Below are positions 1 to 63,140 of a DNA stretch of 63,140 nt, in pieces (positions within the stretch are counted from its first letter, which is position 1; each line of letters begins with the position of its first letter). The DNA lies in the IMG/VR virus record IMGVR_UViG_3300004770_000012, positions 1-63,140 of that record; one strand, 5' to 3'. This DNA comes from a virus. Both the position numbers and the translations under genes were made by a program. The notes beneath the pieces were generated by a model. That model had not been told where the DNA came from. It made no database searches and was given only the letters and a program-made list of their open reading frames with translations.

Positions 1-3000
1 ATACCTTGTGATCCAACATATCCTAATGATCCAGAGTATCCAAAATATCCTTGAGACCCAACATATCCTAGAATTCCCTGCGAACCAGTATATCCTAATG
101 CAGCATATTCGCCGGGGATACCTTGTGATCCAGAATAGCCTAGTGATCCAGAATAACCAATATCACCGTTTGAACCAACATAACCAATAGCTGCAGCTTC
201 GCCGGGAATACCTTGTGAACCAACATATCCAACATTTCCTTGCGAACCAGAATAACCTAATGCAGCATATTCGCCGGGGATACCTTGTGAACCAACATAA
301 CCAACATAACCTTGTGATCCATAATATCCTTGCGAACCAGAATAACCAAGATCACCTTTTGATCCAGTATAACCTCTAGCTCCTAAAAATCCTTGTGATC
401 CAACATATCCAACATAACCTTGTGATCCATAATAACCTTGTGATCCAGTATATCCTTTATCGACAGATGCGCCATCGAGACCAGCTGAACCTGTATATCC
501 AAATGAACCATTATAACCGACTAACCCATCAGTTCCTTGTGAACCAGTATATCCCATACCGGCAAATAAACCATCAATACCTTGTGATCCAGTATAACCA
601 AATGAACCGTTAAACCCTAGTGATCCAGAATAACCAGAAATGCCATCCACACCTCTAGAACCAACATATCCAGCACCAGTTGATCCTGTATATCCTACTG
701 AACCATCATATCCTTTAGAGCCAACAAATCCTGCACCTCTAGAACCAGTAAATCCATTTGATCCATTATATCCTGCAGAACCATTATATCCTCTAGACCC
801 CATATAACCATAAACAGTAGTCCAATAGGTGCTAATTCCATTTGAGGCTAGTATTTGACCAGGCAAACCAATACTATTATTAGCATAAAGTGTATTTAAA
901 TAAAGATAGCCATGAACAGAAAGATCACCACCATGATCAATAAGTGATGATGATATTATTGTATTAGTTAACCCGTTAGTAGTATCAGCTAATAGTATAG
1001 TACTACCATTCACAGAAATATATTGTTCTGATAATCCAGCTTGGAATGACGCACTGCTTATTCCAGTTGGTGAAATAATAGTTGTCTGTGTAGTATTGCC
1101 AATACTAAGTGTACTAGAATTTGCAAAGAATAAAGCTGCATCAAGTACTACCTGACCATCTTCATCTTGCAAGGAAGCAATAGTAATACCTCTACCATTG
1201 ATATATGTCTGTAGATAAGAACCTCTGGTATTAAACTTAGTTCCAGTAGCATCGATAGTAAAGTTACTGAATCCCGGTGTACCTACGAATAGTGAGGTGG
1301 GAGTAATTTTTGTAAATGATGTAGAATTACTTACAGCAACATAAATTGGATTTGATATAGTAGTTGTTGCGCCAGTAACACGGACATTAGAAACAATTGG
1401 AATAGAAGAATACGCAGATGTCGTAATTGGTGTTTTTTGAATAACAACATATGTAAATCCTACTCCTCCTAAAGAAGAAACATTTACAGATTTTGCTGCT
1501 ACTGCAGTAGTGCCAGATGCTTTAGAATATAAAGTTACCGCAACAGAAGTTGATGAAGGAATAGAAACAATTTGATATGGTTTTGGACCACCTGAAGCAT
1601 CACTGAATGGGAAAGCACCTTTCAACGCATTTCCATTATTATCCAAAACAATATAACTTGGATAATTTGGTGATTGAATATACAAATAATCAGAAATATT
1701 TAAAGCATGAGGACTGCTAAAAGTAATTTTTAATAATACTTGACCAGAATAACTACTTGGATATGCATCATTTGAAAATGTTGTTATAGCATATGAAACT
1801 GCATCTTTAGTTGGATCATAAATTGTAAATGCATTATATGCAGGATCAACACTATCAATAGCAACAGAAGAATAATTATATGGTCCTGCTTTAATAGTAG
1901 TTGATGAAATACCAGTAATACTTACAACATCACCAGGATTATAATAATTAGTTCCAGCTGTATAATATGTTACATAACCTTGATTTCTTGATAGATATTT
2001 TAACTGAAGATTTGTTGCAGTTTTAGAAGATGTTAATGCAAAACTAAAAGTATTTTGTGACCCAAATTCAGTTATATTAAATGAAGGTAAATTATCAATA
2101 TAATAAAACCCAGTGCTTGATATAGTAGCAGAAACACCTCTTACACCTTGTAGTCCATGGTTTTGTGATGTTTGAATAGTAGCAATGCCAGCACCAGATA
2201 CAGAATAATATGAAACTGGATATGTTAAAATAGTATTATAAAGATTTAATATAGCATTTGCTGAATTATTACCAACAAACAATTCTTGAGTGGTAATAGT
2301 AGTATTATTTACTGGGTCAGATGTACTGACGCCAACATCTGATAAAAATGTATTTACTGTTGAGTTACCAGCAAATATTGAAGTTGAGTTGATAGTAAGA
2401 GTATTATAAACATCTGTTACTGAAATACTTTGAGATGTGAGATATTGAAAGCTACCAAAATATGATCTTAAATCTGATTGTGTCGCACCAATATGGCTCC
2501 ATGACATTGCAACATTATCATAAATTTCAAGAGTATTTACTTCATAGTTATATCTTATAGCACCATTTGCTGTACTTGTTGGTGTGTATCTTCCAGTATT
2601 TGAAGAAGGAAAATATATTACTTGTGAGTTAGAAAAATTAATTGCATTAATAGAAAGTTGAATAACGTTGTCAACAATTAAAGTATTTGAAACAAATAGA
2701 TTATTTCCTACATTAAGAACATTTGCAACAGTAAGAGTGTTTCCAGTAAAAGTAAATGATGCATAGGAATTAATTAATCCCATATCATTTATTAGTACTT
2801 GAGTATTGGAACTATTTTTTAAAGTTAAATATGATCCTGAACCAGTATATCCTACAGAACCAATTGATCCCCAATATCCTTGTGATCCGGCATATCCAAT
2901 ACCAACTGACCCCCAATATCCTTGAGAACCAGCGTACCCAATACCAACTGAACCCCAATACCCTTGTGATCCAGCATAACCAAGAATACCTTGATCACCT

Positions 3001-5438
3001 TGTGAACCAGCATAACCAAGAATACCTTGATCACCTTGTGAACCGGCATAACCAATACCAACTGAACCCCAGTAACCCTGTGAACCAGCATAACCAAGAA
3101 TACCTTGATCACCTTGTGAACCGGCATAACCAATACCAATTGAACCCCAGTAACCCTGTGAACCAGCATAACCAATAGAGCCCCAATAACCTTGAGAACC
3201 TGAGTATCCAGATGAACCGAAAGAACCAGTATATCCTATTACTGTGCTTTGTGAACCGGTATATCCAAAATTACCTTTTGATCCAGTATAACCTAATGAA
3301 TTGAAAAATCCAACAGAACCGGTGTAACCAACACCAGCATAAGCACCATCAGCACCTCTTGATCCTTGAAATCCTGTATTTCCTTTTGAACCAGTATAAC
3401 CTAAAGAACCATCATAACCTTGTGCGGCAGACTGACCAGAAATACCCTGTGGTCCTTGAGAACCAGCATATCCAACAAAACCTTGTGAACCCCAATAACC
3501 TTGTGAACCAGCATAACCAATACCAATTGATCCCCAATAACCTTGCGAACCAACATATCCAACAATACCTTGATCACCTTGTGAACCGGCATATCCAATA
3601 CCAATTGATCCCCAATATCCTTGTGATCCAACTGAACCCCAATAGCCTTGTGATCCAGCATACCCAATACCGACTGAACCCCAATAACCTTGTGAACCAG
3701 CATAACCAATACCAATTGATCCCCAATAACCTTGCGAACCAACATATCCGACAACACCTTGTGAACCCCAATAGCCTTGTGATCCAGCATACCCAATACC
3801 GACTGAACCCCAATATCCTTGTGATCCAGCATATCCGCCAACACCCTGTGATCCCCAGTAACCCTGTGAACCCCAATAGCCTTGTGAACCAGCATAACCA
3901 ATACCGATTGAACCCCAATAGCCTTGTGAACCAGCATATCCTAAAGAATCGAAAAACCCTATTGAACCAGTGTACCCTGTGTTTCCTCTTGCTCCTGCAG
4001 CACCTGTTTGGCCAGGAACACCTTGAATTCCACCTATACCTTGAATTCCTTGTTGACCTTGCGATCCAGTATATCCTATTACTGTACTTTGTGATCCGGC
4101 ATACCCAATACCGACTGATCCCCAATATCCCTGAGAACCAAAATAACCTTGTGAACCAACATAACCGACAACACCTTGAGAACCAGTGTATCCGATAGAA
4201 CCAGTTGAGCCCCAGTATCCATAAGAACCTGTATATCCTATTACTGTGCTTTGTGATCCAACATATCCGACAACACCTTGTGATCCTGTATAACCTGTTG
4301 AGCCCCAGTATCCATAAGACCCAGTATAACCTGTTGAACCCCAGTAACCCTGCGATCCAACATACCCTACAATACCTTGTGATCCAGAATAACCTATTGA
4401 GCCCCAGTATCCATAAGAACCGGTATATCCTATTACTGTGCTTTGCGATCCAACATACCCTATGACACCTTGTGATCCTGTATAACCTGTTGAGCCCCAA
4501 TAACCGTAAGAACCGGTATAACCGACTGATCCCCAGTAACCCTGCGATCCTGTATAACCAAAAATACCTCGTGATCCTGTATAACCTGTTGAACCCCAGT
4601 ATCCATAAGAACCGGTATAGCCTAAAACACCCTGTGAACCAACATATCCTACAACACCTTGTGATCCTTTATAACCAGTATCGCCTTTATCTCCTTTATC
4701 GCCAGTTCTATCAAAAACTATAATAACTTCTGTGCCGTCAGTAAATGTTCCAGGTCCAGAAAGATAATTTATGTTTATATAAAATACACCAGTACCTGAA
4801 TCATAAAATGATGTTGATGTGAGAGAATATAAAGCAAAATTAGCATTATTTGCTTTTGATGTAATCGTAAAATGGCCTTTGATAGAAGATGTAGAATCAG
4901 CTATCGTATTTAAAAAACTATAAAGTAAAGTATTATTGATATCATATTGATCAATTTGAAGTTGATTACTAGGATTTATGTAAATATTACCAACAGTTCC
5001 CGGTGCTGCGGTAGAACTAAACATATAATCAAATGCTATGCCACCATAATCACCTTGAAATCCTCTAGAACCAACATAACCTTTATCGCCAAGTTCGCCC
5101 TGTGATCCAGTAAATCCAGATGATCCTGTATATCCAATTGTTCCTTGATCACCTTGCGGACCCAAATCACCGGGGAAACCTTGCAATCCTCTCGAACCAG
5201 CAAATCCATTTGATCCTGTATAACCAACAGAACCGGTGTATCCTTGCGAACCAATATACCCCGTAGCTCCAGTAGACCCTTGATAACCAGTCGCACCAGA
5301 TGAACCTTGAAATCCTAATGAACCTTGAAACCCAACATCACCAACAGTTGTCCAACGTTTTCCATCAAAACGCCATGTTCTACCAGCAGTAACTGTTACT
5401 TGATCAACATAAGGATTTGGCGGAAAATAGATTGTCAT
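1..5438 (-). CDS. Giant collagen-like tail fibre protein, C-terminus beyond the window
   Basis: The frame starts at the ATG whose complement is 5436-5438 and stays open to base 1, giving at least 1812 residues with the C-terminus missing. The N-terminus (FPPNPYVDQVTV, then TWRFDGKRW) matches the start of the 360- and 2050-residue fibres in this window and probably attaches to the same virion site. Glycine occurs every third residue in GYxGSx hexads. About 25 hexads between roughly 2870 and 4600 are GYWGS, with tryptophan in the third place. Two non-repeat inserts interrupt the stalk: residues about 136-243, a domain also found in the 2050-residue fibre, and about 870-1545, a large Asn/Thr/Ser-rich globular or beta-rich region that I do not recognise. 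A CATAAATA late-promoter motif lies 33 bases upstream. Collagen-like phage fibres usually act in adhesion; receptor and final tip are unknown. Confidence 0.9.
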   Translation of the reverse strand, partial: MTIYFPPNPYVDQVTVTAGRTWRFDGKRWTTVGDVGFQGSLGFQGSSGATGYQGSTGATGYIGSQGYTGSVGYTGSNGFAGSRGLQGFPGDLGPQGDQGTIGYTGSSGFTGSQGELGDKGYVGSRGFQGDYGGIAFDYMFSSTAAPGTVGNIYINPSNQLQIDQYDINNTLLYSFLNTIADSTSSIKGHFTITSKANNANFALYSLTSTSFYDSGTGVFYININYLSGPGTFTDGTEVIIVFDRTGDKGDKGDTGYKGSQGVVGYVGSQGVLGYTGSYGYWGSTGYTGSRGIFGYTGSQGYWGSVGYTGSYGYWGSTGYTGSQGVIGYVGSQSTVIGYTGSYGYWGSIGYSGSQGIVGYVGSQGYWGSTGYTGSYGYWGSTGYTGSQGVVGYVGSQSTVIGYTGSYGYWGSTGSIGYTGSQGVVGYVGSQGYFGSQGYWGSVGIGYAGSQSTVIGYTGSQGQQGIQGIGGIQGVPGQTGAAGARGNTGYTGSIGFFDSLGYAGSQGYWGSIGIGYAGSQGYWGSQGYWGSQGVGGYAGSQGYWGSVGIGYAGSQGYWGSQGVVGYVGSQGYWGSIGIGYAGSQGYWGSVGIGYAGSQGYWGSVGSQGYWGSIGIGYAGSQGDQGIVGYVGSQGYWGSIGIGYAGSQGYWGSQGFVGYAGSQGPQGISGQSAAQGYDGSLGYTGSKGNTGFQGSRGADGAYAGVGYTGSVGFFNSLGYTGSKGNFGYTGSQSTVIGYTGSFGSSGYSGSQGYWGSIGYAGSQGYWGSIGIGYAGSQGDQGILGYAGSQGYWGSVGIGYAGSQGDQGILGYAGSQGDQGILGYAGSQGYWGSVGIGYAGSQGYWGSVGIGYAGSQGYWGSIGSVGYTGSGSYLTLKNSSNTQVLINDMGLINSYASFTFTGNTLTVANVLNVGNNLFVSNTLIVDNVIQLSINAINFSNSQVIYFPSSNTGRYTPTSTANGAIRYNYEVNTLEIYDNVAMSWSHIGATQSDLRSYFGSFQYLTSQSISVTDVYNTLTINSTSIFAGNSTVNTFLSDVGVSTSDPVNNTTITTQELFVGNNSANAILNLYNTILTYPVSYYSVSGAGIATIQTSQNHGLQGVRGVSATISSTGFYYIDNLPSFNITEFGSQNTFSFALTSSKTATNLQLKYLSRNQGYVTYYTAGTNYYNPGDVVSITGISSTTIKAGPYNYSSVAIDSVDPAYNAFTIYDPTKDAVSYAITTFSNDAYPSSYSGQVLLKITFSSPHALNISDYLYIQSPNYPSYIVLDNNGNALKGAFPFSDASGGPKPYQIVSIPSSTSVAVTLYSKASGTTAVAAKSVNVSSLGGVGFTYVVIQKTPITTSAYSSIPIVSNVRVTGATTTISNPIYVAVSNSTSFTKITPTSLFVGTPGFSNFTIDATGTKFNTRGSYLQTYINGRGITIASLQDEDGQVVLDAALFFANSSTLSIGNTTQTTIISPTGISSASFQAGLSEQYISVNGSTILLADTTNGLTNTIISSSLIDHGGDLSVHGYLYLNTLYANNSIGLPGQILASNGISTYWTTVYGYMGSRGYNGSAGYNGSNGFTGSRGAGFVGSKGYDGSVGYTGSTGAGYVGSRGVDGISGYSGSLGFNGSFGYTGSQGIDGLFAGMGYTGSQGTDGLVGYNGSFGYTGSAGLDGASVDKGYTGSQGYYGSQGYVGYVGSQGFLGARGYTGSKGDLGYSGSQGYYGSQGYVGYVGSQGIPGEYAALGYSGSQGNVGYVGSQGIPGEAAAIGYVGSNGDIGYSGSLGYSGSQGIPGEYAALGYTGSQGILGYVGSQGYFGYSGSLGYVGSQG

Positions 5439-5470
5439 TTTTTAGGAAATACCTTTTTTAATTTATATTG

Positions 5471-5478
5471 TATTTATG
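5471..5478 (-). promoter_or_regulatory. Late-promoter-like motif CATAAATA before the giant fibre gene
   Basis: CATAAATAC differs by one base from the T4 late -10 sequence TATAAATA. It overlaps the stop codon of the upstream 411-residue gene and lies 33 bases before the next ATG. The same stop-codon/motif overlap occurs at 8342-8349 and 62365-62372. Confidence 0.55.
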
Positions 5479-6709
5479 AACCCAAATAAATTATAAATGA
5501 AATTCCATAATATGATGGCTCGTAATTTATAATACCAGACCCAGAATGGTTATGAGATACTTGTCCAGCAACATGATTAGCATCATATCTTCCATCATAT
5601 CTAATACTAGCAGCACCAGAATAAGAATGATCGTGAATATTACTAGCAGTAGATAAAGTATAAGTATAATTATATCTATTAAAATCAAATGATGTAGCAT
5701 TATTTACGTTATGTTGAGATGCACTTAATTGAATATATCTATTGGATAAATCTGGTGTTTTATAAGAACCAATAGTTTGCCCATTACATAGATACCATCC
5801 AATAGGCAAATTTGTTGTATTTGAATCTGAGTAACCAATAATCATCCCATATGTAATTCCAGTATTTTTATTTGCTTTATATACCCTCAAAATTGTTCTT
5901 TTTAATTCAATTGAAGCCGATAATGTTGTTTGCGAAACACCATGAGAATGGTTTCCTGAAGATTGATATGAATAAAAAGAATAAGATGCAGTACTTAGGG
6001 CAGAGTATCCGTTTTCTTTGGCTCCATTGCCATGAGTATGTGCTCCAGCTGTTGATACAGTCGTTAATGTTGCACTAGATGTCGAATAACTATTTGCACC
6101 ATATATTCCACTATTACTTGTAAAATTTGATGAAAGCCAACTTGCACTGCCAGAAATTAAAAAACAATTATTTGCATTAGTTACTAATGTATAATCATCA
6201 GTTGGATTATTTGTAAAAATAATTGTATTTTTTGGAATTTCTGTTGTAGATTGATTTAATTTATATGACCCGACAACAATTGATTTTGGATATGCTAAAT
6301 TTATGGCAGATGATGGAGTCATAACAGAATGACTATGATCACCATTAGTAGATGAATAATAATCTTGACTATATGGAACTTTATTATTATTTACAGGTTG
6401 TGAAAATTGATATGCATTAGTTGCATTATCTGGAAGAGAATGACCACCAGCAATGCCTGTTGTTGTAATACTATAATCATCTTTTTTAATTGATTGTTTT
6501 GTGTTGACTAAATTTGAAACAACAGATTTTATTATAGAGGGAGTCCCATCACTTTGAGACATATCAATAAAATTCCATTTACTTTTATTTTCATAATTTG
6601 AAAAATCATTATTTGCAAGAAAAATAACAGCATTAACTGGTAAAGTTGCACCAGACAAATTTGGATTTGATAATGAAAATGATGTGCCTAAAGATTGAAA
6701 CCCGAACAT
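5474..6709 (-). CDS. Phage tail-collar domain protein with five HxH motifs
   Basis: This 411-residue protein has a tail-collar signature near residues 288-325 (GMIIGYS, then GWYLCNGQ, then TPDLSNRY), as in T4 gp12-type fibres and many adhesins. Five HxH pairs are visible at about residues 125, 224, 254, 359 and 386. HxH pairs in the T4 gp37 tip bind iron in a trimeric needle, so metal-bound trimer formation is a reasonable inference. The C-terminus (YEPSYYGISFIIYLG) resembles the ends of the other two collar proteins here. It follows a collagen-like fibre and a chaperone-like gene on the same strand and may be the receptor-binding tip or a partner of that fibre. The overall fold apart from the collar is not recognised. 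Confidence 0.8.
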   Translation of the reverse strand: MFGFQSLGTSFSLSNPNLSGATLPVNAVIFLANNDFSNYENKSKWNFIDMSQSDGTPSIIKSVVSNLVNTKQSIKKDDYSITTTGIAGGHSLPDNATNAYQFSQPVNNNKVPYSQDYYSSTNGDHSHSVMTPSSAINLAYPKSIVVGSYKLNQSTTEIPKNTIIFTNNPTDDYTLVTNANNCFLISGSASWLSSNFTSNSGIYGANSYSTSSATLTTVSTAGAHTHGNGAKENGYSALSTASYSFYSYQSSGNHSHGVSQTTLSASIELKRTILRVYKANKNTGITYGMIIGYSDSNTTNLPIGWYLCNGQTIGSYKTPDLSNRYIQLSASQHNVNNATSFDFNRYNYTYTLSTASNIHDHSYSGAASIRYDGRYDANHVAGQVSHNHSGSGIINYEPSYYGISFIIYLGS

Positions 6710-6712
6710 ATT

Positions 6713-7213
6713 TTAAATGTCCAATAATGGCCAAACCACATCATCAAGACTAGTATATTTTTTTGTTATATCTCTAAGTTGTTGTCTATATGCAAGAAGT
6801 TTTTGATATTGATCATTTGTTAAAGTAGTTATGATGCCTAAATCTAATTGATCTTTATGACGAACTACCATCCAATCAGTTTCATATAATTTATTTGTTC
6901 TTGAATCTGATAAAGAAGGTAAAGGTGCCAATGCTCCATAACCATCATTATGTGCAGCTTGAATAATTATATCTTTATTATCATTAACCCATTGAATTTC
7001 TGGCAAATCTGTTCCAGAAATAACTTCTGGTCCTGATCTTTCTACAACATAGATTGCTCTTTCTGGTTCATAGAACATTAAATGTGTATCCTGAAATGGA
7101 TATCCAGTCAATGTTTTAAAATTATCTGCGCTACTAAAAAGATGATCAATTCCACTCAAAGAAATGCTGCAACTTCTATTGACAAAATCTAAAGTTACTC
7201 TATTAAATTCCAT
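6713..7213 (-). CDS. Tail fibre assembly / chaperone-like protein
   Basis: A 166-residue protein. The C-terminal half has the pattern DWMVVRHKDQ, then TLTNDQYQKLLAYRQQLRDI, then DVVWP. This is typical of phage tail-fibre-assembly and DUF4376-like chaperone domains, in which an acidic or aromatic start is followed by A/YRQxLR and a terminal WP. The N-terminal 80 residues are not recognised. AGGAG lies upstream of the ATG. It sits between a collagen-like fibre and a collar-domain protein, which suits a folding helper for either. It is the only gene of this type in the window, so it might also serve the neighbouring cassettes. Confidence 0.65.
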   Translation of the reverse strand: MEFNRVTLDFVNRSCSISLSGIDHLFSSADNFKTLTGYPFQDTHLMFYEPERAIYVVERSGPEVISGTDLPEIQWVNDNKDIIIQAAHNDGYGALAPLPSLSDSRTNKLYETDWMVVRHKDQLDLGIITTLTNDQYQKLLAYRQQLRDITKKYTSLDDVVWPLLDI

Positions 7214-7229
7214 ATTATAAATCTCCTAT

Positions 7230-8312
7230 TTAAAAATAATTTTTACCAGAAAGAGTTCCAAACCATGAAGCTCCTTTGTTTGCAGTATAAAATGTAAGAA
7301 CATCTGTGGCATTTGCTCCAATTGATAATGTTGGAGCAGAGCCAGATGGCCATTTTATAACAGTATCTGCGCTATATGCAAGTGTTCTATTTCCATTGCC
7401 ATCTTGTGTAACAAACAAAACTAAATTATACCCTCTATTATCTTTCATTCCAGTATTTGAAAATGATAAAGTAAGAGTTGAAATACCCAAAGTTATAAAT
7501 TGTATATTTCCATTTGCAAGATATAATGTTTTTGGTGATGTAGTAACTGTTCCATAATTTACTACTGCCTCACTATAATTAATCATATCAAGTGAGGTAG
7601 CAACAAAAGCATTATTTACAATTGCATTTTGAGCAAACGTAATTGTATTACTGAATAAAAGAGTTTTATTTGGATCAAAAAAACCAAGAGAGCCTGTGTA
7701 TCCAGCTGTTCCACCATTAATTCCAAGCCATACATTTTGATCTGGAAAATAAGCTGACATAAGACCATCATCAGTATCAAACCAAAGTTCGCCAGCAACT
7801 AATGGCGCAGGAACAGTATTTTGGAATACTGCATTTGGCATAGAACCAGTATAACCAATTCCTTGTGAACCGACATAACCTATAGAACCTGTATACCCAT
7901 CATGCCCAATATATCCAGCAGAACCTGTATATCCTTGTGCTCCACCGGGATCACCTTGTATACCTTTATCACCAACAGAACCAACATATCCAACTGAACC
8001 TTGATAGCCCGTATCACCAACTGATCCAGAATAACCAACAGAACTAGTATATCCAACAGAACTAGTATACCCTACTGACCCTCGATATCCAGTATCACCA
8101 ACTGATCCAGAATAACCAACAGAACTAGTATACCCAACAGAACTAGTATAACCAACACTTCCTTGATAGCCTGTAGAACCTTGATAACCTGCAGAACCTT
8201 GAAACCCAGTATCAGGGAAAGAATTCCAACGCTGCCCATCCCATTGCCATGTTTGACCACCAGTGACTGTAGTTTGAAATGGAATAGGATTGGAAGGAAA
8301 AAATAATGACAT
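7230..8312 (-). CDS. Short collagen-like tail fibre with shared C-terminal head domain
   Basis: A 360-residue protein with three parts. Residues 1-35 are the attachment-like start (FFPSNPIPFQ, then TWQWDGQRW), shared with the 2050-residue and giant fibres. Residues about 35-160 are GYxGSx repeats, including two blocks where glycine is replaced by serine in consecutive hexads (GYTSSVGYTSSVGY). Residues about 165-360 form a head domain ending in a segment with FVTQDGNGNR and SWFGTLSGKNYF. The head recurs at the C-terminus of the 2050- and 346-residue fibres. A CATAAATA motif lies 30 bases upstream of the ATG. A chaperone-like gene and a collar-domain gene follow. Likely an adhesin stalk; the receptor is unknown. 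Confidence 0.85.
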   Translation of the reverse strand: MSLFFPSNPIPFQTTVTGGQTWQWDGQRWNSFPDTGFQGSAGYQGSTGYQGSVGYTSSVGYTSSVGYSGSVGDTGYRGSVGYTSSVGYTSSVGYSGSVGDTGYQGSVGYVGSVGDKGIQGDPGGAQGYTGSAGYIGHDGYTGSIGYVGSQGIGYTGSMPNAVFQNTVPAPLVAGELWFDTDDGLMSAYFPDQNVWLGINGGTAGYTGSLGFFDPNKTLLFSNTITFAQNAIVNNAFVATSLDMINYSEAVVNYGTVTTSPKTLYLANGNIQFITLGISTLTLSFSNTGMKDNRGYNLVLFVTQDGNGNRTLAYSADTVIKWPSGSAPTLSIGANATDVLTFYTANKGASWFGTLSGKNYF

Positions 8313-8341
8313 TATTTAAAAATACCTAAATTGTTTTTTAG

Positions 8342-8349
8342 TATTTATG
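8342..8349 (-). promoter_or_regulatory. Late-promoter-like motif CATAAATA before the 360-aa fibre gene
   Basis: CATAAATAC on the minus strand overlaps the TAA stop of the upstream 394-residue collar gene (CCATAA). It sits 30 bases before the fibre ATG. It has the same layout as the motif at 5471-5478, including a GGTATTT segment before the start codon. Confidence 0.55.
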
Positions 8350-9529
8350 GAGATGGTAAGTAAACATAATATATTAAATTATAATGATCTGGTTCATATG
8401 AAAAAGATGCTCCTGATATACTATGAGTATGATTTACTGATGCAGTATCATGATAATCATTTTCATTTTTAGTAGAAATTGCTTGATATGCACCAGAAGT
8501 TCCATGTCTATGAGACCAAGTATTGTTAACAAGAGTTGTATTTAAAAAAGAAATATTATTAATATCATTTGCAGTTATAGGAGTTATGTTATGTGATGAT
8601 ATATCAGAGTTCCCACACATAACATATCTATCAACAAGATTTGGTGTTGTATATCCATTTATTGTTTGTCCATTACAACAATACCAATCAGCTGGAACAT
8701 TATTAGTATTAAAACCAAATATCATGCCATAAGAAATATATACATTTTGTTGTTGAACAACATATGTTCTCAATTTTACATATTTTTTATTTTGAGTAAA
8801 CGATATAGTCAAAGTATGAGTATGAGCTTTTGATGTAAAGTCTTGGTTTTGACCTGTTGCTTGCATATAACCATTCCATGATGGTGCATCGGTTCCGCCA
8901 GAAGGTGGACCGTGAGTATGATCACCAGATGAAGTACTCGTTCCACTCAAATTAAATGTACTTGAACCGCCTGTAGTTCCCACAAGACTTGTAGAATTTG
9001 TTGCATACAAATATAAATTATCATAACTAGATGTTGATGATATTCCATAATCGTTTGTTATATTTGCAGAAAAAACAATTGTTCCTACTGGTAAACTAAA
9101 TGAACTTGGTGAACCATTATTACGTGTATATAATAAAGTTTTTATATGTGATGGAAAAAATGATGAACTTGAAACAGTATTACTAAAAGCATGACTATGC
9201 GAACCACTAGAATATGCAATTGTACTATTTCTTGATATAAAAGTTGATTGTACATATGGTGTTGCATATGTTCCTAATGGAACTGGATCATGTGCTGCAT
9301 AAGTTCCAGTAGTAAAAGATACAATTGCACTTCCATTAGTATTACTAGTATTTGCATAACTAAAATTTGAATTTCTTGCTTTTATAAGATTATTATTAAC
9401 ACTAGAAACAACCCAATTTGAATCAGAAACAGAATTTATAGTAAAAATAACTATTCCTGAAGCTGAAACTGGAATTTGGCCCAAATGATTATAATTTATA
9501 GATAATAAATTTCCAGTTGCACCAAACAT
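8345..9529 (-). CDS. Phage tail-collar domain protein with five HxH motifs (second copy)
   Basis: A 394-residue protein directly after the 2050-residue fibre, separated by 4 bases. The collar signature (GMIFGFN, then DWYCCNGQTI, then TTPNLVDRYV) lies near residues 268-305. Five HxH pairs are at about residues 111, 204, 236, 340 and 367, in nearly the same order and spacing as in the 411-residue protein at 5474-6709. The C-terminus (YEPDHYNLIYYVYL) also matches. Sequence between the shared landmarks has diverged strongly, which is expected of receptor-binding regions. Probable tip or partner of the upstream fibre; metal binding is inferred from T4 gp37. Confidence 0.8.
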   Translation of the reverse strand: MFGATGNLLSINYNHLGQIPVSASGIVIFTINSVSDSNWVVSSVNNNLIKARNSNFSYANTSNTNGSAIVSFTTGTYAAHDPVPLGTYATPYVQSTFISRNSTIAYSSGSHSHAFSNTVSSSSFFPSHIKTLLYTRNNGSPSSFSLPVGTIVFSANITNDYGISSTSSYDNLYLYATNSTSLVGTTGGSSTFNLSGTSTSSGDHTHGPPSGGTDAPSWNGYMQATGQNQDFTSKAHTHTLTISFTQNKKYVKLRTYVVQQQNVYISYGMIFGFNTNNVPADWYCCNGQTINGYTTPNLVDRYVMCGNSDISSHNITPITANDINNISFLNTTLVNNTWSHRHGTSGAYQAISTKNENDYHDTASVNHTHSISGASFSYEPDHYNLIYYVYLPSP

Positions 9530-9533
9530 TTAA

Positions 9534-12500
9534 TTAATAAAATCCTTTTCCTGCAAAACTAGCATACCACGTTATACCAGAATTAATAGTAAACATTGAA
9601 ATTAAATCAGCATAATTTGCAGTTATTGAAAATGATGGAGTCAAATTGCCTTGCCATTTTACATTTGTTGGAAATACTATATTTCTTCCACCAATAGAAT
9701 CTTGCTTGATTAACATTGCAAGGCTATATGATTTGCCACTCTTCATTCCAGTATTTGAAAACCCAAGTGTTAGTGTAGGTGCAGAAACAATCATAGTTTG
9801 AATATTGCCATTAGCAACATATAATGATAGTGTTGGTGCAGTAACAGTTCCACAATCATAGACTGTTTCACTGAAATTTACTATTTCAAATGCAGTTCCT
9901 ATAGTAACATTGTTTACTACTAGATTAGCATTCATAGTAACAGTATTTTGAAAAGTTACTTGAGCATTTGGATCAAAGCCACCAATAGAACCAGTATAAC
10001 CTATTCTTCCTCTGCCAATACCTAACCACACACCTTGATCTTGAAAATAATAACTGAGAGTTCCATTATTAGTGTCAAACCACAATTGACCATTGACTGG
10101 ATTTATAGGATATGTAGAAGGAGTTGGCGAAACTGCAGCTGGACCAGCACTTCCTGTATATCCAACGTAGCCCAAAGAACCTTGATAACCAACAGAACCA
10201 AAGTAACCAACTGATCCAGAAAAACCAACAGAACTAGTATAACCAACAGAACTTGTATATCCAACGCTTCCTTGATAACCAGCACTTCCCTGATATCCAG
10301 CCGAACCAGTAAAACCAACAGAACTAGTATAACCAACAGAACTAGTGTAACCAACACTTCCTTGATAACCAGTATCACCCTGTGATCCATTATAACCTAC
10401 TGATCCAAAATAACCAGTATCACCCTGTGATCCATTATAACCTACTGATCCAAAATAACCAGAAGAACCAATATAACCATATTCTCCTCTGTATCCTTCA
10501 CTGCCCTGATAACCAGTCGAACCTGTAAAACCAACAGAGCTAGTATAACCAACAGAACTAGTATAACCTACCGATCCTTGATACCCAACAGAGCTAGTAT
10601 AACCAACAGAACTAGTATAACCAATGCTTCCTTGATATCCAGTTGTTCCTCTATCGCCAGCACTTCCTTGATATCCAACAACACCCTGTGAACCAATATA
10701 CCCCATTGATCCAACATAACCAATACCCTGCGATCCAACGTATCCAGTATCGCCTTTATCACCTTTGTCACCAGTTCTAGCAAAAGTAATAATAACTTCT
10801 AAGTTATTAGCAAATGATCCAGTACCAGAAACATAAGTTATAGGAACATAAGAATATGAAGATGCTTGAGTATGAGTTCCAACAATAGAAAATAAAGCAA
10901 AGTTTTCGGTATTTGCTTTTTCTGTTATGGTAAAGTGACCTTTGATAGTAGATGTAGAATCGTCAATGGTCTGTAAGTAATTTCCTACTGGTATAGCATT
11001 GATATCTTCATTGTTAATATAAAGAAATGAAGATAGAGTTATATCAGTCGTATTAAGTTTTAAATAACCAACATTTGTTTCAGATGCTGATGTGTCAGTA
11101 TCAAATCTATAGTCAAACGCAGCGCCACCAAATGTTCCTTGTGGACCTTGAGAACCAGCATAGCCCTGTGATCCATCATATCCTACAACACCTTGAGAAC
11201 CAATATAACTAGTTATTCCTCGTGATCCAGTATATCCAATAGAACCAGTATAGCCATTTACAATAAGAATAGGCATAGTTACTAGCCAGTTATCAAATTG
11301 CTGACCAGAATTAGAAACTTGTGATATTCTTATATAAACGCCTCTACTATCCTTTGCACCCAAAGGAATAGATGTTACTGTAAATGTTTTCCATCCATCA
11401 TTTTGATATAAAGCTGGATCGATATATCCCATCGAAGTCCAACTTATACCATCAACAGAATAGTCTATACTTAATCCTTCGTTAAGGTTTGGTAACTCCC
11501 CCCATATTCCGCCGCCTTTATAAAAATCAAAAGTAATACCAGAATAGATATTTAAATAACGTTTAAATGCCGATACTATTGATCTAGAAAAATTATTACC
11601 AAACCATGCAACATTTCCAATATGACTTGTTGGCGAAGATATAAAATTACTTACATCATCTACGATAGTGTTATTTAATGTAAATGTATCTGGATTATCA
11701 AAATCCATAAGTCTTTCAAAATAAGTTGAACCAGACGAACCACGATATCCTATTGAACCAGTATATCCTAATGATCCAGCATATCCTTTTGATCCAGCAA
11801 ACCCGACAGAACCAGTATAACCAATCGAACCAGTATATCCTAATGATCCAGCATATCCTTTAGAGCCAACATATCCCATGGAAGATGTAGGAACGAAAAC
11901 TACATCTACCGGAGTGTTAGGGAATATACCATTATAATCACCAGATACATATTGAACAGTTAATGGAACATAATTATATTGCGAGCTAGAAATTGTTACA
12001 AGAGAAGTATTATCTATAACATTATAAACAAGAACATTTCCATTTGTTATGGAACTGATATATAATTGACCTTTTATTAAATTTGAAACATTATTTACAA
12101 AATTTATTAATGTACTTGGCACATAAACATTAAATAAATCATATTGATTCAATTCAATTCTAGTAACTAATGATGGGTCTGAATTATTAAATTGTAAATG
12201 ATTTGGAAGGGCAAAACTGAAATTTCCTCCAATTCCTTGTCCAGCCCCAGCCATTCCTATAAATCTAAACCCAGTAGTTCTACCTAATGAACCAGTATAA
12301 CCAATAACACCTTGTGAACCAACATATCCAACAATTCCTTGTGAACCAGTGTAACCTAATGATCCATCATAACCTAATGATCCTGTATAACCAATAACAC
12401 CTTTTGAACCAGTATAACTTTGCGAGCCAGTATAACCAATAACACCTTGTGAACCAACATACCCTGTTGTACCTTGCGGACCAGCAACCATACTTGCAGA

Positions 12501-15500
12501 ACCAGTAAACCCAATCGAACCAGTATATGCTCTTGATCCATCATAACCTAATGGACCTTGAATACCTTGAATGCCTTGATTGCCTTTTGATCCAGCATAA
12601 CCTGTTGGTCCAGTTGCACCAGCCAACGTAAAAATGATATCCGATTGTCCAAATGCATATGGCGCACCATTCCAGCCACTGACAAATTCAACAGAAAATT
12701 TAAAATAATAATGTGATGGAGCAGGATTTACTAAATCTGCAACTGCTGAACTTGTTACTCGAAATATGGTAGAATATACAGGAGAATCTTTACTAGCTAT
12801 AACTAGTAAACCTCTTACTGAAGTGTTTATCGAATTAATAAGAGAACCAAGATATTGCCATGCATAAATTCCTGCAGTATCATAAACATTAAACTCAAGA
12901 CTTGTTGAGTTTAATAAAGATGCATCATTAAATTGCATATCTCCAGCTTCAACAACTTGTCCTGTCGCATAAGTTCCTACAGACCCACCAGACCCGCCAA
13001 TATAATAAGAAACAGACCCACCTGTTCTACCAGCAATACCTTGCGAACCAACAAACCCAGTTCCGCCTTGTGAACCAGCATATGCTCTTGATCCGGTAAA
13101 TCCTGTTCCACCAGTATTTCCTTGTGAACCAACAAATCCTGTTCCACCTCTTGAACCAGAATACCCTATTTCACCTTTTGAACCAGTATATCCTAATCCA
13201 CCTTGAGGACCAACTGCAGTACTTGCAGAACCAGTATATCCAGAACCTTGTGAACCAACATACCCTACTGCTCCAGAAGAACCTTGTGATCCAGCATATC
13301 CTGTAATACCCTGTGATCCTTGTGAACCAACAAATCCTGTTCCACCTTGTAAACCAGTATCACCTTTTGAACCGGAATCACCTTTCGAACCAGTATAACT
13401 TTGCGAACCAGAATACCCGATAACACCTTTTGAACCAGTATATCCTACACCCTGTGATCCAGCATATCCAACTGATCCAACATCACCTTTTGAACCAGTA
13501 TATCCAACTCCAACTGAACCTGAATAACCTACACCCTGTGATCCAGCATATCCAACTGATCCAACATCACCTTTTGAACCAGTATATCCAACTCCAACTG
13601 AACCTGAATAACCTACACCCTGTGATCCAACATATCCCAATGAACCAGAGAAACCTATAATTCCTCTTGAACCAGTATATCCCACACCCTGAGAACCATC
13701 ATAACCTAATGAACCGGTATATCCTGTTCCACCTAATACGCCATCTTTTCCTGCAGAACCAGTATATCCTGATGATCCGACATATCCATCTCCAGATGAA
13801 CCGGCATAACCAATACCAATTGATCCAGTATAACCTAATGATCCAACGTATCCTAGTGATCCAACATACCCTGTATTTCCAGTAAATCCTCTTGGTCCAG
13901 TATCGCCTTTTGAACCAGAGTAACCAATACCTTGTGAACCAACATATCCAACAATACCTTGAGAACCATCGTATCCTTGTGCTGCAGCTTGGCCGGGAAT
14001 ACCTTGAGAACCAGCATATCCTAATTCACCTTGATACCCCGGTGGTCCTTCAACGCCTTGATCACCCTGTGAACCAGTAAATCCGGTTGGACCTGCACTT
14101 CCATATGAACCAACAAATCCTGTCGATCCAGCATAACCTAATGATCCAGTATATCCTTGATCAGCTGCAGCGCCAGCTTCTCCTTTAGAACCAGTATATC
14201 CTACAACACCATCGATGCCCGCTCTTCCTTCAGAACCAACAAATCCTGTAGAACCAAAAAAACCTGTTAATCCTTTTGAACCGGTATATCCAATACCTTT
14301 AGAACCAGAAAATCCTATTGGACCTGCGCTTCCTTGCGAACCAGCATATCCAGTATCACCACCAGCATTTCCATCTGGTCCTTGATTGCCAGTAGAACCT
14401 GTATAACCGGTATTACCTAATAAACCAACTGATCCTTGATAACCAACATTTCCTTGTGAACCTACAAATCCAGAATGACCTCGTGAACCATCAAACCCTG
14501 TAGAACCTTGATATCCTACAGAACCATCATACCCCGGTCCACCAAATCCTATAGGACCAGCTGGTCCTTGATTGCCAGTAGAACCTTGATAACCGACATC
14601 ACCTTGTGAGCCAAAATACCCTTCTGAACCTCTATATCCTGTTAGTCCATGGAATCCTACAGAACCTTGATAGCCAACATCACCTTGTGATCCAGAATAA
14701 GCAACACCAGCCGAACCTGTATAACCAGCTGGCGCATCTATCATCAAACTAGTTATAAGATAATTATCTTTTCCTGGTCCACTATTTGCATTTTGAATAT
14801 AACGGAAATATACACCCTTTAAAGTTTTTGCACCATCAGGAATTTTAAATGTTATTGGATTCCATTGACCAATAACCATTTTTGATAAATCAATAGTAAA
14901 TGCAGTTACCCAACCAGCTGTTATATTATAATCTAATGAATATTCAATAATGATTGGATTTGCTGGAACACCACCCCAGACGCTATCACCGGGGAAAAAT
15001 GAAAATGAAAGAGTAGAAAATCCATTCAAATAAGTTTTTATTAATGATTCAACAGTTCTTTCATATGAAAAATTATCTGTTGGTCCATCAAAAAATGCTA
15101 CATTTCCAATATTAGAATCATCAATAGTGTTTCCAAGAGTTGATTTATAATTTGTAGCAATATCAACTGCAGTTCCATGTAAAAGAACATAAGATGAAGG
15201 AACATCAAGATCGATTGCTGTTGTTGAACTAGAACCTCTTGGTCCAGTTATTCCTATAGCACCTTGAGCGCCTCTAGAACCTATGTAACCTACTGCACCT
15301 CTATCACCATGCGAACCAGTGAATCCAGCTGCACCATTAAATCCTCGATCACCTTTAGAACCAGCATATCCTCTATCACCACCGGGTGGTCCTTGAACAC
15401 CAATAGAACCTTTATAACCAACTGATCCGACAGAACCTTGATAGCCAACATCACCTTGTGATCCGGTATAATTTATACCAGCAGAACCAGTATAGCCAAC

Positions 15501-15686
15501 ACCAATAGAACCAGTATATCCTGAAGAACCATCATAACCTAATGATCCTACGTATCCAGTAGAACCAGTAAACCCAACATCTGATTGTAATTTAAGCCAA
15601 CGTTCACCATCCCATTCCCATGTGGCACCACCTGTTGTGGTTTGATCACCAATCTGTGGATTGGGTGGAAAGAACATATTTACCAT
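9534..15686 (-). CDS. Very large (2050 aa) collagen-like tail fibre
   Basis: The start has the same N-terminal attachment-like segment (FFPPNP, then TWEWDGERW) as two other fibres; an in-frame ATG at the fourth codon would match them even better. Long GYxGSx arrays are broken by globular inserts. Two beta-sandwich-like inserts at about residues 159-315 and 1326-1475 are related to each other (GNVAFF/GNVAWF, SLDYN/SVDGISW, GVYFRY/GVYIRI). Three domains at about 912-1025, 1159-1265 and 1522-1635 share a KG-turn and a YVSG motif and are related to one in the giant fibre. The C-terminal head (about 1859-2050) is shared with the 360- and 346-residue fibres. Perfect in-frame DNA duplications of 84 and 45 bases lie inside. 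It starts one base after the upstream esterase stop codon. Confidence 0.9.
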   Translation of the reverse strand: MVNMFFPPNPQIGDQTTTGGATWEWDGERWLKLQSDVGFTGSTGYVGSLGYDGSSGYTGSIGVGYTGSAGINYTGSQGDVGYQGSVGSVGYKGSIGVQGPPGGDRGYAGSKGDRGFNGAAGFTGSHGDRGAVGYIGSRGAQGAIGITGPRGSSSTTAIDLDVPSSYVLLHGTAVDIATNYKSTLGNTIDDSNIGNVAFFDGPTDNFSYERTVESLIKTYLNGFSTLSFSFFPGDSVWGGVPANPIIIEYSLDYNITAGWVTAFTIDLSKMVIGQWNPITFKIPDGAKTLKGVYFRYIQNANSGPGKDNYLITSLMIDAPAGYTGSAGVAYSGSQGDVGYQGSVGFHGLTGYRGSEGYFGSQGDVGYQGSTGNQGPAGPIGFGGPGYDGSVGYQGSTGFDGSRGHSGFVGSQGNVGYQGSVGLLGNTGYTGSTGNQGPDGNAGGDTGYAGSQGSAGPIGFSGSKGIGYTGSKGLTGFFGSTGFVGSEGRAGIDGVVGYTGSKGEAGAAADQGYTGSLGYAGSTGFVGSYGSAGPTGFTGSQGDQGVEGPPGYQGELGYAGSQGIPGQAAAQGYDGSQGIVGYVGSQGIGYSGSKGDTGPRGFTGNTGYVGSLGYVGSLGYTGSIGIGYAGSSGDGYVGSSGYTGSAGKDGVLGGTGYTGSLGYDGSQGVGYTGSRGIIGFSGSLGYVGSQGVGYSGSVGVGYTGSKGDVGSVGYAGSQGVGYSGSVGVGYTGSKGDVGSVGYAGSQGVGYTGSKGVIGYSGSQSYTGSKGDSGSKGDTGLQGGTGFVGSQGSQGITGYAGSQGSSGAVGYVGSQGSGYTGSASTAVGPQGGLGYTGSKGEIGYSGSRGGTGFVGSQGNTGGTGFTGSRAYAGSQGGTGFVGSQGIAGRTGGSVSYYIGGSGGSVGTYATGQVVEAGDMQFNDASLLNSTSLEFNVYDTAGIYAWQYLGSLINSINTSVRGLLVIASKDSPVYSTIFRVTSSAVADLVNPAPSHYYFKFSVEFVSGWNGAPYAFGQSDIIFTLAGATGPTGYAGSKGNQGIQGIQGPLGYDGSRAYTGSIGFTGSASMVAGPQGTTGYVGSQGVIGYTGSQSYTGSKGVIGYTGSLGYDGSLGYTGSQGIVGYVGSQGVIGYTGSLGRTTGFRFIGMAGAGQGIGGNFSFALPNHLQFNNSDPSLVTRIELNQYDLFNVYVPSTLINFVNNVSNLIKGQLYISSITNGNVLVYNVIDNTSLVTISSSQYNYVPLTVQYVSGDYNGIFPNTPVDVVFVPTSSMGYVGSKGYAGSLGYTGSIGYTGSVGFAGSKGYAGSLGYTGSIGYRGSSGSTYFERLMDFDNPDTFTLNNTIVDDVSNFISSPTSHIGNVAWFGNNFSRSIVSAFKRYLNIYSGITFDFYKGGGIWGELPNLNEGLSIDYSVDGISWTSMGYIDPALYQNDGWKTFTVTSIPLGAKDSRGVYIRISQVSNSGQQFDNWLVTMPILIVNGYTGSIGYTGSRGITSYIGSQGVVGYDGSQGYAGSQGPQGTFGGAAFDYRFDTDTSASETNVGYLKLNTTDITLSSFLYINNEDINAIPVGNYLQTIDDSTSTIKGHFTITEKANTENFALFSIVGTHTQASSYSYVPITYVSGTGSFANNLEVIITFARTGDKGDKGDTGYVGSQGIGYVGSMGYIGSQGVVGYQGSAGDRGTTGYQGSIGYTSSVGYTSSVGYQGSVGYTSSVGYTSSVGFTGSTGYQGSEGYRGEYGYIGSSGYFGSVGYNGSQGDTGYFGSVGYNGSQGDTGYQGSVGYTSSVGYTSSVGFTGSAGYQGSAGYQGSVGYTSSVGYTSSVGFSGSVGYFGSVGYQGSLGYVGYTGSAGPAAVSPTPSTYPINPVNGQLWFDTNNGTLSYYFQDQGVWLGIGRGRIGYTGSIGGFDPNAQVTFQNTVTMNANLVVNNVTIGTAFEIVNFSETVYDCGTVTAPTLSLYVANGNIQTMIVSAPTLTLGFSNTGMKSGKSYSLAMLIKQDSIGGRNIVFPTNVKWQGNLTPSFSITANYADLISMFTINSGITWYASFAGKGFY
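10381..10462 (-). repeat. Tandem 45-base in-frame repeat in the 2050-aa fibre gene
   Basis: A 45-base unit starting at 10381 is repeated from 10426 with full identity for 37 bases. It encodes 15 residues containing FGSVGYNGSQG. Identity at synonymous sites points to recent duplication. Confidence 0.8.
13447..13632 (-). repeat. Two perfect 84-base tandem units plus a partial third
   Basis: Units at 13447-13530 and 13531-13614 are identical. A third copy starts at 13615 and diverges after about 17 bases. Each unit encodes 28 residues including KGDVGSVGYAGSQGVGY. The 84-base period keeps the reading frame. Confidence 0.85.
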
Positions 15687-17120
15687 TTATGTATGTAGTC
15701 CTCTAATAGGAATAACTAATTCTCTAAACGTTGAATCCATTGCTGTTAAACCAAGGTCATCAATGTATTTATTTGCAATTTTAATAGCTCCTAATTGATT
15801 TGGATGAAGACCATCTGATTGATATAAATTTGAAGTCATATTCAATGTACTCAAATCTACGCAATGCAATTTTAAATTATTTGCTACATTTTTTACTGCT
15901 TTAGCATAATTAGCATAAGGTTCTACTTGTGGAAATCCAGTATTAGTTGGTATAAGAGGAACAGTTAAAACAACATCAACACTTGGAATAATTTCATGTA
16001 ATTGAGAATCTGTTGATGCAGTCATCAATTCAGTTGCTAATTGTGTTAAATCAGCTTGATACTGTGCAGAAGTTTTATTTCTTGTAAGAATATCATTGAT
16101 TCCAGCTGAAATTACAACTGTTGGTTTTGCATTACCATTTGATGGGTCATCATAAAATGTTTTATACATAATACTTCTTTTTATTTCATCCGATTTACCA
16201 AGATAATCTTCTATTGCATAAGAATTTCTTCCCATTACTTGTATTTGTATATTTGAAAATTCTGAACCTACATAAGGAGAATAATTAAATGAAATTGAAT
16301 ATATTTTTAAATTTCCAATTGTAGTTTGTATTTTAATGTGATCTACAGTTACTGTAGAAGTTGATGGTATACCTGTAGGAATTGAATGATATGGCTCAAC
16401 AATACTATTTGGACTAGATGTGTTAGTGGTAGTCGAAAATGCGTATTCATATAAATTTACATTATTTGAATCATAAAAAGATATAGTCCCAGCACTAGGA
16501 AAAGTTCCAGCAGGAACAAAAGAATTGCCTTGATATCCACCAAGAACAATATAAAAATATTTTGTGTTTATACTATTTAAAAAAATGGATATATATTCAT
16601 TTTCAGGAATCTGTATCATTGGATCACGATATGAAGAATTTTTAGTTCCTTTGAAACCAGAAAATGGACCTTCGTTTATATACTGAACGCCAGATGATGC
16701 AGTAAATTTAACATTTCCATTAAATCCTCCATTAAATGGATTATCAGTTCCATCATCATACATTAATGTTCTTGTAACACCTGTTACTGACATTGGAGAC
16801 CAAAATCCAAAAGCACCATCATTTGTTCTTACTCCATCCACATGTTGTTGAATTATCTGCGACCATTGTTGAAATAATGGTAAACCATTCCCCCATGTTA
16901 TGGAATCACCTAAAAAAACTATACTTTTTGAAAAATTATCAACATATGCTGGTTTTTGATAAATTTGTTGCCAAACACCATTTACATTTACCCAACCAGA
17001 ATTCATATTTTCCCATTTTCCATTAATATTATAACTGACGGAAGTAGATTCTGAAGAATTTACTTTAGGAGCAAGTGGAATAAACTCGCCATTTTCACTT
17101 ATAAAAAAATATATTGGCAT
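15687..17120 (-). CDS. SGNH/GDSL-type esterase in the fibre operon
   Basis: A 477-residue protein with the three visible landmarks of SGNH hydrolases: block I FLGDSITWG with nucleophile Ser73, a block III-like SAGINDIL near residue 350, and block V DGLHPNQLG with Asp436 and His439. The first 60 residues (GKWENMNSGWVNVNGVWQQ) look like a small tryptophan-rich attachment segment. Between blocks I and III is a roughly 200-residue beta-rich insertion. In phage fibre operons such enzymes usually deacetylate or de-esterify surface glycans during adsorption; the substrate here is inferred, not shown. Its ATG overlaps the upstream stop codon (TAATG), so translation is probably coupled. Confidence 0.82.
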   Translation of the reverse strand: MPIYFFISENGEFIPLAPKVNSSESTSVSYNINGKWENMNSGWVNVNGVWQQIYQKPAYVDNFSKSIVFLGDSITWGNGLPLFQQWSQIIQQHVDGVRTNDGAFGFWSPMSVTGVTRTLMYDDGTDNPFNGGFNGNVKFTASSGVQYINEGPFSGFKGTKNSSYRDPMIQIPENEYISIFLNSINTKYFYIVLGGYQGNSFVPAGTFPSAGTISFYDSNNVNLYEYAFSTTTNTSSPNSIVEPYHSIPTGIPSTSTVTVDHIKIQTTIGNLKIYSISFNYSPYVGSEFSNIQIQVMGRNSYAIEDYLGKSDEIKRSIMYKTFYDDPSNGNAKPTVVISAGINDILTRNKTSAQYQADLTQLATELMTASTDSQLHEIIPSVDVVLTVPLIPTNTGFPQVEPYANYAKAVKNVANNLKLHCVDLSTLNMTSNLYQSDGLHPNQLGAIKIANKYIDDLGLTAMDSTFRELVIPIRGLHT

Positions 17121-19645
17121 TATACTGTATACCTATACCAAAAATCTCCATTATTACCACCAGATGGTAATAAAGTAGAAACAGTTATTCCTGAAGTTCC
17201 TGCAGAGCCAGTGTATCCAAGATTACTACTTCCACCACCAGTTCCAGAAGAACCGGTGTATCCAATAACACCAATAGAACCTGTATAACCAATACCTTTA
17301 GAACCTGTATAACCTATTGAGCCTGTATACCCATTTCCAGTTCCACCACCAGTTCCAGATGATCCTGTATATCCAACACCAATAGAACCAGTATATCCTA
17401 CTGATCCAGTTCCACTGCTACCAGATGATCCTGTATATCCAACTGGACCCGCAACAGTACTAGGAAGACCAATAGAACCAACATATCCTACCGATCCAGT
17501 ATATGCTTGTGAACCCGTATATCCAAGATTTCCTTGTGATCCGGTATATCCAATGTACCCCTGTGATCCAGTATATCCATATGACCCAGTATATCCATAT
17601 GATCCAGTATAACCATATGATCCAGTATATCCAATGTACCCCTGTGATCCAGTATATCCATATGACCCAGTATATCCATATGATCCAGTATAACCATATG
17701 ATCCAGTATATCCTAGAGAACCACTATATCCTCTTAGACCTCTTGGACCTTCAGCGATACCAACCCATGTTGTATCTTCGCCATAATAAATGTTTAGAAT
17801 ACCATTATTAGTATCCCACCATAATTCGCCATCAAGTCTATCAATAAGAGGTGGAGCATCCGGTCCCATATAAACAAGTGCAAGACCAGATGATCCATAA
17901 TATCCAACTGATCCTCGATAACCTGCACTTCCTTTATACCCTACAGAACCTGTATACCCTGTTTCTCCGATTCCACCAGCAGAACCAGTGAAACCAAAAC
18001 TTCCTTGTATACCAGTCGATCCAACATAACCAACATCACCCAACGAACCAGTATATCCTCTGGGTCCACCGGGATCACCCGTCGATCCTTTGTAACCAAC
18101 ACTTCCAGTATAACCACTAGAACCAATATAATTTTGAGTAAAATATTTTACTTCAATATCCGAAAGATCATATGGTGAAAAATTAATTGTTAGTTGATTG
18201 CCACTTACTGTATAATCTTTTTCTGGAACAAGAACTAACCCGTTAACCATGACAAGTATAATTTTACTATTTAATACGGTTCTTTTTAATGTGAATACAG
18301 CATTTACTCCGTTACCAGTAAATGTTTCACTATCATTTGGTCCACCAGCTGGTCCAGTTAAACCAATAATTCCTTGTGAACCAACAAATCCAGTATTTCC
18401 AAATGAACCTGTATATCCTCTGGGTCCACCGGGATCACCAACTGATCCTTTATAACCAAGCGAACCTTGATATCCTGCAGAACCAATAAATCCAACTGAT
18501 CCTTGATAACCTGCACTTCCTTTGTACCCTACAGAACCGGTATAGCCTGTTGATCCAGAAAAACCAGCAATATCAAAAAATCTTATTTCTATCTCTGAAT
18601 TGTCAGCTGGTGTATTAAGAATAGTTACTGTATTATTATTAGTAATGATATAATCTCTTGTTGGTACTTGAACAAGACCATTTATCATAACAAATATGTT
18701 TGATGGGTCTGAAACAATCATAGAAATATTAAAATCTTTTAATATTCCATTGCCCACAAATGTTTTAGTAACTCTAGGTGCGCCAATTGCTCCAATCAAT
18801 CCTTGTGATCCAGAAAATCCTGTAGAGCCAGTATTTCCAAATGAACCTGTATAACCTCTAGGTCCACCGGGATCACCAGTCGATCCTTTGTAACCAAGCG
18901 AACCTTGATATCCTGCAGAACCAATAAATCCAACTGATCCTTGATACCCAACTGAACCTTGATAACCCAATGACCCTTGATAACCAGCAACACCTTGTGA
19001 TGGGCCAAAATATCTTATTTCTAAGTCTTCATCAATTTCAGGTGGAATAGTAAATATTATTTCGTTTCCATAAATAGTATAATCTATATTTGGAACTTGC
19101 ACAAGCCCATTAAGCATAACAAGAATAGAATTTGCACCATCAGGTGCTTCTGTCAAAGAATATGTTCCAGAATCAGTTGATTGAACTTTATAATGCTCGC
19201 TATTTCTTGGTGCAGATGCGCCCACAGAACCAGCATATCCAATAATAGATGATCCAGAGTAACCTATATTTCCAACGGAACCAGTATATCCTGTTGGTCC
19301 TCCTGGTGCGCCTTTTGATCCAACAGAACCAGAATAACCAACGATTCCTCGTGAACCAATATACCCAACACTCCCTTTATAGCCAATAGAACCAAAATAT
19401 CCAACTGACCCTTGATATCCTATATCATTTATGCTATAATAACGTACTTCAATTAAAGAAGCATTTGATGGTGCTCTTGTAAAAGAAACATCATAGTAAA
19501 GGGCTGTATAATCAATATCTGGTGCTTGAATTAGACCATTGACACTTACGATAATATTGCTAGAATTAGCTTCAAGTATTCCCGTATTAAATCTAGTGTT
19601 TAGTCCATCACCTGTAAATGATATACTATATGATTCTAATGCCAT
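17120..19645 (-). CDS. Collagen-like fibre with four copies of an NGL domain
   Basis: An 841-residue protein. About 70 residues carrying a VNGLxQxPxxDYT core and ending in EVRYF/EIRFF occur four times, at about residues 1-72, 145-215, 305-380 and 455-520, separated by GYxGSx collagen-like arrays. Such domains are common as beta-rich units in phage tail fibres. Residues about 640-760 hold dense GYTGSYGYTGS repeats, encoded partly by a perfect 81-base DNA duplication. The C-terminus (STLLPSGGNNGDFWYRYTV) resembles short fibre ends that present a small cap. It is first in the leftward fibre operon and follows a late-promoter motif at 19687-19694. Confidence 0.87.
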   Translation of the reverse strand: MALESYSISFTGDGLNTRFNTGILEANSSNIIVSVNGLIQAPDIDYTALYYDVSFTRAPSNASLIEVRYYSINDIGYQGSVGYFGSIGYKGSVGYIGSRGIVGYSGSVGSKGAPGGPTGYTGSVGNIGYSGSSIIGYAGSVGASAPRNSEHYKVQSTDSGTYSLTEAPDGANSILVMLNGLVQVPNIDYTIYGNEIIFTIPPEIDEDLEIRYFGPSQGVAGYQGSLGYQGSVGYQGSVGFIGSAGYQGSLGYKGSTGDPGGPRGYTGSFGNTGSTGFSGSQGLIGAIGAPRVTKTFVGNGILKDFNISMIVSDPSNIFVMINGLVQVPTRDYIITNNNTVTILNTPADNSEIEIRFFDIAGFSGSTGYTGSVGYKGSAGYQGSVGFIGSAGYQGSLGYKGSVGDPGGPRGYTGSFGNTGFVGSQGIIGLTGPAGGPNDSETFTGNGVNAVFTLKRTVLNSKIILVMVNGLVLVPEKDYTVSGNQLTINFSPYDLSDIEVKYFTQNYIGSSGYTGSVGYKGSTGDPGGPRGYTGSLGDVGYVGSTGIQGSFGFTGSAGGIGETGYTGSVGYKGSAGYRGSVGYYGSSGLALVYMGPDAPPLIDRLDGELWWDTNNGILNIYYGEDTTWVGIAEGPRGLRGYSGSLGYTGSYGYTGSYGYTGSYGYTGSQGYIGYTGSYGYTGSYGYTGSYGYTGSQGYIGYTGSQGNLGYTGSQAYTGSVGYVGSIGLPSTVAGPVGYTGSSGSSGTGSVGYTGSIGVGYTGSSGTGGGTGNGYTGSIGYTGSKGIGYTGSIGVIGYTGSSGTGGGSSNLGYTGSAGTSGITVSTLLPSGGNNGDFWYRYTV
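17551..17712 (-). repeat. Perfect 81-base tandem duplication in the 841-aa fibre gene
   Basis: Bases 17551-17631 and 17632-17712 are identical, including synonymous positions. Each unit encodes 27 residues (GYTGSYGYTGS type with one GYIGYTGS slip). Because neighbouring hexads differ at third codon positions, the identity indicates recent duplication or gene conversion. Confidence 0.9.
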
Positions 19646-19664
19646 AGTGATTCCATTTTTTCTG

Positions 19665-19672
19665 CATAAATA
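19665..19672 (+). promoter_or_regulatory. Late-promoter-like motif CATAAATA for the glycosyltransferase
   Basis: GCATAAATAT on the plus strand lies 38 bases before the glycosyltransferase ATG. A second motif at 19687-19694 points the other way, so the two face each other within 30 bases. Confidence 0.55.
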
Positions 19673-19686
19673 TACACATGATCCTT

Positions 19687-19694
19687 TATTTATG
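19687..19694 (-). promoter_or_regulatory. Late-promoter-like motif CATAAATA for the leftward fibre operon
   Basis: TCATAAATAA on the minus strand lies 41 bases before the 841-residue fibre gene. It faces the rightward motif at 19665-19672. Confidence 0.55.
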
Positions 19695-19710
19695 ATAACG
19701 TGAGGTAGTT

Positions 19711-22557
19711 ATGAAATATCCTTCTATTGCAATTCTTGATCTTATCGGTCTTGTTTATGATGGCACAACTCTTTCCAAGAAAGGATTGGGCGGTTCTGAA
19801 TCAGCTGTTATTCTTATGTCAAAAGAATTAGCAAATCTTGGTTTTCCTATTACAGTTTTTAATGCTTGTGATGTAGATGATGCAAAGTCAGGTATCTATG
19901 ATGGCGTAACTTATCGTCCTGTAGAAAGTATCAGACAAGACGAAAACTTTGATATTGTTATTGCATCTAGAACTGTTGTTCCATTTGTTCCAGAACATTA
20001 TTATGAAGGTTATAATCAAGCAACAAGATTTCCTTGTAAGTTATTCGAAGGAATTCGTAAGAACGCAAAGATGAAAATTCTTTGGATGCACGATACATTT
20101 TGTAATGGCGATCAGAACCTTGAAGATTTGACGACACAAGGATATATCGATAAGATTTTTACTCTCAGTGATTTTCATACATCTTATGTTACGAGTTGTG
20201 ATCATGGTGGACGCAGAAACTTTGAAGTCCTAAAGAATAAAATTTTTCAGACTCGTAATGGTATGGTAAAATATTTTGATGAAGTAGATATTTCCGCCAA
20301 AGACCCAGACCTTTTTGTCTATAATGCTTCTCTTACAAAGGGAATGATACCACTTATTGATAAAATTTGGCCTCGTGTTAAGCAACATGCTCCTAATGCA
20401 AAATTAAAAGTTATTGGTGGTTTCTATCAATTTCGTTCTGATGCTCCTTTGGATGATCAGGGGAAGAGATGGCAAGTTATTTCTAAAGACCCAAAGTATA
20501 GTAAGTTAGATATCGAATTTACTGGTATTATATCACAAAAGAAAATTGCTGAAACATTAACCAAAGCTTCTTTCTTTATTTTCCCCGGTGCTTTCCCAGA
20601 AACATTTGGCATTTCTACTCTTGAAGCATTGGCATATAATGTTCCTATCCTTGCTACTCGTTTTGGTGCATTAGAAGAAACTGCTATTGGCAATTCTTCT
20701 TATTTTATTGATTATGCAATCGAGCCAAATGGTCTTTTTCCAAATATTAATCCTGATCAACAAGCAGAACGTTTTGCTGATATGACAATTCGTGCGTATC
20801 ATGATCGTTATTTGCATCAGCAAAAAGAATATCATTGCAATATCATTAAAGATATTTGTACATGGGATACAGTTGCTCTTCAGTGGAAACAATTGTTCTT
20901 CAAAGAATTCAAATTATATTTGTCTGTAGATGAATATCGTCAGGTAACATATATCAATAATAAAGTACATCGTGTTTTTGGTCGTAGGTTTAGTAACAAT
21001 ATTGAATGGAACATAAGAAAAGAAGGAAAAGAACAAAAAATTGTTGTTGTGAGTCCATTCTTTAATGGTAAAGAATATCTTGAGAATATGATTATGTCTG
21101 TGGCGTCACAAGATTATGATAATTACCATCATATTATTGTTGATGATTGTTCAACAGACAATTCTTATGATACAATAAGAGAATGCATAAACACCCTTCC
21201 TTTAGATAAAATGCTTAAATTTTCTATCATAAGAAACACGGAAAACAAAGGCGCAGTTCGTAATCAAATAGAAGCATTCAAGCATATCGAATCAGATTCA
21301 ATCATCATGCTTCTTGATGGTGATGATGCACTTATGCCTGATAATAATATATTTAATTATTATAATAGTCTTTTTGCGAATGAAAAGACAGAATACGCAT
21401 ATGGTAGTTGTTGGTCTATGGCTGATAATATTCCATTGATTGCACAACCATATCCTGCACATATCAAAAAGTTAAAAGCATATCGTCTACATAAATTTAA
21501 TTGGGGTATGCCTTATCCTCACTTAAGAGTATTCAGAAAAAAACTTGTAGAAAGTATTGATGAGTCTGTCTTTAAGGATGAAGATGGTAACTGGTTTAAA
21601 GCTGGTGGTGATAATGCTACTTTCTATAATATCATAGAACAAGCAGACCCAAATAAGGTTGTTGCAGTTCAAGATATTTTTTATCTTTATAATGACAAGA
21701 ACCCATTGAATGATTATAAAGTTCACGGAAAATTGCAGAACCAAAATGCAGCAAAAATTACAGGGAAACAACCAGAGAAGGTGAAGGATAATATGAGTGA
21801 TCGTGTAACAAATTTTACTGATTGGATCAAAGATAAAAAGTTGGTAGAAACTCCTGTTAGGACAGCTATTGATGATATCAATGATCAGATGAGAGAACAT
21901 ATGATAACTGCTGGTGCTAATGTCTTGGAAAGAGTTAGATTGAATTCAGAAAAGAAGAAGCGTGTTCTTATTGGTATCCCAACAGCTAAGAATATTGAAC
22001 CTACAACTTTTAAGGCTATCTATGATTTGATTTTGCCTGATAATGTAGAAGCTGATTTTCAATTTTTCTATGGGTACAATGTGGATCAGGTTCGCAATCT
22101 TATTGCAGACTGGATTGTCAAGGGAACATATGATTATCTTTTCTCAGTTGATTATGATATTTCTTTCCCACCTGATACTCTTGCAAAGCTTCTTTCTTAT
22201 GACAAGGATATTGTTTCTGGTATCTATCGTCAAAGATTTTTTGAACATCAGACCCTTGAATTATTTGAAGCAAATGATAGAGGCGGTTATACTCATATGC
22301 CCTATGAAAAGATCAAGGGAAAGAAAGACCTTGTTCAAGTTGGTGCTTGTGGATTTGGCTGTGTTTTGATTAAGAAGCAAGTTATGGTTGATATTGGATA
22401 TCCGCAGTTCCAATATACATCTGCTATCGATCACAAAGATACTTTTTCAGAAGATTTAGATTTTTGTAGAAAGGCTGCAGCTAAGGGTTATAATGTATGG
22501 GCTGATCCAACAATTCTTTGTGACCACACAGGCTCACATGTATTCAGAGTTCAATAA
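19711..22557 (+). CDS. Three-domain glycosyltransferase (GT-B plus two GT-A domains)
   Basis: A 948-residue protein with three parts. Residues about 1-400 resemble a GT4-type GT-B enzyme (GGSESAVILMSKELANLGF; PETFGISTLEAL near 296 with the usual glutamates). Residues about 440-700 are a GT2-type GT-A domain (VVVSPFFNGKEYLENM; VDDCSTDNS; acidic LLDGDD near 534). Residues about 750-948 are a further GT-A-like domain (VLIGIPTAK; SVDYDIS near 813; EDLDFCRKAAAKGYNVWADP). No signal peptide or membrane segment is visible, so cytoplasmic action is expected. It lies opposite in strand to the fibre genes on its left and the baseplate operon on its right. Modification of fibre stalks is an attractive inference; host surface or DNA glycosylation cannot be excluded. 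The ATG follows a GAGG ribosome site. Confidence 0.85.
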   Translation: MKYPSIAILDLIGLVYDGTTLSKKGLGGSESAVILMSKELANLGFPITVFNACDVDDAKSGIYDGVTYRPVESIRQDENFDIVIASRTVVPFVPEHYYEGYNQATRFPCKLFEGIRKNAKMKILWMHDTFCNGDQNLEDLTTQGYIDKIFTLSDFHTSYVTSCDHGGRRNFEVLKNKIFQTRNGMVKYFDEVDISAKDPDLFVYNASLTKGMIPLIDKIWPRVKQHAPNAKLKVIGGFYQFRSDAPLDDQGKRWQVISKDPKYSKLDIEFTGIISQKKIAETLTKASFFIFPGAFPETFGISTLEALAYNVPILATRFGALEETAIGNSSYFIDYAIEPNGLFPNINPDQQAERFADMTIRAYHDRYLHQQKEYHCNIIKDICTWDTVALQWKQLFFKEFKLYLSVDEYRQVTYINNKVHRVFGRRFSNNIEWNIRKEGKEQKIVVVSPFFNGKEYLENMIMSVASQDYDNYHHIIVDDCSTDNSYDTIRECINTLPLDKMLKFSIIRNTENKGAVRNQIEAFKHIESDSIIMLLDGDDALMPDNNIFNYYNSLFANEKTEYAYGSCWSMADNIPLIAQPYPAHIKKLKAYRLHKFNWGMPYPHLRVFRKKLVESIDESVFKDEDGNWFKAGGDNATFYNIIEQADPNKVVAVQDIFYLYNDKNPLNDYKVHGKLQNQNAAKITGKQPEKVKDNMSDRVTNFTDWIKDKKLVETPVRTAIDDINDQMREHMITAGANVLERVRLNSEKKKRVLIGIPTAKNIEPTTFKAIYDLILPDNVEADFQFFYGYNVDQVRNLIADWIVKGTYDYLFSVDYDISFPPDTLAKLLSYDKDIVSGIYRQRFFEHQTLELFEANDRGGYTHMPYEKIKGKKDLVQVGACGFGCVLIKKQVMVDIGYPQFQYTSAIDHKDTFSEDLDFCRKAAAKGYNVWADPTILCDHTGSHVFRVQ

Positions 22558-22559
22558 TA

Positions 22560-22766
22560 TTAAAAACTAAATGATGGTTGAGAAATAAATGGCAATACGG
22601 GTGGTTCATTCAAAAGCCCGTATTGCCTTTGTTTCAATGCACTCATAGGATCAATTGCACCATTATTATCTCTAACAATAATAGTTGTTGTTAGAGGAAT
22701 TGATCTTGATATTGGAATCAATACATCATTATATGAAGTAACAATTATTGTTTTTTTGTAGTCCAT
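22560..22766 (-). CDS. Small protein of unknown function, last gene of the baseplate operon
   Basis: A 68-residue protein: beta-like N-terminal half (KKTIIVTSYNDVLIPISR) and a C-terminal proline/aromatic tail. I recognise no family. Its ATG overlaps the stop of the 109-residue gene by one base, so it belongs to the same transcript. Its stop is two bases from the stop of the convergent glycosyltransferase gene. The end of its coding region contains the 11-base inverted repeat listed as a terminator, which constrains codons about 46-60. Confidence 0.65.
   Translation of the reverse strand: MDYKKTIIVTSYNDVLIPISRSIPLTTTIIVRDNNGAIDPMSALKQRQYGLLNEPPVLPFISQPSFSF
22591..22635 (+). terminator. Rho-independent terminator inside the opposing 68-aa gene
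   Basis: Perfect 11-base stem (22591-22601 GGCAATACGGG with 22617-22627), a 15-base loop, then TTTGTTTC. It lies 34 bases past the glycosyltransferase stop codon and should end that transcript. On the minus strand the hairpin is followed by ATTTATTTC, so it may act in both directions. Confidence 0.75.
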
Positions 22767-23095
22767 TATTTTGTAATCCCAAGATTGACAGTTATAATGC
22801 CTTCCATTATTCTTGAAACTACATTAGAATTACTTTTTAAATTTAAATCATAAGCATATTGTGTATAAGTTAAATTGGCAGTCGTCGAAGCATTCATAGA
22901 AAGAATAACAATACCAGAATTTCCATTTATTGAAACATTCATCGGTGTATATGTATTCGATGTATATGATCTTCTTATCTGTGCGCTACCTGTATAGTTA
23001 TTAATAGGAAATGGATGACCATCTGAATCTATAAGATAAACACTATAAATAAAATTTGCATTTTGATCTACAATAAGATTTGTTTTTATTGCCAT
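22766..23095 (-). CDS. Small beta-sandwich structural protein, BppU-N-like
   Basis: A 109-residue protein: an early FIYSVYLIDSDGHPFPI strand pair, GSAQIRRSYTS in the middle, then YAYDLNLKS and RIMEGIITVNLGI at the end. The order of these strands resembles the small immunoglobulin-like domains at the N-terminus of phage upper baseplate proteins (BppU_N type): Y-DL-x(n)-R-x-x-G-x-x-x-V. It follows the 934-residue structural protein and overlaps the next gene by one base. A virion role near the baseplate is inferred from context. Confidence 0.55.
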   Translation of the reverse strand: MAIKTNLIVDQNANFIYSVYLIDSDGHPFPINNYTGSAQIRRSYTSNTYTPMNVSINGNSGIVILSMNASTTANLTYTQYAYDLNLKSNSNVVSRIMEGIITVNLGITK

Positions 23096-23107
23096 TTTAA
23101 TTTTTAC

Positions 23108-25912
23108 CTATTGTTTCATTGCGTTTATGTATGCTTGTCTTGCTGCTTCATTTGCAGCAAGTTGTGCTAGTGCTGGGTCTGACGGACCATTAGCTTTTGC
23201 TAATGCAGCTGCTCCTGATGCAGCTATTAATGATTGATGATAAACATAATCTGGATCATATGAACGCTCGCTATTTTCTACAGTTCCTGCAGGATTTGGT
23301 GGACCACCATATTTTGACCACCAATCAACAATATCATAGGTATTCACATGAGTTGGAATTGGCATAGCGCCGGGATATCTGGTATCATAATCAGCAAGAG
23401 TATCGGCCATCTTAATACGAAGTTTTTGATTTGTATTAAAAAGCATTGGCTCAGAAGGTGCTGCAATAGCTGAAGCAAAACTAGCTTTTATTTGTTCATA
23501 AGTTTGAGCGCCAGAATCAAGAAGCGATTGCCAGTATTTTGCACCAGTTTCATCTGGTTCTCTAAACAAATAATATTTAAATAGAAGAACTATTCTAGGA
23601 TCAATCCCTGCATAATAAGCATTTGATCCAGAAAAATAATATAATGGATATATTTGATCTGTTGTAGAAGTATGTGGAGGCCAATACTGTATTCTTCTTA
23701 AAGTTACTTGACAAGTTTCATCTGAAGAACCAGTGCCATCATAATCAGCTGATGCCCAAACATTTTTTAAATAAGGATCATAAAATACTTTGCATATGTA
23801 ATTGCTTGGACCACCACTATTATTACCATTCCATTCGTAATATTGGTATCCATATCCAAATCTGCCAATATGATTTGATTCAAAATGACCAGGATTATTA
23901 AGATCATCATAACGATCATTAATAATAAATGTATTATTATTTACAGTTATTGTATCTTTTTGAACTATTTGATCTTGTTGTGTTGTTGTTGCCTGTAGTT
24001 TATAAGTTTTTAAATAAATATTTGGTGGGCTTGCTGTACTAACTAATCTTAAATACTGATAAAAATTTCCAACATCTCCATTATATGCATATGAATATAT
24101 AAAAATATTTCCTGCAGCATCAGGCCAGACATTTGGATCAGTTGGAGATATATATACTGAAGGATATCCTACAAAATATCTTCCAGATTGATCAACTTCT
24201 GGTGCAGGAGCAAAAGTTACACCAGAACCTTCTCGTGCATCAACCCATTTTTTTAATGGATTTTTTTGTATATAATTGTTAGTATAAATGCTAATTGGAT
24301 CATTTGGATTGAGTAGAATATAAGATTCAACCTGTCCATCAAATATATTATTAAAAAAATTTAAAAGTTGGGGTGCGTTTTTTATATATGACAACCAAAA
24401 ATCATAACCAGCTTGATCTATATTATCTGGATTTGGTCCAATACCTACACGCCCAATACGAGCATAAGCTGCTATTACTAATTGTTGATAAGTATTTTCA
24501 GAATCAAAGATATTTATCACAACTCCATCATTATATCCATTTGGATCAGGAAGAGAATTTAAATAATCTGATATATTATCAATATGTGTATCATTAGTTA
24601 AAATCCAATTTTTTACAGTAGTTGGATTTCCAGCAGGTAATGACTGAGTAGTGGTTGCAACTAATTGATATTGTTGTAGATAATTATTTGTTGATGCCGG
24701 TGTTGCAACACCAGTATTTTGTAATGCATAAGCAGCATAATAATCTATACTTGGACCTCTATATACAGCTCCATTTACGAATCCTGTATATCCAGCTCCT
24801 TTAACCGTGTGATCAAATACTAAAGCAAACAAATCAGCTGGATCATGCGTAATATATTCTGCAGGTTTTGAACCATATATAAACAAATTTACATTACTAG
24901 TATCAGGAGGCAAATCATTTACTGATTGAAACGTAGGAAATATAAGAGTATTCCAACCACCATCCCCAATCTTCCACAACATATTGCCACCAACGTTCAA
25001 ATTTTCTAAACTAGGTGGTGAGCCGCCTCCTCCTAATGGCCATTGAGGTACAGGTATTCTAACCCAAGAAGTTGATGCAACTGCTGGAATATTTACTTGA
25101 TGATCTAAAAGATATATTGTATCGCCATTATTATAACCATTCGGATCAGGCAAAGAACCAATATAAGAAGTCGAGTTATCTAAAACAGGTGTACTAATTG
25201 GAACCCAAACTTTTGTAGTAACATTTATTGGGTCTTGATGAATAATAACATTTGTTTTGGTATGAATTATAGTTTGAGTATTATAAGTTTTTGAAGTTGC
25301 TAATAATGGAGTATCTGTCAATCCATTAGAATTTCCTTTGAAAAATACTCTGAATACTTCACTAGAAATCCAAGGCGATTGAAAAGCAACATCAACAGAA
25401 AACCAATCATCATCTTTCAAATCTGTAAACATATCTAAAACATTTATAAGCGGAGTTGCGTTATCTGGACCATTTGTTTTATAACCACCAAAGTAAATAT
25501 TATATGCTGCTTGTTTATTTGCAAAATTAGCAAAATTTAAATTTTTACTATTTAAATAATTTTTTACATATAAACTTGACGGTTCATTTGGTGAAATATT
25601 ATAGATATAATCAAAAATCTCTGCATTAAAAATTTCATTAAAATCTATTGGAAATATTTGACCAGATGTTAATAAATTCATCTGATAATCATAACCAGCT
25701 TGATCTATATTATTTGGATTTGGTCCAATACCTATACGACCAAAACGAGCATATGCTGACCTAACCATTCCATCAAAATCTGCTGGATTGATGTATGGGT
25801 TTCTTTCTAAAAGTTTTAGCCAATGGTCACTATATTTTACATTTTGATAATAAGTATAATTTACTTCAGCATTTAATAATGAGGCTTTTATATTTGGGAT
25901 ACGTAGTACCAT
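23108..25912 (-). CDS. Structural protein with three DUF4214-like modules
   Basis: A 934-residue protein. Two modules containing GPNP(N/D)NIDQAGYD lie near residues 55-115 and 475-545. A third, YYLFREPDETGAKYWQSLLDSG, lies near 780. All fit the DUF4214 pattern (R-x-P-D-x-x-G-x-x-Y-W), a roughly 60-residue helical unit common in extracellular and phage structural proteins. Between them are beta-rich segments with SLPDPNGYN(N/D)G occurring twice. The first two modules are also close at the DNA level, so part of the gene was duplicated. The C-terminus is alanine-rich and helical (LAQLAANEAARQAYINAMKQ). Probable tail or baseplate appendage protein, by position in the operon. Confidence 0.65.
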   Translation of the reverse strand: MVLRIPNIKASLLNAEVNYTYYQNVKYSDHWLKLLERNPYINPADFDGMVRSAYARFGRIGIGPNPNNIDQAGYDYQMNLLTSGQIFPIDFNEIFNAEIFDYIYNISPNEPSSLYVKNYLNSKNLNFANFANKQAAYNIYFGGYKTNGPDNATPLINVLDMFTDLKDDDWFSVDVAFQSPWISSEVFRVFFKGNSNGLTDTPLLATSKTYNTQTIIHTKTNVIIHQDPINVTTKVWVPISTPVLDNSTSYIGSLPDPNGYNNGDTIYLLDHQVNIPAVASTSWVRIPVPQWPLGGGGSPPSLENLNVGGNMLWKIGDGGWNTLIFPTFQSVNDLPPDTSNVNLFIYGSKPAEYITHDPADLFALVFDHTVKGAGYTGFVNGAVYRGPSIDYYAAYALQNTGVATPASTNNYLQQYQLVATTTQSLPAGNPTTVKNWILTNDTHIDNISDYLNSLPDPNGYNDGVVINIFDSENTYQQLVIAAYARIGRVGIGPNPDNIDQAGYDFWLSYIKNAPQLLNFFNNIFDGQVESYILLNPNDPISIYTNNYIQKNPLKKWVDAREGSGVTFAPAPEVDQSGRYFVGYPSVYISPTDPNVWPDAAGNIFIYSYAYNGDVGNFYQYLRLVSTASPPNIYLKTYKLQATTTQQDQIVQKDTITVNNNTFIINDRYDDLNNPGHFESNHIGRFGYGYQYYEWNGNNSGGPSNYICKVFYDPYLKNVWASADYDGTGSSDETCQVTLRRIQYWPPHTSTTDQIYPLYYFSGSNAYYAGIDPRIVLLFKYYLFREPDETGAKYWQSLLDSGAQTYEQIKASFASAIAAPSEPMLFNTNQKLRIKMADTLADYDTRYPGAMPIPTHVNTYDIVDWWSKYGGPPNPAGTVENSERSYDPDYVYHQSLIAASGAAALAKANGPSDPALAQLAANEAARQAYINAMKQ

Positions 25913-27757
25913 TTACTTGCATCCACATTTACAACCATTTTTTTTCAATACATCAAGTTCTGCCTTAAGTTCTTTGATGTTCTTCTTTTTTACTGAATCA
26001 AGTTCTGCCTTTAGTTCCTTGATACCTTCAATCAACAAAGCAACAATTCTATCATATTTGACAGCCTTAATTCCATCTTCTCTTGTCGCAACAACTTCTG
26101 GAAGAAATTTTTCTATTTCCTGTGCAATTACACCAATATCATGTTTTCTATTAAAATAATCGTCTTCACCACCATGGGTCTCTAGATGCTCATCAGTCCA
26201 ATCAAATGTTACACCATTAATATTTTGAATCTTGTATAAAGCATTTTCAATATTTTTAACATTTGTTTTTAAAGTTTTGTCTGAAGAATAAAATGCAGTA
26301 ATATCATTTGTTGCACGAATTTCGCCTCTAACACCAGAAGCTGGAGTGCCAACACCAAGACTGTTTATTTCCAAATCTGTTGATGGATTTATAGGTGTAG
26401 CAGCATCAGCCCATTTCATTACACCGGGCGAATCAAGAGATAATACTTGACCAGCATTTCCCATATCATTTGGAAGAACTAAATTAACATCGTGTCCACT
26501 TGGAATAGTAGAAAAAGTAGAAAGTATAGTTTTTGCATTAGTTCCTGAAAAAATAATTGCACCATTGACATTTATTCCTCCAGCAGAAACTGAAAGAGGT
26601 GTTAATGAATTTTGAAAAGGAGCACCATCTGGAGCACCAGTTTGATAGCCACGAACTTCAAAATTAATTCCGGCTGGAGCACCTATTCTCATTTTGTCGC
26701 CAAGTGTACCATTTACACCAGCTGCTCCTGCAGAACCACCTTGGTGTTGAAATACTACATAACCTTTTTGAGTATCTGTACTAAAAACAATACCAGAATG
26801 CATTCCAAGTTGATTTGTGTTTCTAAATTCAATTAAATTATTGGATACTGCTTCCATGAAAACAGATGTTCTAGAATTTATTGGACCAGAAGGAACAGAA
26901 GGACTGTAAGTTGGGTTCCAATTAGCAAGAGGATCGATAGATAATTCTTTCATAATATGCAATGGTGCAATTGGAGTAAATCCGTTTGATCCTACACCTA
27001 AAGCAATATTACCATTAGAAGTTAATCCAGTGGCAAAATAATTATTTTGTCCCATGAATTCTACATTGCTTGTAAATATGAGATTTGAAGTGCCGCCTGG
27101 TCCTAAATGTAATTTCCCGTTGACATAAAGATCATTTACATGTTCTACATTACAATGTATATTTTGAATCCAAAGATCAGTAGAAGTCATCTTTGAGTTT
27201 TGTACAAGAACACCAGTTGGATTTGAATAAATTTGTAATCCATAACGATCAGAATAAGTATTAGCCTCTAGATCGCCAATTGTACTTGTGTAAGCAGAAA
27301 ATATACCAACATTAATACTATCTGTTTGAATCTTAGTTGGATAAAGAACTGTATTACCTACAACAACATTACTGGTAAAATGGCCACTAATGGACGCAAC
27401 ATTTCCATCACGAATATTTGTAGCACCCATTCTCATCAATGTTCCAGTATAAAAAACTGTTCCATTAATTGTTATACCATTTGATGTATATACAGAGTTT
27501 GTTGATGAGTCAGCAGCAATAGTCATACTAGTGTTAGCAATAATTACATTTTGAGAAGTATATCCAACTTGTAAAGATGAATTTGCAAATAAAACATTAG
27601 CAGTAAACATTCCAGATATACTAGAATTACCAATGGCAGTATTAGAATCCGTAGTTATAATGTTTTTATTTAAAATATCCAATACTCTATTAGTTTTATC
27701 TATCCATTGACCAAAGGTATCGCCTGATACGTTTACGTTTGCAATTGCTATTGTCAT
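25913..27757 (-). CDS. Tail fibre/spike with C-terminal S74 intramolecular chaperone
   Basis: A 614-residue protein. Residues about 490-610 form a peptidase_S74 intramolecular chaperone: SSDKTLK carries the Ser492/Lys497 pair expected for self-cleavage, followed by HDIGVIAQEIEKFLPEVV, VKYDRIVALLIEGIKELK and a C-terminal coiled coil. The domain trims itself after the trimeric fibre has folded. The upstream 490 residues are Asn/Thr/Ser-rich with beta-repeat character (ANSSLQVGYTSQNVIIAN), fitting a beta-helical spike. The last residues (NGCKCGCK) are unusually rich in cysteine. Its ATG overlaps the upstream stop (ATGA). The receptor is unknown. Confidence 0.83.
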   Translation of the reverse strand: MTIAIANVNVSGDTFGQWIDKTNRVLDILNKNIITTDSNTAIGNSSISGMFTANVLFANSSLQVGYTSQNVIIANTSMTIAADSSTNSVYTSNGITINGTVFYTGTLMRMGATNIRDGNVASISGHFTSNVVVGNTVLYPTKIQTDSINVGIFSAYTSTIGDLEANTYSDRYGLQIYSNPTGVLVQNSKMTSTDLWIQNIHCNVEHVNDLYVNGKLHLGPGGTSNLIFTSNVEFMGQNNYFATGLTSNGNIALGVGSNGFTPIAPLHIMKELSIDPLANWNPTYSPSVPSGPINSRTSVFMEAVSNNLIEFRNTNQLGMHSGIVFSTDTQKGYVVFQHQGGSAGAAGVNGTLGDKMRIGAPAGINFEVRGYQTGAPDGAPFQNSLTPLSVSAGGINVNGAIIFSGTNAKTILSTFSTIPSGHDVNLVLPNDMGNAGQVLSLDSPGVMKWADAATPINPSTDLEINSLGVGTPASGVRGEIRATNDITAFYSSDKTLKTNVKNIENALYKIQNINGVTFDWTDEHLETHGGEDDYFNRKHDIGVIAQEIEKFLPEVVATREDGIKAVKYDRIVALLIEGIKELKAELDSVKKKNIKELKAELDVLKKNGCKCGCK

Positions 27758-27981
27758 TTATTGAGTACCTTAAGTAAAAGCTGCTTTATTTCTGACATGT
27801 CTTCTTTTAAACCATTTAGTTCATTTTCTATAGTATTTATTTTACCAATATTGTTCTTTACTTCACTTAAGTGCTGACGTTCTTTTTTATAAGCATCATA
27901 ATTTTCTTGTTGCACATTTACTAATGCACCTTTATTATTTCTAGCTCTTACAAAACCTTCACTTGCATGTTGTTTATTCAT
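27754..27981 (-). CDS. Small coiled-coil protein, unknown function
   Basis: A 75-residue protein. Residues 1-25 contain GALVNVQQENYDAYKKER. Residues 35-75 form heptads (IENELNGLKEDMSEIKQLLLKVL), predicting a short coiled coil. Similar small proteins with ALVN-x(n)-Y-KK-R starts occur in T4-type phages, but I cannot name a function. It overlaps the S74 fibre gene by four bases (ATGA) and may serve as assembly factor or attachment piece for its neighbours. Confidence 0.6.
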   Translation of the reverse strand: MNKQHASEGFVRARNNKGALVNVQQENYDAYKKERQHLSEVKNNIGKINTIENELNGLKEDMSEIKQLLLKVLNK

Positions 27982-27984
27982 TTT

Positions 27985-30900
27985 TTACCTCATCAAAGCA
28001 ATTGCTCTTACATCATTCATTGTAGGAAGAACAACAGGGTTATTACCAATAAGAACTATTTTAATAGCAAAAGTATTATATCCTGTATACATTTCTTGTC
28101 TAGAATCATAATATGTTAATATTTTAGTTGGATTAGTTGATTCTGAATCAAGATACGCATTTGCAGAAAATTCATTGACGCTTGTTGCTCCAACAGGAAC
28201 ATTATATAGATATTCTCTAGCATCAGTCAAATCTTGTGGAGAACTATAACTTTCAGAATTTTGATTTGTAAGGCGTGTCCATGATTTACTGTTAAAGTTA
28301 TCAGTATCATGTGTATTTAAAAATTTACCATATACTAAAATATCAGTTCCATATGGTCTATATCCTGTGATATAAACATTCAAATCTTCAGATTCTTGAT
28401 TTAAAGTAATAGGCTTTGAAATATATTTATTTAAAGCTTTACCATATCTTGTATCTTCACCAGTTATATCTTGACTTATTATATTTGTAATATAATTTAT
28501 TGTTTTTGCACTTAGATCAACAACTGGAGAAATATAATCATCAGTCGTTGAAAGTGCCATATCAAATATAACTGAACCATTGATGTTGCCATCTTTAATT
28601 TCGTTAGAATAACTTCTTAAAACTCTTTCATAATCATGAAATTCTAATAAATTTTCATTTATTGGTGATGTATAATTAGAATCCAAGTTATGAGTATTGC
28701 TTGTTCCTTCAAACTTAAGTTTTACTGTAGTATTGATTGGCTCAAGATAATTAAATTTTGGAACTATACTGTGATAAGGAATATCATCAATTGATAACAA
28801 TGTACAATTGGCAACAAGATTTGTTCCTATTAACTGAGCTGTATTTCCAATTTCTGCAACCCTGTAAATAACAAGATTTGGATAATTAGAAACATCAAAT
28901 AGCCCATTTGATTTTTCAAGATATACTTTTTTATTCAATTCGTCTACAGCTTCTACAACACCAAAAGGATACTGAGATGCATCTGATAAAACACTACCAC
29001 TTGAATTGGCTGCATATACAACGTCACCAACTATGATTGGGTTAGCAGTATTTGCTCTTAAGAGATAACTCAAAGACAAGAAATCATCTGATTCATTCTT
29101 AAATGTAATATTTCCATGAGTAGAATTAAATTTTGCTCTATACGCATTAAATTTAATATCAGAAGATTGAACCGCAGTCCATGATTTAAAATTACTGGAA
29201 ACAAATAAATTGCCAGCAAATGGTTGTTGAGTAACACTCTCACCTGTTAAAATATCGTTTCCTCCAAGATCAGAATAAAATATTTCGTAATCTGGATTAT
29301 TACCATCTGGTCTAATCACAAATGCATATGATTTATTGCCTTCAATTAACACAGGAGTATCGAGAGTGAAAATTGTTTCTGCACTAGCATCTTCACTTGT
29401 AGTAATATATTGTGGGAGTAAATGCCCACTACCTAAAATTTGATTACTATCAGGCATACCAACAGTTGTTCCTAGAATAATACAAGAAACGCCCATTGTG
29501 TTACTCTTGGAATGAAAATAAACACCAATCTGTGTTAAATAAATTCCCGGTAAAGTATCTTTTTTCTGATCTGATAAGTCTGCAACGGTAAAAGTTTCGG
29601 CAATTGGATCGCCACCACAACCACCACCGCCACAATTATTAGAACCGCTATCACTTTCACCATTATTTCCCTGCGGTGATGGGTCAGGATTATAAGGAAC
29701 AACAGGTCCAGTATCCCCAGGAACAATAATTGGGCCAGTATCACCAGCAGGAGGAGTAATAATAGGAGGAACAACAACAGGCGGTGGAGCTACATAAGTA
29801 GTTGTATCCCATGTGCCTGTAACAGGTGTAGAATATGTAGTTGGTGAAAAATTAGGCTGTATTACATTAAATTTTACTGAATTTTGTGTTACAGAAAGAG
29901 CAGAAGAAGTATAAACAGCTTCTGTTCTTGTTACTACAGCATCATCTGCAGCAATATTATTAACATTAGTAAGAATCATAGTTCTATCACCAGCTCTAAA
30001 TTTACCTGGTGGCAATAAAAATATAAAATATACATTTCCATACATATCGGAATATATTGCGTCCTCATAATTACCTACTTGAGTTAATATCTCGTCTTCT
30101 TTTTGTTCGATTATAAGATTTGTAATTTTTGTGCTGTCAATAGCACCATCTGTCTGATATGATCCAGACACATATGCTGGAGCGCATTGATTTGTTACAG
30201 GAACTTTATCAAAATAAACATAAAGTCTTGTGTTTGGACGCATACCTGTTGCAACACAAGAAATTCTTCTACTTCTCATATATGGAAGTGTTCCAACATT
30301 TGTTATATAATTTCCTAAGTCTTGAGCAACTGTAGGTGTTCCAGCTGTAACAGAAAGATCAGTCACAGTAGTAGTTGTTGTTTGAGCCCAATGATTTGTA
30401 GTCTGAGACCCAGTTCCTTGCCAAGCAACAGTATCAGAACCTGTCAAAATTGCATTACCAACAACCGTATCAATATTTTTTGCAATTCCAGTAGAAATTA
30501 AATCTGCAAACCCTTTTGTTAGGTCTATATTTACTTGTTGTGCATCATTAGTTGTTGTTACATTTCTATTATCAAAATTAGGATATAACTTAAGAATTCC
30601 ATCCCATTTATAGAAAAATTCTGTGCAATTTCTATAATTAGTAGCATGTTTGTTGCCACCATAATTTACACTTGAATAATCAAGCATAGCAAGTTTGCCA
30701 TTAACTTTAACATTTTCTGATGTTGCATATCTTAAATTATAAGGATTTTCAATATACAAAGGTCTAGCATATGACTGAGAACTTTTTATTGCAATTCTAA
30801 ATTCTCTATCAATCGTATTACCGATAGTATAATCGTTAAATGGGTCTGCAAAAATACCATTTTTAAAACGTTCTTGTGTACCAGCATCATTTTTAACTGA

Positions 30901-31053
30901 AAGTGTTTTTGTATCAAGTTCAAGTGCATTTAAAACTGTATAGTATTCAAGTCTTTTAATTCTATCTTCCAATGCGCCAATTTCACGCATTGTATAACCC
31001 TTGATAGTCTTAATATTTACTTGTACTGAAAGGTCTTTTCTATTATATGTCAT
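27985..31053 (-). CDS. Large virion structural protein, partner of the DUF4815 protein
   Basis: A 1022-residue protein that begins with MREIGALEDRIKRLEYYTVLNALELDT near residue 20. In related phages this helical segment is found inside DUF4815-type structural proteins, so this gene may be the second half of such a protein, separated here as its own gene. Residues about 455-525 are Pro/Gly-rich with a cluster of Gly and Cys (NNCGGGGCGG). The rest is beta-rich with no recognised enzyme motif. It starts 4 bases after the 975-residue gene. Likely baseplate or tail-fibre connector. Confidence 0.7.
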   Translation of the reverse strand: MTYNRKDLSVQVNIKTIKGYTMREIGALEDRIKRLEYYTVLNALELDTKTLSVKNDAGTQERFKNGIFADPFNDYTIGNTIDREFRIAIKSSQSYARPLYIENPYNLRYATSENVKVNGKLAMLDYSSVNYGGNKHATNYRNCTEFFYKWDGILKLYPNFDNRNVTTTNDAQQVNIDLTKGFADLISTGIAKNIDTVVGNAILTGSDTVAWQGTGSQTTNHWAQTTTTTVTDLSVTAGTPTVAQDLGNYITNVGTLPYMRSRRISCVATGMRPNTRLYVYFDKVPVTNQCAPAYVSGSYQTDGAIDSTKITNLIIEQKEDEILTQVGNYEDAIYSDMYGNVYFIFLLPPGKFRAGDRTMILTNVNNIAADDAVVTRTEAVYTSSALSVTQNSVKFNVIQPNFSPTTYSTPVTGTWDTTTYVAPPPVVVPPIITPPAGDTGPIIVPGDTGPVVPYNPDPSPQGNNGESDSGSNNCGGGGCGGDPIAETFTVADLSDQKKDTLPGIYLTQIGVYFHSKSNTMGVSCIILGTTVGMPDSNQILGSGHLLPQYITTSEDASAETIFTLDTPVLIEGNKSYAFVIRPDGNNPDYEIFYSDLGGNDILTGESVTQQPFAGNLFVSSNFKSWTAVQSSDIKFNAYRAKFNSTHGNITFKNESDDFLSLSYLLRANTANPIIVGDVVYAANSSGSVLSDASQYPFGVVEAVDELNKKVYLEKSNGLFDVSNYPNLVIYRVAEIGNTAQLIGTNLVANCTLLSIDDIPYHSIVPKFNYLEPINTTVKLKFEGTSNTHNLDSNYTSPINENLLEFHDYERVLRSYSNEIKDGNINGSVIFDMALSTTDDYISPVVDLSAKTINYITNIISQDITGEDTRYGKALNKYISKPITLNQESEDLNVYITGYRPYGTDILVYGKFLNTHDTDNFNSKSWTRLTNQNSESYSSPQDLTDAREYLYNVPVGATSVNEFSANAYLDSESTNPTKILTYYDSRQEMYTGYNTFAIKIVLIGNNPVVLPTMNDVRAIALMR

Positions 31054-31057
31054 TTTA

Positions 31058-33985
31058 CTATTCTGCTTCTTTAAATGTTAATGAAGGATAAGGAGGTACA
31101 AAAATTTCAGCAACAGACATTCCTGCTTTATTTATTGAAGGCAATTTTGGTTTTAATGCTGGTGTGCCCAATTTGGCAACTAAATCACCATTTTTTGTTA
31201 TTAAAAGAACATCAATTCTTGGTAAATAAAATTCTACATCATAAACAAAATTTTGATTAGGCATAGGAACAACATTGCTATCACCTTTTAAGAAAATTCC
31301 ATCATTATTTGCAGGATTTACTGTTGCAGATGAAATTGTAGTAGCAATAACTGCAGTGTTTGCCATCACTGATCTAAAGTCAATAAAATTTCTCAAATCA
31401 TGTGCAATCAAAGATGTGTCAATATAAAGAGGTACTTCTAATGTTCTTATTGTTGTGTTTGCATCCGCAGTATTTGAATCATCAATAGGATATGAATCGA
31501 CACTAAAGAATCCAGATTGTGTTGCTGTAATATTTGCAGTAAAATGATTTAACTTAACAAGAAGTTTTGATGAACTATCCAACGATCCAGCATATGCTGG
31601 GTCTAAAACAAGTTCAGAAATTCCATAATAAGCGTCTCTTTCACCATTATCAAGAGTAAACCATTGTTTTTTATCTGGGTTTGCTTCATCATAAGATGCA
31701 CCAAAATGAACATTTGCAATTTTATATGCATCAGGAAGTCCAAGTGGCCATGGACCAATTGTACCAGCAGGATGAGTAGAACAATCAATTTTTATATAAG
31801 TATTTTTATGTACAACTTTTTGTATTGCAGTTGCAGCTGGTCTTCCTACTGGTATTAATCCAATGATATTATATGAAGGAGAATCTGGATCAACTTCAAG
31901 TTGTGCATGAGAAAGTGTAGATGAATCAATTACAAATGTGTTTCCACTACCAAACAAGTCAACAGGTGTGCCTTGTTTAAAGAATTTTTGAACTGTAATA
32001 GTTCCAGTTCCAGAAAGAGTTGTATTTGGAACTAATGAAACTTTGTTTGATGTATATATCGTATTAACTGTGTGATACGTTTTTGTTGCGCCAGAAGAAA
32101 GGACAATTCCATCACCAACATTAAATGCACTTGTAAAATCATCAGTGGATGATACATTAGAAGCAGTTGTGTTTGATGCTTCAATATTGCCGGTGGTGAT
32201 GAGTGCATTAGTTGTAGTATCTTGTGCGAAAAGAAGATCAATACCTTCTTGTTGAATATCAGAAATAGTTCCTATACCATAATCGAATATGTCTGTTCCT
32301 GTTGTACTAAAAGAAACAGAACTTCTACCAGAAGATGGAACCAATGTTCCTGACAACATAGCTTTATAAACAAACAGTGAATTATTTTCACCAGCTCCAT
32401 TCGTTAATCTTTTAACGCTGGCAAGACCTGTGTCAAATAATGAAGCAGTAAGATTACTATCTAATACATTTGCCTTTCCAGCACCATCTAATAGAATATC
32501 AGCATATGCTTTTCCATAAGTATTATTTACATAAAAACTCTTCGCATCATTTGTAAAACTTTTGCCGGGATTCATTTTTACATTAAAAATATAAAAATTA
32601 TATACTGCGAATGCTGTACCTTTACGACCATTCTCATAGCTCAAAGCTTTAATACATGCAGTACCAATCTTATTTCCAATTGGAGATGTTCTCGATTGAT
32701 CTAATGTCAAAACTCCTTGAGGTGTATCATAGATATCCATCTGATCTAAATTATTAAAATCAAAAATACCAGCATAATTATATACTTGAACATAATTGCC
32801 ATAACTAGATGTTACAATTTGATTTACAAGAGTATTAGTTGTCAAAGCTCTTGGAGCAAAAATTTTCTTTGGTGAAAGAAATTCTACACGATAACCATCG
32901 ACATATCCAATTCCTGCAGATACGTTATAAAAGAAAACATTGGCATTATATGAAGTGACATCTACCTGAAATGCATTGACAACAAAATCTCCAGCTTCTT
33001 CAGAAGTTCTCTTTGCCATTGTATCCATTATAGTACTATATTGTGGATTAGTATTATTGATGACAAGTCTGCCATCTCCACCATCATATGAAAGAACATT
33101 TAAGAAATTTGCTGGTATAGTTACTTGAGTATTTGATGCATCATAGTATACAGGTTCTGGAACAAGTTTAAGTCTATATGCACCGGGAGCATTATAGTTA
33201 GGACTACCAATAGAATTGTCATATAATGAATCATCTTCTACAGAAGAAACAATATATTCTTTTGTATCAAACCCAACAACCATCCCTGCAACATTTACAG
33301 TATTTTCTTTTATAATAATATTTGTCGGTAAAGTTTTTAAGAAAAACCCTTTTTGATAAATTACGCCTTCTGAAAGACGAAGCCCATATCCTTGACCAAG
33401 AGCATTTACTGTGCTATTTGATGAAAGAGTATACAAAACTCCTAATTTATTTGCATTATTTAAAATACCAGTTTTGTCTTGATAAGAATTATAAACATCA
33501 ATTTGCTCTGATGTTTGATTGAATTGGTTTACTTCTATACCAGCATTGTTTCCAGATGTTACATATCGTATATAAGCTCTGTTTGTATCTAATGAACCAA
33601 AATTAACTGCAGATTCTGTTCCACTATATGCTCTAAATACGGCTGCTCTAAGACCTGATGTATTAGATACAAGTAAATAGCTATTAGCAACATCAGGTAA
33701 ATCACCAACAATAGTATTAAAATCTAAACTATTTGTAGAATTATCTTTAAATCTTATGCAATAAAAATCAGATTGCTTGAATCCACAACCTTCTATAATT
33801 GAACCATCTTTGTAAATACTATTGCCAAATTTAGAAATTTGCCATTGAAGAATTGTCTGAAGCTGAGTTAATTCTCTTGCCTGAACAGCTGTGGCTGGAC
33901 GAAACAATATTCTATAATATTGTTTGTTCTCATCAAAATCGTCAAAAAATGGAGCTATATTAAAATTCGTCTGTAACTCAGCCAT
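31058..33985 (-). CDS. DUF4815-family virion structural protein
   Basis: A 975-residue protein. The start PFFDDFDENKQYYRILFRP, then TAVQARELTQLQTILQWQI, then FGNSIYKDGSII is the hallmark of DUF4815, a family found in baseplate or fibre regions of T4-type marine phages. The rest contains repeated beta-rich stretches and GRPAATAIQK near the C-terminal third. No catalytic motif is seen. The following gene carries sequence that elsewhere is joined to this family, so the two probably form one complex. Confidence 0.8.
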   Translation of the reverse strand: MAELQTNFNIAPFFDDFDENKQYYRILFRPATAVQARELTQLQTILQWQISKFGNSIYKDGSIIEGCGFKQSDFYCIRFKDNSTNSLDFNTIVGDLPDVANSYLLVSNTSGLRAAVFRAYSGTESAVNFGSLDTNRAYIRYVTSGNNAGIEVNQFNQTSEQIDVYNSYQDKTGILNNANKLGVLYTLSSNSTVNALGQGYGLRLSEGVIYQKGFFLKTLPTNIIIKENTVNVAGMVVGFDTKEYIVSSVEDDSLYDNSIGSPNYNAPGAYRLKLVPEPVYYDASNTQVTIPANFLNVLSYDGGDGRLVINNTNPQYSTIMDTMAKRTSEEAGDFVVNAFQVDVTSYNANVFFYNVSAGIGYVDGYRVEFLSPKKIFAPRALTTNTLVNQIVTSSYGNYVQVYNYAGIFDFNNLDQMDIYDTPQGVLTLDQSRTSPIGNKIGTACIKALSYENGRKGTAFAVYNFYIFNVKMNPGKSFTNDAKSFYVNNTYGKAYADILLDGAGKANVLDSNLTASLFDTGLASVKRLTNGAGENNSLFVYKAMLSGTLVPSSGRSSVSFSTTGTDIFDYGIGTISDIQQEGIDLLFAQDTTTNALITTGNIEASNTTASNVSSTDDFTSAFNVGDGIVLSSGATKTYHTVNTIYTSNKVSLVPNTTLSGTGTITVQKFFKQGTPVDLFGSGNTFVIDSSTLSHAQLEVDPDSPSYNIIGLIPVGRPAATAIQKVVHKNTYIKIDCSTHPAGTIGPWPLGLPDAYKIANVHFGASYDEANPDKKQWFTLDNGERDAYYGISELVLDPAYAGSLDSSSKLLVKLNHFTANITATQSGFFSVDSYPIDDSNTADANTTIRTLEVPLYIDTSLIAHDLRNFIDFRSVMANTAVIATTISSATVNPANNDGIFLKGDSNVVPMPNQNFVYDVEFYLPRIDVLLITKNGDLVAKLGTPALKPKLPSINKAGMSVAEIFVPPYPSLTFKEAE

Positions 33986-33994
33986 TGGTAGTCC

Positions 33995-35482
33995 TTAAAT
34001 TGAAAAATACAATTTTAATTGTTCTGTTGTTATGCCTTGTCTACTAATAGGTTCTATATTTTTATAATAAAATATATTGGCGCTATATGGTACAATATCA
34101 GAAGTATTTATAGCTGCAGGAATAGCTGTTTCACCAGTATAAAAACCAGTAACAGTTTCATATGGAGTAAATACTCCTTGTACATTCTTCAAATATAATT
34201 TTTCTGCATTCATATAAACAACAATTCCTGTTGCCCCACTTAAGTAACCAGTTACAATTTCCCCTTCTCCCATAAGACCACTAAAAGTATCTAATGCAAG
34301 AACATGTAATTGTAAAAATGTATTATCAATATACCTAAATCCATCTAAAGTTGATATTGGATTATACATCAAAGATGCTTGTCTATATGTAATCCAATTT
34401 GGAAAATTATCACCTATATCTGTAGAAACAGAAACACCTAATGTTGAACAATCTAATTCATATATTGTATTTGCACCATGACCATATTTTGGTGATATTA
34501 TTGGATAAGTTGTTGCATCCATTCCAAAATAAGAATTTGCAACAATCTGAGTTGTGCAATAATTATATCCCATACCTCTTGCAATAACACGTATATTTTT
34601 TATTTCACCATGAAGCGGATCAACATCACATATAGCAAAAGCACCAATTCCATCTCCTTGAAACTGAACCTGTGGCGAAATAACAAAACTATTATTTACA
34701 ATTTCAGTTATAGGCGATAGAGTAGAGATATATCTTCCAGCTGTATTTACTGTGTAATCACTAATTATAGATACAGAACGTGATGTAGGTCCACCAGCAT
34801 AAAATGTAGATAAATTATATGATCCTGCAATAGATGATGTATTCGTATTAGTAATTTTAAATGTGTTATTGTCTATGATCATGTCAATTTGACCATTAGC
34901 AGACATATAACCAGTTCCAGTATTACTTACCATACAAACATGAATAGCGCCATCTTCAGCATTGCTAATAACTTCCGCATCACTTAATACAGGAATATAA
35001 GAATTGGTTGTAAATTTTTTTGTTAGAATACTAGAAATTGTGTAAAGATATTTCCATTTATATCCATCACTAGTGTTGAAATCGCCAACAGCTATGTCAC
35101 CTTCAGGCATAACAATAGAAGGTGACATATAATTATTAAATAAACATTTGTAAACTCTGTTTGAAGAATTTAATACATAATACATTTTAGAAGAAATATT
35201 TGGATCAGTATTATCATATTGATCATAAACAGTATTTGCTGTCCAATTTATTCTTGGAATAACAAATCCTACATCTTCTGGAACAACTCTTTTACCAAAA
35301 AGTAAATCTTTTTGTACATCATAATAATATGACTGTATACTTTCATTTGTAGAAGGAGGATTCTGATCATCATCCCACATATCATTTTTACCAAACCCAA
35401 CATAGTAACTGAAAGATGTATTAGAGATATTAGTTACTATATCTTCTATAATTTTTGTTTTGAAAGTTTGGTTAAAGGTCAT
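33995..35482 (-). CDS. 8: Baseplate wedge subunit gp8-like
   Basis: A 495-residue protein. The features expected of T4 gp8 are in order: an N-terminal SFSYYVGFGKND, DVGFVIPRINWTANTVYDQY near residues 95-115, MYYVLNSSNRVYKCLFNN, and SDGYKWKYLYTIS near 170. T4 gp8 is shorter (about 334 residues), so the extra C-terminal part, with SGLMGEGEIVTGYLSGATG, is an addition or a fused domain. It lies in the wedge cluster with gp25, gp6 and gp53. The role is in the peripheral baseplate wedge, which changes shape on adsorption. Confidence 0.78.
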   Translation of the reverse strand: MTFNQTFKTKIIEDIVTNISNTSFSYYVGFGKNDMWDDDQNPPSTNESIQSYYYDVQKDLLFGKRVVPEDVGFVIPRINWTANTVYDQYDNTDPNISSKMYYVLNSSNRVYKCLFNNYMSPSIVMPEGDIAVGDFNTSDGYKWKYLYTISSILTKKFTTNSYIPVLSDAEVISNAEDGAIHVCMVSNTGTGYMSANGQIDMIIDNNTFKITNTNTSSIAGSYNLSTFYAGGPTSRSVSIISDYTVNTAGRYISTLSPITEIVNNSFVISPQVQFQGDGIGAFAICDVDPLHGEIKNIRVIARGMGYNYCTTQIVANSYFGMDATTYPIISPKYGHGANTIYELDCSTLGVSVSTDIGDNFPNWITYRQASLMYNPISTLDGFRYIDNTFLQLHVLALDTFSGLMGEGEIVTGYLSGATGIVVYMNAEKLYLKNVQGVFTPYETVTGFYTGETAIPAAINTSDIVPYSANIFYYKNIEPISRQGITTEQLKLYFSI

Positions 35483-35499
35483 ATTTTTAATTTACTTTC

Positions 35500-37110
35500 T
35501 TATGAATATAATACAGAGAAAAGATCAGTTTCTAGATTTAGGTTAAAATTGTTATCTGATATTATTAAGGGTTTGCCAAACATCATGTTACCTACAGGAT
35601 GCATAACTTTTTTAACTACATCAACATATTTATCTAAAGATTTTTCAACTTGTATTTCATATGAGTAATCTTGATAATAATAACTGTCCTGAATATATTT
35701 ATCGGTGTTCAACAATCCTGTATTATCTGACCATCTTCCTTCTTCCATACCAACACCAGCAACATTTATTGTTAACTGAACTTCAGTATCTTGATTTCTT
35801 GGATTAGAGAATGTTAAGCTTTCTCCTTGTGTATTAAATCCGAATCCAGATGAAAGAAGTTTAACGTCGCCCACAGTTCCATTTGCAGCAGCCAATTCTG
35901 CAGTTATTACAGCATTGTTCCCCCATATTCCACCTTTGGAATCGGTATACCCATATCCGGTAATCAATGGTTCTGTCACTGATACTTGTAAAGACCCGTT
36001 GTACTTTCTATCTCCAGAAGTAGTTGCATGTATTTCTGATATTGTTCCGATTGTTATATCATCAAATGTCAAAGCTTCCTGTAGAACAGAATTAACATTT
36101 GTATTATTTAAAACAGAACCATAATCTGCAGAAGATAGTAATGTAGCAGCAGAGTCCGATAATAAATTGCTGTTTATACTAATGACAGAAGTATTGCTAA
36201 TAGTTTTAATTTTAAAAGATGCACCACTTCCCATTGTTGCGGTTCTATATCCTATAGAAATATGTGAGTTAGCACGATATCCATATCCACCATCAACAAT
36301 TTTAAAAGTAATATAACCAATATTTTTGCCATAATCTAGGAGAGCTTTTACATTAAATTGCAATCCCTTTGCTGAATCTGTATTTACTACAAGAACATCA
36401 TTTATAGCATTATCTGCACCAGATGAATCCACTGTAGCACTTCTAGCAGAACCAAGAACATAGGATGTGTTAGATAAAGTTGTAAACCCATCATATGTCA
36501 AATACTCACCAATTCCAAACTCATCTCCATTCTTTCCATAATGCAAGTCTGTTATAAAAAGAATATAACAAATTTTATCACCAATGTACAATTCAACTGC
36601 TTCGTCTACATAAGCTATTGCACCAGTAGTAGTGCCAGTTATAAATTTATTTAAATATGAAAAATGATTGGTACTATTTTTTGGTATAACTTCAATGTAT
36701 TTTCTTTGATACCATTTACCACTTGAAGGTTTTAAAATATCAATCTGAGGTAGATAAATTTCTATATTCTTGTTATAAAGCAATCTAAAAAGAAGCTTCA
36801 TTCCTTCAGATGCACCTTTAGAACGATATACATCTAGTATGTGTTTTTCAAGAAATCTTTTATCAGTAAGAATATTTTTTGGAATACCATCCATATATTT
36901 TGTCATAAAATATTTGACGTATTCATCGAGAGTTTGATCTATGTCTCTATATTCACCAAGTCTTCTAGTTTTATATCCTACAGATGCCTCAGAGTCCATC
37001 CATTCGTAATATGCTTTTATAAATTGTATAAAATTTTCTCCTTCTTCTTTATAAAAAGAAGGGAATTGATTTTCTATTAAAGGAGCAATATTTTTTAAAT
37101 CTGTAAACAT
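35500..37110 (-). CDS. Baseplate-region structural protein between gp6 and gp8
   Basis: A 536-residue protein whose N-terminal 130 residues are helical and conserved in T4-type phages of cyanobacteria and alphaproteobacteria: LIENQFPSFYKEEGENFIQF, AYYEWMD, HILDVYRSKGASEGMKLLFRLLY. The remainder is beta-rich (WYQRKYIEVI; ITFKIVDGGYGYRANSHISI; VKLLSSGFGFN). By position it takes the place of T4 gp7, but I see no clear gp7 similarity and do not assign that name. Probable wedge component. Confidence 0.65.
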   Translation of the reverse strand: MFTDLKNIAPLIENQFPSFYKEEGENFIQFIKAYYEWMDSEASVGYKTRRLGEYRDIDQTLDEYVKYFMTKYMDGIPKNILTDKRFLEKHILDVYRSKGASEGMKLLFRLLYNKNIEIYLPQIDILKPSSGKWYQRKYIEVIPKNSTNHFSYLNKFITGTTTGAIAYVDEAVELYIGDKICYILFITDLHYGKNGDEFGIGEYLTYDGFTTLSNTSYVLGSARSATVDSSGADNAINDVLVVNTDSAKGLQFNVKALLDYGKNIGYITFKIVDGGYGYRANSHISIGYRTATMGSGASFKIKTISNTSVISINSNLLSDSAATLLSSADYGSVLNNTNVNSVLQEALTFDDITIGTISEIHATTSGDRKYNGSLQVSVTEPLITGYGYTDSKGGIWGNNAVITAELAAANGTVGDVKLLSSGFGFNTQGESLTFSNPRNQDTEVQLTINVAGVGMEEGRWSDNTGLLNTDKYIQDSYYYQDYSYEIQVEKSLDKYVDVVKKVMHPVGNMMFGKPLIISDNNFNLNLETDLFSVLYS

Positions 37111-37112
37111 TT

Positions 37113-38903
37113 TTATGATACTGGAGTTATAAGGACAACAATTTTACTATAATCTATCTTTAAAAATTTGCTTTCATTTACTGTAATATCTGCAGCATTT
37201 GGCTTTGCATAAAAATCAACAGATTGGCTATAATTATAAGGGTTGATATCAAGCTGAACATCACCAGTTGTATAATTTACAGTACCAATACTTGGGTTCA
37301 AAATAACTCTATTCCCAGTCGAAGATGTATAACAAAGTCTTAGATTGCCTACACCATCATCCGTGATAAGAACATTTTGAAATAATGTCATTCCTTGAGC
37401 ATATGAGAACAAACTACTCTGGAATATTTCTGGCTCACCATTATTGTAAATATATTTTAAAGGTCTATAAAGAGCATTAGAGAAAGAAAAATTAATTCTC
37501 TGTGTTCTACCTTTTATAGGAGTAGTTTTATAGATCATTCTTATTGCAGTATCGTTACTTACAATAGAAGGGTCTGAAGAATCTATCATTGCCATCAATT
37601 TTGATTTTCTAAAATCGCTACCAAATTCTGTAAGATGATCATTATCATAATTTTGTATAGAATTTGTAACATCAGTTATTAATTGATTGGATGTTTTGTG
37701 AGTTAATTTGGGGTCATAGATTACACTGGCAACAACTCTAACATACAAATATTCTGGATCATATATTAATGGTACAGTTGTCATTGTTTTAGTTAAAAGA
37801 AAATTAATAATTGATTGTTTTAATTGTGAAGATATAAAAGGAATTGAACCATATGGAATTGGTGTTATAATTACTTTTCCGTATTGTGGAGGAACAGCAT
37901 TTTCACCGCCATATACGCCAACAGTTTTAATCTGTGGAAATTGATTTCTAACGAGTGTTATAAAATCATCTTTTGTAACACCTCTGTCCTGAGTAGTGAA
38001 GTGTCTAGGAGAATAAAATTTTATAGAATTGATATCTTCTCTTTCAGAACCATCCATAGCCACAATGTTTGTGGTAACAGCTACATCATACATATCATTT
38101 ATTCTTCTGGAAACAGTAAAGTTAGAAACTTTATTTCCCAAATCACCATTTGTTGATCTATAATCAACTTTTACTATATTGCCATTTGTCAATGCCTTTG
38201 ATACAATTCCATCACCAAATACAACTTCATATTGGTTTTCTTTGTATCCTTGCAAGAAATATACTTCAGAATTGGCAGTCAATCCAAGAAGACTTTCTGA
38301 ATAAGCATATACATTATTAGCGGAATCTGTGTTAGAATTGATGACTGTTACTATGATACTATTTGTATCAATATTTTCAGACTGAAGTACATAATTTGAA
38401 CCATCAGTAACTGTAAAATATTCTGTTACAATTTTTCCTTCATATACATATATTGGTCCAGTAGAATATACGCCATTTCTATTAAATACGATTATATCTT
38501 CATCTGTAGTAAACTCAAGATTTACTTGATTGATAGTTGATCTAATAGAATAATATTGTGGAATCATAACTGATGCTGGTGTATCAGCGCCTGTATTAAT
38601 TGTTAGTGTAACCAAAGCTCTTGCAGATGTTCTAGAACGTGGAAGATAATTTAATTCTTTGGCATGTGAAACGACAGATTCTTTTAATTGAGCAGTGTCA
38701 AGAAACATTTCGCTTCCTACCATATTCAGATAGAAAGCATCAATATATGTGTTATATGAAAGAACGTCTAGTAATTCACTGAGATTAGAACCTTCAAAAT
38801 CATAATCTTTAAACTCAGTTTTCGCCTTGAGAAATGATTTTAGATTTTGTTTGATGCCATCAAAACTAGCTTCTGAAACTGAAAGAAATCCTGTGTTTGC
38901 CAT
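37113..38903 (-). CDS. 6: Baseplate wedge subunit gp6
   Basis: A 596-residue protein, close to the T4 gp6 length (660). It has the recognisable N-terminus FDGIKQNLKSFLK, then SNLSELLDVLSYNTYIDAFY and MVGSEMFLDTAQLKESVVSH. Later parts include the J-like baseplate pattern DVAVTTNIVAMDGSEREDI, FYSPRHFTTQDRGVTKDDF and VGVYGGENAVPPQYGKV. gp6 forms the iris-like ring joining neighbouring wedges. It is two bases from gp25 upstream and two from the 536-residue gene downstream. Confidence 0.88.
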   Translation of the reverse strand: MANTGFLSVSEASFDGIKQNLKSFLKAKTEFKDYDFEGSNLSELLDVLSYNTYIDAFYLNMVGSEMFLDTAQLKESVVSHAKELNYLPRSRTSARALVTLTINTGADTPASVMIPQYYSIRSTINQVNLEFTTDEDIIVFNRNGVYSTGPIYVYEGKIVTEYFTVTDGSNYVLQSENIDTNSIIVTVINSNTDSANNVYAYSESLLGLTANSEVYFLQGYKENQYEVVFGDGIVSKALTNGNIVKVDYRSTNGDLGNKVSNFTVSRRINDMYDVAVTTNIVAMDGSEREDINSIKFYSPRHFTTQDRGVTKDDFITLVRNQFPQIKTVGVYGGENAVPPQYGKVIITPIPYGSIPFISSQLKQSIINFLLTKTMTTVPLIYDPEYLYVRVVASVIYDPKLTHKTSNQLITDVTNSIQNYDNDHLTEFGSDFRKSKLMAMIDSSDPSIVSNDTAIRMIYKTTPIKGRTQRINFSFSNALYRPLKYIYNNGEPEIFQSSLFSYAQGMTLFQNVLITDDGVGNLRLCYTSSTGNRVILNPSIGTVNYTTGDVQLDINPYNYSQSVDFYAKPNAADITVNESKFLKIDYSKIVVLITPVS

Positions 38904-38904
38904 A

Positions 38905-39294
38905 TTATCTTACTCTTCTTAATAAAACATCTAGAGTTACTGGATTGATATTATTTAACACAGAAAATATAATTGAAGCAGAATACATGTTTTGATCTGG
39001 CAATGCCTTCACAGAAACATTAATAAGATTGGCTCTTGGTTCGTAGTTCGTTATTACTTCTTTTATTTTTTCTTTTATCAAAAATTCTGTGTCTTGAGTA
39101 ATATTTTCAAATAAATATGCCTTAAGACCAGCACCTATATTGGGGCTAAAAAATCTTTCGTATGGCTCAGTAAACATTAAATTTATAATAGAACGTTTTA
39201 CTGCGTTTTCATTAGTCAATAGTATTAGATCACCCTTTACTGGGTGTATTATAAAATTAGTAGTGAGGTCTGAATAGAGTGTCTGTGTTGTCAT
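38905..39294 (-). CDS. 25: Baseplate wedge subunit gp25
   Basis: 129 residues from the ATG complementary to 39292-39294, matching T4 gp25 (132 residues). The frame can be extended nine codons to a TTG at 39321, but that would run into the end of the upstream gene. The ATG start aligns MTTQTLYSDL with T4's LYSD start. Motifs: VKRSIINLMFTEPYERFF, ENITQDTEFLIKEKIKEVI, NYEPRANLINVSV, as in the GPW/gp25 family. Role: inner wedge component contacting gp6 and gp53 and the sheath start. Confidence 0.88.
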   Translation of the reverse strand: MTTQTLYSDLTTNFIIHPVKGDLILLTNENAVKRSIINLMFTEPYERFFSPNIGAGLKAYLFENITQDTEFLIKEKIKEVITNYEPRANLINVSVKALPDQNMYSASIIFSVLNNINPVTLDVLLRRVR

Positions 39295-39302
39295 TTTATT
39301 AT

Positions 39303-41213
39303 TTATAATGATGTTCTGCAAGTTTGAAGGAATTGTGGATTATATCTTTGAATATCATTTGCAGCAGATGATGCTAATTTCCAACCATCAGAAATAGGTT
39401 TAGAACCAAATGGACTGAAAGATTCGCCAGAAATAGCTGCACTCATTCCTATTACAAAAGGTATTGCATTATCTGAACGTCTCATTTCTATAGATGCATT
39501 CGTTTTAACATTTAATATATTGCATACATTGCCTATCATAGTCTGCATACTTTTTCCAAAATATGTGCTTGTATCTGGTATAGAAGATGAACCAGTCACC
39601 ATTTTTGATACTACAGAACCTATATCCATAGCTCCACCAAAAGATGCAAAGTTCTGCATACCAAATGAGTCAGCACCAGTTCCACCAGTGGGATTGCCAA
39701 ATGATCCTACTTTTCTGCAAAATAGTTGATCTACAGCTGGAAGAGCGCATGGGGTTTCGCCAAAAAATGCTTTACCAGCATAAGATGGCGGTCTAAGAGT
39801 TGGGTTATTGGCAATTTTTTGTGTTGGAATTCTAGTACCTGTAATTAGTTCTGACATAAAATTGCCAATTGCTAAACCACCTGTTTGCTGTAAAAGTGGG
39901 CCAGCCGCAACACCACCAAGCGCACCAAATTGGCTAAGGACACCACCAAGAGGAGAAGCACTTAATAAATTTTGAACAGCACCTACACCAATTTGTGTGG
40001 CTATCTGAGCAATGCTTCCTGAAGGATTTGTCAAAGCAGTTGCGCCAAGACCTATAGAAGAACCGGATGCAAGTTGAATTGCAGAAGCAATAGCATTACT
40101 TATGGAACTAGAAGAAAGATTTGGGGCATTACTAAGTACGCCAATATTTCCATTTAAATTAGAAGCGGCTGAAAGTATAACTGGTCCAAGAACGCCTAAT
40201 GACATAGCAAGATCACTTGACCTTTGCACATTACCAAAACTTGTATTATATGGGTTTGCTGCTGGTTGGCTACTTAAATAAAGACTTGAATATGTATTAA
40301 TAATTGATGATAATGCATTAGCAAGATAAGCAACTTTATAAATGTCACTCAATGCAAGTATTCCTCTAATATTTCTTATGTAATTTTGATCTTCTAGTTC
40401 TGGAATACCAACAACCTGTGATATATGAACCATGTCAGAAGGATTTTCTATTGCGGCTAATACGTAAAAGAATTTTTCTAAAACATCAAATGGAACAACA
40501 CCATATGATGCCAATTCTCTAGATTTTTTATCTATAGCGGTTTTTTCTATATCCGTCAAAAAATAACTTGATGTGTTTGATGATGAAGTTGGGAGACGAA
40601 CATAATTTGGTGGGGCAGTTTTTTTCTGTAAAATGCCAGCAAACCCAGCAACAGCTGAACACATATTAACAGCTTTGCCAAATGCAGCATCAGAATTCTT
40701 CATAGATTGATCACCAAAGAAACCAGGATTGCTATATACACCAACTTGTGTTAAAGCAGCCGTATCTTTGTTCATATTTGGTTTTGAAGAACTGCCAGTG
40801 GAATTGCCATTTGTATCAAATTGTGGTTGACTTGAATTTGGTGCTGGAGTACTATCACCGGATTTTAAATCAGAAACATCATTAGTAGAAGTTAATTTTG
40901 AATTAAAATAATTTTGAGCTGGCATAGAATTGTCAGCTGCAGCATCGGCAGTCGGCAACGAATAATTTGTAGTGGGTGCATTATACCCAGTGGTGACTGT
41001 AGGATTGGCTACATTTGTACTATAAAAATTTTGAGAGCCAGTTGAATTATATGAATAATTTGTACTTGGTGCATTAACATTAGTAATATCAGTTGTAACT
41101 GATGGATTGGCTACATTTGTACTATAAAAATCTTGTGCTGGCATAGAATTATCAGCAACCGTCTCTGCACTATTAGGAGCATTGAATCCAGTAATTGAAA
41201 AATTATTAGGCAT
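39303..41213 (-). CDS. Virion structural protein of unknown function
   Basis: A 636-residue protein. Residues 1-105 hold degenerate tandem repeats (DNSMPAQDFYSTNVANP; SQNFYSTNVANP; DNSMPAQNYFNSK), rich in Asn/Ser/Thr. Residues about 230-300 are helical. Residues 330-470 are Gly/Ala/Ser-rich and hydrophobic (IGLGATALTNPSGSIAQIAT), like a helix bundle that could contact membrane or tube. No known family. It overlaps the preceding M15 gene by eight bases and sits between the needle and gp25, so a hub or central-spike partner is plausible, but this is inference. Confidence 0.6.
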   Translation of the reverse strand: MPNNFSITGFNAPNSAETVADNSMPAQDFYSTNVANPSVTTDITNVNAPSTNYSYNSTGSQNFYSTNVANPTVTTGYNAPTTNYSLPTADAAADNSMPAQNYFNSKLTSTNDVSDLKSGDSTPAPNSSQPQFDTNGNSTGSSSKPNMNKDTAALTQVGVYSNPGFFGDQSMKNSDAAFGKAVNMCSAVAGFAGILQKKTAPPNYVRLPTSSSNTSSYFLTDIEKTAIDKKSRELASYGVVPFDVLEKFFYVLAAIENPSDMVHISQVVGIPELEDQNYIRNIRGILALSDIYKVAYLANALSSIINTYSSLYLSSQPAANPYNTSFGNVQRSSDLAMSLGVLGPVILSAASNLNGNIGVLSNAPNLSSSSISNAIASAIQLASGSSIGLGATALTNPSGSIAQIATQIGVGAVQNLLSASPLGGVLSQFGALGGVAAGPLLQQTGGLAIGNFMSELITGTRIPTQKIANNPTLRPPSYAGKAFFGETPCALPAVDQLFCRKVGSFGNPTGGTGADSFGMQNFASFGGAMDIGSVVSKMVTGSSSIPDTSTYFGKSMQTMIGNVCNILNVKTNASIEMRRSDNAIPFVIGMSAAISGESFSPFGSKPISDGWKLASSAANDIQRYNPQFLQTCRTSL

Positions 41214-43038
41214 TTGATCTTCCTCCTAATGCAGCTACTGCATATTGTAATTGAAGACCGGGAACACTTGATTGGCATTTTGGATCAGAACATGTTAGAA
41301 TAGTTCCTCCACCAGAACCACCCGGTTGTGCTGATTCTACATGTACATGAATGCCGGGGCTATCATTTTTTTCTAATAAAATTTTGCTGTATGGAAGATT
41401 ATCTCTTACAAATGCGGCAATTTCAGCAGTTGTTTGAACGTCTGGTTTATTAGAACAACGTAGATCGACTGCGCCGCCCTTAATATGATTGCCAGAATTA
41501 CTTCTATACCATGAAGTAATCTGCATTCTTGCACCATATTTCTCAATGATTGGATCGATTATGTTCCATGCAACATTCATAGCTTCTATAATAACTGCTT
41601 TTTGCTGACCAGCTGGTACTGATCTTAGTCCAAGAACTTGACCTATAGTAACATGCTTTGATATTTTTTCGTTTGTATTATAAATTGATGCTGGAACTGG
41701 TAATGGATTTTTTTCAGCTTTTCCATTTGCAGCAGCACCAGAAGGTTTATCATATGTGCTTGGATTTGGTGGTTGCATAGTGTCACCGCCTGAAATTTCT
41801 GGTGGCGCACCGGCACCTTGATTTGGTGCTGCAGATGCTTCAGCTTTTGGATTTGGTGTATTACCTTCATTCTTATATACAGAGAATTCGCCTTTGGACA
41901 TTCTCTTGGCATTTTTTGGAAAATCAGGTGCTTCACGAACAGAGGTCATATTATCAATAATAGTTTCTGCAGGAGCATATTGTGCCTGTGGCGCTTCAAC
42001 AACATCAGCTGCAGTGCCGGGAGCAACAGGACTTGGAGTACCAGCATCAATATCAGTGAATGGACTTCTATAGTCAGCATTTCCACTAGAATGAATTGAC
42101 ATAGTATCTTGACCAGATATTTTAACAGCTCCAGCTGCTTTGGTATCCATCTTTCCGTTTGTTTCTATACTCAAATCGTTCTTAGATACAACAGTAAATT
42201 TTCCTTTGTTGTTCTGAGTAAAATTTCCTTCTGTTCTGGTAAGATAATTTCCTTTTACATCTTGTGTAAAATCAATCTTGGATTGAACTATCATATTTTT
42301 ATATGTTTGAAAAACTGTATTAGCATCAGAACGTGTAGTAAAATCTTTCTTCACATCTATAGTTTTGCTACCAGAAACTTGTGTACGCATATTTCCTGCA
42401 ACAGTTAATCTATTATCACCACCAACAGTATGACTTAAATCTTTGACAACTTCTGTTACTTTTGCACCATCTGTAAATTCTTCTATCGATCCTTCAACAT
42501 ATGTGTGCATATCACCTTTAACATGAAGAGAAAATGCACCACCAACATTCATATCAAGATCGCCATCAGTTTCGATAGTCATTTTTCCATCTGCTTTTAA
42601 AATAAGATGGTTCTTGGCAAATATTGTTCCGTCGCCTTTTGGAGATATTATACCAACACCTTTCTTACCAGTAGAAACAATATGAATTGACCCGTCAGCA
42701 TCAATCATTATTGTTGCACCCGAATGATGTTGAATAACAATATTATCAGAACCAAAAGTATTATCAATCATGACTCTGTTTCCAGTAGCAGAAACAAACC
42801 CTTGCATATCAGTTGATTTACCTACACCCACAGATATGCCAGCTCCCGGTCCTGTATGCGTTATTGTTGTATCAGAAGCATGACCGGGTTTTTCTTTTAC
42901 AGAAACTTCATAATATGGAATTGGATTGCCAGTTCCATCTATATGTTGAGGCGAAGTACTTCTGCTAAGTCCATTGCCTTCTCTATTAGTAATTTTTTTA
43001 ATATAAGCTGGATCATTTGTAAATTTATCTATTGACAT
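41206..43038 (-). CDS. gp5-type needle protein fused to an M15 peptidase
   Basis: A 610-residue protein. Residues about 90-345 contain repeating short beta strands (ADGKMTIETDGDLDMNVGG; GGDNRLTVAGNMRTQVSG), like the triple-stranded beta-prism of T4 gp5 and VgrG. Residues about 345-460 are a Pro/Ala-rich linker. Residues 480-580 are an M15-type (VanY-like) peptidase with zinc-site residues His518 and Asp525 (HIKGGAVDL) and His564/His566 (GIHVHVES). It therefore joins a membrane-piercing needle with an enzyme that should cut peptidoglycan cross-links. The OB-fold and lysozyme parts of gp5 are in the separate gene at 43419. Confidence 0.8.
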   Translation of the reverse strand: MSIDKFTNDPAYIKKITNREGNGLSRSTSPQHIDGTGNPIPYYEVSVKEKPGHASDTTITHTGPGAGISVGVGKSTDMQGFVSATGNRVMIDNTFGSDNIVIQHHSGATIMIDADGSIHIVSTGKKGVGIISPKGDGTIFAKNHLILKADGKMTIETDGDLDMNVGGAFSLHVKGDMHTYVEGSIEEFTDGAKVTEVVKDLSHTVGGDNRLTVAGNMRTQVSGSKTIDVKKDFTTRSDANTVFQTYKNMIVQSKIDFTQDVKGNYLTRTEGNFTQNNKGKFTVVSKNDLSIETNGKMDTKAAGAVKISGQDTMSIHSSGNADYRSPFTDIDAGTPSPVAPGTAADVVEAPQAQYAPAETIIDNMTSVREAPDFPKNAKRMSKGEFSVYKNEGNTPNPKAEASAAPNQGAGAPPEISGGDTMQPPNPSTYDKPSGAAANGKAEKNPLPVPASIYNTNEKISKHVTIGQVLGLRSVPAGQQKAVIIEAMNVAWNIIDPIIEKYGARMQITSWYRSNSGNHIKGGAVDLRCSNKPDVQTTAEIAAFVRDNLPYSKILLEKNDSPGIHVHVESAQPGGSGGGTILTCSDPKCQSSVPGLQLQYAVAALGGRSNA

Positions 43039-43041
43039 TTA

Positions 43042-43422
43042 TTACCCACAAAAATTTCTGTAAAGAGCTGTTAAAGATTGTTCTAGTTTATCATTATCAC
43101 TTGTGATAGTTGCGCTATCATATTTTCTAGAAAGTTCTTTTATAGCTTTATATAGAGTTAGCTTTTGAGGCTCACTCATGTAAAAAGTTGATTCTAATCT
43201 GTAAGCTTTCTCATTTATAAATTTATCAGACCCACCAATTATAGTTACGGAAGCAGAATCGCCAGATACAGAACCAGAAGAATATATTTCACCATTTACA
43301 GCAATAACATATCCGTCTGTTGCATATTGTTCTAAATCAACTGCTTCATTTCTTAGAGTATTTGAAAAATTTACAGCCAAATTTTTATGATATGAAATTG
43401 TGCCGGGAGACATTAATATCAT
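43042..43422 (-). CDS. Small protein of unknown function between the two gp5-type genes
   Basis: A 126-residue protein: beta-rich first half (DGYVIAVNGEIYSSGSVSGD, ASVTIIGGSDKF) and helical second half (SEPQKLTLYKAIKELSRKYD). I recognise no family. It overlaps the OB-fold/lysozyme gene by four bases (ATGA) and precedes the needle gene by three, so it is probably co-translated and may bridge, chaperone or cap the two spike parts. Confidence 0.6.
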   Translation of the reverse strand: MILMSPGTISYHKNLAVNFSNTLRNEAVDLEQYATDGYVIAVNGEIYSSGSVSGDSASVTIIGGSDKFINEKAYRLESTFYMSEPQKLTLYKAIKELSRKYDSATITSDNDKLEQSLTALYRNFCG

Positions 43423-44393
43423 GATGTTGAAGCTCCATCAAATGACATAGAAGCTAAAATATTTCTAGCATTCCCCAATTTTCTAGTATAACTTGCCCCA
43501 GTTCTATCAACAGTCCATACGCCGCCTATTTTCTTATAAGAATCATCTCTCTCAAAGTAAATAATTGCTGCAACAGAATCTTGAATTGTGGTAGATGCAA
43601 GTAATTTAGAATATGCTGTTCTTTCTGAAGTATGCAATTCATGCCACATAAAATCTAATTGTTTTTCTAAAGGAGGAAGATTTGGTGGAAGAACTGGTGA
43701 ATTTATGCCACAGAATTTTAATAGTGGCGTATATCGATCATACTTCCCTGCTCTCCATTGAGCAATACCATATGATGGTTCGCCTTTATCATTTCCATTA
43801 TATGCTTGCGGATTGATATTTTTACCAGATTCTCCTTGCAAATTACCACAAATAGCTGATACAATACATTTTAAATCACCAGAATATGAACCTTCTTCTT
43901 TCAACTTTTGCCAAAAATAATTATAAACTTTTTGTGTATTGCTTCCACCAGTCAATTGAGTTGTTGTTGGTGCGCCTGTATCTCCAGTAGAATTTGCTGC
44001 TGATGCAGCTGCAGAAGGATTTGACGAATTTTGAGTTGGGTCTGAACTGGAAACATTTGAATTTTGTGCTGGCGAAGAATTGATAGATTCCATACCACCA
44101 TTTATTACACCTATAACTATTGGTTGTTGTGAATCAATACCATCAAAAAAGAATCCAACTACCCAAGAACCTGGGGTCAAATTATGACTAGCATTTCCAC
44201 CACCAGTCTGTCCACCAGTAGTTGGATACAAAACTAAAGCCCATGGCAGATCACCATCAGAAACTCTTTCAACATCTTCAGTATGGTGAATTCCAAATAT
44301 TCGAACTCTAACTCGTGATCTATCGTCGCCAATATCTTTGACTACACCAACAAACCATCTAAATCTATCACCATAAAAATCATCAGCTATCAT
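43419..44393 (-). CDS. 5: gp5 OB-fold plus phage tail lysozyme
   Basis: A 324-residue protein. Residues 1-100 are the gp5 N-terminal OB-fold (FRWFVGVVKDIGDDRSRVRV; GSWVVGFFFDG; PIVIGVINGG). Residues 101-152 are a Ser/Asn/Thr linker. Residues 153-315 match the phage tail lysozyme family: IVSAICGNLQGESG with probable catalytic Glu188, then PSYGIAQWRAGKYDRY. Unlike T4 gp5, no beta-prism follows; that part is in the gene at 41206. Role: central hub spike, local cell-wall digestion during infection. Confidence 0.85.
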   Translation of the reverse strand: MIADDFYGDRFRWFVGVVKDIGDDRSRVRVRIFGIHHTEDVERVSDGDLPWALVLYPTTGGQTGGGNASHNLTPGSWVVGFFFDGIDSQQPIVIGVINGGMESINSSPAQNSNVSSSDPTQNSSNPSAAASAANSTGDTGAPTTTQLTGGSNTQKVYNYFWQKLKEEGSYSGDLKCIVSAICGNLQGESGKNINPQAYNGNDKGEPSYGIAQWRAGKYDRYTPLLKFCGINSPVLPPNLPPLEKQLDFMWHELHTSERTAYSKLLASTTIQDSVAAIIYFERDDSYKKIGGVWTVDRTGASYTRKLGNARNILASMSFDGASTS

Positions 44394-45763
44394 TGAATAG
44401 TCCCACCACCAGTATCATATTCACTTTTTTCATTAAGTTTTGTTAAATAACCATCTTTATTAATTCTTAAAGTTGTGGCTACCCTGTTTCCTGCACTCAT
44501 TACTTGTTTTACTTCAGAAATAATAAAAAATCCAGATATATATTTGTCTTGCTGAACATCATTAAACCCATGCATTTCTGGAATTTCACACCATATTATT
44601 TGTCCAGCTTTTAATTTCATATTTGCAGGAACAGTTATGCTAAAATCAACTTGATTTAATGCGTACATATATTTAGTGGCATTGCCAAATTTATAACGGT
44701 ATTGTGGCTGAGTTTTGTTTTGTTCATTTAAATCTTCATAGTTATTAATTATATAACGTATCCTATTAGAATATTCAGTTTTGTCTACCTGATTTTTTAC
44801 ATAGTCGATGTATGGATCGGTATTCAAAGGATATTTTTCTAAATGATTTGGACCTGTTTCTTTTTCAAGTTCTGTAGGAGTACTATTATAATTTTTTTGT
44901 AAAAGACTTATTTCAAATAATTCATTTTGATAATATCCACCAGCAATTTTTTCAATTGAAGAAAATCTTTTATTATTTACGATGTTTGAAATATAATAAA
45001 GATCGGCATCTGGAGTTGCATTTGTATCAGAAAATCCAGATTCAACATCGGAAATATAACGATATTTTGTTTTTTGTATAGTATCTCTTTGTTTCCATGC
45101 ATCTTCTATTAATTTTTGAATTGTCAAAAAATTAAACCCTTGATTATCTTCATAAAAAAGATAAAGAAAATGATTTTCATAATCTCTTGCAACAGCATGT
45201 TTTGCCAACCATTGAATTGCTTGAAATGGTCTAAGATTTGGCACAACAATATTTCTTACCTTCAAAGATTCTTCTATAGTAAATGGTTTTGTTTTTAAAA
45301 ATTTTGTCTGTGTGTCTGCCATAATATATTCATTGTATAAATTTTGAGCCATATTTTCTACAAGATCATTATAAGCATGTGAAACAAGTTTTCTTACATT
45401 TTGTAGAAACTCAACACTAACCAAATCAATGATAAACATCATTCCTCTAGCTCTATCATCAAGAGCAATATCTCTCACAGCTTTGATAATAAATTGCATA
45501 TTACCAGTATCTTTTTCGACAGAAGAAATACCAGATTTTTGCTTGTATTCAATACTTATTATTTCTTCCCCTGTAAATGGATAGTTAACAAATAATCCAA
45601 TATTATCATTTATTAAAAGCTCTGCTTTCATGACGGGTTCAAAAATAGATTGATATATAGACAATTCGACAAACTGAGGCATTAAGCTCATTTCGTCATT
45701 ACCATTAAATTTTTTAATTTTTAATTTTGAAATTTCTATTTCAAGAGGATTTAAATTACTCAT
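44390..45763 (-). CDS. 27: Baseplate hub subunit, gp27-like
   Basis: A 457-residue protein. The N-terminal half has the hub-domain order MPQFVELSIYQSIFEPVMKA, then PFTGEEIISIEYK, then FLQNVRKLVSHAYNDLVENM. A later barrel-like region has GQIIWCEIPE and KYISGFFIISEVKQVM near the C-terminus, like the end of T4 gp27 (YVDEVIHELSNN). Length is close to T4 gp27 (391). It overlaps the gp5-like gene by four bases, matching the tight hub complex the two proteins form in T4. Sequence similarity to T4 itself is weak, so the name rests on order plus pattern. Confidence 0.7.
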   Translation of the reverse strand: MSNLNPLEIEISKLKIKKFNGNDEMSLMPQFVELSIYQSIFEPVMKAELLINDNIGLFVNYPFTGEEIISIEYKQKSGISSVEKDTGNMQFIIKAVRDIALDDRARGMMFIIDLVSVEFLQNVRKLVSHAYNDLVENMAQNLYNEYIMADTQTKFLKTKPFTIEESLKVRNIVVPNLRPFQAIQWLAKHAVARDYENHFLYLFYEDNQGFNFLTIQKLIEDAWKQRDTIQKTKYRYISDVESGFSDTNATPDADLYYISNIVNNKRFSSIEKIAGGYYQNELFEISLLQKNYNSTPTELEKETGPNHLEKYPLNTDPYIDYVKNQVDKTEYSNRIRYIINNYEDLNEQNKTQPQYRYKFGNATKYMYALNQVDFSITVPANMKLKAGQIIWCEIPEMHGFNDVQQDKYISGFFIISEVKQVMSAGNRVATTLRINKDGYLTKLNEKSEYDTGGGTIQ

Positions 45764-46316
45764 TAATTAAAGCTTCAAATTGTTGCCTAAATTCATTTAC
45801 ATATGGTTGTCTTAGCAATTTGATATTTCTTTTTGCTTCGTTTTTTTCATTTTCAACATCATATATGCTCTTTGCAACCCATCCAGCTGGATATCCAAGC
45901 ATTTGATATGTGTTTGGGGTCATCGTATAATTATATGCTGCAATTGTTTCTGGTGTATCAGATGATAACCCCTGATAATAATAGTATGCAATAGAAGAAG
46001 GTATAACAATAGAAGTTAATTTATCTGCACTAACATTATATTTGTCTTCTAGATAATTAATAAAATTGCCATAGTCCATTGGCCAAGAAGTATATGGGTC
46101 TATCATATTATTTGACATATAGATAATCCAATCTAAAGATGAATCATCATATTCTTTATATGCAATAATATCAGGTCTTTCACCTTCCATAACTAGATAA
46201 TCATAAAATTTTTCATATGAATTTCTATATGTCTGAATCAAAGCAACTCTAGACAATAAATTTATACATGACATATTATTGTATATTATTTTTGGAAAAT
46301 ATTTAAAAGAAGACAT
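45756..46316 (-). CDS. 53: Baseplate wedge subunit gp53
   Basis: A 186-residue protein, near the T4 length (196). Diagnostic gp53 features: FKYFPKIIYNN at the start, LLSRVALIQTYRNSYEKFYDY, MEGERPDIIAYKEYDDSSLDW, then IIYMSNNMIDPYTSWPM. gp53 joins wedges to each other and to gp25 and the sheath base. It overlaps the hub gene by eight bases and is next to the tube-like protein, an order close to the T4 53-5 cluster. Confidence 0.87.
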   Translation of the reverse strand: MSSFKYFPKIIYNNMSCINLLSRVALIQTYRNSYEKFYDYLVMEGERPDIIAYKEYDDSSLDWIIYMSNNMIDPYTSWPMDYGNFINYLEDKYNVSADKLTSIVIPSSIAYYYYQGLSSDTPETIAAYNYTMTPNTYQMLGYPAGWVAKSIYDVENEKNEAKRNIKLLRQPYVNEFRQQFEALINE

Positions 46317-46319
46317 ATG

Positions 46320-47096
46320 TTATGGACCTGATGTAGATGTAGATGATACAAAATCATCTCTTGTTTGAATGTTTATTTCTTGAAAAGATATATTCATTTC
46401 TACTATAGCAGATTTCCCATCTTTATAGAATGCAGGAGTTCCTCCAGCAGAACTATTTACTGTAAACCCAGTAATAAAAGAAGTTTTTACATTAGGAAGA
46501 ATATTATTATCTCCAACATTAAAACTTAATTCTGCAAGATATGGATATTCAAGAGCAAATCCGCCACCAATTATTCTTGGATGCATGAACCCTTTAATAT
46601 TAGTTATAATATTTTCTAAAGCAATTGCTTCTGCCTGTGATCTAGGAGACATTTTCCATGTAAAAGAATAACTTTTTAATTTTACACCATTAAAAATGTT
46701 TGTATGGTGAGGATTTCTTACCATACCAGTTTCAGCTTGAGCAAGTTTTCCGATAATAGAATCAGAAACTCCCGGCATAATTGCAGCTGCTTGTAAAGAA
46801 GCATCTTTAATAAAAGCAAGCGCACCTTTGCCTGCACGAATTTCGTTGGCATATGCTTCCATTTTGCTTTTTCCGGCCATAAGAACATCAGAAGGCGTAT
46901 TTCCCAAAATATCTAAAGCCACATCACCAACATCCATGTTAAATTGATCTTGAAGACTTGAAGGCAAAGGAAGACGAATAATGCCATCAAAATTTTGAGA
47001 TGCTTTGACTCCCGGTCTTGGTCTAACATATTTTTTAAACATGATCCTACAGCAATAAATAGGAACTTCTTCTGGAAAACTTAGAGATACAAACAT
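46320..47096 (-). CDS. Baseplate tail-tube-associated protein, gp48/gp54-like
   Basis: A 258-residue protein. The pattern GMVRNPHHTNIFNGVKLKSY, SFTWKMSPRSQAEAIALENI, KGFMHPRIIGGG is typical of proteins starting the tail tube on the baseplate (T4 gp48/gp54 family). The N-terminal half has FDGIIRLPLPSSLQDQF. AGAGGA lies five bases before the first ATG, supporting this start over the methionine at codon 19. First gene of the leftward baseplate operon, behind a TATAAATA motif. Whether it is the gp48 or gp54 equivalent cannot be settled by eye. Confidence 0.7.
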   Translation of the reverse strand: MFVSLSFPEEVPIYCCRIMFKKYVRPRPGVKASQNFDGIIRLPLPSSLQDQFNMDVGDVALDILGNTPSDVLMAGKSKMEAYANEIRAGKGALAFIKDASLQAAAIMPGVSDSIIGKLAQAETGMVRNPHHTNIFNGVKLKSYSFTWKMSPRSQAEAIALENIITNIKGFMHPRIIGGGFALEYPYLAELSFNVGDNNILPNVKTSFITGFTVNSSAGGTPAFYKDGKSAIVEMNISFQEINIQTRDDFVSSTSTSGP

Positions 47097-47106
47097 GTTT
47101 ATCCTC

Positions 47107-47114
47107 TATAAATA
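47107..47114 (+). promoter_or_regulatory. Late promoter TATAAATA for the gp4-tape measure operon
   Basis: Exact match to the T4 late -10 consensus, 30 bases before the gp4 ATG. It faces the leftward TATAAATA at 47124-47131; predicted start points (about 7 bases downstream of each) would cross. Confidence 0.7.
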
Positions 47115-47123
47115 TAACAATAG

Positions 47124-47131
47124 TATTTATA
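47124..47131 (-). promoter_or_regulatory. Late promoter TATAAATA for the leftward baseplate operon
   Basis: Exact T4 late consensus followed by CT on the minus strand, 28 bases before the first baseplate gene. It is the only clear promoter seen for the roughly 24.5 kb baseplate operon. Confidence 0.7.
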
Positions 47132-47143
47132 TGGCGAGAATGA

Positions 47144-47587
47144 ATGGCATACAAAGGAAAATTTAAACCTGATAGACCAGAAAAATATAAAGGCGATCCT
47201 ACGAAAATTGTGTATCGTAGCCTTTGGGAATTAAAATTTATGCGTTATTTGGATTCCCATCCTAATGTAATATCATGGTCTTCAGAAGAAATTATTGTAC
47301 CGTATATAAGCCCTATGGATAATAAAATTCATAGATACTATCCAGATTTTTGGGTAAAAACTAAAGATAATAACAACAACATAAATACTATGTTAGTAGA
47401 AATAAAGCCCATGTATCAAGTTGTGGCACCTATAGTTCAAAAAAATATGACAAAAAGATATCTTACAGAAGTAAAAACATATGCTATAAATTCTGCCAAA
47501 TGGAAAGCAGCACAAGAATTTTGTTCAAATAGGAAATGGATATTTAAAATAATGACCGAAAAAGAACTTGGAATAGGGAAAAAATAA
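47144..47587 (+). CDS. 4: Head completion protein gp4 (nuclease-like)
   Basis: A 147-residue protein, matching T4 gp4 length (150). Diagnostic residues: KFKPDRPEKYKGDPTKIVYR, SLWELKFMRYLD, ISWSSEEIIVPYISP, RYYPDFWV and LVEIKP. The last two, with the upstream glutamate, form a PD-(D/E)XK-like nuclease core as in TnsA-type folds. gp4 acts on packaged heads before tail joining. Its stop overlaps the next ATG (TAATG). Confidence 0.88.
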   Translation: MAYKGKFKPDRPEKYKGDPTKIVYRSLWELKFMRYLDSHPNVISWSSEEIIVPYISPMDNKIHRYYPDFWVKTKDNNNNINTMLVEIKPMYQVVAPIVQKNMTKRYLTEVKTYAINSAKWKAAQEFCSNRKWIFKIMTEKELGIGKK

Positions 47588-48192
47588 TGGGAATGTTCTC
47601 AGATAAATTAGACCCTAATAGACCAGTTAATAAAAGATCAGCTGATCAGGTCAGAAAATGGATGACCGGAAAACTTGGCGATTTTAGAAACGCCAATGCA
47701 AAAGTTCGTAATATTATGATGGATAATAGAGAATATCTTAGAACTTCTATGCGCCCCGGTTACATGTATCTATACATGTATAATCCTAAACATAAGGATA
47801 CATTACCATTTTATGATAGGTATCCTCTTGTATTTCCGTTTAAAGCAGTTGAAAATGGATTTTTAGGGTTGAACCTCCACTATCTTCCTCCTATCATGAG
47901 AGCAAAACTTATGGATGCTCTTTATGATAAAGTTAATAATAACAAATATGACGAGACAACTCGTCTTAAAATTAGTTATGATATTTTAAATGGAGCATCA
48001 AGATATAAGTATTTTAGACCTTGTGTAAAGAGATACTTGTATTCACATCTTCAGACAAAGTTTCTTTTGATTCCAGCTAATGAATGGGATTATGCTTTGT
48101 TTATTCCGTTCGAACAGTTTGAAAAGCAGGGCAGCAGAATAAATAAAGAGATCGTATATAGAGATTCAAGGAACAAAATTAATGGCGTTTAG
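47587..48192 (+). CDS. Head-associated protein, candidate DNA-end protector (gp2-like)
   Basis: A 201-residue protein with a basic N-terminus, then PGYMYLYMYNPKHKDTLPFY, DRYPLVFPF, NGFLGLNLHYLPPIMRAKLM, and a basic C-terminal part (RYKYFRPCVKRYLYSHLQTK). In T4 the genes run 2-4-53-5, and proteins labelled DNA-end protector in T4-type marine phages look similar, so gp2 is the best candidate. I cannot confirm it from sequence alone. It overlaps the next gene by eleven bases. Confidence 0.5.
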   Translation: MGMFSDKLDPNRPVNKRSADQVRKWMTGKLGDFRNANAKVRNIMMDNREYLRTSMRPGYMYLYMYNPKHKDTLPFYDRYPLVFPFKAVENGFLGLNLHYLPPIMRAKLMDALYDKVNNNKYDETTRLKISYDILNGASRYKYFRPCVKRYLYSHLQTKFLLIPANEWDYALFIPFEQFEKQGSRINKEIVYRDSRNKINGV

Positions 48193-48898
48193 CGTAAATG
48201 AAATGTTATCCACCATTAATTCAAATGGTGGAATATCAAAAGCATCAAGATTTATGGCATATTTTAGAAAATACCCATCTGGTATTACAACAGATGGGAA
48301 TGCTAGTGATTTATCTTTCTTTTGCGAATCTACTTCTATTCCCGGTATTGCGTATCAAACAGATGATATCAGGGCATCTGGTTATGGAAATATAGAAAAA
48401 CGTCCTTATGCAACAGTATATCAAGATGTTACATTAAATTTCTTCTGTGATAATGATGGAAGAGTAATAAATTTTATGCATAAATGGTTGCAATCTATAT
48501 TTAATTTTAATAATAAAAGTGCTCCAGATGCTACAACAAATGCTGGTTTACCTCTTCATACTTTTGGGTATCCAAAAGATTATTTTGGAACAATAGAAAT
48601 AATACATTATTATGATCAAAATTATGGGCAAGAGCAAATCGTATCTGTTTCTCTTCAGGAAGCATATCCAATTAATATTGGAGAAATAACAGTTGATTGG
48701 AATAGTACAGATACTCTTACTAAGATTCCTGTGACGTTTGCTTATACTTATTGGTCATCAGAAACACTTGATCAAGGAACTATTGATACTAATTCTTCTA
48801 CCAGAGCATCTACATTGATGAATACACAAACAAGAATTGATTCTTCGCTTTCTTCAGTTCAAGAAGCAATTGGAATAACAACTCCTTTAAATCGTTAA
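48182..48898 (+). CDS. Tail tube-like protein (gp19/gp54 family)
   Basis: A 238-residue protein. The pattern KASRFMAYFRKYPSG, LSFFCESTSIPGIAY, YGNIEKRPYATVYQDVTLNF, FMHKWLQSIF, QEAYPINIGEITVDW, and IPVTFAYTYW matches the beta-barrel tube proteins of T4-type phages. The major tube protein gp19 and the baseplate tube initiator gp54 share this fold. The position next to gp4/gp26 and a tape measure, away from any sheath gene in the window, favours gp54, but the name is left open. Confidence 0.65.
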   Translation: MAFSVNEMLSTINSNGGISKASRFMAYFRKYPSGITTDGNASDLSFFCESTSIPGIAYQTDDIRASGYGNIEKRPYATVYQDVTLNFFCDNDGRVINFMHKWLQSIFNFNNKSAPDATTNAGLPLHTFGYPKDYFGTIEIIHYYDQNYGQEQIVSVSLQEAYPINIGEITVDWNSTDTLTKIPVTFAYTYWSSETLDQGTIDTNSSTRASTLMNTQTRIDSSLSSVQEAIGITTPLNR

Positions 48899-48925
48899 TA
48901 TATTAAAAAAATAAGGTGAAATGAA

Positions 48926-49618
48926 ATGGCATTACCGAAAATTAAACATCCTACTTATAAAATTACTATACCATCAAACAAAAAAGAAGTAAATTTTCGT
49001 CCTTTTACAGTACAAGAAGAAAAGCTTCTTCTTATGGCTAAGAATTCAGAAATTACTGAAGATATCATTAACACTGTAAGACAAGTTATTCAGAATTGTA
49101 TTATTGAACCTATTGATGTTGAAAAACTTGCCATTTTTGATATTGAATATATTTTTATTAAACTTAGGTCAAAATCAGTTGGAGAAATTGTTGAACTAGA
49201 ATACATTGATCCTGAAACAAATGAAAATGTAAAGTTTAAGGTAAATTTAGAAGATATTGAAGTAAAGAGAGACGAAAAACATACTAATAAGTTTCCTCTT
49301 TTTGAGAATATTGGTGTCGTTATGCGGTATCCAACTCTTGATGAAATCAAGGCAGTTGAAGATGCTGGTAAAGATGAAGCAGTATTTACTATGTTATTGA
49401 AATGTATCGACACAATTTATGACGATGAAACAGTATATTCTGATTATTCTGAGAAGGAATTGAAAGATTTTATTGATTCTCTTCCTATGGAAAGTATGGG
49501 AGCAATTCAAACTTTCTTTGAAACAATGCCTTCTGTTGAACATACAGTAACACTAAAGAATAAACAAGGTGAGACTAAGGAAGTTGTATTAAAAGGAATT
49601 AATAGTTTTTTTACATAA
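48926..49618 (+). CDS. 26: Baseplate hub assembly protein gp26
   Basis: A 230-residue protein, near T4 gp26 (208). The start LPKIKHPTYKITIPSNKKEV, then FRPFTVQEEKLLLMAKNSE, is the family signature, followed by IEYIFIKLRSKSVGEIVELE. The family acts as a tail assembly chaperone rather than a final virion component. AAGGTG lies before the ATG. Its stop overlaps the next ATG (TAATG), the arrangement of paired tail assembly chaperones in other phages. Confidence 0.87.
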   Translation: MALPKIKHPTYKITIPSNKKEVNFRPFTVQEEKLLLMAKNSEITEDIINTVRQVIQNCIIEPIDVEKLAIFDIEYIFIKLRSKSVGEIVELEYIDPETNENVKFKVNLEDIEVKRDEKHTNKFPLFENIGVVMRYPTLDEIKAVEDAGKDEAVFTMLLKCIDTIYDDETVYSDYSEKELKDFIDSLPMESMGAIQTFFETMPSVEHTVTLKNKQGETKEVVLKGINSFFT

Positions 49619-49803
49619 TGGTGGGATATAATAATATTGCCACCTATTATAATACTCTGTTTTCTTTGATACAACATCATAAATACTCATTGACAGAAGT
49701 ATATGAAATGTACCCATATGAGCGTGATCTATTCGTTGAATTATTAATACAGCATCTAAGAGAACAAGAAGAAGAAAACAACAGAAGAAACACACATGGC
49801 TGA
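49618..49803 (+). CDS. Small second tail assembly chaperone, gp51-like candidate
   Basis: A 61-residue protein: YYNTLFSLIQHHKYSLTEVY, then YPYERDLFVELLIQHLREQE. It is helical, begins within the gp26 stop codon and overlaps the tape-measure candidate by eight bases. In T4-type phages of cyanobacteria a comparable small gene after gp26 is called gp51. In lambda-like phages the same place is taken by the G-T frameshift extension. Here the second chaperone is a separate, translationally coupled gene. Name tentative. Confidence 0.6.
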   Translation: MVGYNNIATYYNTLFSLIQHHKYSLTEVYEMYPYERDLFVELLIQHLREQEEENNRRNTHG

Positions 49804-51937
49804 TTTAGGTAATTTAACGAAAAAAGTTGCAGGAAAAGTTGGTTCTGCAGCTATGACTGTAGGAAAAACAGCCGGGGGCGCAGTTGCTTCCGCTGGTAAA
49901 GCAGTTGGTGGCGTTGTTAGTTCTCTTGCTCAAGGTACGTTCAATACTATAAAAAGTGGTATTGTTCAATCTACAGGCATAAATGCATTACGCCCATCTA
50001 ATGTTATTGGTGGTGTATTAGATTCTGTTGGTCTTGGAGCAATGAGACCAGCATTTGGTGGAGACCCAACACAAAAAGCGGCTGCACAAGCAGCAAATCG
50101 TGTTGTAGCACAAAACAATGCTAATACTTCTTTAAAACCATTAGAAGAACTTCTTCAAAAACTTTTAACAATCAATGAAAAAATTCTTGAAAATACTAAC
50201 TCTATGTTAAGTTATGCAAAGAAACAAAGTGGACTATTAGATACTGCTAATGATCTTGTTAAAAAACAGATGCTACAAGATATTGAAAATGCAAGAGTAG
50301 CAGCTGGAAAAGGAAAAGTTGGCGTAGGCACACCAGCAAACGATAATACTCCCGGCAAAAAGCCAGCTGAAGGTGGTTTTCTCAGTGGAATTTTAGGGAG
50401 TATTATGGGTGGTGCTGGAAGTCTTTTAAAAATGCTTGGTCCAATCGGAGAATTTTTAGGTTCAATTGGAAGAATATTTTTAAAACTTGGCAGATTTACT
50501 ATGTTATTAAATCCATATGTTCTTGCAGCTGAAGTAATATTATTGTCTCTTAAAGCAGAAGATTGGGCATCTTTTTTTGACAATATTGGTAAAATATTTG
50601 GTGCTCTTGCTGAAGGAAAATTTCTTGAAGCTTTTACAAGATCAATGCTTTTACTTCCTGAATTAATACTTAGAGGACTGATGAGAATTGCAGAATATAT
50701 ACTTGAATTTTTTGGATTTGAAGACTTAGCAAAAAAATTAAGTAAATTTATTGATTCATTTGACTTATATGATATATTGGTAAATTCTTTTAAAGAAATT
50801 GTTGATGTTATAATGAATATTGGATCAATGCTTGTAGATGGTGCAAAATTTATAGGCAAAAAAATTGGCGGTGTAATATCTGGTGTATGGGATACTATAT
50901 CAAATGCATTTGGCACATTATTTAAAGATATAACGGATGCATTTGATGCTTTTTCTTCTGGTGATATAATCAAAGGAATAGTAAAGTTAGTTTATGCAAT
51001 ACCAGATGCTCTTATTCAATGGGTCGGAAGAGCATTAGCCACTGTAGTAGATTTTTTTGGTGGTGCAGAAATGGCTAAAACCATTCGTAATTTCTTAGAT
51101 AATTTTAATCTAACAGATACTATTCTTAAATTTTTTACATCTGTAAAAGAATATGTAACTGATACTTTTGCTAGTGCTACCAAAGCATTTTCTGATTGGT
51201 GGAAAGATTTTCATCCAATTGATGACATGATTGGAACATTTAGTTCAATAAAAGATTGGATAACATCTAAATTTACTGACACTACCAAAGCATTTTCACA
51301 ATGGTGGGATAGTTTTTCAATAATTGATATTGTACTTACGCCATTCAATTATTTAAAAGATACTGCAACAGCATTATTTGATAATCTTCAAAAATCAGTT
51401 GCAGATGTTCTTTCGTTTGATCTTGTCAAAAAAGTAAGTGATTCTATAAGTTCAGTAGTAAGCGGCGTTTGGGATTTCTTTAAAGCTTTGCCAAGCAAAG
51501 CTGTTGATTTAATTTCTGATTTGATTCCTGATAGTCTTAAAGGTTTTTTCAAATCTATGTTTGGTAGTTCAACCACACCAACAGCAACACCAACTACACC
51601 GCCAGTAACACAACCAAGAACAGCTCTTACTCCACAATCGACGAGTAGAGTAATTCAAGAACGTGAAGACGCTTTTAATGCTACACCAACTGCAGCTAAT
51701 GTTTCACCAGTTCCAACTGGAAGAGAGCAAGTATTCAATCAACAATCTGCACGTATGTCAGTTGATCAAGCAGCACCAACAGCTGTAATTATAAACAACA
51801 ATAATAATAGCCCAAATATTGGAAGTTCTGGGCAAAATTCACTGCCCAGAACTTCGGGTGCAGTACAAACAGCTCCACAATCATCTCATATAGACAGAGC
51901 ATTATATGGAGATACTTATGGAGCTGGTGTTCCTTAG
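49796..51937 (+). CDS. Tape measure / baseplate hub protein candidate (gp29 position)
   Basis: A 713-residue protein. Residues 1-75 are Gly/Ala/Val-rich helices (GKVGSAAMTVGKTAGGAVAS). Residues about 185-300 are strongly hydrophobic (GSIMGGAGSLLKMLGPIGEF; LNPYVLAAEVILLSLKAEDW). Amphipathic helices run to 590 with an internal near-duplicate (SATKAFSDWWKDF / DTTKAFSQWWDSF). The C-terminal 120 residues are Thr/Pro/Asn-rich and disordered-looking. Position directly after gp26 and a small chaperone is where tape measures lie. T4 gp29 is 590 residues. The gene ends four bases into the end of gp32 on the other strand. Confidence 0.6.
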   Translation: MADLGNLTKKVAGKVGSAAMTVGKTAGGAVASAGKAVGGVVSSLAQGTFNTIKSGIVQSTGINALRPSNVIGGVLDSVGLGAMRPAFGGDPTQKAAAQAANRVVAQNNANTSLKPLEELLQKLLTINEKILENTNSMLSYAKKQSGLLDTANDLVKKQMLQDIENARVAAGKGKVGVGTPANDNTPGKKPAEGGFLSGILGSIMGGAGSLLKMLGPIGEFLGSIGRIFLKLGRFTMLLNPYVLAAEVILLSLKAEDWASFFDNIGKIFGALAEGKFLEAFTRSMLLLPELILRGLMRIAEYILEFFGFEDLAKKLSKFIDSFDLYDILVNSFKEIVDVIMNIGSMLVDGAKFIGKKIGGVISGVWDTISNAFGTLFKDITDAFDAFSSGDIIKGIVKLVYAIPDALIQWVGRALATVVDFFGGAEMAKTIRNFLDNFNLTDTILKFFTSVKEYVTDTFASATKAFSDWWKDFHPIDDMIGTFSSIKDWITSKFTDTTKAFSQWWDSFSIIDIVLTPFNYLKDTATALFDNLQKSVADVLSFDLVKKVSDSISSVVSGVWDFFKALPSKAVDLISDLIPDSLKGFFKSMFGSSTTPTATPTTPPVTQPRTALTPQSTSRVIQEREDAFNATPTAANVSPVPTGREQVFNQQSARMSVDQAAPTAVIINNNNNSPNIGSSGQNSLPRTSGAVQTAPQSSHIDRALYGDTYGAGVP
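51822..51855 (-). terminator. 13-base perfect hairpin past gp32, inside the tape-measure gene
   Basis: GAAGTTCTGGGCA (51822-51834) and its exact complement (51843-51855) enclose an 8-base loop. It lies about 80 bases past the gp32 stop on the minus strand. No uninterrupted T-run follows directly, but a T-rich stretch (TATTATTATTGTTGTTT) starts about 13 bases after it on the minus strand. Probable transcript end or 3' stabiliser for gp32; it also lies within the tape-measure coding end. Confidence 0.6.
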
Positions 51938-52872
51938 TCCTTAGCAAGCTTCTTAAAGAAACTCAAGTCTTCGTCGTCTTCCTCTGCGGAATCCCAAGGA
52001 TTAGAAGCTTTTGGTGCTTCCTTCATTGCAGCCATCTTTGGCGATGGAGCAAAGTCTGTAGAATCGGATACCATAGTCTTCTTGTTATCAACAGCAAGAC
52101 CAAGAGCCTTTTCAAGACGCTTCTTCAACTCATCATAAGTCTTGAAGTTCTTTGGATCAAGAAGTTCAGTGAGTGAATACTCAGACTTCCAAATCTTCTC
52201 AAGCTCATCATCATCTCTGACAAGAGGACCAGTACGATCAAACTCTGACTTATCATAGTTTGGATATCCATCAACCTTACGAATCTTTAGCTTCAAGTTT
52301 GCACCTTCCCAAAGATCAAAAGGATTAAATGCATTTGAAGGATCATATTGCGGATGATCTGGACTACGACCCTGATCATCAAAAGCAGGATGCATAGCTT
52401 CATTGAGCTTCTCAAAAATCTTCTTACCATACTTGTAAAGGAAGACCTTGCCTTCATTCTGAGGGCGATTAGGATCAGAAACTACATAAATGTTTGAATA
52501 ATAACTCAAACGACGCTTCTGCTTACGAACGACTTCCTTGTTAGACTCAATACCAGAATTCCACAACTGAGAATTATACTCAGTGCAAGGATCAGCAGTA
52601 CCGGGACCAAAAGTAGTCAATGACTTCTCAATGTACCATCCGCCCGGTCCCTGAAATCCATGATCCCAAATACGAGTAAAAGGAACATCCTCACCAGAAG
52701 GTGCTGGCAAGAAACGAATGATAGCATAACCATTTCCAGCCTTATCAATGTCAGGCTTCCAAAAACGATTATCTTCATTGTTACTTGTGGGAGAATTAAT
52801 CTTGGCAATCTCGCTGTTGAGCTTATCAAACTGAGACTTGCGGTTGCTCTTAAGTGCTTCAAAGTTAGTCAT
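51934..52872 (-). CDS. 32: Single-stranded DNA-binding protein gp32
   Basis: 312 residues from the ATG complementary to 52870-52872. An ATG four codons earlier is less likely because its own codons supply the ribosome site (GGAG, six bases before the chosen ATG). The N-terminal LAST-type segment ALKSNRKSQFDKL, then NGYAIIRFLP, WDHGFQGPGGWYIE, YYSNIYVVSDP, NEGKVFLYKYGKKIF, WEGANLKLKIRKVDGYPNYD match T4 gp32 core blocks. Of the four T4 zinc ligands only His71 and perhaps Cys96 remain. The C-terminus keeps an acidic stretch (EEDDEDLSFF) for partner contacts. Role: coating single strands in replication and recombination. Confidence 0.92.
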   Translation of the reverse strand: MTNFEALKSNRKSQFDKLNSEIAKINSPTSNNEDNRFWKPDIDKAGNGYAIIRFLPAPSGEDVPFTRIWDHGFQGPGGWYIEKSLTTFGPGTADPCTEYNSQLWNSGIESNKEVVRKQKRRLSYYSNIYVVSDPNRPQNEGKVFLYKYGKKIFEKLNEAMHPAFDDQGRSPDHPQYDPSNAFNPFDLWEGANLKLKIRKVDGYPNYDKSEFDRTGPLVRDDDELEKIWKSEYSLTELLDPKNFKTYDELKKRLEKALGLAVDNKKTMVSDSTDFAPSPKMAAMKEAPKASNPWDSAEEDDEDLSFFKKLAKD

Positions 52873-52878
52873 AGTTAT

Positions 52879-52882
52879 CTCC
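52879..52882 (-). promoter_or_regulatory. Ribosome binding site deciding the gp32 start
   Basis: GGAG six bases before the second of two in-frame ATGs. The site overlaps the first ATG (ATGGAG), so starting there would place the ribosome site inside the coding sequence. Confidence 0.7.
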
Positions 52883-52889
52883 ATATGTA

Positions 52890-52919
52890 CGATGTGTTTA
52901 CGATTGTTTGTTCGATGTA
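52890..52919 (-). promoter_or_regulatory. Three phased repeats in the gp32 leader
   Basis: Three copies of CGAT(T)GT as read on the plus strand begin at 52890, 52901 and 52913, that is 11 and 12 bases apart, in the untranslated region before gp32. T4 gp32 represses its own translation by binding its leader, so a comparable operator is possible. The repeat sequence itself is not the T4 one. Confidence 0.35.
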
Positions 52920-52926
52920 TGTAAAA

Positions 52927-53499
52927 TCAAGAAAATTTATCTCTCAAGATTCCACAGTATTTATCTTTTTCTATGTTTAGAAAAAGACGAAGTTTGATAC
53001 AATTCAATTCTATTGTAGGCCAAAGAACTGGATCAAGAATCTTCTTATTCCAAGAATCAAAGAAACCAACACACTGATTAATAATAATAAATGTTTCTTT
53101 ATGTATCTTCTTGCGAATAAGAAGCTTTAGTAAATGAGGGTATTCCCCATCTTCCACCTTGAAGTTAGAATCAAAATCTTCAAGAAGCTCTTCTATATCA
53201 TTCTTAAAGATATATGTCAATGATTCTTTTCGTAGTAGAAACTTTTTATAAGTAAGATCACATTCATTTGAAAGCAAATCACCTACCCATATGTTAGCAT
53301 TTTCTGAAAGATTAGCAACAAGATAGTTAAATAAATCTTCCTTCTTTGAAAGTTTATAAAACATATATTTGTCTTTACGACTTTCAAAAGATGATTCGTT
53401 TGCTCTTACTTTACCATTGTACTTGAAATAATCATAAGATGGAAGAGTAAAATGTTGTTTAACAGCAAGATATTGTTTATATGCTTCAAAGGGTGTCAT
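52927..53499 (-). CDS. 59: DNA helicase loader gp59
   Basis: A 190-residue protein, near T4 gp59 (217). It follows the T4 order closely: AYKQYLAVKQHF (T4 LYLMIKQHM), YDYFKYNGKVRANESSFESR, RKDKYMFYKLSKKEDL, LVANLSENANIWVGDLLSNE, and YIFKNDIEELL. gp59 loads the gp41 helicase onto gp32-coated forks. It sits between gp32 and gp33-like genes as in T4. The start is adjacent to the upstream stop with a one-base overlap. Confidence 0.85.
   Translation of the reverse strand: MTPFEAYKQYLAVKQHFTLPSYDYFKYNGKVRANESSFESRKDKYMFYKLSKKEDLFNYLVANLSENANIWVGDLLSNECDLTYKKFLLRKESLTYIFKNDIEELLEDFDSNFKVEDGEYPHLLKLLIRKKIHKETFIIINQCVGFFDSWNKKILDPVLWPTIELNCIKLRLFLNIEKDKYCGILRDKFS
52958..52965 (-). promoter_or_regulatory. 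Possible late promoter GATAAATA before gp32
   Basis: GATAAATACTG on the minus strand lies 86 bases before gp32, inside the end of gp59. It has one mismatch to the T4 late consensus. T4 gp32 also has late transcription, which gives it some support. Confidence 0.3.
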
Positions 53500-53768
53500 T
53501 ATGCACTTGTCTTGTTATAATAATCGGAGAAGAAAGAGTGCATCTCACGCCAGAAATCATTTTCATTACAAGGAAGCTTCCATGTTTGATATAGTTTCCA
53601 AATACGATCATCCATATCCTTGAAGTTATCATATGCAGAATGATTAATTCCTTTCATGACAGTATAACCTTTTTCTTCTAGATATTCAACGATATCATTT
53701 GTATCAAAATCATCAAGGTCAACATCAACTTCTGTTTCAATATATGCTGTCTTTATTGTTCTTCCCAT
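53499..53768 (-). CDS. Small protein of unknown function between gp33-like and gp59
   Basis: An 89-residue acidic protein (ETEVDVDLDDFDTNDIVEYL) with an aromatic C-terminal half (RIWKLYQTWKLPCNENDFWR). No family recognised. GGAGTATATT precedes its ATG, and it overlaps gp59 by one base. Context (gp33, gp59, gp32) suggests a role in replication or late transcription, but nothing in the sequence shows this. Confidence 0.6.
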   Translation of the reverse strand: MGRTIKTAYIETEVDVDLDDFDTNDIVEYLEEKGYTVMKGINHSAYDNFKDMDDRIWKLYQTWKLPCNENDFWREMHSFFSDYYNKTSA

Positions 53769-53778
53769 AATATACTCC

Positions 53779-54012
53779 TTAGATAGGAAGTCTATTTGTT
53801 TTCTTCATCATATTCATATTTTCAGCTTCATATTGAAGTCTTGCTTTCAAAATAGCATTATGCTTAATCAAAGCTGCAACTGTTTCTACTTCTATATTAT
53901 GACTTTCACAATATAAAATTACAGCATCCATATATTCACAATTTTTATTCTTCACAATCATCTCAATTTCAATAACAAAATCAGATGGAGTTTTAATATT
54001 AACAATTTTCAT
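53779..54012 (-). CDS. 33: Late transcription accessory protein gp33-like
   Basis: A 77-residue protein: FVIEIEMIVKNKNCEYMDAV, then LYCESHNIEVETVAALIKHN, ending KTNRLPI. The YMDAV-x-x-YCE-x(n)-IE core and terminal LPI resemble gp33 proteins of cyanophage-type T4 relatives, which link polymerase carrying the gp55 sigma factor to the sliding clamp. T4 gp33 is longer (112). The position beside gp59 agrees with T4. AAAGGA precedes the ATG. The presence of TATAAATA motifs in this genome fits a gp33/gp55 system. Confidence 0.65.
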   Translation of the reverse strand: MKIVNIKTPSDFVIEIEMIVKNKNCEYMDAVILYCESHNIEVETVAALIKHNAILKARLQYEAENMNMMKKTNRLPI

Positions 54013-54025
54013 AATTAATCCTTTT

Positions 54026-54061
54026 AAAAAGTGAGCCCATTCTGTTCCAAGGCGGTGCTCA
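54026..54061 (-). terminator. Hairpin and T-run ending the tmRNA coding piece
   Basis: On the minus strand TGAGC, one bulged A and CC pair with GGGCTCA, followed by CTTTTT. The stem arms are 54057-54061 and 54032-54036 plus two inner pairs. It lies 13 bases past the tag stop codon and 14 bases before gp33. Confidence 0.65.
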
Positions 54062-54328
54062 TACCCGTGAAACTTAAGCCGCTAGGCGAGTCTCAATGAG
54101 TGCATTATCGTTAGCATCTAAACGTTGCTTTTAGTCTCTTCGTACCTTTACTACAACCCGTCGAACCTATTTCCAGCCCATCAAAGATACATTGGTGACA
54201 ATATTAGAGACCTTTGCTCTTATCATCGGTACGGTCATGCGAGGACCAATGTATCCATGGTGGACTGGTCGGGTACTGCCCCCGAGTCCGAATTGTCTAT
54301 TCCTTACGCCTCAACGACTTAAGCATCA
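54026..54328 (-). ncRNA. ssrA: Permuted two-piece tmRNA, alphaproteobacterial type
   Basis: On the minus strand the acceptor piece comes first. It ends with a T-stem TCGGG/CCCGA around the unusual loop GGCAGTA, the acceptor strand CCAGTCC, and an encoded ACCA (3' end at 54258). A 78-base intervening segment follows with an 11-base perfect stem (54245-54255 with 54186-54196). The coding piece then starts at 54179 with GGGCTGG, which pairs with CCAGTCC with one G-U, followed by GGTTCGACGGG, the tmRNA signature. The tag frame (54074-54115) reads ANDNALIETRLAA then TAA. A hairpin and T-run end the gene. The 5' boundary (about 54328) is estimated. Role: rescue of stalled ribosomes and tagging for proteolysis. 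Confidence 0.95.
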
Positions 54329-54359
54329 TATTTATAACACAGCTATTATTATATGTCAA
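54329..54359 (-). promoter_or_regulatory. Sigma70-type promoter containing an exact late motif, for tmRNA
   Basis: TTGACA (54354-54359), a 17-base spacer, and TATAAA (54331-54336) make a near-consensus host promoter. The -10 extends to TATAAATA (54329-54336), the T4 late consensus. The tmRNA acceptor piece begins directly downstream. Confidence 0.75.
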
Positions 54360-54364
54360 GCAAC

Positions 54365-55060
54365 TCAAATACCATATTTGTCTTTATATTTCTTGCGAAC
54401 TTCTAGCAACTTGCCAACATAATCATCTCTTTTTTCAATAAAAATTTGTGGTTCTTCATCATCAACAGAAATCATTACTACAGTCTGAGAAATAGGTATG
54501 CCAGTTCTTTCTTCATACATGATTGCATAAGCAGCTGCTTGACAAAAATAATTAGTGATGTAACTTTTTTCTTTTGGTTTTAGTGCTGTCTTAAAATCGA
54601 TAATAGAAAGTTTGCCTTCATATTCAGCAACACAATCGACTGTTCCAGCCATCTCAAGATAGTCGGAATACAATCTTACTTCTTGAAGATGCACATTATC
54701 AATCTTTTCATCAATAACTTTCCTCAACCTAGAAAAACTTTCTAGGTCAATTATACTATATTTTTTATCGAAAACATCTTCATTATTGATATATTCTTCA
54801 CAAATTTTATGAACACGAGTTCCACGAGAAGCAGCTTTAGAAGAAATTTTGTTTGCTTCTTCAGCACCAACTCGTCGCCGCCATTCCATAATAGCATCTT
54901 TCGTCATCATCCCAACAACAGTTGTCACTGATGGATACTTGGCTCCGGTAGGAGTTTGATAAAACCTACCGGAGTCTGTGTTTATTTGTTCAACTTTTTC
55001 AATGATAATTTTATCAGTGTGTTGAAAGATTTTCTTCTTTTTTGAATTCGGTTTCCACAT
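54365..55060 (-). CDS. PD-(D/E)XK nuclease, RecB/Cas4-like exonuclease
   Basis: A 231-residue protein. YPSVTTVVGMM near residue 42 and RGTRVHKICEEY with His84 precede the nuclease core: AGTVDCVAEY (Asp142), LSIIDFKTA (Asp155, Lys157), then YFCQAAAYAIMY (Gln174, Tyr178). This is the RecB-family order H-D-DxK-QxxxY, as in many small phage exonucleases. No iron-sulfur cysteine cluster is evident. It overlaps the upstream PhoH-like gene by 47 bases and precedes the tmRNA. Likely acts in DNA recombination or host DNA turnover. Confidence 0.78.
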   Translation of the reverse strand: MWKPNSKKKKIFQHTDKIIIEKVEQINTDSGRFYQTPTGAKYPSVTTVVGMMTKDAIMEWRRRVGAEEANKISSKAASRGTRVHKICEEYINNEDVFDKKYSIIDLESFSRLRKVIDEKIDNVHLQEVRLYSDYLEMAGTVDCVAEYEGKLSIIDFKTALKPKEKSYITNYFCQAAAYAIMYEERTGIPISQTVVMISVDDEEPQIFIEKRDDYVGKLLEVRKKYKDKYGI

Positions 55061-55814
55061 TCATTTGCACCATTTTATAGAGATTATTATCAAATTTGTT
55101 TTTTGTGATGATAAAATCTTTAACCAAACCAGAACGAACTATATCATTTTCCACAAATTCAATGCAACTAAAATATTTGTGCATGTTCTTTAGAATTTTC
55201 ATGAAATAAAATATACCTTGCTTTTCATCATCATATTTCAAATCGGTTTGTCTATAATCACCACAGAATAAAATCTTAGAATTTTGTCCTGTTCTTGTGA
55301 TGATTGTGGATAGTTCAGAGAATGTCATATTTTGACATTCATCTACTATAATGATAGAATTGTCTAATGTCAAGCCTCTTAAGAAAGATGATGTCTGAAA
55401 TTCGACGATTCCCTTATTTTTAAGAATATCGTATGCATCACCTCTACCATATAGTTCTCTACAGATTTCTTGATATGGTTGTTCATATACTTTTGCTTTT
55501 TCTTTTGCACTTCCCGGCAAGAATCCCATATCTCTGGATGGAACAACTGACCTGATAATAATTACTTTATGATATGTTCTAAAATTTTCTATCTCTGATA
55601 GTGCAAGATATAATGATATGAATGATTTTCCTGTGCCTGGTAATCCGTGGATTAATAAATTTTTTCCATTTGTGAAGTCTTTAAAAACTAATTCTTGATT
55701 TGTTGTTTTTGGTTTAATAGCTTTTATTTTTAAACCATTTGATATAACAGTTTTTTCCTCAGTTCTTTTTTGTTTTCTTGACATTCTTTTTTCTGCACGG
55801 GTAGGTCTATCCAT
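55014..55814 (-). CDS. phoH: PhoH-like ATPase
   Basis: A 266-residue protein. Walker A GLPGTGKS at residues 57-64, Walker B SIIIVDECQN with Asp158/Glu159, and PhoH-type blocks RSVVPSRDMGFLPGSAKEK, GLTLDNS, ITRTGQNSKILFCGDYRQTD. Short basic N-terminus. PhoH-like proteins are widespread in phages of aquatic bacteria; their role is uncertain (RNA- or nucleotide-linked ATPase/helicase functions have been proposed). First gene of the leftward replication operon, behind a late motif at 56019-56026 and a possible sigma70 promoter at 55946-55975. Confidence 0.85.
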   Translation of the reverse strand: MDRPTRAEKRMSRKQKRTEEKTVISNGLKIKAIKPKTTNQELVFKDFTNGKNLLIHGLPGTGKSFISLYLALSEIENFRTYHKVIIIRSVVPSRDMGFLPGSAKEKAKVYEQPYQEICRELYGRGDAYDILKNKGIVEFQTSSFLRGLTLDNSIIIVDECQNMTFSELSTIITRTGQNSKILFCGDYRQTDLKYDDEKQGIFYFMKILKNMHKYFSCIEFVENDIVRSGLVKDFIITKNKFDNNLYKMVQMNVETEFKKEENLSTH

Positions 55815-55945
55815 TTGAATACCTCTTGTTAAAATGATTATAGTAATACCAATCCTCTGTTTATAAGGTCAGCACTTCTATTTTTTGTTTGAGATGAGAG
55901 ATAGAGGCGAGAATAAGCGGAGAGATTCAAATCTCTATTGAACTG

Positions 55946-55975
55946 ATTATGTTTAAATAAACAATCTAGAATCAA
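55946..55975 (-). promoter_or_regulatory. Possible early sigma70 promoter for the replication operon
   Basis: On the minus strand TTGATT (55970-55975), an 18-base spacer, and CATAAT (55946-55951). It lies 132 bases before the PhoH-like ATG. Two mismatches from consensus in total. Confidence 0.4.
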
Positions 55976-55991
55976 TGCTTATACACCTTTG

Positions 55992-56016
55992 AGTGACCAA
56001 ATTAAATATGGTCACT
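55992..56016. promoter_or_regulatory. Perfect 8-base dyad at the predicted leftward late start point
   Basis: AGTGACCA (55992-55999) and TGGTCACT (56009-56016) are separated by nine A/T-rich bases. The dyad lies just downstream of the leftward TATAAATA and would cover the expected transcription start, so it could be an operator or a 5' leader hairpin. Confidence 0.5.
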
Positions 56017-56018
56017 GT

Positions 56019-56026
56019 TATTTATA
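56019..56026 (-). promoter_or_regulatory. Late promoter TATAAATA, leftward
   Basis: Exact T4 late consensus on the minus strand, about 200 bases before the PhoH-like gene. No convincing gene or tRNA is seen in 55815-56018. That leader holds an A/G-rich stretch, a 6-base hairpin around 55921-55936 and the possible sigma70 promoter. Confidence 0.6.
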
Positions 56027-56049
56027 GCTTTTCATCCTTTTGAAAAGAA

Positions 56050-56057
56050 TATAAATA
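56050..56057 (+). promoter_or_regulatory. Late promoter TATAAATA, rightward fibre operon
   Basis: TATAAATACAATGA on the plus strand, 29 bases before the 346-residue fibre ATG. The AAATACAATGA part is repeated at the start codon itself. AGGG precedes the ATG. Confidence 0.7.
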
Positions 56058-56086
56058 CAATGAGCCAAATATTTTAGGGAAATACA

Positions 56087-57127
56087 ATGACAACCAAAAT
56101 TTTCGTATCCCAAATAGATACAACACAGCCAGATGGATCAACAGCTTCTTCCAATTCAGTAATTCTTCTTACAGATACTGGTCCTATATGGAAACCACTT
56201 TCTGCTTTAAATTCTGTTGGTTATACTGGTTCGCAAGGAATTAATGGTTATTTTGGATCAGTTGGCTATCGAGGTTCGACTGGCGAAGTTGGTGTGCCGG
56301 GAACATCTGGTTACAAAGGTTCTGTCGGATATACTGGTTCGGCTGGAGTTGGGTATCAAGGTTCTGTAGGATACACTAGTTCTATTGGTTATACAAGTTC
56401 TGTAGGATATACTGGTTCACAAGGAACTACAGGGTATTTTGGTTCATTAGGTTATACTGGTTATTTTGGTTCAGTTGGTTATCAGGGTTCTTTAGGAGTC
56501 GGTTATCAAGGTTCTGTTGGTTATCAAGGGTCAGCTGGTATAACAGGAATACTTGCACCATTTCCTTTTATCAATCTTTCTGATGTTGCAGACACAAATG
56601 GCAATCCATATACTGGCTATAATGATTTTGGTGGTTCATATGTCAGAGTAAAACCATCAAGAGACGGATTAGTTCTTGATCCAACAGTTGTATTGACTCC
56701 CAACATTACTGTAAATGTAGATTTTCATGGTAATCAACTTCAACATCCTGTGTTCAGCGGTTATTCAGAAAATGTAATAGATGATGGTCAACCGGGCGCT
56801 TCTCTATCTGCAAATCCATTGAATGGTAATGTAATTAAAGCTACTCTCAATTCACCTATTACAACTATTACAATGACAAATGCTGGATTAATTTCTGGAA
56901 GATTATTTTCAGTAACATTTTTCTTGAAACAAGATTCTACTGGTGGAAGAGTACTTGATTGGACAAATAATATCATCTATTGGTCAACAGGTGATGGTAT
57001 TAATCAAAATACTGGTCCAATCCTTTCAACACAACCATTTTATACTGATATTATAACTGTATATACATATGATGCTGGTGGTTCTTGGTATGGAATCATG
57101 GGTGCTAGAGGTTTCCCAACACCATAA
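56087..57127 (+). CDS. Collagen-like tail fibre with shared head domain (third cassette)
   Basis: A 346-residue protein. Residues 1-42 (FVSQIDTTQPDGSTASSNSV, then GPIWKPL) are a start different from the FPPNP type. Residues 43-157 are GYxGSx repeats including the Gly-to-Ser pair GYTSSIGYTSSVGY. Residues about 160-346 end in the head domain shared with the 360- and 2050-residue fibres (FLKQDSTGGR, then TDIITVYTYDAGGSWYGIMG). A collar-domain gene follows after 15 bases, repeating the fibre-collar order seen at the other end of the window on the opposite strand. Confidence 0.85.
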   Translation: MTTKIFVSQIDTTQPDGSTASSNSVILLTDTGPIWKPLSALNSVGYTGSQGINGYFGSVGYRGSTGEVGVPGTSGYKGSVGYTGSAGVGYQGSVGYTSSIGYTSSVGYTGSQGTTGYFGSLGYTGYFGSVGYQGSLGVGYQGSVGYQGSAGITGILAPFPFINLSDVADTNGNPYTGYNDFGGSYVRVKPSRDGLVLDPTVVLTPNITVNVDFHGNQLQHPVFSGYSENVIDDGQPGASLSANPLNGNVIKATLNSPITTITMTNAGLISGRLFSVTFFLKQDSTGGRVLDWTNNIIYWSTGDGINQNTGPILSTQPFYTDIITVYTYDAGGSWYGIMGARGFPTP

Positions 57128-57142
57128 AAATGAGAGATTAAT

Positions 57143-58885
57143 ATGCCCGTATCTGCAATATCATTATTGAATAACATTGGATTAGCATCTCCAAAAATTC
57201 AAAAAATAATACCCAATTATTCTATTTTATTCTGGCATCATACAGAAAAATGGAATGATGTAAATTCATCCATCTCATATGGCAATGATCCTAGTAATTA
57301 TAATGATCCGCTAAGAATTTTTAGACAATATGATATTGGTCAGTCAAGTATACCAGATGTGGCTGGGTTTTATTCAAATTCGAAATCTACATTATCTTTT
57401 AATTATCTCGTAAGATGTGTATCGAGCAACACTGCATGGCCGTCTATTTGTGATATAAAATATGATGCAAATACAAATATGAAAACTACTCAAGCAACTT
57501 TATTAGATGTTGGTGGGGCTCATAATTATACATTAGTTGGTAGAACTTCACCTCCTTTAAAAAATAGTGTTGGCACTCCTTTAATTCCTAATATACCAGT
57601 TTCTTATTATAATATTGCACATGCAGGCCATCTTCATCAAGTAGAAGGGTTATATAATTTTATAACTTCAGTAAACCCAGGAGCTACTGATTCTATCCTT
57701 TTAAATGATCAAGCTGGAAGTCATGTACCAAAATCTTTTTCAAGTTTTTTTGTTGATCCTATAATAAAAGATCCAAGTTTATTAAATATTCCAGTTACAG
57801 CTATTCCAAAAGATATAATAGTTATGTATTATGGTAATTCTACTCTTTCTCTTGATCATTATGATCCATATGATTTAAGCATGAGCGGAGATAATAATAA
57901 CATAGACTACTCTGCAAATAGTTATGCTCTTCCTTTAACATTTGTGCAAACTTCTACATATCTAGAAGCTGGTAAAGTAGGAGCTAAAAATTTAATAATT
58001 GCAGCAACAGATTCAAATAGTCTTCTTACTGAACCAAGAATTCTTGCTGGTTTACAGAGCCAAGTTAATGTTGTTGGTATCAATACCCCAAATACTATAA
58101 CATTTGTAGCTTCTTCTAATACAGCTGGATGGCATGATCATGCTCCTCTTGCAAAACAATCTAGTAAATTAATATCAAGTAATCCTGCAGTAACATATAA
58201 TGTTATAACTAAACCAAACGGTGGAATTGTATATCCAAATAATGTTGGAGAAAAATATCCTGATGGACCCGATCCTATAAATCACAAACATAATGTTACA
58301 TACACATCAGAATTAAAATTAAAATCAGTTAAGTTAAAAGCATTTTTATCAAAAACTAGTGATGCTCCAATTACAAAAGGATTGATAATTGGATACAGTA
58401 TTGGCAAATATTCAAAATATTCTGGTATTAGTACAGATGGAAGTAATAGTTTACCACCGGGTTGGTATTTTTGTGATGGCCAAAATGGTACACCAGATTT
58501 AAGAGGAAAATATCCTTTCTTAGATTTTACTCAAGGAACTGATGATGGTAGCACAATTAATCCTACCAAATCATCAATTTTAATAAAACAAATAAATGTA
58601 GAAACTATAAATTGGCAACATGGGCATGTCAGTGGTACTTCTACATTACCAGGATCAGCCGGAAGTATGGATGTAGGAAGTCATGCATCAAATTATGATC
58701 CTATATCAAATCCAAATAATACAACTAGACATAATCATCCAGTTTCTGGTCAAGTTACATTTTCACAAGCAAATCCAAGTGGTCTTGGTTCAACTATACA
58801 ACCAAACGCAATAGTTGGAACTTCTTTTGATTATGAACCACCAACTGTAGAAATAGCATTCATAATGTATAATGATACAATATAA
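57143..58885 (+). CDS. Phage tail-collar domain protein with five HxH motifs (third copy)
   Basis: A 580-residue protein. Collar signature: GLIIGYS, then PPGWYFCDGQNGTPDLRGKY near residues 410-470. Five HxH pairs, in order HLH, HDH, HKH, HGH and HNH, match the number in the 411- and 394-residue proteins. The ending FDYEPPTVEIAFIMYND corresponds to their YEP-x-Y ends. It is longer by an N-terminal region of about 150 residues. Its partner fibre is directly upstream. Probable receptor-binding or tip component. Confidence 0.8.
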   Translation: MPVSAISLLNNIGLASPKIQKIIPNYSILFWHHTEKWNDVNSSISYGNDPSNYNDPLRIFRQYDIGQSSIPDVAGFYSNSKSTLSFNYLVRCVSSNTAWPSICDIKYDANTNMKTTQATLLDVGGAHNYTLVGRTSPPLKNSVGTPLIPNIPVSYYNIAHAGHLHQVEGLYNFITSVNPGATDSILLNDQAGSHVPKSFSSFFVDPIIKDPSLLNIPVTAIPKDIIVMYYGNSTLSLDHYDPYDLSMSGDNNNIDYSANSYALPLTFVQTSTYLEAGKVGAKNLIIAATDSNSLLTEPRILAGLQSQVNVVGINTPNTITFVASSNTAGWHDHAPLAKQSSKLISSNPAVTYNVITKPNGGIVYPNNVGEKYPDGPDPINHKHNVTYTSELKLKSVKLKAFLSKTSDAPITKGLIIGYSIGKYSKYSGISTDGSNSLPPGWYFCDGQNGTPDLRGKYPFLDFTQGTDDGSTINPTKSSILIKQINVETINWQHGHVSGTSTLPGSAGSMDVGSHASNYDPISNPNNTTRHNHPVSGQVTFSQANPSGLGSTIQPNAIVGTSFDYEPPTVEIAFIMYNDTI

Positions 58886-58897
58886 TAGGAGTATAAC

Positions 58898-59521
58898 ATG
58901 ATTACAGTAGATCAAATTAAAGAAATTTGTCCAAATGCAAAACAAGATATTGCTGAAGCAATTGCAAATAACTATGACCTTCTTTCTGAATATTATGATA
59001 TCAATAGTCCATTGAGACTAGCACATTTTCTTGCTCAATGTGCTCATGAATCTGGTGGGTTTAGATTAATTCAAGAAAATTTAAACTATTCTGCAGAAGG
59101 TTTAGATAAAATTTTTCCAAAGTATTTTAAAAATGCTGGTCGTGATGCAACAGAATATGCTAGAAAACCAGAAAAAATTGCAAATGTTGTTTATGCAAAT
59201 CGTATGGGTAATGGGAACGAAGAATCTGGTGATGGATATCATTTTTGTGGAAGAGGTTTAATCCAATTGACTGGTAAGAATAATTATAAATCACTTGCTG
59301 AAACTCTCGAAATGACTATTGATGAAGCAGTAGAATATCTTCAGACAGCTGGTGGAGCATTAGAATCTGCAGCATGGTTCTGGGCAAATAATGGGTTGAA
59401 TGAAATTGCAGATACAGATGATATTCTTCGTATTACTAAGAAAGTAAATGGTGGAACTATTGGTCTTGATGATCGTACACACAATGCAAATAAATTTAAA
59501 GAAGCTCTTGGTATTGATTAA
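58898..59521 (+). CDS. GH19-type lysozyme/endolysin
   Basis: A 207-residue protein consisting of a GH19 chitinase-like domain as found in phage lysins: HFLAQCAHESGGF with probable catalytic Glu51, NLNYSAEGLDKIFP, ANVVYANRMGNGNEESGDG, CGRGLIQLTGKNNYK, and the C-terminal SAAWFWANNGLNEIAD and ITKKVNGGTIGLDDR. No signal peptide, so it would need a holin if it is the lysis enzyme; none is seen in the window. It lies between a fibre gene and a PAAR gene, so a virion-borne role is also possible. GGAG precedes the ATG. Confidence 0.87.
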   Translation: MITVDQIKEICPNAKQDIAEAIANNYDLLSEYYDINSPLRLAHFLAQCAHESGGFRLIQENLNYSAEGLDKIFPKYFKNAGRDATEYARKPEKIANVVYANRMGNGNEESGDGYHFCGRGLIQLTGKNNYKSLAETLEMTIDEAVEYLQTAGGALESAAWFWANNGLNEIADTDDILRITKKVNGGTIGLDDRTHNANKFKEALGID

Positions 59522-59526
59522 ATAAA

Positions 59527-59889
59527 ATGGGTCAATATCCTGTAGCAAGAATAGGTGATACAAGTGACCATGGCGGTGTCATTATATCATCGGGAACAAA
59601 GTACAGAGACAGTACTGATGGTAAATTGGTTTCTAGAGTTGGAGATTATCATAGTTGTCCAATTCCCGGTCATGGTGTCACTGCAATTATTACAGGGTCT
59701 CCTAAAGTAAGATCAGAAGGTTCACTTGTTGCAGCCATAACAAGTGTAACTGGATGTGGAGCAGCAATAAACAGTGGAAGTAAAACTACTACGGTTCCTA
59801 TGCAAGGTGGTGGAGCAGGAAATGAAAATGCATTTATTCTTGATAATAATGAACATGACCAGTTGAATGGTCCATCAGTAATGGGATAA
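59527..59889 (+). CDS. PAAR-domain spike tip protein
   Basis: A 120-residue protein. It has the PAAR pattern PVARIGDTSDHGG, SRVGDYHSCPIPGHGV, IITGSPKVRSEGSLVA and SVTGCGAAINSGS. His and Cys residues (His in DHGG, Cys and His in HSCPIPGH, Cys in TGCG) could hold the tip metal ion. In T4 the equivalent gp5.4 sharpens the gp5 needle. The gene lies far from the two gp5-type genes, directly after the GH19 enzyme and five bases before the C1q fibre. Confidence 0.87.
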   Translation: MGQYPVARIGDTSDHGGVIISSGTKYRDSTDGKLVSRVGDYHSCPIPGHGVTAIITGSPKVRSEGSLVAAITSVTGCGAAINSGSKTTTVPMQGGGAGNENAFILDNNEHDQLNGPSVMG

Positions 59890-59893
59890 AATA

Positions 59894-62065
59894 ATGAAAA
59901 TTTGGGTAGTTGGTGATTATTTAAAATCACAAGATTTGAATGCTAACTTTGCAGAACTATCTAGCAATGTAGGTTTTTTGCAAGCAAACGTAGCAACTAT
60001 TAATGCTGAAATAGGTGATATATACTCAAAATTAAATGGTATTACATCTACTTCAAACGTTTCTGGGTTGGATGCTAGATATTTTACTGGCCAATATGTA
60101 ACAGGATTTAGTCATAGTTCAAACAGTATTAGTTATGAAGCTCCATTAATATATAAACAAATACCCGATTCTAGAATCGGCAACACTGTTATTGAAGCAA
60201 ATACCTATACAATAGGAATAGGTCCAATTCTTCCTCTTGATAATACTGTAATTTACACAGCATCATTTTGGAGCAGAAAAGTACAAAATGGTAGTGCAAA
60301 TTCTGGTACATTATATTTTGTTATATCAAATTACGAGGCAAACTTACAAGTTATACCAGGAGATGGCGGTTATTATCATTATCCAATAGAAAATTTAGTA
60401 CAAAATACAATATCAACAGCTGATGGTTGGGAAAAATATTCTTTTAATGTTGGTCCAAATTCTGGAACAAAAGATCATTCTACAAATGCAAAATTTATAA
60501 GTCTTGGGTTTATTGTAAATTATCCAGTCGATGGACCAACTGCATATGGAAATGACGTATTTCAATTTACAGGATTTTCATTAAAACCGGCTGGAAATAA
60601 TATTATTGGTTATACAGGATCGAGTGGAACTGATCAAGGCGAACCGGGTTATAAAGGTTCGAAAGGATTTACAGGTTCTCGTGGATTAACTGGATATTTT
60701 GGTTCTACTGGATTTAAAGGTTCACAAGGAATTAGTGGCTATCAAGGTAGTGCTGGAGTACAAGGATCAGTTGGTTATATAGGAAGTGCTGGTGTTCAAG
60801 GTTCAGTTGGTTATGAAGGTTCGGCTGGTGTAAGAGGATCGACTGGATATGTTGGATCATTAGGACCGGGAGTACAAGGATCAGTTGGTTATCTTGGTTC
60901 TACAGGGTTTAAAGGGTCTGTTGGATCAGTTGGTTATAAAGGTTCAGTCGGTGATCCCGGTGGTCCAGTTGGTTATCAAGGTTCGGCTGGTTATCAGGGG
61001 AGTTTGGGATATCAAGGATCGGCTGGTGTCCAAGGATCAACTGGATATGTTGGATCATTAGGACCGGGAGTACAAGGATCAGTTGGATTTAAAGGGTCGG
61101 CTGGTTATCAAGGTTCTGCAGGATTTCGTGGTTCTGCTGGATACAGAGGATCGGTTGGGTATCAAAGTTCTGTTGGATATCTTGGTTCTACAGGATATCT
61201 TGGTTCAGTAGGGTATCTTGGATCGGTAGGTTATACAGGTTCTATTGGTGATCAAGGACCACCGGGTGGAAGCACAGGTTATACAGGCTCAGTTGGATTT
61301 GTCGGATCATTAGGATATGATGGCTCACTTGGATATACAGGTTCTAGCGGATATACAGGATCAGTAGGGTTTATCGGATCATTAGGATATGATGGCTCAC
61401 TTGGATATACAGGTTCAAGAGGTGGCGGATATTTTGGTTCTACCGGATATAGCGGCTCTATTGGATTTCAAGGATCAGCTGGTTATTTTGGTTCATTTGG
61501 TTATAAAGGAAGTGTTGGTTATTCTGGATCATATGGTTATCTTGGCTCAGTAGGATATACAGGTTCTGTTGGTGCAAGAGGCGTTGATGGTTATAAAGGT
61601 TCTATAGGTATAATGGGTTCTATAGGATATCAAGGTTCAGCTGGTACTTCATATCCTCCTGCGATTGCATTTGCTGCAAAATCTGACATAGGTTCTTATG
61701 AACAAGATTATTGGATATTTGATATAGTTGTATTAAATAAAGGTAATGGGTTTGATTATTTAAGTGGTAAATTTACTGCACCAAAAACAGGATATTATTA
61801 TATACATCTTTCTGGAGATGTAGATTATTATGCTGATGGTATGATAAGAATTTATTTTGCAGTTAATGATGTAATTTATACGACTGCAAAATATATCAGT
61901 ACAAAATATTCTACGCAAAATGGATGGCAAAATTTTAATATGTCAACTGTCATGTATCTACATGAAGGCGATTATATTATGCCTTACATAGAAATAGCTG
62001 GTGGTCAAAATATAGATAGTAACCCAGAAAACACTTCTTTTGATGGTTTTTTTATAGGAGAATAA
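59894..62065 (+). CDS. Collagen-like fibre with C-terminal C1q-type domain
   Basis: A 723-residue protein. Residues 1-50 start with VGDYLKSQDLNANFAELSSN and a short coiled coil. Residues about 90-235 are a beta-sandwich carbohydrate-binding-like domain (TASFWSRKVQNGS; KYSFNVGPNSG). Residues 237-588 are GYxGSx repeats. Residues about 590-723 match the C1q/TNF jelly roll: FDYLSGKFTAPKTGYYYIHL, then FAVNDVIYTTA, MSTVMYLHEGDYIMPYIEI and TSFDGFFIGE at the end. Collagen plus C1q is the architecture of animal C1q and is known in some bacterial and phage proteins. C1q trimers nucleate collagen folding, so the head may serve trimer formation and binding. Confidence 0.85.
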   Translation: MKIWVVGDYLKSQDLNANFAELSSNVGFLQANVATINAEIGDIYSKLNGITSTSNVSGLDARYFTGQYVTGFSHSSNSISYEAPLIYKQIPDSRIGNTVIEANTYTIGIGPILPLDNTVIYTASFWSRKVQNGSANSGTLYFVISNYEANLQVIPGDGGYYHYPIENLVQNTISTADGWEKYSFNVGPNSGTKDHSTNAKFISLGFIVNYPVDGPTAYGNDVFQFTGFSLKPAGNNIIGYTGSSGTDQGEPGYKGSKGFTGSRGLTGYFGSTGFKGSQGISGYQGSAGVQGSVGYIGSAGVQGSVGYEGSAGVRGSTGYVGSLGPGVQGSVGYLGSTGFKGSVGSVGYKGSVGDPGGPVGYQGSAGYQGSLGYQGSAGVQGSTGYVGSLGPGVQGSVGFKGSAGYQGSAGFRGSAGYRGSVGYQSSVGYLGSTGYLGSVGYLGSVGYTGSIGDQGPPGGSTGYTGSVGFVGSLGYDGSLGYTGSSGYTGSVGFIGSLGYDGSLGYTGSRGGGYFGSTGYSGSIGFQGSAGYFGSFGYKGSVGYSGSYGYLGSVGYTGSVGARGVDGYKGSIGIMGSIGYQGSAGTSYPPAIAFAAKSDIGSYEQDYWIFDIVVLNKGNGFDYLSGKFTAPKTGYYYIHLSGDVDYYADGMIRIYFAVNDVIYTTAKYISTKYSTQNGWQNFNMSTVMYLHEGDYIMPYIEIAGGQNIDSNPENTSFDGFFIGE

Positions 62066-62066
62066 A

Positions 62067-62369
62067 ATGCAGTATACAGTAACTTATACTGAAGCGGAAG
62101 ACATGGCAATGCAAAGTGTTACTGTTTCAGTAGATTCTTGGATACAAAATATTTGTCATCAAAGATCAAAACAGGCTATGGATACTATAATCAATAATTC
62201 AATAAACAAATTTTTGGATGCTGGTATTCCTATTCCTTCTACAAGAGAAGAAATAGTTTTAACTGTTTTTGCAAATGGTTGGGAAAAAACTGGTCTTACA
62301 AAAAATACTGAATTATTAGCAAACACATATTACATGACGCCACCACCAAGAAAAGTAGCAAACACATAA
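62067..62369 (+). CDS. Small protein of unknown function before gp13
   Basis: A 100-residue mixed alpha/beta protein (VTVSVDSWIQNICHQRSKQA; EEIVLTVFANGWEKTG). No family recognised. It starts one base after the C1q fibre stop, and its own stop codon lies inside a CATAAATA late motif for gp13. Possibly a fibre or neck accessory protein, by position only. Confidence 0.6.
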   Translation: MQYTVTYTEAEDMAMQSVTVSVDSWIQNICHQRSKQAMDTIINNSINKFLDAGIPIPSTREEIVLTVFANGWEKTGLTKNTELLANTYYMTPPPRKVANT

Positions 62370-62372
62370 ATA
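62365..62372 (+). promoter_or_regulatory. Late-promoter-like motif CATAAATA before gp13
   Basis: ACACATAAATAC on the plus strand. The TAA is the stop codon of the 100-residue gene. The gp13 ATG is 21 bases further on, after AGAGG. Confidence 0.5.
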
Positions 62373-62392
62373 CTTAAAAGAGGTATTTTAAA

Positions 62393-63133
62393 ATGGCAAC
62401 ATTACAAACCAGAACTGATTTCAAAGAATATTGTCTCAGAAGACTTGGTAAACCTGTAATTGATATTAATGTTGATGACGATCAGGTCGATGATCGTGTT
62501 GATGACGCATTGAAATTTTATTGGGATTATCATTTTGATGGTACTGAAAAAATTTATTATAAACATGTTTTTACTCCTCAAGATATATCAAATGGTTATA
62601 TTCCACTACCAGATAATATTATTGGAGCTGTAAACATATTTGATATTGGAGATTATGTTGCTACAAATAATATTTTTAATATTAGATACCAGATTGCATT
62701 GAATGATCTTTACACATTAACATATCAATCTATGGTTCCGTATTATATGGCATTTCAACAACTACAACTTTTAGAACAATTGCTCGTTGGCAAACAACCA
62801 ATTCGTTATAATAGAAAAACAAATAAATTGTATATAGACGTTGATTGGGCTAAAATTTATCCCGGTCAATATCTTGTTGTAGAAGCATATCAGGTCGTCG
62901 ATCCGAATGAGTATTCATCTGTATGGAATGATAGATGGTTACAAAAATATGCATCAGAATTAATTAAAAGACAATGGGGTAGCAATCTTACTAAATTTGT
63001 TGGAATGCAGTTGCCCGGTGGTATTCAGTTTAATGGTGAAAAAATTTATAATGATGCAGATGCTGCAGTTGAAAAATTAGAAAAAGAAGTAATAGATGGT
63101 TACAGTTTGCCCGTTGTAGATATGATAGGTTGA
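62393..63133 (+). CDS. 13: Neck protein gp13
   Basis: A 246-residue protein. Signature of T4-type gp13: FKEYCLRRLGKPVIDINVDD, QVDDRVDDALKFYWDYHFDG, IPLPDNIIGAVNIFDI, AFQQLQLLEQLLVGKQPIRY, NDRWLQKYASELIKRQWGSN, and MQLPGGIQFNGEKIYNDAD. T4 gp13 is 309 residues. It joins the filled head to the tail through the neck. AGAGG lies before the ATG. The usual partner gp14 would be expected just past the right edge. Confidence 0.88.
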   Translation: MATLQTRTDFKEYCLRRLGKPVIDINVDDDQVDDRVDDALKFYWDYHFDGTEKIYYKHVFTPQDISNGYIPLPDNIIGAVNIFDIGDYVATNNIFNIRYQIALNDLYTLTYQSMVPYYMAFQQLQLLEQLLVGKQPIRYNRKTNKLYIDVDWAKIYPGQYLVVEAYQVVDPNEYSSVWNDRWLQKYASELIKRQWGSNLTKFVGMQLPGGIQFNGEKIYNDADAAVEKLEKEVIDGYSLPVVDMIG

Positions 63134-63140
63134 AATATAC

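Follow-up and report, generated by a model that had tools for sequence, protein, structure and literature searches.

A circularly permuted tmRNA gene in a T4-type phage: conserved structure, a candidate dual promoter, and homing endonuclease genes nested in its relatives

Genomic context

The stretch of viral DNA analysed here, 63,140 nucleotides in full (IMG/VR record IMGVR_UViG_3300004770_000012; hereafter, the window), carries an intact circularly permuted, or two-piece, tmRNA gene on the minus strand, at positions 54324-54030. The neighbouring genes lie on the same strand. Directly upstream is an exonuclease gene (54365..55060; phrog_298, E 6e-74), and directly downstream a gene for a gp33-like late-transcription coactivator (53779..54012; phrog_254, E 1e-17), beyond which are found a gp59-like helicase loader (52927..53499; phrog_269, E 2e-54) and a gp32-like single-strand DNA binding protein (51934..52884; phrog_224, E 5e-109). 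PhoH, baseplate proteins and a gp2-like DNA end protector are further neighbours of T4 type, and, judging by this gene complement, the phage is a T4-type phage. An initial annotation made from the letters of the window had placed a permuted tmRNA in just such a phage, flanked by an exonuclease gene and gp33, and was right about both position and phage type.

A longer IMG/VR contig of 157,306 bp matches window positions 37335-63140 at 99.9-100% identity where compared; it belongs to the same phage and encodes the late sigma factor gp55. The tmRNA of the window is embedded in this contig and is present as an identical copy in at least five others. Judged by the gp6-like baseplate protein, the isolated phages nearest to this one (33-42% identity) include Stenotrophomonas phage DLP_6, Caulobacter phage Cr30, Sinorhizobium phages, HTVC008M, Melnitz and Mosig. 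Elsewhere in the window, two regions (56087-57127 and 17120-19645) encode tail proteins with long collagen-like glycine-rich repeats.

Anatomy of the tmRNA gene

In a search with cmscan, the minus strand matched the full length of the Rfam alpha_tmRNA model, the check proposed in the initial annotation, at 94.3 bits against a threshold of 50 (E 2e-24, span 54363-54030), and the full length of the tmRNA_permuted model at 88.1 bits against a threshold of 47 (span 54319-54074). ARAGORN likewise calls a permuted tmRNA in the window, with the tag ANDNALIETRLAA.

The piece with the T arm and the CCA end lies 5' of the coding piece, which is the permuted order. This acceptor piece, delimited by Rfam alignments and pairing, occupies 54258..54324, its 5' end being approximate and set from the promoter. 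It contains the T arm TCGGG-GGCAGTA-CCCGA (54285-54269, from the Rfam alignments), the acceptor 3' strand CCAGTCC (54268-54262), the discriminator A, and an encoded CCA (54260-54258). The intervening sequence (IVS) that follows, 54257-54180, is 78 nt long, has no open reading frame of note, and is closed by a 12-pair stem, GGATACATTGGT/ACCAATGTATCT. The coding piece (54030..54179) begins with the acceptor 5' strand GGGCTGG (54179-54173) and contains GGTTCGACGGG; the tag reading frame ANDNALIETRLAA*, which is open and has a C terminus of the degradation type, runs from 54115 to 54074 (ARAGORN), and the piece ends with a 3' hairpin and five T.

Most of this layout had been anticipated. The order of acceptor piece, hairpin and coding piece with tag holds, with each element at its expected place; the pairing of GGGCTGG with CCAGTCC across the permutation is complete (7 of 7 pairs, G3-U70 among them); the 11-base perfect stem of the spacer is there, as 11 Watson-Crick pairs to which one G-U can be added; and the predicted ends of the two pieces, 54258 and 54179, agree to the base with the CCA end and the start of the coding piece in the sequence. 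The span given in the initial annotation, 54026-54328, contains these elements, and its 5' boundary alone has to be extended, the promoter being at 54359-54329.

Conservation of RNA structure and of the tag

The acceptor and IVS stems of the window fold as a single hairpin of -36.4 kcal/mol (z -4.6, with none of 200 shuffles as good). In a 65-column composite alignment of the T arm, the acceptor strands and the ends of the IVS, built from 30 distinct phage sequences, standard pairs fill 97.4% of the cells, as compared with 77.7% in shuffled alignments and 43-62% when the partners are slid along each other. Both sides have changed in 15 of the 22 pairs, and the covariation score is 0.60 versus 0.19 in shuffles. 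Acceptor pairs 4, 5 and 6 vary in a compensatory manner, the acceptor of the window (CCAGUCC/GGGCUGG) being unusual, while the G-U at pair 3-70 is invariant in all 30 sequences, that of the window included. G3-U70 is the identity pair for alanine. In these counts the acceptor helix has an advantage, because the start of the coding piece was picked so as to pair with the acceptor 3' strand; the IVS stem, whose position was set by fixed offsets, has no such advantage, and taken alone it is paired in 94% of cells, with double changes in 9 of its 10 pairs. Both the acceptor stem and the IVS stem are kept through compensatory changes in the 30 relatives.

About 30 distinct tags were collected from loci fetched through the exonuclease (see below). 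Most follow the pattern ANDN...[LIF]AA, one group ends in KIAA, and the C-terminal codons are spelled in 25 ways; the scan demanded an AA end, so that the C-terminal regularity is partly imposed. This common pattern in distinct tags, together with the many spellings of the last codons, indicates that the peptide is under selection.

Promoter

Ahead of the gene stands a TTGACA hexamer of the -35 type (54354..54359), followed after 17 nt by TATAAATA (54329..54336), which is an exact T4 late-promoter box and at the same time matches the sigma70 -10 box in five of six positions. The two phage proteins that go with a T4 late promoter are both phage-encoded, gp33 in the window and gp55 in the longer contig.

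Conservation of this element was examined in loci fetched by the exonuclease protein, whose 53 bases ahead of the gene form 19 clusters at 80% identity. The exact octamer is present in 17 of the 19 clusters, as against 2% expected from shuffles, and in these 17 it sits 12-21 nt ahead of the first pair of the tRNA domain; TTGA[CT] is found 17 nt (in one group, 20 nt) upstream of it in nearly all clusters. A pattern scan that contained the octamer was dropped from these statistics, as the query itself includes it. In the window as a whole there are eight such boxes versus 13.9 expected from shuffles, five of which are intergenic, although intergenic DNA makes up 9% of the window; the intergenic boxes before structural genes lie some 30 nt ahead of the start codon. 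The longer contig has more sites of the classic kind.

The element fits both a sigma70 promoter and a T4 late promoter, and late as well as early expression is likely for that reason; both host sigma70 and the gp55/gp33 system can probably use this start, late use being read from the sequence, in which the octamer would also pass as a sigma70 -10 box. The published proposal was for early expression only. Buchholz et al. 2022 (PMC9004378) predicted an early promoter for the tmRNA of phage Melnitz and proposed that the gene tags host proteins for recycling. That TTGACA is conserved at a distance of 17 nt from the -10 position agrees with that idea. A promoter for sigma70 alone would, however, favour TATAAT, and yet it is the late octamer that nearly all clusters have, and the Rfam alpha consensus at the -10 place, UAUAUU, differs from it. 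In Melnitz the same TTGACA-17-TATAAATA element is found near position 46000, within the tmRNA as annotated (45984-46436). The promoter screen of Buchholz et al. 2022 (PMC9004378) excluded non-intergenic sites, and because the octamer of Melnitz falls within the ARAGORN gene call, this late box may have been hidden from it. An exclusively early gene is, on this evidence, an unlikely reading. The conserved dual-type promoter is new here, and a start that would suit both host and phage late transcription calls the early-only idea into question.

Distribution in related phages

Relatives were fetched by the exonuclease protein, i.e., independently of the presence of a tmRNA. All 41 exonuclease loci with a convincing gp33 on the contig have a permuted tmRNA in the same slot, one of them with a deletion; most exonuclease loci below about 50% identity are without tmRNA. 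The exceptional contig, L028 (at ~6610), lacks 92 nt relative to L029 (5747-5839), to which it is otherwise 99.5% identical, and the loss takes the 3' part of the IVS and the acceptor 5' strand. This is either a null allele or an assembly fault, and the gene may be dispensable. ARAGORN missed about half of the relatives found by the Rfam models and was rejected for that reason as a sole test of presence; there is a practical gap here, with many permuted phage tmRNAs escaping this program.

Two-piece tmRNAs in phages are already known, 53 of them having been counted by Buchholz et al. 2022 (PMC9004378). In Pelagibacter phage Mosig and Methylophilales phage Melnitz, where the gene is annotated, and in Pelagibacter phage HTVC008M, where it is detectable, the tmRNA occupies the same interval between exonuclease and gp33, the order in Mosig being exonuclease, small ORF, tmRNA, gp33. 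The window gene is thus not new in kind, and belongs to an already known type of phage two-piece tmRNA, with relatives in sea water. All four are permuted tmRNAs of the alpha type in T4-type phages, lying between a PD-(D/E)XK exonuclease and gp33, and the TTGACA-17-TATAAATA start is common to Melnitz and the window. The three isolates differ from the window in their tags, and Mosig and HTVC008M lack the octamer at the tmRNA start. Melnitz (52.8 bits) and Mosig have a glutamine riboswitch at the 3' domain, which is not a general feature and is absent from the window, where the RF01739 model has no match. The permuted tmRNA of HTVC008M (KC465899, 145161-145370) is unannotated in its record.

The two-piece tmRNA of alphaproteobacteria (RF01849) shares with the window gene its order of parts, a T arm GGGGGC(A/G)GTACCC, G3-U70, and a tag of the form ANDN...LAA. 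The window gene differs in its shorter mRNA-like domain, in having TATAAATA in place of the consensus -10 box, and in its phage setting.

Other arrangements exist among phages. The permuted tmRNAs of RHph_I1_18 and DLP_6 are located in tRNA clusters, and Cr30, phiM12, phiN3 and C48C1, when examined for tmRNA, gave none. The genes of DLP_6 and of contig L049 are phage-borne and permuted, as in the window, but are of betaproteobacterial type, matching the beta_tmRNA model (104 and 124 bits, respectively), and the L049 gene, unlike that of DLP_6, follows the exonuclease as the window gene does. This beta-type gene (L049, 5209-5589), whose sigma70 promoter is perfect and which lacks TATAAATA, suggests a replacement by the tmRNA of another lineage.

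Permuted tmRNAs also turned up on two contigs binned as cellular. One, PBDU01000009.1 (L150; a MAG labelled Euryarchaeota archaeon SP339), has the gene at 1376-1910 together with gp33, a gp59-like loader and gp32, and by its gene content is a misbinned T4-type phage. One or more of the permuted tmRNAs assigned to archaeal MAGs are therefore phage DNA, and contigs of this sort are likely the source of some of the reported 'archaeal' permuted tmRNAs. The other, NHBR02000136.1 (L151; a MAG labelled Muricauda sp. TMED12), has the gene at 1945-2322 on a contig of T4-type phage core genes, in a slot different from that between exonuclease and gp33; the ORFs around it resemble RegA, gp62, gp44 and gp43 by eye only.

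Origin

In 84,980 bacterial and archaeal genomes, all from outside the Alphaproteobacteria, a 19-base signature of the acceptor piece of this lineage does not occur. A 34-base string from the T arm and acceptor matches four MAG contigs, two of which are the T4-type phage contigs L150 and L151. The other two, L152 and L153, were considered as donors and rejected, as their tmRNAs are of the ordinary one-piece kind and have the string in common by convergence. The plasmid search gave one weak match, in Bosea.

The initial annotation suggested acquisition from the host. The absence of the signature from the genomes searched, together with the constant slot in all 41 relatives that reach gp33, makes a recent capture unlikely; the tmRNA appears to be a long-standing resident of this phage group. 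Were the gene a non-functional passenger lately taken from an alphaproteobacterial host, a best match to alpha_tmRNA among the old-style models would be expected, and this is what is seen; the shared slot, the compensatory changes, the phage-type promoter and the missing signature in the bacterial genomes searched all speak against it, and we hold such a passenger to be exceedingly improbable.

Function

tRNA genes are numerous in phages, but ribosome rescue is carried by few of them. Given its anatomy, covariation, conservation and promoter sequence, the window gene is very likely a functional two-piece tmRNA of a T4-type phage, one that would be transcribed from an early and late promoter, processed, charged with alanine, and used for tagging. 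Use during infection is plausible for a gene that is intact, conserved and provided with a promoter.

In the mechanism that we propose, a single precursor would be transcribed from the TTGACA-17-TATAAATA start, and the 78-nt IVS would be excised, as expected from bacterial two-piece tmRNAs, by RNase P at 54179 and by 3' maturation at the CCA (54258), leaving two RNAs held together by the acceptor stem and P2. Host alanyl-tRNA synthetase would charge the CCA end via G3-U70, host SmpB would deliver the tmRNA to ribosomes stalled on broken mRNA, and the rescued product, tagged with ANDNALIETRLAA, would be directed to proteolysis of the ClpXP type. A search for SmpB in the window and ten related records found no gene for it, and SmpB, alanyl-tRNA synthetase, RNase P and proteases would be those of the host. 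With the promoter serving host sigma70 and later the phage gp55/gp33 system, ribosome rescue could be maintained during the destruction of host nucleic acids.

A need for ribosome rescue in infection fits what is reported for T4, where host SsrA is one of four host transcripts that stay stable as the tRNAs of the host are broken down, and where the authors suggest that stable SsrA is needed for keeping ribosomes free (PMC9697503). Retention of the tmRNA in one slot across a large T4-type group suggests that rescue is worth keeping while host RNA is being destroyed.

A phage tmRNA might instead act as a decoy that titrates host SmpB or alanyl-tRNA synthetase and thereby inhibits host trans-translation, in the manner of the mycobacteriophage DS6A tmRNA, which consists of the tRNA-like part only; such a tRNA-like domain has been reported as a tmRNA inhibitor, perhaps through SmpB titration (PMC4131195). 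The tag frame of the window gene is intact, however, and in relatives the tag is varied yet constrained at both ends, a feature that a decoy could do without; we consider this role highly improbable. The maintained tag frame and structure count against decoy and passenger alike.

The intervening sequence as a probable homing site

Phages that are otherwise nearly identical may differ precisely at the IVS. In the pair L011/L044, the first piece is 100% identical, the T arm through acceptor 96%, the coding piece 90-100% and the downstream region 99%, and the IVS 44%. L020 and L024 are 100% identical in the first piece, T arm, acceptor strands and first coding bases, and 16% identical in the IVS; in L007/L008 the flanks are 98-99% identical, the T arm through acceptor 62%, and the IVS 43%. 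These comparisons show the IVS being exchanged as a cassette between close relatives.

In L017 and L021 the IVS is 489 nt long and encodes a 144-aa HNH protein that matches homing endonuclease phrog_655 (E 6e-14) and scores 21.1 bits with the Pfam HNH model, for which the cut-off is 21.4. A search with this protein gave 30 loci, in 15 of which the ORF lies between the tmRNA halves; these 15 represent at least eight distinct phages, whose proteins are 43-81% identical to one another. The loci include L160 (1160-1900), L162 (1386-2044) and L171 (1429-2081) among L160-L174. A full-length tmRNA_permuted match spans the ORF in seven of the ten loci tested (L162, L163, L164, L167, L168, L169 and L171), at 44-101 bits, L168 and one L167 match being slightly below the threshold. 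The acceptor strands, different in sequence from locus to locus, are paired in 7 of 7 positions with G3-U70 in all those measured; L163 and L167, where the T arm is altered, could not be resolved by the pairing script, and both have the model match. Several of the ORFs end at the TGA of a conserved TTTATGATGGGG or TTTGATGGGG junction, those of L167-L169 extend a few codons into the coding piece, and most are preceded, right ahead of the ribosome-binding site, by a hairpin containing TATAAATA (of four folded, two had z near -4 and two were weak). Wherever the flanks are long enough, the exonuclease, PhoH, gp33 or loader gene adjoins, which identifies the slot as that of the window tmRNA, and the recurrence of several cases in independent metagenomes argues against chimeras. 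In the isolates S-SKS1, S-B05 and S-SRM01, which have relatives of the HNH protein, the enzyme is situated among protein genes, with no tmRNA in the annotation.

According to a tmRNA database paper of 2025 (PMC11915505), the homing endonucleases reported in tmRNA genes are all in group I introns, and the inserts reported in the IVSs of permuted genes are limited to a repetitive element and a gene for tRNA-Ala. The group I introns with LAGLIDADG enzymes described there likewise place a homing endonuclease in a segment absent from the mature RNA; in our case an HNH enzyme is involved, located within a permuted gene, in its IVS, and present only in relatives of the window phage. In the open-access literature we came across no earlier account of a homing endonuclease located in the IVS of a tmRNA, and the arrangement is apparently unreported; its occurrence between intact tmRNA halves in at least eight distinct relatives is new here, as is the cassette exchange of the IVS.

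Occupied and empty alleles in related phages, together with the cassette swaps, are consistent with homing. It seems fairly likely that the IVS is a homing site, in which the HNH gene, equipped with its own late-promoter hairpin, would spread by replacing the IVS and the nearby acceptor as a cassette, that the 78-nt IVS of the window, which has no HNH gene, is an empty allele, and that the tmRNA is expressed late as well. No group I intron would be needed, since processing of the tRNA type would already remove the IVS. A permuted tmRNA would then be a ready-made harbour, where a mobile gene does no harm even without an intron of its own, and the high variability of IVS and acceptor sequences would in part be explained.

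Smaller ORFs, none with a family match, are seen in other IVSs. The IVS of L150 (260 nt) contains a 76-aa hydrophobic ORF, and that of L023, L024, L026, L036 and their relatives (180 nt) a conserved ORF of 54 aa (MIYVRDEGQKIKNGINFYPLSSNHVGF...), which may be the remnant of a larger gene.
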